A program made the position numbers and the translations under genes. Source: Thermus arciformis (GTDB lineage Bacteria; Deinococcota; Deinococci; Deinococcales; Thermaceae). Taken from it: 35,307 bases of DNA. The stretch spans positions 1 to 35,307 of the forward strand of contig NZ_FNBC01000023.1 of NCBI RefSeq assembly GCF_900102145.1, read 5' to 3'. Each line of letters starts with the position of its first letter. Within the stretch, counting starts at the first letter, position 1. The notes below the pieces were generated by a model that saw only the letters and a list, made by a program, of their open reading frames with translations, had not been told where the DNA came from and made no database searches. Of this stretch, positions 1 to 35,307 are shown one piece after another.

Positions 1-892
<892 letters not shown>

Positions 893-897
893 CCCCT

Positions 898-919
898 GGG
901 GGGAGGGTTTCCTCCCCCC
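898..919 (+). terminator. GC-rich hairpin between tuf and rpmG
   Basis: A perfect 9-bp stem (GGGGGGAGG / CCTCCCCCC) with a GTTT loop begins 5 bases after the tuf stop codon. No U-run follows. It could reduce read-through from the highly expressed tuf into rpmG-secE-nusG, or stabilise the tuf 3' end. Confidence 0.55.
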
Positions 920-938
920 ATCCCAAGGGAGGTAAGGC

Positions 939-1103
939 ATGGCCAGCGAGGTCCGCATCAAGATCCTCTTGGAGTGCACGGAGTGCAAGCGCCGCAACTA
1001 CGCCACCGAGAAGAACAAGCGCAACACCCCCTCCAAGCTGGAGCTCCGGAAGTACTGCCCCTGGTGCGACAAGCACACCGTGCACAAGGAAGTGAAGGTC
1101 TGA
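939..1103 (+). CDS. rpmG: 50S ribosomal protein L33
   Basis: L33 is a small protein of the large ribosomal subunit near the E site. The frame starts with ATG at 939, preceded by a GGGAGG ribosome-binding site, and encodes 54 residues, a normal length for bacterial L33. It keeps two CxxC pairs (CTEC near residue 13 and CPWC near residue 42), so this is the zinc-binding form and not the Cys-free form. The core [20 protein letters not shown] is diagnostic of the family. It lies between tuf and secE, as in many bacteria, and its stop overlaps the secE start in TGATG, which suggests translational coupling. Confidence 0.96.
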
Positions 1104-1285
1104 TGCTAGGGCGCATCGTCCGCTACTTCCAGGAAGCCCGGGCGGAGCTTTCCCGGGTCACCTGGCCCACGCGCGAGCAGGTCATTGAGAGCACCCAGGC
1201 CATCCTGGCCTTCACCGCCGCCTTCATGGTGATCCTGGGCCTTTACGACCTGGTCTTCCGCTTCCTCATAGGGCTTTTGCGATGA
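1103..1285 (+). CDS. secE: Preprotein translocase subunit SecE
   Basis: SecE is the essential clamp subunit of the SecYEG protein-conducting channel in the cytoplasmic membrane. This is the short, single-span form: 60 residues with the conserved amphipathic segment [16 protein letters not shown] followed by one transmembrane helix (about residues 33-56). The ATG at 1103 was chosen because it removes an out-of-family N-terminal extension and overlaps the rpmG stop by one base. The 3' end overlaps nusG by four bases (ATGA). The secE-nusG pairing is near universal in bacteria and supports the call. Confidence 0.96.
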
Positions 1286-1836
1286 GCATTGAATGGTACG
1301 CGGTCCACACCTACGTGGGGCAGGAGGAGAAGGCCAAGGCCAACCTGGAGAAGCGGGTCAAGGCCTTCGGCATGGGGGACAAGATCTTCCAGGTCCTCAT
1401 CCCCACGGAGGAGGTGGTGGAGGTGCGCGAAGGGGGCAAGAAAGAGGTGGTCAAGCGGAAGCTTTTCCCCGGCTACCTCTTCGTGCAGATGGACCTTGGG
1501 GACGAGGAGGAGCCCAACGAGGCCTGGGAGGTGGTGCGGGGCACCCCCGGGATCACCGGCTTCGTGGGGGCGGGCAACCGCCCGGTGCCCCTATCCCCCG
1601 ACGAGGTGCGCCACATCCTCGAGGTCTCCGGGCTTCTGGGCAGGAAGGAAGCCCCCAAGGCTCAGGTGGCCTTCCGGGAAGGGGACCAGGTGCGCGTGGT
1701 CTCCGGCCCCTTCGCCGACTTCACCGGCACCGTGACCGAGATCAACCCCGAGAAGGGCAAGGTCAAGGTCATGGTCACCATCTTCGGGCGCGAGACCCCT
1801 GTGGAGCTGGACTTCTCCCAGGTGGTCAAGGCCTAA
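1282..1836 (+). CDS. nusG: Transcription termination/antitermination factor NusG
   Basis: NusG binds RNA polymerase and modulates elongation, pausing and Rho-dependent termination, and links polymerase to the leading ribosome. The 184 residues show the NGN domain (about 1-115, starting [17 protein letters not shown], with the conserved [11 protein letters not shown]) and a C-terminal KOW domain (about 131-183, with [19 protein letters not shown]). The length is normal. It starts on the ATGA overlap with secE. The next gene, rplK, begins 43 bases later. Confidence 0.98.
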
Positions 1837-1879
1837 GGGCGTTCGCACCCCCAACTTGGGGGGAGCCTAGGAGGGAAAA

Positions 1880-2315
<436 letters not shown>

Positions 2316-2323
<8 letters not shown>

Positions 2324-3005
2324 GCACGGCAAGCGCTACCGGGCCCTTCTGGAGAAGGTGGACCCCAACAAGGTCTACACCATTGACGAGGCCGCCCGTC
2401 TCGTGAAGGAGCTCGCCACCGCCAAGTTTGACGAGACGGTGGAGGTCCACGCCAAGCTCGGCATTGACCCCCGCAAGTCCGACCAGAACGTCCGCGGCAC
2501 CGTCTCCCTGCCCCACGGCCTCGGCAAGCAGGTGCGGGTTCTAGCCATCGCCAAGGGGGAGAAGATCAAGGAGGCCGAGGAGGCCGGGGCGGACTACGTG
2601 GGCGGCGAGGAGATCATCCAGAAGATCCTGGACGGCTGGATGGACTTTGACGCCGTGGTGGCCACCCCCGACGTGATGGGGGCGGTGGGCTCCAAGCTGG
2701 GCCGCATCCTGGGCCCCCGCGGCCTCCTCCCCAACCCCAAGGCGGGGACGGTGGGCTTCAACATCGGGGAGATCATCCGGGAGATCAAGGCGGGGCGGAT
2801 TGAGTTCCGCAACGACAAGACCGGGGCCATCCACGCCCCCGTGGGCAAGGCGAGCTTTCCCGCCGAGAAGCTCGCGGACAACATCCGGGCCTTCATCAAG
2901 GCCCTGGAGGCCAGCAAGCCCGAGGCGGCCCGGGGCACCTTCCTCCGCTCGGTCTACGTGACCAGCACCATGGGGCCCAGCATCCGCGTCAACCCCCACT
3001 CCTAA
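2316..3005 (+). CDS. rplA: 50S ribosomal protein L1
   Basis: L1 forms the mobile L1 stalk of the large subunit and in many bacteria represses its own rplKA message. The 229-residue product matches the usual length. It carries the family signature around [18 protein letters not shown] (residues about 129-146) and starts with the typical [19 protein letters not shown] segment. The reading frame overlaps the end of rplK by 8 bases, so translation is probably coupled. A hairpin and a new promoter follow directly, splitting rplKA from rplJL. Confidence 0.98.
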
Positions 3006-3020
3006 GGGCCCCTCTCCCCC

Positions 3021-3055
3021 GGCCCGGGTCCTTGACGCCCGGGCCTTTCCCTTTT
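3021..3055 (+). terminator. Intrinsic terminator after rplA
   Basis: A perfect 8-bp stem GGCCCGGG / CCCGGGCC (3021-3028 and 3038-3045) with a 9-base loop is followed by TTTCCCTTTT, a classic intrinsic terminator shape. It ends the rplKA transcript. The loop contains the -35 element of the next promoter. Confidence 0.75.
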
Positions 3056-3060
3056 AGACT
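3032..3060 (+). promoter_or_regulatory. Sigma-A promoter for rplJL
   Basis: TTGACG at 3032-3037 and TAGACT at 3055-3060 are separated by exactly 17 bases, close to the housekeeping consensus. Initiation would fall near 3067, just ahead of the conserved L10 leader. The -35 box lies in the loop of the rplA terminator and the spacer contains its 3' arm and T-rich tail. Confidence 0.75.
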
Positions 3061-3065
3061 CCTCT

Positions 3066-3145
3066 ATGGCACCCCGGGCGCCCTTGCGCCCAGGCCAAAG
3101 ACAGCGGGGGGCTTTAGGCCTTAAACATCCCGCCGAGGCGCTTGA
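3066..3145 (+). ncRNA. Ribosomal protein L10 leader (L10-L12 autoregulatory site)
   Basis: The 205-base gap before rplJ contains a conserved mRNA leader. The part AAAGACAGCGGG (3097-3108) followed, after an insertion, by CCCGCCGAGG (3129-3138) matches the kink-turn-containing core of the L10 leader known in many bacteria, to which L10(L12)n binds to repress its operon. A GGGCGC/GCGCCC hairpin (3076-3091) precedes it. The boundaries are approximate. Confidence 0.8.
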
Positions 3146-3210
3146 GGGGGAGCGTTTCGGAAATCCCAGAAAAACGGTCGGGGTTCCCCTGCCCCACAAG
3201 GGAGGAAGGC

Positions 3211-3732
3211 GTGCCAAACAAGCGCAACGTTGAGCTTCTCGCCGCCCTCAAGGAGAACCTTGAGCGGGCCCATGGCTCCTTCTTCCTGGTGAACTACCAG
3301 GGGCTCTCCGCCAAGGAAACCTACAGCCTGCGCCAGGCCCTAAAGGAAAAGGGCGCCCGGCTCTTCGTGGCCAAGAACACCCTGATCCGCATCGCCCTAA
3401 AGGAGCTTGGCCTGCCGGAGCTCCCCGGCCTTCAGGGCCCAAGCGCCCTCGTCTTCTACCAGGACCCGGTGGCCGCGGCCAAGGCCCTCAAGGAGTTCGC
3501 CCAGAAGAACCCCAAGGGCATTCCCGAGGCCAAAAGCGGGCTCCTTCAAGGCCAGGTGCTTGCCGCCAAGGACGTGGCGGCCCTGGCGGAGCTTCCCACC
3601 ATGGATGAGCTGCGGGCGGAGCTCCTTGGGGTCCTGCAGGCCCCCATGGCGGAGCTTTTGGGGGTCCTGGGCGGGGTGGCCCGCGAGCTGGTAGGCATCT
3701 TGGAAGCGTACGCGGAGAAGAAGGCGGCTTAG
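3211..3732 (+). CDS. rplJ: 50S ribosomal protein L10
   Basis: L10 is the scaffold of the ribosomal stalk: its N-terminal domain binds 23S rRNA with L11 and its long C-terminal helix holds L7/L12 dimers. I start the gene at GTG 3211 ([10 protein letters not shown]), 173 residues, because this is the family start, a GGGAGGAAGG ribosome-binding site lies just upstream, and an earlier in-frame start would extend into the L10 leader. The C-terminal segment with repeated AELLGVL/ELVGIL blocks is the L12-binding helix; its length suits the three L12 dimers known in thermophiles. rplL follows after 10 bases. Confidence 0.97.
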
Positions 3733-3742
3733 GAGGTAGAGG

Positions 3743-4120
3743 ATGGCACTGGACATTGAACGCATCAAGGAAGAGCTTTCCCAGGCGACGGTTTTGGAAC
3801 TCAAGCAGCTCATTGACGCCCTCAAGGAGGCGTGGGGCGTGACCGCCGCGGCCCCCGTGGCCGTGGCCGCGGCCCCCGCGGCGGCGGCCGCGGCGGCTCC
3901 GGCGGAGGAGAAGACCGAGTTTGACGTGATCCTCAAGGAGGCCGGGGCCAAGAAGCTGGAGGTCATCAAGGAGCTTCGCGCCATCACCGGGCTCGGCCTC
4001 AAGGAGGCCAAGGACCTGGCGGAAAAGGGCGGCCCCATCAAGGAAGGGGTCTCCAAGGCCGAGGCCGAGGAGATCAAGAAGAAGCTCGAGGCCGTGGGCG
4101 CGGTGGTGGAGCTCAAGTAG
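3743..4120 (+). CDS. rplL: 50S ribosomal protein L7/L12
   Basis: L7/L12 is the multicopy stalk protein that recruits and stimulates the translational GTPases. The product has 125 residues. The N-terminal dimerisation helices (about 1-32) are followed by a flexible Ala/Pro-rich hinge (about 33-55, encoded by an extremely GC-rich stretch at 3840-3905) and the globular C-terminal domain (58-125) with [16 protein letters not shown] and [14 protein letters not shown]. It is the last gene of the operon, and a strong terminator follows. Confidence 0.98.
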
Positions 4121-4142
4121 GCCCTCCGCCCCACGGGGTGCC

Positions 4143-4169
4143 CCCCGGGCCTAAAGGGCCCGGGGTTTT
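4143..4169 (+). terminator. Terminator after rplL
   Basis: CCCCGGGCC (4143-4151) pairs with GGCCCGGGG (4157-4165) around a 5-base loop and is followed by TTTTCT. This is an intrinsic terminator for rplJL. It abuts the stop codon of the convergent folC (4170-4172), so it may also terminate folC read from the other strand. Confidence 0.85.
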
Positions 4170-5414
4170 CTACTGCCAGCGCTCCTCCGGGGGAAGCCCC
4201 CTTAAGCCCCTAAGGACCTCCCCCACCAGGTAAAGGCTTCCCGCCACCACCGCCCGCCTTTCCAGGGCCAGGGCCCGCTTCAGGGCCCTCAAGGGGTCTT
4301 CCTCCACCTGAGCGCCGGGGAAAAGGGGGAGGAGGGCCTTTGGGTCTTGGCTCCTTGGGGAGGCGTAGCGGGTGAGGACCACGGGCCCAAGGCCCCTAAA
4401 GGCCGCGGCCATGGCGGCGTGGTCCTTGTCCCGGGAAAAGGCCAGGACGAAGGCCGCGGGCAAGAGCCCGTGAAAGCGGAGGGCCTCCCTCAGGGCCCAG
4501 GCCCCCTCGGGGTTGTGGGCCCCGTCCAGGAAAACCTCCCCTTCCCCGGGCCAGGGAAGGCGCTGGAGCCGGCCCGGGTTTTCCGCCCGGAGAAGCCCTC
4601 CCCTCACCGCCTCCCAGGAGGCCCCCAGGAAGCGGCCCGCCAGGGCGGCCAAGGCCAGGTTCTCCGCCTGGTGGGGGCCGAGGAGCCGGGTCCTGAAGGG
4701 GTGGGCCTCCCCCGTCCTCAGGCGGAGAGTAAAGGCCAGCCCCCCCTCCTCCCCCTCCACCCCCTCCAGGTGGAAGTCCTCCCCCAGGACCCAAAGGGGC
4801 GTGCCCCGGGCCTGGGCCTCGGCCCTCAGCGCGGCGAGGCCCTCCCCCTTAGCGGCGGTGAGGGCGGGAAGGCCCTTGCGGAAGATGCCCGCCTTCTCCC
4901 GGGCCACGTCCTTCAGGGTGGGGCCCAGGACCTCGAGGTGGTCGTGGCCGATGTTGGTGACCACGGAAAGGACGGGCTCCGTGGCGTTGGTGGCGTCCAG
5001 GCGCCCGCCCAGGCCCACCTCCAGCACGGCGAACTCCACCCCTTCACGGGCGAAGTGGAGGAGGGCCATGGCCGTGGCCGCCTCAAAGAAGCTCGCTCCG
5101 TGCCCCTCGGCCAGGGGGCGGACCTCCTCGGCCACCTCCAGGAGCCTGGCCTGGGGGATGGGCTTACCCTGGACGGCGATGCGCTCGGCGAAGTCCACCA
5201 GGTGGGGGCTGGTGTAGAGCCCCACCCTGAGCCCGGCCTCCTCCAGGATGGCCGCCAGGGCCCGGGCGACGCTCCCCTTGCCGTTGGTGCCCCCCACCAG
5301 GGCCACGGGGTAGGCCTCCTGGGGGTCCCCCAGGTGGGAAAGCAGGGCCCGGATGCGCTCCAGGCCCGGGGTGAAGCGGCTTTGGCGGGCGTAAAGCCAG
5401 GCCAGGGGGTCCAT
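4170..5414 (-). CDS. folC: Folylpolyglutamate synthase / dihydrofolate synthase
   Basis: FolC adds glutamate to dihydropteroate and/or to folates, using ATP, in the cytoplasm. The 414 residues have the Mur-ligase-like layout: P-loop GGTNGKGS (41-48), the GLGGRLDATN stretch, VVTNIGHDHLEVLG, and DGAHNPEGA in the C-terminal domain. The start at 5414 gives MDPLAWLYARQSRF, a typical FolC beginning; the frame stays open upstream, but only as a shadow of the Fur gene. The ATG overlaps the stop of the upstream Fur gene by one base (TGATG), so the two are co-transcribed and probably coupled. Whether it is bifunctional cannot be decided from sequence alone. Confidence 0.93.
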   Translation of the reverse strand: MDPLAWLYARQSRFTPGLERIRALLSHLGDPQEAYPVALVGGTNGKGSVARALAAILEEAGLRVGLYTSPHLVDFAERIAVQGKPIPQARLLEVAEEVRPLAEGHGASFFEAATAMALLHFAREGVEFAVLEVGLGGRLDATNATEPVLSVVTNIGHDHLEVLGPTLKDVAREKAGIFRKGLPALTAAKGEGLAALRAEAQARGTPLWVLGEDFHLEGVEGEEGGLAFTLRLRTGEAHPFRTRLLGPHQAENLALAALAGRFLGASWEAVRGGLLRAENPGRLQRLPWPGEGEVFLDGAHNPEGAWALREALRFHGLLPAAFVLAFSRDKDHAAMAAAFRGLGPVVLTRYASPRSQDPKALLPLFPGAQVEEDPLRALKRALALERRAVVAGSLYLVGEVLRGLRGLPPEERWQ

Positions 5415-5809
5415 CAGCCCTGGAGGGCCGTCTTGCAGGCGGGGCAGAGGCCCCGGTAGGTGACCTCCACCCCCCGCACCTCCACCCCGGGGTGGGCCTT
5501 CTGGGCCAGGGCCTTGAGGTCGGGGAGGTCCACCTCCAGGTCCACGATGGCCCCGCACCTCTCGCAGACCAGGTGCAGGTGGGGGTGGAGGTGGGCGTCG
5601 TAGCGGGTGGCCTCCCCCGCCCGGGTGATGGGCACCAGGTAGCCCTCCTCCACCAAGGCCTCGAGGGTGCGGTAGACCGTGGCCAGGCTCACCTTGGGGA
5701 CCACCTTGCGCACCTCCTGGTAGATCCAGGCGGCGTCGGGGTGGTTTTTGGCCTGGCGCACCACCTCGAGGACAGCCCTGCGCTGGCGGGTCAAGCGCTT
5801 CAGCGCCAT
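5414..5809 (-). CDS. Fur-family metal/peroxide-responsive regulator (first copy)
   Basis: Dimeric DNA-binding repressors of this family (Fur, Zur, PerR, Mur) sense metal or peroxide. The product has 131 residues from ATG 5809 (MALKRLTRQRRAVLEVV). The winged-helix domain includes VSLATVYRTLEALVEEG; the hinge YDAHLHPHLHLVCERC has the His-rich metal site, and two CxxC pairs (CERC, CPAC) form the structural zinc site. A GTG three codons upstream is possible but lies inside the TATAGT -10 element, so the ATG is preferred. It forms an operon with folC. The sensed signal cannot be named; the paired CxxC motifs occur in PerR, Fur and Zur alike. Confidence 0.88.
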   Translation of the reverse strand: MALKRLTRQRRAVLEVVRQAKNHPDAAWIYQEVRKVVPKVSLATVYRTLEALVEEGYLVPITRAGEATRYDAHLHPHLHLVCERCGAIVDLEVDLPDLKALAQKAHPGVEVRGVEVTYRGLCPACKTALQG

Positions 5810-5816
5810 CGCCCCC

Positions 5817-5822
5817 ACTATA
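5817..5822 (-). promoter_or_regulatory. -10 element of the fur-folC operon
   Basis: TATAGT on the minus strand ends 7 bases before the ATG at 5809, the spacing expected when transcription starts at or next to the start codon (leaderless mRNA). No clear -35 box was seen. Confidence 0.6.
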
Positions 5823-5851
5823 CCCCAAGGCGGGGGAAATCTCTACTTAGG

Positions 5852-6757
5852 CTATCGGATTTGCCCCAAAAGCTCCCGCCCCCCCTGCTCCAGGACGTCC
5901 TGGGCCAGCTCCAGGCCGAGCTCCTCCGCCTCGGAGGCGTCTCCCTCAATCTCCGCCCGGATGAAGCTCTTGCCGTCGGGGGAGAAAAGCCCCCCCTCCA
6001 GGAGAAAGGTCCCGTCCTCGGCCACCTGGGCCAAGGCGCCCACCGGGGCCAGGCACCCGGCCCCAAGCCCCCTCAGAAAGGCCCGCTCCGCCCGCACCCG
6101 GTCGTGGGAGGGGGGGTGGTGGAGGGCGTAGGCCAGTTCCTCCGCCAGATCGTCCCCCTGGCGCACCTCCAGGGCCAAGGCCCCTTGGCCCGGGGCGGGG
6201 AGCATGACCTCGGGCTCCAGGAACTGGTCAATGCGGTTCCTGAGGTCAAGCCGGATGAGCCCGGCCGCGGCCAGGACGATCCCGTCGTACTCCCCGTTGC
6301 CGAGGGCGGCGAGGCGGGTGTCCACGTTGCCCCGGAGGTCCTTCACCACGAGGTCCGGGCGGTGGGCGAGGAGCTGGGCCTTGCGGCGCAGGGAGCTCGT
6401 GCCCACCACGGCTCCCGGGGGGAGGTCCTCGAGGCGCTTGGCGGCCTTGCCCAAGAAGGCGTCCCGGGGGTCTTGGCGCCTAGGGATGGCGGCGAGCTTG
6501 AGGCCCTTGGGCTCCTCCGTGGGCAGGTCCTTGAGGGAGTGGACGGCGATGTCAATCTCCCGGGAGAGGAGGGCCTCCTGGAGCTCCTTGACGAAGATGG
6601 CCTGCTCCTTGGGGCTTGCCCCCTGGTCCCCCCGGGTCTTGATGGTCTTGACCTTGAACTCGGCCTCCGGCCAGCTCTCCTTGAGGCGCTCCACCACGAA
6701 GCGGGTCTGGGCCAGGGCCAAGGCGCTGCCCCGGGTTCCCACCACGATGACGCGCAT
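5852..6757 (-). CDS. hemC: Porphobilinogen deaminase (hydroxymethylbilane synthase)
   Basis: HemC joins four porphobilinogen molecules into hydroxymethylbilane in tetrapyrrole (heme, siroheme, cobamide) synthesis. The 301 residues show the expected features: [12 protein letters not shown] at 6-17, [13 protein letters not shown] at 68-80 with catalytic Asp77, [13 protein letters not shown] at 118-130, [10 protein letters not shown] at 141-150, and Cys235 in [10 protein letters not shown], which carries the dipyrromethane cofactor. The gene follows aceF by 25 bases on the same strand but has its own -10-like element (TAGTAT) 8 bases before the ATG. No other heme gene lies next to it. Confidence 0.97.
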
Positions 6758-6765
6758 ACTTTCCC

Positions 6766-6771
6766 ATACTA
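6766..6771 (-). promoter_or_regulatory. Candidate -10 element of hemC
   Basis: TAGTAT on the minus strand lies 8 bases before the hemC ATG in the short aceF-hemC gap, with no Shine-Dalgarno sequence, suggesting a leaderless or near-leaderless transcript. Confidence 0.45.
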
Positions 6772-6782
6772 CACGAAGGCCT

Positions 6783-8021
6783 TCACTCCAGGGCGAGCCC
6801 CAAGGGGTCCTCCAGAAGCCCCGCTAGGTGGCGGCAGAAGCGGGCGGCCTCGGCCCCGTCAATGAGGCGGTGGTCGTAGGTGAGGCCGAAGGGCATCACG
6901 AGCCGGGGCACGAAGGCCTCCTTCTCGGGGTCCCAAAGGGGCTTCATCTGGGAGCGGGAGACGCCCAGGATGGCCACCTCGGGCCAGTTGACGATGGGGG
7001 TGAAGCCGGTGCCGCCGATTCCCCCCAGATTGGAGAGGCTGAAGGTTCCCCCCTGCATCTCCTCGGGGGCGAGCTTCCGCTCCCGGGCCCTTTGGGAGAC
7101 CTCCTGAAGCTCCTCCGCCAGGCGCAAGACCCCCTTCTTGTCCACGTCCCGGATCACGGGGACCAGGAGGCCGTGGGGCGTGTCCACCGCCACCCCGATG
7201 TGGATGTAGTCCTTGTAGATGACCTCCTGGGCCTCCACGTCCAGGGAGGCGTTGAACTTGGGGAAGGCCTTCAGGGTGAGGGCCAACGCCTTGAGGAGGA
7301 AGGCGGTGAGGGTGAGGCGGAAGCCCCGTTCCTCGGCCCTCTTGGCGTAGCGCTTCCTGAGGGCCTCCAGCTCGGTGATGTCCGCCTCGTCAAAGTGGGT
7401 GACCATGGGCACCTGGGCCCAGGCCTGGCTCATGGAGCGCACCGTGGCCTTGCGCACCCCGCTCATGGGCTCCCGGCGCACGGGGCCCCACTTGCCGAAG
7501 TCGGGAAGCCTGGGCGCGGGGGCCGCCTTGGCCGCCTCCCCAAGGCCCGCCGCCCGGCGCACGTCCTCCTCGGTGATGCGCCCGGCAAGCCCCGTGCCCT
7601 GGAGCCGGGTGAGGTCCACCCCGAGCTCCCGGGCGAGCCGCCTGATGGAGGGGGCTGCAGGGATGAGGCGGCGCTCGGAGGGCGCCTCCTGGGGGGCGGG
7701 GCGGGGCGCCTGGGGCACCTCCTCGGCCTTGGGAGCGGGCGCTTCCGGCCTTTCCTCCGCCTTAAGGGGAGGCGTTTCCGCCCCACCCTCGGCCTCGGCG
7801 AGCTCCAGGAAGGGCTGCCCGGGGCGCACCTCGTCCCCCACCTTGACCAGGACCCGCTTCACCACCCCGCCCGCCTCCGCGGGCACCTCCACCACCGCCT
7901 TGTCCGTCTCCAGCTCCAGAAGGGGCTGGCCCGGCTCCACCCGGTCCCCCTCCTTCACCAGGACGCCCACCACGGTGGCCTGCGTGACGTTGTCGCCCAG
8001 TTCCGGAAGCCTGAGTTCCAT
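6783..8021 (-). CDS. aceF: Pyruvate dehydrogenase E2, dihydrolipoamide acetyltransferase
   Basis: E2 is the core of the pyruvate dehydrogenase complex and moves the acetyl group from E1 to CoA through its lipoyl arm. The 412 residues show one lipoyl domain (1-75, LETDKAVV with lipoyl Lys41), a Pro/Ala/Glu-rich linker, a peripheral subunit-binding domain (about 119-156), a second linker and the acyltransferase domain with the catalytic DHRLIDG (His384, Asp388). E. coli E2 has three lipoyl domains; this one has a single domain. The gene follows aceE by 9 bases with AGGGGGAAGG as ribosome-binding site. The adjoining E1 identifies the complex as pyruvate-specific. No E3 (lipoamide dehydrogenase) gene is in the window. 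Confidence 0.95.
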
Positions 8022-8030
8022 GCCTTCCCC

Positions 8031-10748
8031 CTACCGCCGGTGCGGCGGAACCTCTTCCAGCTTAAGCCCAAAGGCCTCCCTGGCCTTTTCCAGGACCCCC
8101 GCCTCCACCTGGCCCTCCTCGTGGAGGAGGGCCAAGGCGGCGTAGGCGATGTGCCGGGCGTCCACCTCAAAGAAGTCCCTCAGGGCCTCCCGGGTGTCGG
8201 AGCGGCCGAAGCCGTCCGTGCCCAGGGCGCAGAAGGGCCGGTCCAGGTACCCCCGGATGAGGTTGGGCAGGGCCTTCAGGTAGTCGGTGGCGGCCACCAC
8301 GGGCCCCTCGTGGCCCTCGAGGGCCTCCACCACGTAGGGCCTGCGGGCCTTCCCCAAAAGCCTCCGCTCCCGCTCCGCCTCAACGGCGTCCATGTAGAGG
8401 GCCTTGTAGCTGGTGGCGCTCCAGACGTCCGCTACCACGCCGTACTGGACCAGGAGCTCCTGGGCCCTCAGGGCCTCGTTTAGGATGGGCCCGGTGCCGA
8501 AAAGCTGCACTTTTGGGCCCTTCCCCTCCCCTTCCCGGAAGAGGTAAAGCCCTTTTAGGATCCCCTCCTTGACCTTCTCCCTGGGCTCGGGCATGGGGGG
8601 GTGGACGTAGTTTTCGTTCTCAATGGTGATGTAGTAGAAGACGTCCTCCCCCCGGCCGTACATGCGGCGGAGGCCGTCTTCCAGGATCACGGCGAACTCG
8701 TAGGCGAAGGCGGGATCGTAGGCGAGGAGGTTGGGGGCGGCCAGGGCGTAGACGTGGCTCTGGCCGTCCTGGTGCTGGAGGCCCTCCCCCGCCAGGGTGG
8801 TGCGCCCCGCCGTGGCCCCGAGGAAGAAGCCCCGGGTGCGCTGGTCGGCGGCGGCCCAGACCAGGTCCCCGATCCGCTGCAGGCCGAACATGGAGTAGGT
8901 GATGAAGAAGGGGATGGTGGGGATGCCCCAGTGGGCGTAGGCCGTCCCGGCGGCGATGAACTCGGCCATGGCCCCGGCCTCGGTGATCCCCTCCTCCAGG
9001 ATCTGCCCCTCCTTGCTCTCCTTATAGGCGGTGAGGGTGCCCGCGTCCACGGGGATGTAGAGCTGCCCCTTTGGGGAGTAGACGCCCACCTGGGCGATCA
9101 GAGCCTCCATGCCGAAGGTGCGGGCCTCGTCGGGGACGATGGGGACGATGTATTTGCCGATCTTGGGGTGGCGGAGGAGCTTGGCGAGGATGCGCACGAA
9201 GGCCATGGTGGTGGAGATCTCCCGCCCCCCCGAGCCCTCGTAGAACTCCCGGAAGAACTCCTCCTCCGGGACCTCGAGGCCCCCCCCAAAGCGCACCCGC
9301 CTTTCGGGCACGAAGCCGCCCAGGGCCTTCCGCCTTTCCAGGAGGTAGCGGACCTCGGGGGAGTCCGGCCCCGGGTGGTAGTAGGGGAGCTCGGAAAGCT
9401 TCTCCTCGGGGATGGGGATGCCGAGGAAGCGCCTCGCCTCCTTCAGGTCCTCCTCGGTGAGCTTCTTCACCTGGTGGGCCACGTTCTTGGCCATGACCGT
9501 GGGGCCCATCCCGTAGCCCTTGATGGTCCGGGCGAGGATGACCACGGGGCTTCCCTTGTGCTCCACCGCGGCCTTGTAGGCGGCGTAGATCTTCGCCATG
9601 TCGTGGCCGCCCCGGGAGCGGGTGAGCTCGGTGAGCTCCTCGTCCGTCATGCCCTCAATGAGCTTCTTGAGCTCGGGGGTGTTGAAGAAGCGCTCCCTCA
9701 GCTCCTTGCCCCCGAAGGCGGCGTAGCGCTGGCTCTCCCCGTCCACCAAAGCCTCAAAGCGGCGGAGGAGGTGGCCCTCCTTATCCTTGGCGAGGAGCCT
9801 GTCCCAGGCCGAGCCCCAGACCACCTTGATCACGTGCCAGCCCGCGCCCCGATAGAGCCTTTCCAGCTCCTGGATGACCTTGGAGTTGCCCCGCACGGGG
9901 CCGTCCAGGCGCTGGAGGTTGCAGTTCACCACGAAGATGAGGTTGTCCAGCTCCTCCCGGGCGGCAAGGTGAAGCGCCCCCACCGTCTCGGGCTCGTCGT
10001 GCTCCCCGTCCCCCAGGAAGGCCCAGACCTTGGCGGAGCTTTTGGGCTTTAGGCCCCGGTCCTCGAGGTAGCGCATGAACCGGGCCTGGTAGATGGCCTG
10101 GATGGGGCCAAGGCCCATGGAGACCGTGGGGAACTCCCAGAAGTCCGGCATGAGCCAAGGGTGGGGGTAGCTGGAAAGCCCCCGGCCCCCCGGCACGGGG
10201 GGGTGGACCTCGCGGCGGAAGTTCTCCAGGTCCTCCTCCTTAAGCCGCCCTTCCAGAAAGGCCCGGGCGTAGTTCCCGGGAGAGGCGTGGCCCTGGAAGA
10301 AGACGAGGTCCCGGTCCAGCCCCGCCTCCGGTCCCCGGAAGAAGTGGTTGAAGCCCACCTCGTAAAGCTCGGCGATGGAGGCGTAGGTGGCGATGTGCCC
10401 CCCGATGCCGTCCGCCTTCTTGTTGGCCCGGGTGACCATCATGGCCGCGTTCCAGCGGAGGATGTTGGCGATGCGGCGCTCCAGCTCCAGGTCCCCGGGG
10501 TAAGGGGGCTCTTTTTCCTTGGGAAGGGTGTTCAGGTAAGGGGTGTTCAGGCGGTTTTGGGGAAAGAAGCCCTGGAGGTAGAGGTACTGGTCCAAAAGCC
10601 TGAGAAGCTCCTCCACCCGCTCAAAGCCTTCCACCCGGAGCACGTACTCCAAGGACTCCAGCCACTCCTGGTTCTCCACCTGCCAGAAGCGTTCCCGCTC
10701 CTGTGGCGAGAGGGCCCTAAAGGCTTCCACCAGCGCTTTTTCCGTCAT
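8031..10748 (-). CDS. aceE: Pyruvate dehydrogenase E1 component, homodimeric type
   Basis: E1 decarboxylates pyruvate with thiamine diphosphate and acetylates the lipoyl group of E2. The 905 residues match the single-chain (alpha2) E1 found in proteobacteria, not the split alpha/beta form. The thiamine diphosphate motif runs from GDG (246-248) to NCN (275-277). Other signatures are [21 protein letters not shown] (starting near 113, quoted as seen in part) and the transketolase-like pyrimidine-binding domain with [15 protein letters not shown]. The ATG at 10748 has a strong GGGGGAGG site. It is transcribed divergently from a LysR-type gene across 111 bases. Confidence 0.96.
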
Positions 10749-10841
10749 GCCTCCCCCTTACGGAAAGCTACACTACACCGACCTACCCCTAAGTGTGGCG
10801 CAAAGGGGCGGGGCTGTCCAATAGAACCCGCCGGGGCCTTG

Positions 10842-10860
10842 TGATAAGCTTTTCTTATCA
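10842..10860. promoter_or_regulatory. Perfect 7-bp inverted repeat at the LysR gene start
   Basis: TGATAAGCTTTTCTTATCA is a perfect palindrome with 7-bp arms and a 5-base centre; its last base is the A of the LysR start codon. It lies in the 111-base aceE/lysR divergent gap, which holds no gene. A binding site for the LysR protein itself, in autorepression, is the simplest reading. Confidence 0.6.
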
Positions 10861-11717
10861 TGAACCTGCGCCGCCTGCGCCTCTTCCTCCTCCTCGCCGA
10901 GGAAAAGAACTTCCACCGGGCGGCGGAGCGGGCCTACCTCTCCCAGCCCGCCCTCTCCCAGCAGATCCGGGCCCTGGAAGAGGAGCTCGGGGTGAAGCTT
11001 CTGGAAAGGAAGCCCTTCCGCCTGACCCCGGCGGGGGAGGCCCTGAAGGAGGAGGGAAAGAGGCTTCTTGAGGAGGTGGAGGCCCTCAAGGAGCGGGTGC
11101 GCCGCGCAGGGTGGCGCGAGCTCCGCTTCGGCGTGCCGGAGAACCTCCTCCCCGACCTCATGCCCCTCCTGGACCACCTGCGCCGGGGCCTGGGGCAGGC
11201 GGTGGAGGTCCTGGAGATGCACACCCCCGAGCAGGTGCGGGCCCTCAAGGAGGGGCGGCTGGACTACGGGCTTGCGGGGCTCAAGGTGGCAGACCCCAGG
11301 ATCGGGGAGGAACCCCTCTTCAAGGTGCCCATCGTGGCCCTCCTGCCCGAGGGGCACCCGTTGGCCAAGGAAGAGCGGGTGGCCCTTTGGGACCTAAGGG
11401 AAGAGCCCTTTCTCCTCATCCCCCGGGAAACCCTCCCGCCCCTCCACGAGGCCTTCATGGAGGTGTTCCGCAAGGCGGGCTTCGCCCCCAAGGTGGTGCG
11501 GGAGGTGGCCCGCTTTCCCCAGGCGGTGAGCCTGGTGGCCGCGGGGGTGGGGGTCTACCTCACCCTGGCCCCCTACCGGGTCTTCCCCCACCCCGGCACC
11601 GTGCTCCGGCCCCTGAAGGAGGAGGCCGCCCTGCAGGTTTCCCTCATCTACCGCAAGGACCCCGCACCCCCCCGCCTTGCGGAGGTGCGGGCCCTCCTGG
11701 CCACCCTGGCCCTCTGA
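10860..11717 (+). CDS. LysR-family transcriptional regulator
   Basis: The product has 285 residues: an N-terminal winged helix-turn-helix (1-60, MNLRRLRLFLLLAEEKNFHR, SQPALSQQIRALEEELGVKL), a linker helix, and a periplasmic-binding-protein-like effector domain (about 90-285). LysR proteins normally act as tetramers that bind a small metabolite and often control the divergent gene and themselves. Here the divergent gene is aceE, so control of pyruvate dehydrogenase is a reasonable but untested proposal. There is no Shine-Dalgarno sequence; a perfect palindrome (10842-10860) abuts the start codon. The effector cannot be inferred. Confidence 0.9.
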   Translation: MNLRRLRLFLLLAEEKNFHRAAERAYLSQPALSQQIRALEEELGVKLLERKPFRLTPAGEALKEEGKRLLEEVEALKERVRRAGWRELRFGVPENLLPDLMPLLDHLRRGLGQAVEVLEMHTPEQVRALKEGRLDYGLAGLKVADPRIGEEPLFKVPIVALLPEGHPLAKEERVALWDLREEPFLLIPRETLPPLHEAFMEVFRKAGFAPKVVREVARFPQAVSLVAAGVGVYLTLAPYRVFPHPGTVLRPLKEEAALQVSLIYRKDPAPPRLAEVRALLATLAL

Positions 11718-11722
11718 TGCCA

Positions 11723-11750
11723 CCCCATGCTGGCTTGCGCCGGCATGGGG
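11723..11750. terminator. Long hairpin between convergent genes
   Basis: A 12-bp stem (11723-11734 with 11739-11750, one G-T pair) around a TTGC loop lies 5 bases after the LysR stop, in the 89-base gap before the convergent gene ending at 11807. It has no T-run on either side. A bidirectional terminator is likely. Confidence 0.6.
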
Positions 11751-11806
11751 CCCCAAGAACAACCCCGGCCAGGGCATTCCCTGCCGCGAACCCCAAGCGT
11801 GGACGC

Positions 11807-12064
11807 CTAGGCCTGGAGCCCCGGGGCCTCCCCCTCCCCCCAGGCCAGCTCCACCAGGCCGATGAGGTCCTCCACGGGCACCCCGTAGTCCCGGGAAAGG
11901 CGGGTGATCTCGTGGCCCAGGCGGCGGAGGTGGGCGAGCTGGGCGGGCCCCGCCTCCTGGGCCAGGCCCAGAAGCCAGGAGAGGAGGGTCTCCGCCTCCT
12001 CGTCGGTGAGGCCTTCGGTCAGGGCCTCGTCTTCCAAGAGCAGGTGGGCGGGGTCTTCCCTCAT
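11807..12064 (-). CDS. Small conserved-looking hypothetical protein
   Basis: The product has 85 residues, is acidic and mostly helical by composition, with no Cys, no signal peptide and no membrane segment. I do not recognise the family. It starts MREDPAHLLLEDEAL and carries DEEAETLLSWLLGLAQEAG and HLRRLGHEITRLSRDYGVPVEDLIGLV, which looks like two or three helical hairpins. It overlaps the upstream FtsB-like gene by four bases (ATGA), so the two are probably made together, and codon use is that of the neighbours, which supports a real gene. Confidence 0.7.
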   Translation of the reverse strand: MREDPAHLLLEDEALTEGLTDEEAETLLSWLLGLAQEAGPAQLAHLRRLGHEITRLSRDYGVPVEDLIGLVELAWGEGEAPGLQA

Positions 12065-12324
12065 CGCCTCTTTAGTATCTCCTCCCGGCGCACCATGCCA
12101 AGCCTCCGGGCCAGGGCCTCGAGGTGGGCGGGGTCCTGGGCCGCGGAAAGCAGGGCCTTAAGCTCCGCCACCCGCGCCTCGGCCTGGCGAAGCTCCGCCC
12201 TTAGCCTCGCCTCCCTCTGGGCCAGCTGGTGGGCCCGCACCCCCTCCTGGGCCAGGAGGAAGAGGGCGTGCGCCAGGCCCAGGGCGAAGGCCACGTGGAG
12301 GAAGCGGTAGATGGGGCGCTCCAA
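12061..12324 (-). CDS. FtsB/DivIC-like small membrane protein with coiled coil
   Basis: The proposed product has 87 residues: a short cytoplasmic N-terminus, one membrane helix (about residues 5-26), then a coiled coil (about 29-62, EARLRAELRQAEARVAELKALL) and a tail ARRLGMVRREEILKRR. This layout (one membrane helix, then a heptad helix, then a short globular end with LGMVRREE) is that of septum formation initiators FtsB/DivIC, which link the divisome parts FtsL and FtsQ. No ATG fits; I chose TTG 12324 because TATAAT lies 9 bases upstream and an ATG at 12480 would add a non-conserved stretch running through that promoter. Function is inferred from layout only. Confidence 0.7.
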   Translation of the reverse strand: MERPIYRFLHVAFALGLAHALFLLAQEGVRAHQLAQREARLRAELRQAEARVAELKALLSAAQDPAHLEALARRLGMVRREEILKRR

Positions 12325-12333
12325 GGTGGGGCC

Positions 12334-12339
12334 ATTATA
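12334..12339 (-). promoter_or_regulatory. Consensus -10 (TATAAT) of the FtsB-like operon
   Basis: A perfect TATAAT on the minus strand, 9 bases before the proposed TTG start at 12324, with no Shine-Dalgarno sequence between. This implies a leaderless or nearly leaderless message starting with a non-ATG codon. Confidence 0.6.
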
Positions 12340-12432
12340 CCCCAGGCCCCGCCTGGAAAGATCGGGGATTTTTCTTAAGATGGAGGGAAAGGGGAAGGGG
12401 CGAGGCGTCACGGAAAAGCCTCCGGACGATAA

Positions 12433-12444
12433 AACATTTATGTT
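12433..12444. promoter_or_regulatory. AT-rich palindrome upstream of second Fur-family gene
   Basis: AACATTTATGTT has 5-bp arms around TT and sits in an AT-rich island (TAAAACATTTATGTTAG) that stands out in this GC-rich genome. It is 25 bases upstream of the -35 box of the Fur-family gene at 12520. The size and AT-richness suit an operator. Confidence 0.4.
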
Positions 12445-12468
12445 AGCCCACAGCGAACCTCCCAGGTG

Positions 12469-12496
12469 TTGCATTTGCACATCCCCTGTGTATACT
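12469..12496 (+). promoter_or_regulatory. Promoter of second Fur-family gene
   Basis: TTGCAT (12469-12474) and TATACT (12491-12496) are spaced by 16 bases. The start would be near 12503, giving a leader of about 17 bases that includes the GGAAGGAGG ribosome-binding site. Confidence 0.65.
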
Positions 12497-12519
12497 GGAA
12501 CTGAAAGGAAGGAGGAGCC

Positions 12520-12963
12520 ATGCCAAGGACCAAGGAAAAGGAAACCTACCGGGCGCGGCTAAAGGCGGTGGGCCTGCGGCACACCCTGCCGCGGGAGCGG
12601 ATCCTGAGCTTCCTGGACCGCAAAAACGTGCACCCCACCCCGGAGGAGCTCTACCAGGGCCTGAAGAAGCGGGGCTACGACATCGGCCTTTCCACCATCT
12701 ACCTGAACCTGCACGTCCTCAGGGACCACGGGCTGATCTACGAGTTCAGGGACCCCAAGGGAGCCACCCGCTACGACGGCTACACCGAGCCCCACGTGCA
12801 CCTGGTCTGCACCTCCTGCGGCAAGGTGGAGGACCTCCTCCTTAAGAACCTCCCCGAGCTGGACGTGAACCCCGCCATGCAGGCGGCCGCGGAGCGCACG
12901 GGCTGGGCCCTGGAGGGCTTCCGCCTGGAGTTCCGGGGGAAGTGCCCGAACTGCCAGGGGTAG
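12520..12963 (+). CDS. Fur-family metal/peroxide-responsive regulator (second copy)
   Basis: The product has 147 residues. The winged-helix domain contains GLRHTLPRERILSFLDR and IGLSTIYLNLHVLRDHG; the hinge has YDGYTEPHVHLVCTSCG, giving the HxH regulatory metal site and the first CxxC, and the C-terminus carries the second CxxC (CPNC). This layout is closest to PerR-type members, but the sensed signal cannot be settled from sequence. It differs from the first copy (5414-5809) in nearly all non-motif positions, so they are old paralogues. It has a clear promoter and Shine-Dalgarno sequence, unlike many genes here, and stands alone. Confidence 0.9.
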   Translation: MPRTKEKETYRARLKAVGLRHTLPRERILSFLDRKNVHPTPEELYQGLKKRGYDIGLSTIYLNLHVLRDHGLIYEFRDPKGATRYDGYTEPHVHLVCTSCGKVEDLLLKNLPELDVNPAMQAAAERTGWALEGFRLEFRGKCPNCQG

Positions 12964-12976
12964 CCGCCTAGGCCTG

Positions 12977-12999
12977 GGGCCCGGGGGTTCCCCGGGCCC
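12977..12999. terminator. Terminator between second Fur gene and pepA
   Basis: GGGCCCGGGG (12977-12986) pairs with CCCCGGGCCC (12990-12999), a 10-bp perfect stem with a 3-base loop, between the convergent Fur-family gene and pepA. There is no T-run; it is probably a bidirectional terminator. Confidence 0.7.
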
Positions 13000-13023
13000 T
13001 CGCCCTTTGCCCCCAAGCTGGCC

Positions 13024-14409
13024 CTAAAGGGCCTCCGCCGCCTTCAGGAGGGTGCGCACCCCGAAGCCCGTCCCCCCCTCGGGGCCCAGGGCGTGGGTCT
13101 TCTTGGCGAAGGCGGGCCCGGCGATGTCCAGGTGGACGAGGGGCACCCTCACGAACTCCGCCAAGAAGAGGGCGGCGGTGATGGCCCCGCCGTTTCTGTC
13201 CCCCACGTTCTTGAGGTCGGCCACGGGGCTTTTCAGCTTCTCCCGGTAGGCCTTCTCCAAGGGCATGGGCCAGACCTTCTCCCCCGCCCCTTCCGCCGCC
13301 TCCCGCACCTTCTCCCCCCAGGAGGGCTCGGTGGCGAAGAGGGCCGCCACCTCCTCCCCCAGGGCCACCACGGCGGCTCCCGTGAGGGTGGAAAGCTCCA
13401 GGATGCGCTCCGCCCCCTCCCTTTCGGCGTAGGCCAGGGCGTCCGCCAGGGTGAGGCGGCCCTCGGCGTCGGTGTTCATCACCTCCACGGTCTTGCCGGA
13501 GAGGGTCTTGAGCACGTCCCCCACCCGGTAGGCCCGCCCGGAGACCAGGTTCTCGCAGGCGGCGATGTAGCCCCTTAGCTCCACGGGAAGGCCCAAAAGG
13601 GCCGCGGCCTTGAAGGCCCCAAGCACCGCCGCCGCCCCCGCCATGTCCCCCTTCATGGTGGCCATGCCCTCCGTGGGCTTTAGGGAGTAGCCGCCGGAGT
13701 CAAAGGTGAGGCCCTTCCCCACCAGGTCCAGCCGGGCCTTAGGGCTTGGCGGGGCGTAGCGGAGGCGGACGAACCGGGGCGGGTTCTCCGAGCCCTGGGC
13801 CACGGCGAGGAAGGCCCCCATGCCGAGCTCGGCGATGGCCTTCTCGTCCAGGACCTCCACCTCCACCCCGAGGGCCCTAAGCTCCAGGGCTCGCTCCGCC
13901 AGGACCTCGGGGGTGAGGACGTTGGGGGGCTCGTTCACCAGGTCCCGGGCCAGGTAGACCCCTTCCGCCACCTTCCTCGCCCGGTCCAAAAGAGCCTCGG
14001 GGACCCCGGGAAGGTGGAGGGTGAGGGCCTTTTCCTCCCTCTTGGTCTTGTGCCGGTCAAAGCGGTAGGCCCCGAGGAGAAGCCCCTCGGCCAGGGCGTA
14101 GGCGTCCTCCAGAGGCTCCACCAGGGCCTCGAGGAAGGCGAGCCTCTGGAGGGCCTGGGCGAGCCTCCCTCCGCTTTCCCGGTCGTCCTCGCCCCGCCCA
14201 AAGAGGAGGACGGGGCCTTCCTCCGTGTAGAGGAGGAGGCTCTCCCCCGCCTTAAGCCCCGCCTCCTTCAGGGCCTGCCGTAGCCGCCCCCCAAGGCGGG
14301 CGTCCAGGGCCTCCCCCTGGGGGAGGAGGGCCCCTTCCTTGGCCCAGACCACCTTGAGGGGGGCCCGGCCCTCGGCCAGGCCGGTCTTGGCGCTTTTGAG
14401 GGTGATCAT
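13024..14409 (-). CDS. pepA: Leucyl aminopeptidase (M17 family)
   Basis: M17 aminopeptidases are hexameric, two-metal enzymes that remove N-terminal residues from peptides in the cytoplasm. The 461 residues show the variable N-terminal domain and the catalytic C-terminal domain with GKGLTFDSGGYSLKP, MKGDMAGAAAVLG and the family signature NTDAEGRL, which together supply the metal ligands and the catalytic Lys/Arg. The length is normal for the family. The gene is divergent from the DUF1385 gene; TAAAAC lies 7 bases upstream of its ATG with no Shine-Dalgarno sequence. Some PepA proteins also bind DNA, but nothing here indicates that role. Confidence 0.95.
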   Translation of the reverse strand: MITLKSAKTGLAEGRAPLKVVWAKEGALLPQGEALDARLGGRLRQALKEAGLKAGESLLLYTEEGPVLLFGRGEDDRESGGRLAQALQRLAFLEALVEPLEDAYALAEGLLLGAYRFDRHKTKREEKALTLHLPGVPEALLDRARKVAEGVYLARDLVNEPPNVLTPEVLAERALELRALGVEVEVLDEKAIAELGMGAFLAVAQGSENPPRFVRLRYAPPSPKARLDLVGKGLTFDSGGYSLKPTEGMATMKGDMAGAAAVLGAFKAAALLGLPVELRGYIAACENLVSGRAYRVGDVLKTLSGKTVEVMNTDAEGRLTLADALAYAEREGAERILELSTLTGAAVVALGEEVAALFATEPSWGEKVREAAEGAGEKVWPMPLEKAYREKLKSPVADLKNVGDRNGGAITAALFLAEFVRVPLVHLDIAGPAFAKKTHALGPEGGTGFGVRTLLKAAEAL

Positions 14410-14416
14410 GGGCTAC

Positions 14417-14422
14417 GTTTTA
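14417..14422 (-). promoter_or_regulatory. Candidate -10 of pepA
   Basis: TAAAAC on the minus strand, 7 bases before the pepA ATG and without a Shine-Dalgarno sequence, fits leaderless initiation. The match to the consensus is moderate. Confidence 0.45.
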
Positions 14423-14449
14423 CCACGGGGGCGTGGCAGAATGGGAGGG

Positions 14450-15331
14450 ATGCGGTGGCTTCTCCTGGCGAAGCAGACCGCCCTCGGGGGGGCGGCGGCC
14501 CTCGAGGGGGTGATGATGAAGGCCCCTTGGGCCTGGGCCCTGGCGGTGCGCCTGCCGGACGGGAAGATCCACGTGGAACGCCACGAGGAGAGGGCCCTCA
14601 CCGAGCGCTACCCCTGGGCGAGGCTTCCCCTCCTCCGGGGGGTGGTGGCCCTCTTTGACGCCCTTTCCGTGAGCTACCGGGCCCTGGCGCGAAGCGCCGA
14701 GCTCGCCGGGGGCGAGGAGGTTTCCCGGGGGGCGCTTTGGGGGACGGTGGCGGTGAGCCTCCTCGTGGGCATCGCCCTGTTCATCGTCTTCCCGGGCTTC
14801 CTCGCCGGGCTTTTCGTGGACGCCGCCCGCCACCCCGTGCTCCACAACCTCCTCGCGGGCCTCCTCAAGGTGGGGATCTTGGTGGGCTACCTCCGCTTCA
14901 TCCGGCGCATGCCGGAGATCCGGCGCTTCTTCATGTACCACGGGGCGGAGCACAAGGCCATCCACGCCTACGAGAAGGGGCTTCCCCTCACCGTGGAGAA
15001 CGTCCTGGCCCAGCCCCGCTTCCACCCCCGGTGCGGCACCACCTTCCTCGCCTTCGTCGTCGTGGTCTCGGTCCTGGTCTACAGCCTCATCCCCGCCCCC
15101 GGGGTCCTCTGGTGGCGGCTCCTTGCGAGGGTCCTCTTCCTTCCCCTGGTGGCGGCCTTGGCCTATGAGCTCCTCTACTTCTCCGCCCGGCACCAAGACC
15201 CCGTCTCCCGCCTCTTCCGGGAGCTCGGCTTCCGCTTCCAGGCCCTCACCGTGGCCGAGCCCACCCCGGAGATGGTGGAGGTGGCCATCCGGAGCACCGA
15301 GGCGGCCCTAGGGGAGAGGGTGGTGGCATGA
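14450..15331 (+). CDS. DUF1385 family membrane protein
   Basis: The product has 293 residues from ATG 14450 (MRWLLLAKQTALGGAAALEGVMMKAP); an in-frame ATG at 14441 is possible. The opening GGAAALEGVMM, the later FMYHGAEHKAIHAYE and the FHPRCGTTFLAFVV segment are the conserved blocks of the DUF1385 family, whose His, Glu and Cys residues look like metal ligands. Four to five membrane helices are visible (around residues 97-120, 138-155, 203-222, 230-250). The biochemical role is not established to my knowledge. The gene overlaps mnmA by four bases, so they form an operon. The family name rests on these motifs. Confidence 0.85.
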   Translation: MRWLLLAKQTALGGAAALEGVMMKAPWAWALAVRLPDGKIHVERHEERALTERYPWARLPLLRGVVALFDALSVSYRALARSAELAGGEEVSRGALWGTVAVSLLVGIALFIVFPGFLAGLFVDAARHPVLHNLLAGLLKVGILVGYLRFIRRMPEIRRFFMYHGAEHKAIHAYEKGLPLTVENVLAQPRFHPRCGTTFLAFVVVVSVLVYSLIPAPGVLWWRLLARVLFLPLVAALAYELLYFSARHQDPVSRLFRELGFRFQALTVAEPTPEMVEVAIRSTEAALGERVVA

Positions 15332-16431
15332 AGCGGGTTTTGGTGGCCATGTCCGGGGGGGTGGACTCCTCCGTGGCCGCCCTCCTCCTCAAGGAGGCGG
15401 GCTACGAGGTGGTGGGGGCCATGATGCGCTTCTGGCCCGACCTCCCGCCCCCAAGCCTAGAAGGGGGAAGGCTCCGGGCCTGGGAGAGCTGCTGCACCCC
15501 CGACGCCGCCTACGAGGCGAGGCGGGTGGCGGACCTTCTGGGCATCCCCTTCTACCTCCTGGACTACCGGGAGGCCTTTGAGGAGGAGATCGTCTCCCCC
15601 TTTCTCCAGGACTACGCCCAGGGGCGCACCCCAAACCCCTGCGCCCGGTGCAACACCTTCGTCAAGTTCGGGGCCCTCCTCAAGCAGGCCCGGAGGCTCG
15701 GCCTGGACTACGTGGCCACGGGCCACTACGTGCGGAAGGAGGGCCTTGCCCTCCTGAGGGGCCGTGACCCCAACAAGGACCAGACCTACTTCCTCTGGGG
15801 CACCCCCAAGGAGGCCCTTCCCCACCTCCTCTTCCCCGTGGGGAGGCTCACCAAGCCCGAGGTGCGGGCCCTGGCCGAGAAGGCGGGCCTCCCCACGGCG
15901 AGGAGGCCCGAAAGCCAGAACCTCTGCTTCGTGGCCGGCGACCTCAAGGGCTTCCTCAAGGAGCGCCTGAAGCCCAGGCCCGGCCCCCTGGTGGACGCCC
16001 TCACGGGGGAGGTGGTGGGGGAGCACGAGGGGGCGAGCCTCTACACCCTGGGCCAGCGGAAGGGCCTAGGGCTCTACAAGACCCACCTGGAACGGTACGT
16101 GGTGGGCGTGGACCCGGGGAGGAACGTGGTCTACGTGGGCCCCAAGGAGGCCTGCTACTTTGAGGGCCTGGAAGGGGAAGGCCTCAACCTCCTCGCCGAG
16201 CTTCCCGAGGAGGTGGAGGTCCAGGTGCGCTACCGCACGCCCCCCGTGCGGGCCAAGGTGGAGTCCTTGAACCCCTTGCGCCTCCGCTTTGCCCACCCCG
16301 TCTTCGCCGTGACCCCGGGGCAGAGCGCCGTCTTCTACCAGGGGGAGAGGCTTCTTGGGGGCGCGGTGATCCGCAGGGGGCTTTACAACCTGGTGGGCCT
16401 CGAGGCGCCCCAAGCCCTGACTTTCTCCTGA
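15328..16431 (+). CDS. mnmA: tRNA-specific 2-thiouridylase MnmA
   Basis: MnmA adds sulfur to U34 of tRNA-Glu, -Gln and -Lys, which secures decoding of A/G-ending codons. The 367 residues have the PP-loop SGGVDS (9-14) for ATP adenylation of uridine, the nucleophile Cys105 in TPNPCARCN, and Cys200 in ESQNLCFVA, the persulfide-carrying cysteine. TGHYVR and DPNKDQTYFLWG are further signatures, and the C-terminal beta-barrel domains are present. It starts on the ATGA overlap with the DUF1385 gene. Its stop codon lies inside the candidate Pho box of pstS. Confidence 0.97.
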   Translation: MKRVLVAMSGGVDSSVAALLLKEAGYEVVGAMMRFWPDLPPPSLEGGRLRAWESCCTPDAAYEARRVADLLGIPFYLLDYREAFEEEIVSPFLQDYAQGRTPNPCARCNTFVKFGALLKQARRLGLDYVATGHYVRKEGLALLRGRDPNKDQTYFLWGTPKEALPHLLFPVGRLTKPEVRALAEKAGLPTARRPESQNLCFVAGDLKGFLKERLKPRPGPLVDALTGEVVGEHEGASLYTLGQRKGLGLYKTHLERYVVGVDPGRNVVYVGPKEACYFEGLEGEGLNLLAELPEEVEVQVRYRTPPVRAKVESLNPLRLRFAHPVFAVTPGQSAVFYQGERLLGGAVIRRGLYNLVGLEAPQALTFS

Positions 16432-16434
16432 CAA
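16417..16434 (+). promoter_or_regulatory. Pho-box-like direct repeat upstream of pstS
   Basis: CTGAC occurs at 16417-16421 and again at 16428-16432, exactly 11 bases apart, one helical turn, as in PhoB/PhoP boxes (CTGACTT TCTC CTGACAA). A weak TGTAAG -10 follows at 16448-16453. The repeat overlaps the mnmA stop. The position in front of pstS supports phosphate control. Confidence 0.5.
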
Positions 16435-16467
16435 AACCCGGCCAGAGTGTAAGTGGGAGGTTGAGCG

Positions 16468-17544
16468 ATGCGAGGAAAAGCCTGGATGCTCACGGCGGTC
16501 GCCCTGGCGGGCCTAGGCTTGGCCCAGGGGACCATCACCCTGGTGGGGGCGGGGGCCACCTTCCCCTACCCCCTCATGGCCAAGTACGGCGACGAGTACA
16601 CCCGGCTCACCGGGGGCAAGGTGCGGATCAACTACCAGTCCATCGGCTCCGGGGGCGGCATCCGCCAGTTCCTGGAGCAGACCGTCCACTTCGGGGCCTC
16701 CGACGCGCCCCTGGACGACCCGCGCATGAAGCAGGTGCGGGAGCAGTTCAAGACCAACGCCCTGAACATCGGCTACGCCCTTGGGGCCGTGGTCCCCGCC
16801 TATAACCTTCCCGGGGTCAAGGAGCCCCTGCGCTTCTCCGGCCCCGTCCTGGCGGACATCTACCTGGGCAAGATCAAGACCTGGAACGACCCGGCCCTGC
16901 AGGAGCTGAACCCCGGCGTGAAGCTTCCCCCCTTGCCCATCACCGTGGTCCACCGCTCCGACGGCTCGGGCACCACCTACGTTTGGACGGACTACCTCTC
17001 CAAGGTGAGCCCCGAGTGGGCCCAGAAGGTGGGCCGGGGCACCAGCGTCCAGTGGCCCGTAGGGGTGGGCGGCAAGGGCAACGAGGGGGTGGCCGGGGTG
17101 GTGAAGCAGACGCCAGGGGCCATCGGCTACGTGGAGGTGACCTACGCCAAGCAGAACAACCTGGCCTATGGGGCGGTGCGGAACAAGGCGGGGCGCTTCA
17201 TCTTGGCCGACCTGGCCTCCATCAGGGCGGCGGCCAACGTGCCCTTGCCCGGGGACATGCGGGTCTCCCTCACCGACACCCCGGCCCCCGATGGCTACCC
17301 CATCGCCAGCTTTACCTACCTCCTCCTTTACGAGAACCTCTCCGTGAACAAGGCGGTGAAGTCCGAGGAGGAGGCCCGGGCCCTGGTGGAGTTCGTCAAG
17401 TGGATCCTCACCGACGGGCAGAAGCACAACGAGCCCCTCACCTACGGGGCCCTTTCCCCGGTGGCCCAGCAGCGGGCCCTGGCCCTGCTCTCCCGGGTCA
17501 CCTACGGGGGCAAGCCCATCGGCAAGGAGATCGTGGGCCGCTGA
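16468..17544 (+). CDS. pstS: Phosphate ABC transporter, phosphate-binding protein PstS
   Basis: PstS binds phosphate outside the cytoplasmic membrane and delivers it to PstCA. The 358 residues begin with a signal peptide (MRGKAWMLTAVALAGLGLAQ, likely cut near residue 20 after an Ala-Gln-type site, no lipobox). Phosphate-binding loops are GAGATFPYP (28-36), GSGGGIRQF, FGASDAPLDD and HRSDGSGTT. The ATG at 16468 has a GGGAGGTTG site 8-9 bases upstream. pstCAB follow on the same strand after a hairpin. A Pho-like direct repeat lies upstream. Confidence 0.97.
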   Translation: MRGKAWMLTAVALAGLGLAQGTITLVGAGATFPYPLMAKYGDEYTRLTGGKVRINYQSIGSGGGIRQFLEQTVHFGASDAPLDDPRMKQVREQFKTNALNIGYALGAVVPAYNLPGVKEPLRFSGPVLADIYLGKIKTWNDPALQELNPGVKLPPLPITVVHRSDGSGTTYVWTDYLSKVSPEWAQKVGRGTSVQWPVGVGGKGNEGVAGVVKQTPGAIGYVEVTYAKQNNLAYGAVRNKAGRFILADLASIRAAANVPLPGDMRVSLTDTPAPDGYPIASFTYLLLYENLSVNKAVKSEEEARALVEFVKWILTDGQKHNEPLTYGALSPVAQQRALALLSRVTYGGKPIGKEIVGR

Positions 17545-17559
17545 CCCCGGCCTGGCCCA

Positions 17560-17586
17560 GGGGTGGCCTTTCCCAAGGGCCACCCC
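17560..17586 (+). terminator. Hairpin between pstS and pstC
   Basis: GGGGTGGCC (17560-17568) pairs perfectly with GGCCACCCC (17578-17586) around a 9-base loop and is followed by TTATCTT. Such a partial terminator or 3' stabiliser would let PstS be made in excess over the membrane parts. Confidence 0.65.
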
Positions 17587-17608
17587 TTATCTTGAAGAAG
17601 GGTTGCGC

Positions 17609-18556
17609 ATGCGGCGACTCTACAGCCACTTCGGCGACCGGCTCTTCGCCTTCTTCCTCCTACTCCTTGCCTTGGGCGTGGTGGCCCTGGCCCTCCTCAT
17701 GGCCTACGAGCTCTACCGGGGGGGAAGCCTAGCCCTAGGGCGCTTCGGGCTTTTGGGCTTCGCCTTGGGCCGGGAGTGGGACCCGGTGGTGCAAAAGGCC
17801 TTCGGGGCCTGGCCCTACATCTTGGGCACCTTCATCGTGAGCTTTTCTGCCCTCTTCCTCTCCTTCTTCCCCGCCCTGGCGGCGGCCATCTTCGCCGCGG
17901 AGTACGCCCCGAGATGGCTCGCCCAGATCATCAACTTCCTCCTGGACCTCATGGCCGCGGTGCCTAGCGTGGTCTACGGGCTTTGGGGGATCTTCGTCCT
18001 GGCCCCCTGGCTTAGGGACAAGGTGCAGCTTCCCCTTTACATGTGGGCGGCGGAGCACCTTCCTGGCCTCCTCCCCCTCCTCGGGGTGCCCACGGGCTAC
18101 GGCCTCATGACCGCCGTGCTCATCCTGGCCTCCATGATCGTGCCCTATACGGCGGCCCTAGCCCGGGACGCCATCGCCTTGGTCCCCAAGGAGCACCGGG
18201 AGGCGGCCTACGCCCTTGGGGCCACCCGCTGGGAGGTGATGCGCCTGGCCATCCTGCCCCTGGCCCGGGGCGGCATCATCGCCGGGGCCTTTTTGGCCCT
18301 GGCCCGGGCGGTGGGGGAGACCATGGCGGTCACCATGGTCATCGGGAACTCCCACAAGCTCCCCTACACCCTCTTCGGCGGGGCCGCCACCATGCCCAGC
18401 GTGATCGCCAACGAGTTCACCGAGGCGGTGGAGGACCTCCACCTCTCCGCCCTGATCGCCGTGGGCTTCCTCCTCTTTCTGGTTTCCATGCTGGTCAACT
18501 CTACCGCGGCCTACGTCCTCAGGCGTCAAGAACGCCTGGTCAAGGGGGTGTTATGA
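17609..18556 (+). CDS. pstC: Phosphate ABC transporter permease PstC
   Basis: PstC is one of two membrane subunits of the Pst importer. The product has 315 residues from ATG 17609 (MRRLYSHFGDRLF), with about six membrane helices; a TTG two codons upstream is in frame but ATG has the better spacing to AAGAAGGG. The EAA loop that contacts the ATPase is seen as EHREAAYALGATRWEVMRLAILPLARGG in two parts, and the family motif AVPSVVYGLWGIFVLAP is present. It overlaps pstA by four bases. Confidence 0.95.
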   Translation: MRRLYSHFGDRLFAFFLLLLALGVVALALLMAYELYRGGSLALGRFGLLGFALGREWDPVVQKAFGAWPYILGTFIVSFSALFLSFFPALAAAIFAAEYAPRWLAQIINFLLDLMAAVPSVVYGLWGIFVLAPWLRDKVQLPLYMWAAEHLPGLLPLLGVPTGYGLMTAVLILASMIVPYTAALARDAIALVPKEHREAAYALGATRWEVMRLAILPLARGGIIAGAFLALARAVGETMAVTMVIGNSHKLPYTLFGGAATMPSVIANEFTEAVEDLHLSALIAVGFLLFLVSMLVNSTAAYVLRRQERLVKGVL

Positions 18557-19398
18557 CCGCGAAGGACCTGGCCCTGAAGCGGCGCTACCGGACGGAGCGC
18601 CTCATGATGGCCCTGGTGGCCCTGGGCACCCTTCTCGCCTTCCTCGTCCTCTTCTTGGTCCTGGCCTATGCCCTCTTCCAAGGGGTGGGCGCCCTCAACC
18701 TGGACTTCTTCCTGAAGGACATGCGCCCTCCCGGGGAAACGGGCGGGGGTCTCAGGCAGGCCATCGTGGGCACCCTCATCGTGGACGGGCTAGGCCTCCT
18801 CATCGCCTTGCCCTTCGGGCTCGCCGCAGGCGTTCTCTTGGCGGAGTACCCAGACCACCCGGTGAACCCCTACCTCCGCCTCCTCTCCGACACCTTAAAC
18901 GGGATGCCCGCCATCCTCTTTGGCCTTTTGGCCTTTATCCTCATCGTAAAGCCCATGGGGGGCTTCTCCGGTCTCTCCGGGGCCTTCGCCTTGGGCTTCC
19001 TCATGATCCCCATCCTGGCGCGGAGCACCGAAGGGGTGCTCTCTCTCGTGCCCAAGGAGATCCGGGAGGCGGGGCTCGCCCTGGGGCTTCCCCGCTGGCG
19101 GGTCATCCTCTCCCTGGTCCTGCCCACGGCCCGGGCCGGGCTCATCACGGGGGTGCTTCTGGCCTTCGCCCGGGCGGCGGGGGAGGCGGCCCCCCTGCTT
19201 TTCACCGCCTTTGGGAGTCCCCTCTTGGAGCTCAACCCCCTGAAGCCCATGGACACCCTGCCCTTGCGCCTCTTCGCCTTCGCCATCAGCCCCTACGAGG
19301 ACTGGCACCGCCAGGCCTGGGCCGCGGGGCTGGTGCTCTTCGGGCTCATCACCCTGACGAGCCTGCTGGCCCGCCGGGCCTCGAGGCGGAGGTTCTAA
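18553..19398 (+). CDS. pstA: Phosphate ABC transporter permease PstA
   Basis: PstA is the second membrane subunit of the phosphate importer. The product has 281 residues from ATG 18553, which overlaps the pstC stop (ATGA); longer readings of this frame are only a shadow of pstC. Six membrane helices are apparent. Family features are GGLRQAIVGTL, DTLNGMPAILFGLLAF, and the ATPase-contact EAA loop KEIREAGLALGLPRWRVILS. pstB begins at the base after its stop codon. Confidence 0.95.
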   Translation: MTAKDLALKRRYRTERLMMALVALGTLLAFLVLFLVLAYALFQGVGALNLDFFLKDMRPPGETGGGLRQAIVGTLIVDGLGLLIALPFGLAAGVLLAEYPDHPVNPYLRLLSDTLNGMPAILFGLLAFILIVKPMGGFSGLSGAFALGFLMIPILARSTEGVLSLVPKEIREAGLALGLPRWRVILSLVLPTARAGLITGVLLAFARAAGEAAPLLFTAFGSPLLELNPLKPMDTLPLRLFAFAISPYEDWHRQAWAAGLVLFGLITLTSLLARRASRRRF

Positions 19399-20181
19399 AT
19401 GGTCCAAGAAGCCGTGGACGTGCACATGGAATCTAGAAACCTGGTGGTCCGCTACGGCAACCGGGTGGGCGTGGGGGTGGGCGGGGGAGTCAGCCTGCCC
19501 CTCTACCGCCACCGGATCACCGCCCTCATCGGCCCCTCGGGGTGCGGCAAGACCACCTTCCTGAGGGCCCTGAACCGCATGCACGACCTCACCCCCACCG
19601 CCCGGGTGGAGGGGGAGGTCCTCCTGGACGGGGAGAACATCTACGCCCCCGGGGTGGACCCCGTGCTGGTGCGCCGCCGGGTGGGCATGGTCTTCCAGAA
19701 GCCCACCGCCTTCCCCACCATGTCCATCTACGACAACGTGGCTGCGGGGCTCAAGCTGGTGGGCATCCGCGACCGCAAGCGGCTGGATGAGGCCGTGGAG
19801 CGAGCCCTCAAGGGGGCGGCCCTCTGGGACGAGGTCAAAGACCGCCTCCGGGCCCCGGCGAGCGGCCTCTCCGGGGGGCAACAGCAGCGCCTCACCATCG
19901 CCCGGGCCCTGGCGGTGGAACCCGAGGTCCTCCTCATGGACGAGCCCACCGCCAGCCTGGACCCCATCTCCACCCAGGCCATTGAGGACCTCCTCCTGAC
20001 CCTGAAGGAGCAGGTCACCGTCGTCATCGTCACCCACAACATGCAGCAGGCCGCCAGGGTCTCGGATTTCACCGCCTTTTTCCTGAACGGGGAGATGGTG
20101 GAGTTCGGGCCCACGGAGCTCCTCTTCACCAAACCCAAGGACCCGCGCACCGAGGCCTACATCAGCGGACGCTTCGGCTAA
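19399..20181 (+). CDS. pstB: Phosphate ABC transporter ATPase PstB
   Basis: PstB powers phosphate import. The 260 residues contain Walker [10 protein letters not shown] (45-53), the PstB-typical [11 protein letters not shown], the Q-loop VFQKPTAFP, the signature LSGGQQQRL, Walker [14 protein letters not shown] and the switch His in [11 protein letters not shown] follows the pstA stop directly. The N-terminal beta strand region [21 protein letters not shown] is unusual in replacing the common AL-DIS segment with a Gly/Val run. No phoU follows; an unrelated MFS gene starts 10 bases later with its own -10. Confidence 0.97.
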
Positions 20182-20184
20182 AAT
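20179..20184 (+). promoter_or_regulatory. -10 element of the MFS gene
   Basis: TAAAAT overlaps the pstB stop codon and ends 6 bases before the ATG at 20191, without a Shine-Dalgarno sequence, as expected for a leaderless transcript. Confidence 0.55.
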
Positions 20185-20190
20185 CGGCCC

Positions 20191-21363
20191 ATGTCGCCCC
20201 TCGCCCTCCTCTTCCTCACCCTCTTCAACAGCGTCCTCGGGCTCTCCATCCTCTTCCCCATCCTGGGGCCCTTAAGCAGGGAGCTCGGCTTGAGCGAGGT
20301 GCAGGTGGGCCTCTTCTCCACGGGCTACGCCCTCATGCAGTTCCTCCTTTCCCCCTACTGGGGCAGGCGGAGCGAGCGGGGGCGGAAGCCCGTGCTCCTC
20401 GTGGGCATCCTGGGCTTCGCGGCGAGCTTTCTTCTCTTCGGCCTCTTCGCCCTCCTGGGGCAAAGGGGCATCCTTCCGGCAAGCGCCCTCTTTCCCCTGC
20501 TTCTCCTCTCCCGGCTCCTGGGCGGGGCCTTCAGCTCCGCCACCCTGCCCACGGCCCAGGCCTACGTGGCCGACGTCACCGGGCGGGAAGGCCGCACCGC
20601 GGGGATGGCCCTCTTGGGGGCGGCCTTTGGCCTCGCGGTGATCCTGGGCCCCGCCCTGGGGGCGGGGCTTGCCGCCCTCTTCGGCCTTCTCGCCCCCGTC
20701 TTCTTTTCGGCGGGGATCGCCCTCCTAAACGCCCTTTTCGTCCACCTGGTCCTCCCCGAGTCCAGGCCCCAGGGAAAGAGGGAAGCCGGGAGGCTTTCCC
20801 CCTTTGACCCCAGGGTCTTCCCCCTCCTCCTCCTGGGCTTCGCCCTCAACCTCTCCAGCGTGGCCCTGGAGCAGACCATCGCCTTTTACTTCCAGGACCG
20901 CCTGGGGCTTAGCGGGGTGGAGACCGCCCGGCGCGTGGGGCTCGCCCTCGTCCTTTACGGGCTCGCGGCCGTCTTCATCCAGGGGTTTTTGGTGCGGAAG
21001 CTTTCCTGGCCCCCGAGGACCCTCCTCTTCCTCGGCATCCCCGCGGGGGCCCTGGGCTTTCTGGTCCTGGCGGGGGCCAAAAGCTTCCCCCTCCTGACCC
21101 TGGGCCTCGTCCTCCAGGGAGCGGGGGCGGCCTTGGCGGGGCCCGGGGTGACGGCGGGGCTTTCCCTGGCGGTGGGGGAAGGGGAGCAAGGGCTGGTGGC
21201 GGGCCTCAACAGCTCGGCCCAGGCCCTGGGGCGGATGCTGGGGCCGGTTCTGGGCACGGGGCTCTACCGCCTCTTCCCCGAGGCCCCCTACCTCCTGGGG
21301 GCGGGGCTTCTCCTCCTCAGCCTCGCCTCCTTGCCCTTCCTCTTGCGCCGGGTCCGGCTCTGA
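20191..21363 (+). CDS. Major facilitator superfamily transporter (DHA1-like)
   Basis: The product has 390 residues with twelve predicted membrane helices. The loop between helices 2 and 3 has GRRSERGRKPVLL, the MFS motif A. The N-terminal half (FPILGPLSRELGLSEVQVGLFSTGYALMQ in two parts) resembles proton-driven drug/solute exporters of the TetA/multidrug type. The substrate cannot be inferred. It overlaps the recF start by one base, so recF and the dciA-like gene probably depend on its promoter, an odd pairing of a transporter with DNA maintenance genes. Confidence 0.88.
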   Translation: MSPLALLFLTLFNSVLGLSILFPILGPLSRELGLSEVQVGLFSTGYALMQFLLSPYWGRRSERGRKPVLLVGILGFAASFLLFGLFALLGQRGILPASALFPLLLLSRLLGGAFSSATLPTAQAYVADVTGREGRTAGMALLGAAFGLAVILGPALGAGLAALFGLLAPVFFSAGIALLNALFVHLVLPESRPQGKREAGRLSPFDPRVFPLLLLGFALNLSSVALEQTIAFYFQDRLGLSGVETARRVGLALVLYGLAAVFIQGFLVRKLSWPPRTLLFLGIPAGALGFLVLAGAKSFPLLTLGLVLQGAGAALAGPGVTAGLSLAVGEGEQGLVAGLNSSAQALGRMLGPVLGTGLYRLFPEAPYLLGAGLLLLSLASLPFLLRRVRL

Positions 21364-22394
21364 TGCGGCTTCTCCTCTTCCGGCAGCGAAACTTCCGCAA
21401 CCTGGCCCTGGAGGCCCTCCGCCCTCCCCCCGGGCTTTTCGCCCTGGTGGGGGGGAACGGCCAGGGGAAGACCAGCCTCCTTTGGGCCTGGCACCTCGCC
21501 CTCGGGGGGGAGGTCCCCGGAACCCTGGGCGACCTGGTGCGCTTCGGGGAAAGGGAGGCCTGGCTTTTCGCCGAGGTGGAGACCGAGCTCGGGCTTTACC
21601 GGGTGGAGCAACGCCTCGCCCCGGAGGGGAGGGAGGTGCGATTAAACGGGAAGCCCGTGGGCCTGAGGGCGCTTTGGGAGCTTCCCGGCTCGGTGCTGGT
21701 GCTCCCCGAGGACGTGGAGATCGTCCTTGGGCCCAAGGAAGCCCGGCGGGCCTTTCTGGACCGGCTTCTTTCCCGCTTTTCCCGGCGCTACGCCGCCCTC
21801 CTTTCCGCCTACGAAAAGGCGCTGCGGCAGAGGAACGCCCTCTTGAAGGCGGGAGGGAACGGGCTTGCGGTCTGGGACCGGGAGCTTTCCCGCTATGGGG
21901 AGGAGATCCTCGCTTTAAGAAAGCGTTTTCTCCGGCGTTTTGAGCCCCTTTTTCAGGAGGTGCACCGGGCTTTAGCCCCGGGGGAAGCGGGGCTTCGCCT
22001 CGAGGCCAGCGTGGAGGGGAGCCTGCTCGAGGCCCTCCAGGCCAGGCGGGAGGAGGAACTCCTCCGGGGGCAGACCCTGGTGGGCCCGCACCGGGACGAC
22101 CTGGTGGTCCTCTTCCAGGGCCGCCCCGCCCACCGCTATGCAAGCCGCGGGGAGGCCAAGGCCCTGGCCCTGGCCCTGCGCCTGGCGGAGCACCGCCTCC
22201 TGGCCGAGCACCACGGGGAGCCCCCCCTCCTCCTGGTGGACGAGTGGAGCGAGGAGCTGGACGAGCCCCGGCGCCAGGCGGTGCTGAGGTACGCCCAGGA
22301 CCTGCCCCAGGCGGCCCTGGCCGGCCTGCAGGCCCCCGAGGGGGTGGTGGTATGCTCGGTGCAAGGAGGGGTGGTCCTGTGCCCTGGCGGCTGA
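21363..22394 (+). CDS. recF: DNA replication and repair protein RecF
   Basis: RecF is an SMC-like ATPase that, with RecO and RecR, loads RecA at single-strand gaps. The 343 residues show Walker A GGNGQGKTS (30-38), the QRNFRNL opening, a helical arm region (about 130-220) with the conserved RRAFLDRLLSRF, VGPHRDDL, the ABC-type signature ASRGEAKALALALRLAEH and Walker B LLLVDEWSEELD. The signature has RGEAK where many bacteria have RGQ(Q/K)R. Its end overlaps the next gene by 16 bases. In many genomes recF and a DUF721/dciA gene sit near dnaN and gyrB; here neither dnaA nor dnaN is in the window. Confidence 0.95.
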   Translation: MRLLLFRQRNFRNLALEALRPPPGLFALVGGNGQGKTSLLWAWHLALGGEVPGTLGDLVRFGEREAWLFAEVETELGLYRVEQRLAPEGREVRLNGKPVGLRALWELPGSVLVLPEDVEIVLGPKEARRAFLDRLLSRFSRRYAALLSAYEKALRQRNALLKAGGNGLAVWDRELSRYGEEILALRKRFLRRFEPLFQEVHRALAPGEAGLRLEASVEGSLLEALQARREEELLRGQTLVGPHRDDLVVLFQGRPAHRYASRGEAKALALALRLAEHRLLAEHHGEPPLLLVDEWSEELDEPRRQAVLRYAQDLPQAALAGLQAPEGVVVCSVQGGVVLCPGG

Positions 22395-23161
22395 AGGAGG
22401 TCATCCCCGAGGCCTTGAAGCGGGCGGGGGGGAAGGAGCGGCTCAGGCGGGGCCTGGTCCTCGCCGCCTGGCGGGAGGTGGTGGGCCCTAGCCTAGCCCG
22501 GCTCACGGAGGCCGTGGCCTTGGAGGAGGGCACCCTTTGGGTGCAGGTCCCCGACCCCGTGGTGGCCCACCAGCTCACCTACCACCGCCTCCACCTCCTT
22601 CGCCGCTACGAGGAGCGCTTCCCCGGGATGGTGAAGGAGATCCGCTTCCAGGTGGGAAGCCCAAAGCCCCAGGAAGCCCCTCCCAACCCCCAAGACCCCG
22701 CCCCTCCCGCGGGGGTCCCTTTGGCCCAAAGCCGCAAGGCCCTGGCCCTGGCCCAGGAAGCCCCTCCCGAGCTCAGGGACAAGGTGGCCCGGGCGGCCCT
22801 CGCCCTCCTCCAGCGGCAGAAGGGGGCCCCCTGCCCCATCTGCCAGGCCCCCAGCGAAACCCACCCCTGCCCCACCTGCAGGCGGCTTCTGGGGGCGCCT
22901 ATGGTGCGCAAGGAGGCCGAGCGCCTCTACCGGGGAAAGCCTTCGCGCCTCGAGGGGGAGGCCCTCCTGGCGGCCCGGCACCTGGCCCGGGAAAAGCTCC
23001 TCCAGGCCATGCGGGAACTCTACCCCGAGGCCTTGCGGACCGAGGAGTTCCGTCCTCTCCTCGCCGACCTGGCCCGGCGCTTCCAAAGCCTCTTCCCCGA
23101 AGAGGCCCTTCCCATGGGGGTCCGCAGCCTCCTGGAAAAAGGGGAGCTCCCGCCCCCTTAG
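22379..23161 (+). CDS. DciA-like (DUF721) protein with added Cys4 motif
   Basis: The first 95 or so residues (PWRLKEVIPEALKRAGGKE, VLAAWREVVGPSLARLTEA, GTLWVQVPDPVVAHQL) match the DUF721 family, whose best-known members (DciA) help load or operate the replicative helicase DnaB. The gene follows recF, as DUF721 genes often do. I chose GTG 22379 (260 residues) because AAGGAGG lies 9 bases before it; an in-frame ATG at 22352 would add nine residues. Unusual is the C-terminal half: a Pro-rich linker, then CPIC-x8-CPTC, a probable zinc knuckle, then a helical tail. The tail is absent from the short DciA proteins I know. Role in helicase loading is inference. Confidence 0.8.
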   Translation: MPWRLKEVIPEALKRAGGKERLRRGLVLAAWREVVGPSLARLTEAVALEEGTLWVQVPDPVVAHQLTYHRLHLLRRYEERFPGMVKEIRFQVGSPKPQEAPPNPQDPAPPAGVPLAQSRKALALAQEAPPELRDKVARAALALLQRQKGAPCPICQAPSETHPCPTCRRLLGAPMVRKEAERLYRGKPSRLEGEALLAARHLAREKLLQAMRELYPEALRTEEFRPLLADLARRFQSLFPEEALPMGVRSLLEKGELPPP

Positions 23162-23170
23162 GGGCGGGAG
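23147..23170. terminator. Bidirectional terminator between dciA-like gene and tRNAs
   Basis: CTCCCGCCCC (23147-23156) and GGGGCGGGAG (23161-23170) form a perfect 10-bp stem with a 4-base loop overlapping the stop codon of the plus-strand gene. On the minus strand the hairpin follows tRNA-Val by 3 bases and leads into CTCCCCTTTTTCC, a good terminator tail. Confidence 0.8.
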
Positions 23171-23173
23171 GGC

Positions 23174-23250
23174 TGGTGGGCGGCAGAGGACTTGAACCTC
23201 TGGCCTCTCGCTTGTAAGGCGAGCGCTCTCGCCGGCTGAGCTAGCCGCCC
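23174..23250 (-). tRNA. tRNA-Val(UAC), CCA encoded
   Basis: A full cloverleaf is readable on the minus strand: acceptor GGGCGGC/GCCGCCC, D arm GCTC...GAGC, anticodon stem CTCGC/GCGAG with loop CTTACAA (anticodon UAC), T arm AGAGG-TTCAAGT-CCTCT, discriminator A and an encoded CCA. It starts one base after the end of tRNA-Glu. Confidence 0.96.
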
Positions 23251-23251
23251 A

Positions 23252-23326
23252 TGGTGACCCCAGGGGGAATCGAACCCCCGTTTCGGCCTTGAGAGGGCCG
23301 CGTCCTGACCGCTAGACGATGGGGCC
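23252..23326 (-). tRNA. tRNA-Glu(CUC), CCA encoded
   Basis: Minus-strand cloverleaf: acceptor GGCCCCA/TGGGGTC (one G-U pair), anticodon stem CGGCC/GGCCG with loop CTCTCAA (anticodon CUC), T arm GGGGG-TTCGATT-CCCCC, discriminator A, encoded CCA. It reads GAG codons, which dominate in this genome. It is first in a two-tRNA transcript with tRNA-Val. Confidence 0.96.
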
Positions 23327-23356
23327 AAGAAGGGGGCTTACGCCCCGACGCTTCCC

Positions 23357-23386
23357 AGTTTAGGGCCTGGGGGGCCCGGGCCGCAA
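23357..23386 (-). promoter_or_regulatory. Promoter of the tRNA-Glu/tRNA-Val operon
   Basis: On the minus strand TTGCGG (23386-23381) and TAAACT (23362-23357) are 18 bases apart, about 30 bases upstream of tRNA-Glu. The -35 lies 5 bases past the slyD stop. The spacer carries GGCCCGGGCC, which could also serve as a weak slyD terminator. Confidence 0.65.
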
Positions 23387-23390
23387 GACC

Positions 23391-23858
23391 CTAGTGGTGG
23401 TGGTCCCCCTCGTGCACGTGGCCGTGGAGGAGCTCCTCCGGGGTGGCCTCCCGAACCTTCACCACCTCCACCTCAAAGTCCAGGTCCTTGCCCGCCAGGG
23501 GGTGGTTGAAGTCAATGGTGACCTCCTCCCCCTGGACCTCCACCACGGTGAGGGGCATGGGGTTGCCCTCCATGTCCTGGGCGTAGAACTGGGCTCCCGG
23601 GACCACCTCGGCGTCCTCGGGGAAGGCGGAGAGGGGCACCACCTGGACCCCTTCGGGGTCGTGGGCGCCGTAGGCCTTCTCCGCGGGCACGTGGGCCTGG
23701 AAGCGCTCGCCTTCCTCGCGGCCTTCCAGCTCCTCCTCGAGGCCCCGGATCAGGTTGCCGTGCCCGTGCAGGTAGGAAAGCTCCCCCTGGTCCAGAACCT
23801 CCCCCTCCACCTGGAGGGTGTAGCGGATGGTTACCACCTTGTCCTGTTCAACCTTCAT
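23391..23858 (-). CDS. slyD: FKBP-type peptidyl-prolyl isomerase SlyD
   Basis: SlyD is a cytoplasmic prolyl isomerase and chaperone that also binds Ni/Zn and helps hydrogenase maturation in some bacteria. The 155 residues from ATG 23858 (MKVEQDKVVTIRYTLQVEGE) match Thermus SlyD; the frame is open upstream but the extension does not match the family. The FKBP domain is split by the insert-in-flap chaperone domain (about 64-120; AEKAYGAHDPEGVQVV, VPGAQFYAQDMEGNPMPLTVV). The His-rich tail LLHGHVHEGDHHH is the metal-binding end, shorter than in E. coli. Two palindromic elements lie upstream. Confidence 0.95.
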   Translation of the reverse strand: MKVEQDKVVTIRYTLQVEGEVLDQGELSYLHGHGNLIRGLEEELEGREEGERFQAHVPAEKAYGAHDPEGVQVVPLSAFPEDAEVVPGAQFYAQDMEGNPMPLTVVEVQGEEVTIDFNHPLAGKDLDFEVEVVKVREATPEELLHGHVHEGDHHH

Positions 23859-23870
23859 GTTCACCCTTTC

Positions 23871-23885
23871 GCAAGCCAGGCTTGC
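23871..23885. promoter_or_regulatory. Palindrome in slyD leader
   Basis: GCAAGCCAGGCTTGC has perfect 7-bp arms about one base, 13 bases upstream of the slyD ATG. It could be an operator or form an RNA structure near the ribosome-binding site; the 1-base centre favours a protein-binding DNA site. Confidence 0.45.
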
Positions 23886-23942
23886 TCTCCCTAGCCTACC
23901 AGACTCTAGGCCCCGGGAAAAGGGCTTTCCTCTTAAGTACCT

Positions 23943-23964
23943 CACCGCGGCTTTCGCCGCGGTG
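23943..23964. repeat. Perfect hairpin in the slyD-cysK divergent gap
   Basis: CACCGCGGC and GCCGCGGTG form a 9-bp perfect stem with TTTC (GAAA on the minus strand, a stable tetraloop) in the 197-base gap between the divergent slyD and cysteine synthase genes. No T-run follows. Its role is unknown; the rest of the gap shows only the short elements listed. Confidence 0.5.
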
Positions 23965-24043
23965 GGGGCCCCAAAAGGGCTCTCCCGAAGCCCCACCCCT
24001 GGCATCCTTGTTGAGAAGCCAAGGCGCGGGCACTTAGCCCGGC

Positions 24044-24049
24044 TATAGT
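24044..24049 (+). promoter_or_regulatory. -10 element of the cysteine synthase gene
   Basis: TATAGT ends 6 bases before the ATG at 24056, with only G and T between. This is the leaderless arrangement seen at several genes in the window. Confidence 0.6.
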
Positions 24050-24055
24050 GGGGGT

Positions 24056-24973
24056 ATGCGGGTGGAAGCGGTCATCGGCAAGACCCCGGTGGTGCGGCTT
24101 CACCGGGTGGTGGAGCCCGGCATGGCCGAGGTGTGGGTGAAGCTGGAGGGACAGAACCCGGGAGGCTCCATCAAGGACCGCCCCGCCTGGTACATGATCA
24201 AAGACGCCGAGGAGCGGGGGATCCTGAGGCCGGGCTCGGGCCAGGTCATCGTGGAGCCCACGAGCGGCAACACCGGCATCGGCCTGGCCATGATCGCCGC
24301 AAGCCGGGGCTACCGCCTCATCCTCACCATGCCCGCCCAGATGTCCGAGGAGAGGAAGCGGGTCCTCAGGGCCTTCGGCGCCGAGCTCGTCCTCACGGAC
24401 CCCGAGAAGCGGATGCTCGCGGCCAGGGAGGAGGCGCTAAGGCTCAAGGAGGAGCTTGGGGCCTTCATGCCGGACCAGTTCCAAAACCCCGCCAACGTCC
24501 GGGCCCACTACGAGACCACGGGGCCCGAGCTCTACGAGGCCCTGGGGGGCCGCATAGACGCCTTCGTCTACGGCTCCGGCACCGGGGGGACCATCACGGG
24601 GGTGGGCCGCTACCTCAAGGAAAGGATCCCCCACGTGAAGGTCATCGCCGTGGAGCCCGCCCGCTCCAACGTCCTCTCCGGGGGGAAGATGGGCCAGCAC
24701 GGGTTCCAAGGCATGGGCCCGGGCTTCATCCCCGAGAACCTGGACCTAAGCCTCCTGGACGGGGTGGTCCAGGTCTGGGAGGAGGACGCCTTTCCCCTGG
24801 CCCGGAGGCTCGCCCGGGAGGAGGGGCTTTTCCTGGGGATGAGCTCGGGGGGAATCGTCTGGGCCGCCCTCCAGGTGGCCCGGGAGCTCGGCCCCGGGAA
24901 GCGGGTGGCCTGCATCAGCCCCGATGGCGGCTGGAAGTACCTCACCACGGCCCTCTACGCGGAAGGGGGCTAG
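24056..24973 (+). CDS. Cysteine synthase (O-acetylserine sulfhydrylase)
   Basis: A pyridoxal-phosphate enzyme that makes cysteine from O-acetylserine and sulfide. The 305 residues carry the PLP lysine Lys40 in PGGSIKDRPA, the substrate loop TSGNTG (69-74), the phosphate loop YGSGTGGTITG and the C-terminal SSGG. The length and the absence of a regulatory domain fit both CysK and CysM; the sequence alone does not choose between them. It is divergent from slyD. Its TAG stop shares bases with the stop of the convergent LolA-like gene (CTAG at 24970-24973), with no terminator between them. Confidence 0.93.
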   Translation: MRVEAVIGKTPVVRLHRVVEPGMAEVWVKLEGQNPGGSIKDRPAWYMIKDAEERGILRPGSGQVIVEPTSGNTGIGLAMIAASRGYRLILTMPAQMSEERKRVLRAFGAELVLTDPEKRMLAAREEALRLKEELGAFMPDQFQNPANVRAHYETTGPELYEALGGRIDAFVYGSGTGGTITGVGRYLKERIPHVKVIAVEPARSNVLSGGKMGQHGFQGMGPGFIPENLDLSLLDGVVQVWEEDAFPLARRLAREEGLFLGMSSGGIVWAALQVARELGPGKRVACISPDGGWKYLTTALYAEGG

Positions 24974-25608
24974 CGCCGCACCACCTGGGCGTCCTTGGGG
25001 TAGCGCTTGAGCTGGGCCGGGGTGAGGCTTGTCCGCTTGAACTCCACCACCCGGAGGCCCGCCAAGGCCTTTCCCCCCTCGTCCTTGAAGACGAAGCGGA
25101 GGGGCCTGGGGTCGGCCTTCAGGATGTACAGCTCCACCTCGGCGAAGCCCTGGCTCTCCTTGGGCCGGCCCAAAAGCTTCCAGGCCACCCCTTCGGGAAG
25201 CCGCTCCTCTCCCAAGAGGCGGAACTCCACCCGCTCCCTCAAGGCCTTGAGGTCCCCCAGGCCCTGGGGGCTGAAGCCTAGGCCCTGGACCTGGGCCTTC
25301 TCCAAGGGGGCGATGACGAGCTGGTTGGTGAGGTAGAGGTAGTTCCAGACCTCCTTCCCGGCCACCACGGTGAAGTTCCCCTCCAAGGAGGCGGGCTTGA
25401 GGAACTCTATGCGGAACAGGTTCTCTCTGGGGATGGCGTAGACCCGGGCCTTGAGCTCCTCCTGGCCCGAGGGGCCCTGGAAGGTCCCCTGGAGCACCGC
25501 CTGCCAGGGCTCGGAGAGGTTTTTCTCCACCCGGTCCAAGACCTCCGCCGTCGTCTGGGCCAGGGCCAGAAGGAACGCGAGGAGCCAAAGGGCTGCAGCT
25601 CTTCTCAT
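24970..25608 (-). CDS. LolA-like outer-membrane lipoprotein-sorting protein
   Basis: The product has 212 residues: a signal peptide (MRRAAALWLLAFLLALAQT, no lipobox) followed by a domain of alternating strands with the LolA/LolB-type pattern (TAEVLDRVEKNLSEPWQAVLQGT, LFRIEFLKP, GKEVWNYLYLTNQLV, PLRFVFKDEGG, LRVVEFKRT). LolA-fold proteins carry lipoproteins or other lipids across the periplasm. The ATG at 25608 overlaps the stop of the beta-barrel-like gene (ATGA), so it is the last gene of the TetR-ABC operon. The earlier start in the same frame would remove the signal peptide from the N-terminus. The substrate is not known. Confidence 0.78.
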   Translation of the reverse strand: MRRAAALWLLAFLLALAQTTAEVLDRVEKNLSEPWQAVLQGTFQGPSGQEELKARVYAIPRENLFRIEFLKPASLEGNFTVVAGKEVWNYLYLTNQLVIAPLEKAQVQGLGFSPQGLGDLKALRERVEFRLLGEERLPEGVAWKLLGRPKESQGFAEVELYILKADPRPLRFVFKDEGGKALAGLRVVEFKRTSLTPAQLKRYPKDAQVVRR

Positions 25609-26339
25609 GGCCACCTCCAGGTGTAGCGGACCCAGGCGTAGGGGGCCTGGCGCCAGCCCGCCTCGAGGCCCAGGTCCCCAAGCCACAGGGCCAGGCTACC
25701 CGCCCAAGGATGGGAAAGGGTGAAAAGCAGGCTAGCCTCCCCTAAGTAAAGCCCGCCCTCCAGGCGGTTCACCCCCCCAAGGCGCAGGAGGAGGTCCAAC
25801 ACCTCCCCCTCCTCCCCCACCTCCCCCTTCCAGCCCAGGAGGAGGTAGGGCCAGGCCCCCACCCCGGCCCCCAGGGTGTAGGTGGCCCCTTCCCGGAGGG
25901 CGTAGGTGGCCTCGGCCCTGAAGCCCCCTTCCCGCTCCAGAAGAAGGCCCGCCACCTCCTTCGGGGCCAGGCGGTAGCGCAGGTGAAGCCGCCCGAACAC
26001 CCCCTCCTGGGGGAAGAGGGGGAAGGCCTCCCGGGGCCGGTAGCCGAGCCGGCCCTCTAGGGCCAGGGGGCCGACCCCTCCCTCCAGGAAGAGGGCTCCC
26101 CCCAATCCACCCTCCCCCACCTCCCCCTGGAGCCCGTAGGCCAGGTAGCCCAGGGGCCCCAGGGCCAGGCTCCCCAGGTAGCCCAAGGCCCCCCGCTCCC
26201 CCTGGAGGCGCAAAAAGAGTTCCCCTTCCTCCAGAAGGAGGGTGGGGGACACCCTTGGGCCCAGGTACACCCCGGCCTCGAGGCGGCCCTGGGCCAGGGC
26301 CAAGGCCAGCAAGGGCAAAAGGGCAAAAAGCCTCCTCAT
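25605..26339 (-). CDS. Secreted, beta-barrel-like protein of unknown family
   Basis: The product has 244 residues with a signal peptide (MRRLFALLPLLALALAQG), then an almost unbroken series of short Gly-turn-linked strands (GVYLGPRVSPTLLLEEGELF, GYLGSLALGPLGYLAYG, GEVGEGGLGGALFLEGG) and an aromatic C-terminus (YAWVRYTWRWP). Alternating hydrophobic residues and the final aromatic strand are typical of outer-membrane beta-barrels. I do not recognise the family. It overlaps the ABC permease and the LolA-like gene by four bases each. A low-complexity, Gly/Leu-rich composition limits confidence in any homology call. Confidence 0.72.
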   Translation of the reverse strand: MRRLFALLPLLALALAQGRLEAGVYLGPRVSPTLLLEEGELFLRLQGERGALGYLGSLALGPLGYLAYGLQGEVGEGGLGGALFLEGGVGPLALEGRLGYRPREAFPLFPQEGVFGRLHLRYRLAPKEVAGLLLEREGGFRAEATYALREGATYTLGAGVGAWPYLLLGWKGEVGEEGEVLDLLLRLGGVNRLEGGLYLGEASLLFTLSHPWAGSLALWLGDLGLEAGWRQAPYAWVRYTWRWP

Positions 26340-27457
26340 ACGGCCACCTGCCTTCCGAGGCGGACCGAGGCCAGGAAAAGGACCAGACCGGAAAAGAGGG
26401 CCAGGGCCAGGAGGTGGGGCCAGAGCACCCCAAGCCCCACCCCCTTCAGCATCACCCCCCGCAGGGCCTCAATGAGGTAGCGGGCGGGGACCAGGTAGGA
26501 AAGGAGCTGGAAGAAGCGGGGCATGCCGTCTAGGGGAAAGACGAACCCCGAGAGGAAGATGGTGGGAAAGGCGTAGGCGTAGGTGCCGAAGACCGCCTGC
26601 ACCTGGGTGCGGGCCAGGGTGGAGATGAGCACCCCCGCCGCCAAGGAGCCCAGGACGAAGAGGAACATGGCCAAAAGGAGAAGCCCCAGGCTCCCCCGCA
26701 CCGGCACCCCGAAGGCCCAGTGCCCCAGGGCCAGCACCAAGAGGGCCACCCCGAAGGCGATGGCCAGGTAAGGGAGCACCTTCCCGAGCACCATCTCGTG
26801 GGGTCTCAGGGGAGAGGCGAGAAGGCTTTCCATCATGCGGCTTTCCGCCTCCCGCACGATGGAAAGGGCGGTGAGGAGCACGGTGAACATGGTGAGCACC
26901 AGGCCGATGATCCCCGGGATCATGAACCAGGCCGTCCGGTTCTCCGGGTTGTAGAGGGTGTGGAGCTCGGGGGCCAGGGGCGGGAGCACCGTCTCCCCGG
27001 CCAAGGCCCGACCCACCAAGATGCGGGCGTTCACCTCCTGGAGGGCCTTCCTCAGGGCGGCCTGGGCCTGGAAGGCGAAGTTGGGGTCGGTGCCGTCCAC
27101 GTACACCCGAGGGGCCACGCTCTCCCCCCGGCGCACCTTCTCCAGGGCCTTTGGGGGCACCGCCAGGCCCACCCGGGCCTGGCCCCGGTCTATGGCCGCC
27201 ACCACCCCCTCGGGGCTTTCCGCCTCCAGGGCCAGGCGGAACACCCCTTCCCGGGTGAGCTGCCCTAAGAGGGCCTCGCTGATGCGGTCCTTGGAGCCGT
27301 CGTAAAGGGCCAGGGGGATGCCCTTCAGGGTGAAGTTGATGGCGTAGCCGAAAAGGAGGAGCATGGCGGTGGGCAGGAGGAGGATGAGGCGGGGCAGGAC
27401 GTGGTCCCGCCGGATCTGCAAAAGCTCCTTTTGCGCCAGGGCCAGGACACGGCTCAT
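26336..27457 (-). CDS. ABC-2 type transporter permease
   Basis: The product has 373 residues with the ABC-2 layout: one membrane helix (about 23-43), a large outer-facing domain (about 45-175), then five helices (about 180-370). The part TAWFMIPGIIGLVLTMFTVL and VREAESRMMESLLASPLRPHEMVLGK are typical of the YhhJ/YbhR/DrrB-like exporters, as is the re-entrant FLSGFVFPLDGMP segment. It pairs with the ATPase (stop of the latter overlaps its start by 4 bases). Only one permease gene is present, so it would act as a homodimer. Confidence 0.9.
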   Translation of the reverse strand: MSRVLALAQKELLQIRRDHVLPRLILLLPTAMLLLFGYAINFTLKGIPLALYDGSKDRISEALLGQLTREGVFRLALEAESPEGVVAAIDRGQARVGLAVPPKALEKVRRGESVAPRVYVDGTDPNFAFQAQAALRKALQEVNARILVGRALAGETVLPPLAPELHTLYNPENRTAWFMIPGIIGLVLTMFTVLLTALSIVREAESRMMESLLASPLRPHEMVLGKVLPYLAIAFGVALLVLALGHWAFGVPVRGSLGLLLLAMFLFVLGSLAAGVLISTLARTQVQAVFGTYAYAFPTIFLSGFVFPLDGMPRFFQLLSYLVPARYLIEALRGVMLKGVGLGVLWPHLLALALFSGLVLFLASVRLGRQVAV

Positions 27458-28314
27458 AGGGCCTCCTTAGCGAGGAGGACGAAGACGTCCTCGAGGCTAG
27501 GCTCCACCTCCCGAAACCCCGGTCCCAGGGGAAAGGAGGGTCGGGCGATGAGCCTCACCCCTTCCCCGCTGGGCCAGGCCTCGAGGACGTCCGGAAGCCC
27601 CCGCAGGGCCTCCAAGGAAACGCCCTGGGCGAAGAGGAACCGGGCCCGCTCCCGGGCCAGGGCCTTGAGCTCCTGGGGCGTCCCCTGGGCCAGGACCCGC
27701 CCCCCAAGGAGCAGGGCCAGGCGGTGGCACCGCTCGGCCTCGTCCATGTAGTGGGTGGTGACCAAAACCGCGGCCCCCCTTTTCGCCTCCTCGTGGATGA
27801 GGTCCCAGATGCCCCGGCGGGAAAGGGGGTCTAAGCCCGTGGTGGGCTCGTCCAGGAAGAGGACCTCCGGGCGGTGGACCACCGCCTGGGCCAGGGCCAG
27901 CCGTTGCCGCCACCCCCCGGAAAGGTGCCCCGCCAAGGCCTTGGCGTAGGGCCCAAGGCCAAAGCGCACCAAGGCCTCCTCCGCCAGGGCCTTGGCCTCC
28001 TTGGGGCGGTAGAGGCTGGCGCGGAAGAGGAGGTTTTCCTCCACGGTGAGGTCGCGGTAGACGCTCTGCTCCTGGGTGGCGTAGCCGATGCGCTCCTTCA
28101 CCCGGTAGGAAGCCCGCGCCACGTCCAGCCCCGCCACCCAAGCCCTCCCCCCATCGGGCCGCAGGACCCCGGTGAGGACGCGCACCAGGGTGGTCTTCCC
28201 GGCCCCGTTGGGCCCGAGGAGGCCGAAGACCTCCCCCGGGCGCACCTTTAGGCTCACCCGGTCCAAGGCCCTTAGGGCGCCGAAGCTACGCGTGAGCTCC
28301 TCTGCGTGGACCAT
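27454..28314 (-). CDS. ABC transporter ATPase (exporter type)
   Basis: The product has 286 residues from ATG 28314 (MVHAEELTRSFGALRALDRV), preceded by GGAGGG at good spacing. Walker A GPNGAGKTT is at 34-42, the signature is LSGGWRQRLALAQA, Walker B is VLFLDEPTTGLDP, and the switch His is in VTTHYMDEAERC. The C-terminal 70 residues resemble the DrrA-like regulatory end. It belongs to the subfamily that powers ABC-2 exporters of lipids, polysaccharides or drugs. The gene start lies 29 bases inside the end of the tetR gene, so expression is coupled. Confidence 0.93.
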   Translation of the reverse strand: MVHAEELTRSFGALRALDRVSLKVRPGEVFGLLGPNGAGKTTLVRVLTGVLRPDGGRAWVAGLDVARASYRVKERIGYATQEQSVYRDLTVEENLLFRASLYRPKEAKALAEEALVRFGLGPYAKALAGHLSGGWRQRLALAQAVVHRPEVLFLDEPTTGLDPLSRRGIWDLIHEEAKRGAAVLVTTHYMDEAERCHRLALLLGGRVLAQGTPQELKALARERARFLFAQGVSLEALRGLPDVLEAWPSGEGVRLIARPSFPLGPGFREVEPSLEDVFVLLAKEAL

Positions 28315-28876
28315 AACGACCCTCCAGATACCCCCCCAGATAGGCCTCCGGGTCCAGGGGAAGGGAAAGCCCCAGGGCCTGCCCCAGGAGGAAGCGGGCG
28401 AACAAAGGCCCCACAAAGGCCAGGACCAGCTCCTCGGGAGGCTCATCCGGGCGCAGGGCCCCTTCCTCCTGCTTGGCCCGGAAAAAGGCCACGAGGCGCT
28501 CCTTGGCCGCAAGCAGCCCCGGAGGCGCCCCCAGGTTCGGGTGACGCAGAAGCTCGGCGAGGAGTTTGGGCAAAAGGGCCCGCTGCCTCTCCAAAAGCCC
28601 CGAGTAGGCGGAAAGAACGGCCCTAAGCCCCTCCTCCAGGGGGGTTTCCGGCCCGGGAAGCCCCTCCAGGAAGCCCGGGCCCGGAAGGAGGGCCAGGGCC
28701 TCGCGCATCAGGTCCTCCTTCCGGCGGAAGTGGCGGAAGAGGGTGACCTCGCTCACCCCCGCCCGGCGGGCGATCTCCCGGGTGGTGGCCCCCCGGTAGC
28801 CCCGCTCGGCCAAAAGCTCCAGGGCGGCGTGGAGGAGGCGGGCGCGCACCGGGGCGGGAGGAGAAGGTAAGCGCAT
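28286..28876 (-). CDS. TetR-family transcriptional regulator
   Basis: The product has 196 residues: a helix-turn-helix domain (about 8-54) with RARLLHAALELLAERGYRGATTREIARRAGVSEVTLFRHFRRKEDLM in the usual order, followed by a helical ligand-binding domain. TetR proteins usually repress the adjacent genes until a ligand binds. Here it is the first gene of the ABC export operon and divergent from pspA across 65 bases. TAGAAT on the minus strand (28894-28889) lies 12 bases before its ATG. The ligand is unknown. Confidence 0.9.
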   Translation of the reverse strand: MRLPSPPAPVRARLLHAALELLAERGYRGATTREIARRAGVSEVTLFRHFRRKEDLMREALALLPGPGFLEGLPGPETPLEEGLRAVLSAYSGLLERQRALLPKLLAELLRHPNLGAPPGLLAAKERLVAFFRAKQEEGALRPDEPPEELVLAFVGPLFARFLLGQALGLSLPLDPEAYLGGYLEGRYGPRRGAHA

Positions 28877-28912
28877 ACTTACAAAGCCATTCTACCCCGG
28901 GTCAAGGGCCGG

Positions 28913-28923
28913 GTATGGCATAC
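28913..28923. promoter_or_regulatory. Palindrome GTATGGCATAC between tetR and pspA
   Basis: Perfect 5-bp arms about one base in the 65-base divergent gap. The half-site GCATACT at 28918-28924 recurs at 28873-28879 across the tetR start codon. A site for the TetR protein controlling both directions is possible. Confidence 0.4.
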
Positions 28924-28941
28924 TCTATTTGGAGGAACGCG

Positions 28942-29604
28942 ATGAACCTACTGGACCGCATCGGCCGCCTCATCCGGGCGAACCTCAACGACCTCCTGCG
29001 CCGGGCCGAGGACCCGGAGAAGATCATTGAGCAGGCCCTTTTGGACATGAAGGAGGCCCTCAAGGAGGCCAGGGAGCAGGTGGCCGCCGCCATGGCCGAG
29101 CAAAAGCGCCTGGAGCGGGAAGTGGAAAGCCACCTGAAGGAGGCCGAGCTCTGGGAGGAGAAGGCCAAGGAGGCCCTGAAGGCCGGCCGGGAGGACCTGG
29201 CCAAGGAGGCCCTCAGGCGGAAGAAGCGGGCCTTGGACCTGGCGGAAGGCTTCAAGGGGCAGGCCGAGGAGCAAAAGGCCCTCCTGGACCGCCTCATGAC
29301 CCAGCTCAAGGCCCTCGAGGCCAAGATCGACGAGGCCGAGGCCCGCAAGAAGCTCCTCCTGGCCCGCAAGAAGGGCGTGGAGGCCGCCGAGGCCGTGCGG
29401 CGCATGGAGTCCCGCCTGGACCAGCACCCCGCCCTGGAGGCCTTTGAGGAGATGGAGGCCCGGATCCTGGCCATGGAGGACCGGCACGAGGCCCTGAAGG
29501 CCCTGGACGGCCAGGACCTGGACAAGGAGCTCGCCGCCCTCTCCGGGGAAAAGGAGCTTGAGGAGGAGCTCGCCCGCCTGAAGCGGGAGCTCGGCCAGTC
29601 CTAG
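28942..29604 (+). CDS. pspA: PspA/IM30 (Vipp1) family protein
   Basis: PspA-family proteins are ESCRT-III-like, assemble into rods or rings on the inner face of the membrane and protect it under stress. The product has 220 residues from ATG 28942 (GGAGG site), starting MNLLDRIGRLIRANLNDLLRRAEDPEKI, which is the family's amphipathic membrane-binding helix and the conserved DPEK motif. The rest is a long coiled coil (about 30-205), rich in Glu/Lys/Arg/Ala. It is followed 6 bases later by a membrane-anchored coiled-coil gene. No PspF or PspC is seen. Confidence 0.93.
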   Translation: MNLLDRIGRLIRANLNDLLRRAEDPEKIIEQALLDMKEALKEAREQVAAAMAEQKRLEREVESHLKEAELWEEKAKEALKAGREDLAKEALRRKKRALDLAEGFKGQAEEQKALLDRLMTQLKALEAKIDEAEARKKLLLARKKGVEAAEAVRRMESRLDQHPALEAFEEMEARILAMEDRHEALKALDGQDLDKELAALSGEKELEEELARLKRELGQS

Positions 29605-29610
29605 CGGGGC

Positions 29611-30006
29611 ATGCCCTGGGTTCTGGAGGCCCTCCTCCTCTTCGCCGCCCTTGCCCTCCTGGCCCTCCTTTGGCCCAGGCCCCAGGGGCTGGACTGGGCC
29701 AAGGCCAGGCTTAGGGGCCTGGTGGACTGGAAGGAGGTGGAGCGGGCCCTAAGGGAGCTGGACCGCCAGGAGAAGGAGCTGGAGGAAGGCCTCAGGGCGC
29801 CCCACCTCCTCCCGGAGGTCCGGGAGGGCCTGGAAAGGACCCTTCTAGCGGTGCGGGAACAGAGGGAGAGGCTTTACGCCCTCCTGGAAAGCCTGGCGGC
29901 GGAGCGGACCCTCGCCGGGAAAGACCTCGAGGCGGCCAAGCGCCTGGAGGAGCGCCTCGCCGCCTTGCGGGAAGTGTTGGCCAGCCTACGGGGAAAAGGG
30001 GGGTAG
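29611..30006 (+). CDS. Single-span membrane protein with coiled coil, unknown
   Basis: The product has 131 residues: an N-terminal membrane helix (about 4-22, VLEALLLFAALALLALLW) and a long charged helix region (about 35-128) with heptad-like Leu spacing (ALRELDRQEKELEEGLR, AAKRLEERLAALREVLASL). I do not recognise a family. It lies 6 bases after pspA on the same strand, so it is probably a membrane partner or anchor for PspA; that is inference from neighbourhood and from the shared coiled-coil character. Its stop overlaps a TAGACT -10 of the next gene. Confidence 0.78.
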   Translation: MPWVLEALLLFAALALLALLWPRPQGLDWAKARLRGLVDWKEVERALRELDRQEKELEEGLRAPHLLPEVREGLERTLLAVREQRERLYALLESLAAERTLAGKDLEAAKRLEERLAALREVLASLRGKGG

Positions 30007-30009
30007 ACT
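30004..30009 (+). promoter_or_regulatory. -10 element of the lipoprotein gene
   Basis: TAGACT overlaps the upstream stop codon and ends 7 bases before the ATG at 30017. There is no Shine-Dalgarno sequence, so the transcript is probably leaderless. Confidence 0.55.
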
Positions 30010-30016
30010 CCGTACC

Positions 30017-30661
30017 ATGAAGCGGTACCTCATGGCCCTCGCCCTCGCCCTCGCCGCTTGCGCCCCCCAGGTGACCCAGGCCCCGGAGGCCCGCCCCCTC
30101 CTGGAGGAGAAGGCCTTCTACCCCGCCCTCCCGGGGCTGGAGTGGGTGTACCTGCCCGAGGGGGAGCCCCTCTCCTCCCCCCCGTACCGGCTCAGGGTGG
30201 AAGGCCCCGCCCTGTATGAAGGCCAGGAGGCCCTGCGCTTCCGCTTCCAGGGCCGGGGGGAGGACCGGGTGTACTACCGGCAGGTGGGGGCCTTCGGGGT
30301 GAGGCTTCTCGGCTTCCAGGACCCTTCGGCCCGGGTGGTCTTTGCCCCCCCCCTCCTGGAGTACCCCCCAGAGGCCCTCTTGGCGGTGGGCTACCGCTGG
30401 GGGGGGACCACGGAGGTGCGGGTGGAGCTCCTCACCCCTTCAAGCCGGGAGCCCTTGGCCCAGGGGCGGCTGGGCTACCAGATGGAGGTCCTGGAGGAGC
30501 GGGAGGTGCGGGTGCCCGCGGGGGCCTTTAGGGTTTTCCGCATCCGCCAGGTCTACCAGGACGCCCGTAGCCAGGACGTGCGCGAGGTCTGGTTCGCCCC
30601 CCGGGTGGGGGAGGTGCGCACCCGCGAGGGGCGGCTTTTGGTGGAGCGGAACTTTCGCTGA
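30017..30661 (+). CDS. Predicted lipoprotein, unknown function
   Basis: The product has 214 residues with a lipoprotein signal (MKRYLMALALALAACAPQ; lipobox LAAC, lipidated Cys15). The mature part is about 200 residues of strand-rich sequence with PALPGLEWVYLPEGEPL, LRVEGPALYEGQEALRFRF, VRVPAGAFRVFRIRQVY and VREVWFAPRVGEVRTREG. The pattern V-P-A-G-x-F-x-V-x-x-I together with WFAPRVGEV occurs in several secreted proteins of unknown role. Its start follows a -10 element, so it may be transcribed apart from pspA. dxs begins 9 bases after it. Confidence 0.82.
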   Translation: MKRYLMALALALAACAPQVTQAPEARPLLEEKAFYPALPGLEWVYLPEGEPLSSPPYRLRVEGPALYEGQEALRFRFQGRGEDRVYYRQVGAFGVRLLGFQDPSARVVFAPPLLEYPPEALLAVGYRWGGTTEVRVELLTPSSREPLAQGRLGYQMEVLEEREVRVPAGAFRVFRIRQVYQDARSQDVREVWFAPRVGEVRTREGRLLVERNFR

Positions 30662-30670
30662 GGTGGTCCT

Positions 30671-32518
30671 ATGATCCTAGAACGCGTGAACGGTCCCGAG
30701 GACCTCAAGGCCCTTGGCCTCGAGGAACTCCAGCTTCTGGCGGAGGAGATCCGGAGCGAGATCATCCGGGTCACGGCGCAAAACGGCGGCCACCTGGCAA
30801 GCTCCCTGGGGGCGGTGGAACTCGTCCTCGCCCTGCACCGGGTCTTTGACTCCCCCAAGGACCGGATCCTCTTTGACGTGGGCCACCAGGCCTACGCCCA
30901 CAAGCTGGTCACGGGGCGCAAGGACCGCTTCCACACCCTGAGGCAGGAAGGGGGGATCTCGGGCTTCACCAAGGTCTCCGAGTCCCCCCACGACGCCATC
31001 ACCGCGGGCCACGCCTCCACCTCCCTCGCCAACGCCCTGGGGATGGCCCTCGCCCGGGACCTCATGGGGGAGGACCACCACGTGGTGGCGGTGATCGGGG
31101 ACGGGGCCTTGACGGGGGGGATGGCCCTCGCCGCCCTCAACAAGATCGGGGAGCTCCAGAAGCGGATGCTCATCGTCCTCAACGACAACGAGATGAGCAT
31201 CTCCGAGAACGTGGGGGCCCTCAACAAGTACTTCAAGGAACTCCAGATCAGGAAGTGGGTCCAGGACGCCGAGAAGCTTGGGAAGAACATCCTGGAACGC
31301 ATCTCCCCCCAGCTCTTCGGCCTGGTGGACCGGGCCAAGGAGGCGGCCAAGCTCATCCTCCACCAGGAAAACCCCTTCTACGCCTGGGGGATCCGGTACA
31401 TCGGCCCGGTGGACGGGCACGACCTCAAGGGGCTCATCCACATCCTGGAGCACCTCAAGGCCCTGGACGGCCCCACCCTCCTCCACGTGGTCACGAAGAA
31501 GGGCAAGGGCTACAAGGTGGCCGAGGCCGACCCCATCTACTGGCACGGCCCCCCGGGCTTTGACCCCAAGAAGCCGGAGAAGGTGTCCAAGGGGTATTCC
31601 TGGAGCCAGGCCTTTGGGGACGCCGTCACCGAGCTTGCCCACATGGAGCCCAGGCTCTTCGTCCTCACCCCAGCCATGCGGGAGGGCTCGGGGCTCGTGC
31701 GCTACTCCCTGGAGCACCCGGAGCGCTACCTGGACGTGGGGATCTGCGAGGACGTGGCGGTGACCACGGCGGCGGGGCTCGCCCTCAAGGGGATGAAGCC
31801 CGTCGTGGCCATCTACTCCACCTTCCTCCAGAGGGCCTACGACCAGGTGATCCACGACGTGGCCATTGAGAACCTCCCCGTGGTCTTCGCCATTGACCGG
31901 GCGGGGATCGTGGGGGCGGACGGGGCCACCCACCATGGGGTCTTTGACATCGCCTACCTCAGGACCGTCCCCAACCTGCAGATCGCCGCCCCCAAGGACG
32001 CCCTGGAGCTCCGGGCCATGCTGAAAAAGGCCCTGGAGGTGGGGGGCCCCGTGGCCATCCGCTACCCCCGGGACAACGTGGAGCGGGCCCCGGAGGGCGC
32101 CTGGCCCGAGATCGCCTGGGGCAGGTGGGAGGTGCTGAAGGAGGGGACGGAGGCCTACATCCTGGCCTTCGGCAAAACCCTGAGGTACGCCCTCGAGGCC
32201 GCCGGGGACGACCCCAGGGTGGGGGTGGTGAACGCCCGCTTCCTCAAGCCCCTGGACCGGGAGATGCTGAGGGCGCTTTCCCGCTACAAGCTTCTCACCG
32301 TGGAGGACCACCAGAGGATGGGGGGGTTTGGGAGCGCGGTGCTGGAAGCCCTAAACGAGATGGGCTTAAAGCCCGAGATCCAAGTCCTCGGCCTTCCCGA
32401 CCGCTTCTTTGAGCACGGGGCGATCCCAAGCCTCCACCGCCAGGCGGGGATTGACGCCGAAGGGATCCGGAAGGCCCTGGCGGCCATGGGGGTGGCCTTG
32501 GTGCATGAGCGGGCCTGA
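30671..32518 (+). CDS. dxs: 1-deoxy-D-xylulose-5-phosphate synthase
   Basis: DXS condenses pyruvate and glyceraldehyde 3-phosphate, with thiamine diphosphate, in the first step of the MEP isoprenoid pathway. The 615 residues show the transketolase-type domains in order: [14 protein letters not shown] and [12 protein letters not shown], the cofactor motif [10 protein letters not shown] to [12 protein letters not shown], the DXS-specific [11 protein letters not shown], the pyrimidine domain ([32 protein letters not shown]) and the C-terminal domain. A GAGGTGG site lies 5 bases before the ATG. In Thermus the pathway feeds carotenoids and menaquinone. It overlaps the next gene by 14 bases. Confidence 0.97.
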
Positions 32519-33119
32519 GGTCCTGCGCTTCGCCGCCAACCTCTACCGCGTCCCGGTGGAAGGGGGGTACTTCCTGGTGGACGCCGGGCTTCCCTGGGAG
32601 GCCAGAAGGCTCCTCTCCCTGCTGCAAGAGCCCCCCAGGCTCCTCTTCCTCACCCACCACCACCTGGACCACGCCGGGGGGGCCCGGGCCCTTTGGGAAA
32701 GGTTCCGGGTACCGGTCCTCGCCCACCCCCAGGAGTGGCCCTACCTCACCAAAAGGAAGCCCCGCCCGCCTCTTCCCCTCCCCCTCTTGGGAAGGGCCCT
32801 GGCCAACCTGGGGCCGGGGATCCCGGAGGAGGCCCTCGCCCCCGCGGAGGAGGGGATGGAGGTCTTCGGCTTCCGGGTAGTCCACCTCCCGGGGCACACC
32901 CTGGGCCAGGTGGGGCTTTTCCGGGAAGGCGTTCTCCTGGCCGGGGACGCCCTCCGGGGAAGGGGCCTTCCCCCGAGGTTCATCAACGAGGACCACACCC
33001 TGGCCCGGAAGACGGTGCGCAAGATCCTGGAGCTTGGGGCGAAGCGGGTCTACCTGGGCCACGGGGGGCCTTTGAGCGGGGAGGAGGTGGCGGAGATCGC
33101 CCGTAAACTGGGGGTATGA
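32505..33119 (+). CDS. Metallo-beta-lactamase-fold hydrolase
   Basis: The product has 204 residues from ATG 32505. Metal ligands are [10 protein letters not shown] (His51, His53, Asp55, His56), LPGHTLGQ, the bridging Asp in LLAGDALRG, and the last His in YLGHGGP. The compact single domain suits the glyoxalase II-like/thioesterase branch; the exact substrate is not evident. Its ATG lies 14 bases inside the end of dxs and its stop overlaps the next gene by four bases, so it sits in a coupled run. No Cys-rich or flavodoxin domain is attached. Confidence 0.9.
33104..33109 (+). promoter_or_regulatory. -10 element inside the hydrolase gene end
   Basis: TAAACT ends 6 bases before the ATG at 33116, with GGGGGT between. 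It could make a leaderless message for the next gene in addition to read-through from dxs. Confidence 0.5.
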
Positions 33120-34093
33120 AAAGGGCCCTGGCCTTTTTGCTCCTGGGCCTTTCCGCCCTGGCCCAGGAGGTGGTGGTCTACCCGGGTTTCGCCGAGGTCA
33201 AAGAGCCCCTGGAGCTTCCCCCCTCCTCCTGGGTCTACCTGGCGGGGGAGCGGCTTTCCCGCATCGTCCCGGGCTCCTTGAGGCTCCTTGGGGTGGAGGA
33301 GGTGGAGAGGGTCTACCAGGGCTCCGCGGTCCTCTTCCGCTACCGGGGGGAGGGGAAGGCCACGCTCCGCTACCTCTACACGGGGCTTTCGGGGGAGGTG
33401 TTCTACACCCTGGAGGAAGGCGTCCTCACCGCCTGGGCCCGCCTGCGCCTGGAGGGAGAGCCCCTCCAGGCGCAAAAGCTCCTCCTCCTCGCCGGGGAGG
33501 CCAGGGCCACCCCCGGGGTGGCCTTCAAGGCCCTGGCCGAGGCCGCCCCGGGAAGCCCCTTCGGCCTTTTCCGCTACGAGCTTCCCCCCAGGAAGCTCCT
33601 CCCCGGGGTGACGGAGGTGCCCTTCCTGAGGGCCGAGGTGGGCCCGGAGCGCCTCCTGCGCTACCAGGCCCCCTTCCGCACGGAGGCCCTCTTGCCCCTG
33701 GAGCGGGGCTACCGCTTCCTCGCCCCCTTTCCCCTGGCCCCGGGAAGCCTGGAGGCCGTGGAAGGGGGGCTTTTCCTGGGCCAGGCCCTCCTGCCCGCCA
33801 CCCCCCAGGGGGAGGTCGCGGAGGTCTGGCTTGGCTTAGACCTCGAGGCCCGCCTCTCCCGCCGGGTGCGCCTCCTCACCCAGACGGACAAAGAGGCCAC
33901 CTACCAGGTGGAGACCCGGCTGAAAAACCCCTACGCCTACCCGGTGACCCTGCGGCTTGCGGAAACCTTCCCCCAACCCTTCCGCCTGGACTTCCCCGGG
34001 GCCACCCTCCTTCCCGAGGGCTACCGCCTGGAGCTTGCGCTAAAGCCCAAGGAGGAGCGCACCCTCGCCTACCGCCTCACCCTCCCCCGCTAA
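33116..34093 (+). CDS. Secreted protein of unknown function, DUF4139-like end
   Basis: The product has 325 residues with a signal peptide ([18 protein letters not shown]). It starts its mature part with VVVYPGFAEVKEPLELPP, then a strand-rich body and a C-terminal domain with TYQVETRLKNPYAYPVTLRL and GYRLELALKPKEERTLAYRL. The end resembles the C-terminus of DUF4139 proteins (a sandwich domain with a KN-type strand and an ERTL-Y-L strand), but I am not sure. No catalytic motif was recognised. It overlaps the hydrolase gene by four bases. Confidence 0.75.
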   Translation: MKRALAFLLLGLSALAQEVVVYPGFAEVKEPLELPPSSWVYLAGERLSRIVPGSLRLLGVEEVERVYQGSAVLFRYRGEGKATLRYLYTGLSGEVFYTLEEGVLTAWARLRLEGEPLQAQKLLLLAGEARATPGVAFKALAEAAPGSPFGLFRYELPPRKLLPGVTEVPFLRAEVGPERLLRYQAPFRTEALLPLERGYRFLAPFPLAPGSLEAVEGGLFLGQALLPATPQGEVAEVWLGLDLEARLSRRVRLLTQTDKEATYQVETRLKNPYAYPVTLRLAETFPQPFRLDFPGATLLPEGYRLELALKPKEERTLAYRLTLPR

Positions 34094-34108
34094 GGACACC
34101 TGTCCTTA
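34091..34108. promoter_or_regulatory. Perfect 8-bp inverted repeat upstream of the radical SAM gene
   Basis: TAAGGACACCTGTCCTTA has two perfect 8-bp arms around CC and lies 24 bases upstream of the radical SAM ATG, in a 38-base gap. Its first three bases are the stop of the upstream gene. The length, symmetry and position fit a repressor or activator operator; the half-site core CCTTA recurs just before the start (34122-34126). Confidence 0.6.
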
Positions 34109-34131
34109 AGCCCTTGCCCCATCCTTAGGGC

Positions 34132-34968
34132 ATGAAGCCCGACCTTCACCGCTTCCCCCTCCTGGTGGCCTGGGAGATGACCCGGGCCTGCCTCCTCGCC
34201 TGCCAGCACTGCCGGGCCTCCGCGGTGCCCGACCCCCTCCCCGGGGAACTCTCCACCGAGGAGGGCCTAAGGCTCCTCCGGGAGCTCGCCACCTACACCC
34301 CCAAGCCCATCCTCCTCCCTACGGGAGGGGACCCCCTGGCCCGGCCCGACCTCTTCCTCCTCCTGGAGGAGGCCGGGCGCCTGGGCCTTAAGGTGGGCAT
34401 CACCCCCGCCGTGACCCCCCGGCTCACCCGGGAGGTGGTGGCCCGCTTCAAGACGCTCGGCGTCCACCAGATGGCCATCTCCCTGGACGGGGCAAGCCCC
34501 GAAAGCCACGACGGCTTCCGGGGGGTCTCGGGAACCTTCGCCCTGGCCCTTCAGGCCCTCTCCTGGGCCCGGGAGGAGGGCCTTATGACCCAGGTGAACA
34601 CCACCGTGACCCGGCGCACCTGGAAGGAACTCCCCGGCATCGCCGAGATCCTGGCGGAAAAGGGGGTAGCCACCTGGGAGGTCTTCTTCCTGGTGCCCGT
34701 GGGCCGGGGGGCCCTTTTGGAGCAGCTTTCCCCGGAGGAATACGAGGAGGTGATGCACCTTCTCTTTGACCTCTCCCGTCGCTACCCCTTCAAGGTGCGC
34801 ACCACGGAGGGCCCCATGTTCCGCCGGGTGGCCCTGGAGCGCCGTAGAAGGGAAGGCGGCGAGGACAACGCCCTGGTGGGGGAAGGGCGGGGCGTCCACC
34901 TCTCCGACGGGTTTGGCTTCGTCTTCATCTCCTCCACGGGGGAGGTCTATCCCTCGGGGGTCGTGTAA
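34132..34968 (+). pseudogene. Radical SAM protein, C-terminus lost to an insertion
   Basis: The remaining 278 residues begin MKPDLHRFPLLVAWEMTRACLLACQHCRASA, quoted here only as landmarks: the CxxxCxxC motif (Cys19, Cys23? by spacing in ACLLACQHC) binds the 4Fe-4S cluster that cleaves S-adenosylmethionine. The partial TIM barrel is otherwise intact, with PTGGDPLARPDL and SLDGASPESHD. It resembles the heme-modifying/SPASM group (NirJ/AhbD-like and TIGR04053). Members normally continue past EVYPSG for another 80-100 residues with a Cys-rich SPASM domain; here three unrelated codons and a TAA follow and an insertion sequence begins. The truncated protein probably lacks its auxiliary cluster. Confidence 0.82.
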
Positions 34969-35307
34969 GGATTTATGTGTAAGGGTCCGTCCCCCTTTTC
35001 GGATATTCACCTGCGTACTCACCTCACGCCACCACCCGCAACACCCGGGTGATGGGCAGACCCGCCTGCCCAAGAAGCTGGGCCACCACGCTCCAGGCCA
35101 TCACCCAAGCTTCCACTTGCAGGGCCACCGCCTTCAGCCCCCGTACCCTCCCCACCGCCCCCACCAGCCCCATCGGTCCCTTCAGCAGACCAAAGACCGT
35201 CTCCAGCTCCCACCGCCGCCCCAAAAGCCTCCGGTACGCACCTCTCCCCCGCCGCCGCAGGTTCAAAAGCCGCCCCCTCCCCTTTGGCCTTCCCCGTCTC
35301 CGGTTAT
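34960..35307. mobile_element. Insertion sequence, one end (continues past window)
   Basis: The radical SAM frame loses homology just after about 34960, and a transposase 3' end follows on the opposite strand. The 55 or so bases before the transposase stop contain GTGTAAGG twice (34963-34970 and 34977-34984). The exact left boundary and its inverted repeat cannot be fixed without the other end. The drop in GC near 34965-35000 marks the junction. Confidence 0.75.
35024..35307 (-). CDS. Transposase, C-terminal part (5' end outside window)
   Basis: The frame is open to the right edge; about 93 residues are visible, ending LPITRVLRVVA. The segment RRWELETVFGLLK gives the R-(3)-E-(6)-K spacing of the DDE transposase C1 region typical of the IS4-like superfamily, with the catalytic Glu in ELETVFG. 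It is very basic at the start of the visible part (GRPKGRGRLLNLRRRGRG). It lies on the opposite strand to the interrupted radical SAM gene. The IS family assignment is tentative because the D-D part is outside the window. Confidence 0.85.
   Translation of the reverse strand, partial: NRRRGRPKGRGRLLNLRRRGRGAYRRLLGRRWELETVFGLLKGPMGLVGAVGRVRGLKAVALQVEAWVMAWSVVAQLLGQAGLPITRVLRVVA

Follow-up and report, generated by a model that had tools for sequence, protein, structure and literature searches.

The closest described systems to the locus analysed here come from heme metabolism and from the insertion sequences of Thermus. According to the accessible part of PMC10548856, NirJ carries the cysteine motifs CX3CX2C and CX2CX5CX20-21C, AhbD is an oxygen-independent coproheme decarboxylase, and HemQ/ChdC uses peroxide. 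In Thermus thermophilus, nirJ belongs to the arrangement nirSJM, and a palindrome has been published for NsrR-Th. Among insertion sequences, ISTth4 is listed with a direct repeat of 8-9 bp in a table within the accessible part of PMC6352166. A literature search on the protein family TIGR04053 found no paper, and one on Thermus radical SAM proteins and insertion sequences found no paper title naming the gene described below.

Gene A at the end of the contig

The genome studied, that of Thermus arciformis (G000), comprises 2.44 Mb in 88 contigs, and the window, i.e. the whole stretch of 35,307 nucleotides that was analysed, is the entire contig C59. Its right end carries the beginning of a radical SAM gene, here called gene A, whose intact paralogue, here called B, lies on contig C57 between a cd1 nitrite reductase gene (PF02239) and a cytochrome c gene. 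A COX1-type gene, which we take to be nitric oxide reductase-like, stands before them. This is the arrangement of T. thermophilus nirSJM as given in the accessible part of PMC7694296, and B is likewise a member of TIGR04053. The sequence TTGACCCCGGTCA, found upstream of the B locus, is the core of the NsrR-Th palindrome as it appears in the accessible part of PMC5748679. Gene A differs from Thermus nirJ in that it lies away from nirS, between a gene for a 325-aa protein and a cytochrome c gene, and has a different upstream palindrome. The features at this end of the window are:

33116-34093, plus strand: upstream neighbour of gene A, 325 aa, without a Pfam or NCBIfam match
34094-34105, no strand: GGACACCTGTCC palindrome, 38 bp upstream of gene A, a putative regulator site
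34132-34968, plus strand: 5' part of gene A, TIGR04053-family radical SAM; native residues 1-276, then V-V-stop from the insertion sequence
34951-34958, no strand: CCCTCGGG, copy 1 of the 8-bp target duplication (copy 2 at positions 329-336 of contig C64 of the same genome)
34959-34990, no strand: initial 32 bp, a left inverted repeat, of the IS256-family element by which gene A was very probably cut; the same 32 bp at seven other contig ends; right end on C64, with PF00872
34991-35307, minus strand: 3' end of a second insertion sequence, DDE_Tnp_1 type, nested in the IS256 element and running off the contig
35024-35305, minus strand: 3' end of the transposase of the nested element, 93 aa, with the frame still open where the contig stops

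The frame of gene A encodes 278 aa, and its nearest named relatives are found in Thermus (88-94% identity) and then in Calidithermus (77%). Its match to the NCBIfam profile TIGR04053 (328 bits, below the cut-off of 395) covers positions 2-296 of 366, and Pfam recognised the radical SAM core only; the CX3CX2C core motif is present in the truncated product and the SPASM motif CX2CX5CX20C is absent. Native residues 1-276 are encoded by 34132-34958 plus one base of the insertion sequence, as the last base of the G276 codon is the first base of the element, and V277, V278 and TAA (34960-34968) lie inside the IS256 left inverted repeat. The first-pass annotation, made from the sequence alone, was thus right in matching the frame to radical SAM proteins up to a point short of the profile end, in noting a transposase 3' end behind it on the minus strand, and in describing a foreign end with a stop codon; the foreign codons before TAA number two, not three as it had counted. 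Its proposal that an insertion sequence splits gene A also holds, with the correction that the cutting element would be the IS256-family one starting at 34959 and not the visible transposase, which belongs to an unrelated, nested second insertion sequence.

The missing part and the target duplication

When G000 was searched with TIGR04053, four places were found, namely the intact paralogue B on C57, gene A in the window, C64:320-550, and a weak match (58 bits) on C82. The piece on C64 corresponds to profile positions 290-366. That contig starts inside a Mutator/IS256-type transposase (PF00872 at C64:1-318, E 1.2e-9, 38.1 bits against a gathering score of 21) and continues through an inverted repeat ending CACGACC and through CCCTCGGG into the SPASM tail, which reads FLPLSAGNIREQP...CGVCEYRGLCGGSR...RC. 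On C59, gene A runs up to CCCTCGGG and is followed by the left inverted repeat, GGTCGTGTAAGG... The CX3CX2C core is therefore on C59 and the C-terminal SPASM cysteines are on C64, and when the insert is left out and the two flanks are joined, a single frame of 354 aa results that is collinear with 16 intact orthologues. The earlier suggestion that a recent insertion had removed the SPASM C-terminus, and that a C-terminal remnant flanked by a target duplication should lie beyond it, was borne out in both respects, with the tail found behind the IS256 right end and CCCTCGGG present twice. We infer that C59 and C64 are adjacent; the insert is not bridged by any read or contig.

The left and right inverted repeats of the IS256-family element are alike at 27 of 32 positions. 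The repeat at 34959-34990 recurs with 32/32 identity at seven other contig ends, where it continues as GTTTAATAGG, and with 31/32 at an eighth; the start of C57 carries a related left end (29/32). Comparison of the ends of this element within G000 comprised 10 left and 12 right ends. Half of the left ends (5/10) have an exact 8/8-bp partner, one each, C59 pairing with C64 alone of the 12 right ends; for the remaining five, an exact 8-bp partner was not found among these 12. As a side observation, four more contig pairs can be linked by exact 8-bp duplications (the end of C85, C80, C63 and C42 with C58, C72, C71 and C87). The element shares with ISTth4 the IS256 transposase domain and the 8-bp direct repeat, a comparison between the two assembled ends of the G000 copy and the table description in the accessible part of PMC6352166.

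A second, nested insertion sequence

The second insertion sequence starts 32 bp inside the IS256 element. Its end is present with 100% identity on C25, C23 and C56 (317-318 bp) and on C57 (94 bp), with different flanks each time. A full copy was found in locus L079 of a T. brockianus genome (G006), where it measures 1037 bp by the boundaries used, has the matching inverted ends CCCCCCTTTCGG/CCCCCTTTTCGG, and encodes a transposase of 311 aa with a DDE_Tnp_1 domain (PF01609, E 1.3e-24; IS4/IS5 group). At two copies a direct repeat of 12-15 bp was read by eye. On the far side of the nested element, no joining contig was found in G000 via its 5' end or via the intact IS256 left-end pattern. The 5' end occurs in this genome on C19 and C21 only, consistent with a copy embedded within some other multicopy repeat. 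The visible transposase (35024-35305, minus strand) was considered as the cutter of gene A and ruled out, its element beginning 32 bp inside the IS256 element and its other copies having other flanks.

Gene A and its neighbours across Thermus

Among 27 Thermus genomes searched, gene A is intact in 16, carries lesions in seven and is lacking in three (G009, G013 and G026, without an orthologue-level match); one genome (G020, 65% complete), in which the locus falls at a contig edge, was counted apart. Each intact gene encodes an uninterrupted protein of 356-361 aa that contains both CX3CX2C and CX2CX5CX20C. Homologues thus do not end near residue 275; such an end had been named in the first-pass annotation as an observation that would speak against truncation. 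A CXXCH motif is encoded downstream of gene A in all 16 intact loci.

The seven lesions include two IS256-type insertions, two in-frame deletions, frameshifts and decay. In Thermus sp. 2.9 (G024), an IS256-type element of about 1.26 kb with one open stretch of 408 codons (L082:2204-3477) lies in the gene with an 8-bp duplication, ACCGGGGG, at residues 64-66, and this event is independent of that in G000. Residues 42-186 are missing in frame in G004, and residues 38-305 in T. scotoductus DSM 8553 (G017). T. parvatiensis RL (G016) has two frameshifts, G005 lacks the N-terminus and has one stop and one frameshift, and in G018 a remnant of about 70 residues is left. It may be mentioned that the in-frame deletions (L083:2675-3307 and L105:5872-6135) both begin near residue 40. 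Loss of genes through insertion sequences is routine in Thermus, and an insertion into a dispensable gene is an ordinary event.

The genes at the end of C59 (dxs, mbl, the 33116 gene and A) and those on C64 (cytochrome c, moaC, mfs, usp and folP) were looked for in eight named Thermus loci. The 33116 gene precedes A, and the C64 cytochrome c gene follows it, in 8/8; the former was not found before A in the Calidithermus, Thermaceae MAG and G005 loci. The whole row dxs-mbl-up-A-cytc-moaC-mfs-usp-folP is present in three of the eight (T. caliditerrae, T. tenuipuniceus and T. scotoductus), and it is kept up to usp in T. altitudinis and up to moaC in T. igniterrae. For T. brockianus YIM 77927, Thermus sp. 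2.9 and T. parvatiensis, the stretch examined after A showed none of the C64 genes past cytochrome c.

The cytochrome c following A in G000 (L078:603-1031) is NirM-like and is 54-59% identical to the one following paralogue B. It was found at full length, with 89-92% identity, in the broken-A loci of G024, T. parvatiensis, T. scotoductus, G004 and G005; in G018 it was not found in the stretch examined. Since the cytochrome c gene is kept in G000 and in five other genomes with a broken A, its upkeep seems to be independent of A.

Course of events

One explanation very probably accounts for the split gene. An IS256-family element would have entered codon 276 of the 354-codon gene A, duplicating the 8 bp CCCTCGGG, whereupon the frame would stop in the left inverted repeat after two foreign codons; a second insertion sequence would later have landed 32 bp inside the first. 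The gene became divided between C59 and C64 in the assembly because repeats broke it. Both halves of gene A, the duplication, the frame, the gene order in relatives and both insertion sequence ends on the left side are direct observations; the order of the two insertions we infer. With the SPASM motif CX2CX5CX20C lost, the truncated product is almost surely inactive.

Comparison of G000 with the 16 intact orthologues gave dN/dS values of 0.10-0.22 for the N-terminal and 0.08-0.44 for the C-terminal part of gene A. Pairs of intact genes had a whole-gene median of 0.148 (117 pairs, dS > 0.05), with medians of 0.13 and 0.22 for the two parts. Clear decay was thus not visible by dN/dS in either part of the G000 gene, and a recent date of the insertion is supported.

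Two other accounts of the split gene have to be weighed. Gene A could be intact, its contig end having been wrongly joined to a repeat; the contigs involved do end in multi-copy repeats. We consider such an assembly artefact extremely improbable, because two independent junctions, the left one on C59 and the right one on C64, show correct insertion sequence ends and share an 8-bp duplication that links these two and no others, and because four other end pairs of the IS256 element obey the same 8-bp rule. Moreover, there is no intact A in G000, the family search having given only the two pieces, paralogue B and the weak 58-bit match. It is also conceivable that the truncated 278-aa product still works as a core-only radical SAM enzyme. 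Retention of CX3CX2C and the lack of clear decay would agree with this, but a young insertion would show no decay either, and the SPASM cysteines are kept in 16/16 intact orthologues. The wrecking lesions of other strains sit elsewhere in the gene and so give no hint of selection for a short form, and a functional core-only enzyme seems very improbable to us. Insertion of the IS256-family element followed by inactivity of the product remains the reading that we adopt.

Family and likely function

The intact orthologue from T. caliditerrae (L088) matched TIGR04053 with 466 bits (cut-off 395, positions 2-366), and paralogue B with 476. With other profiles the orthologue scored 314 (AhbD), 214 (NirJ2), 168 (AhbC) and 160 bits (NirJ). 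The second-best of all, AhbD (heme b synthase, TIGR04545), gave an almost full-length alignment, but its cut-off of 500 bits was reached neither by the A orthologue nor by B (348). The same is true of NirJ (TIGR04051), with a cut-off of 515 bits and a score of 161 for B. As B is by its context the Thermus nirJ, the TIGR04051 model apparently does not cover the Thermus type, and profile cut-offs therefore cannot decide between NirJ and AhbD. The cysteine pattern found in A is that of NirJ as given in the accessible part of PMC10548856. Solved structures offered distant relatives only (four sequences at E up to 1e-5, the best being PqqE with 5e-17). In a phylogenetic tree, A (17 rows, support 99/98) and nirJ (3 rows, 97/93) formed separate groups; the tree lacks B of G017, and B of G006 entered it with a longer start.

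Our preferred reading, held tentatively and at somewhat less than even confidence, is that gene A encodes a radical SAM enzyme of the AhbD or NirJ kind, which would act on heme propionates independently of oxygen and be used at low oxygen. Gene A would then be dispensable, as ChdC/HemQ would make heme b in air and nirJ would serve nirS, and this dispensability could explain its repeated loss in Thermus. A ChdC/HemQ-family gene is present in 27/27 Thermus genomes, including G000, and loss of heme synthesis in the latter was rejected on this ground. It had been suggested at the outset that the pathway served by gene A, perhaps heme or peptide modification, may be lost in this strain. The step of gene A itself is likely lost; loss of the heme pathway is too strong a statement, given the intact nirJ beside nirS and the presence of ChdC/HemQ.

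Many SPASM proteins are peptide maturases, and gene A could accordingly encode an enzyme of the RiPP-maturase type instead of a heme enzyme; several maturase profiles are indeed among its lower-scoring matches. The best matches outside TIGR04053 are, however, mostly heme enzymes (AhbD, NirJ2, AhbC and NirJ), the downstream neighbour encodes CXXCH in every intact locus, and the nearest paralogue is, judged by its context, the Thermus nirJ, all of which makes a peptide-modifying role improbable. A second NirJ, dedicated to heme d1, comes closer to the observations, in view of the paralogy of A to nirJ and of the NirM-like cytochrome c next to it, related to that of B. Nevertheless, four of the 16 genomes with intact A (G006, G012, G019 and G023) have no cd1 nitrite reductase match over the cut-off, which argues against a role in heme d1 only, and G000 possesses nirS and nirJ although its A is broken; such a dedicated function is therefore unlikely. 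Under the preferred reading of an AhbD- or NirJ-like enzyme for low oxygen, the locus represents a conserved pair located away from the nir cluster and preceded by a candidate control site, in which a heme-type radical SAM gene is combined with a gene for a cytochrome c. The natural knock-outs of gene A (G000, Thermus sp. 2.9, T. scotoductus DSM 8553 and T. parvatiensis RL) could be compared with intact relatives with regard to heme synthesis or modification by Thermus in the absence of oxygen.

Possible control of the locus

Of 25 loci compared, 24 have the loose palindrome GGACA-N2-YGYCY upstream of A. It stands at -37/-38 in 23 of these, two Calidithermus species among them, and at -48 in the Thermaceae MAG; in T. 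scotoductus, which has lost most of A, the site is incomplete. The loose form occurs four times in the window, counting both strands. The strict form, GGACA-N2-TGTCC, precedes A in only two of the 25 loci (G000 and G012). In the whole G000 genome there are seven strict sites against none for a reversed control pattern, and over 27 related genomes, which are not independent of each other, 150 against 25, the count of sites being equal to the control in G018 and G020.

The seven strict sites of G000 precede A, the cd1 nitrite reductase gene, a gene for a multiheme cytochrome, one for a cbb3-type cytochrome c, a cytochrome c gene divergent from a GAF-domain gene, a TetR regulator gene, and one place without an assigned gene. 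The divergent pair may resemble narC and dnrS, which belong to the nitrate element. The accessible parts of the literature searched gave no sequence motif for DnrT. The site upstream of A resembles those of nirS and three cytochrome genes, which hints at respiratory control and at a possible Thermus regulon. More tentative still than the enzymatic assignment, yet possible, is a wider picture in which A and its cytochrome c would belong to an oxygen- or nitrogen-oxide-controlled Thermus regulon marked by GGGACA-N2-YGYCC ahead of nirS, of the cytochrome c gene divergent from the GAF-domain gene and of other cytochrome genes, with A as an uncharacterised oxygen-independent heme-modifying enzyme whose gene would be a genus-wide hot spot of independent loss, mattering only without oxygen. 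Among the strict palindromes, the one of A is at 34094-34105 of the window, that of the cd1 nitrite reductase gene at L085:2006, and those of the three cytochrome c genes at position 1501 in each of L116, L117 and L120.
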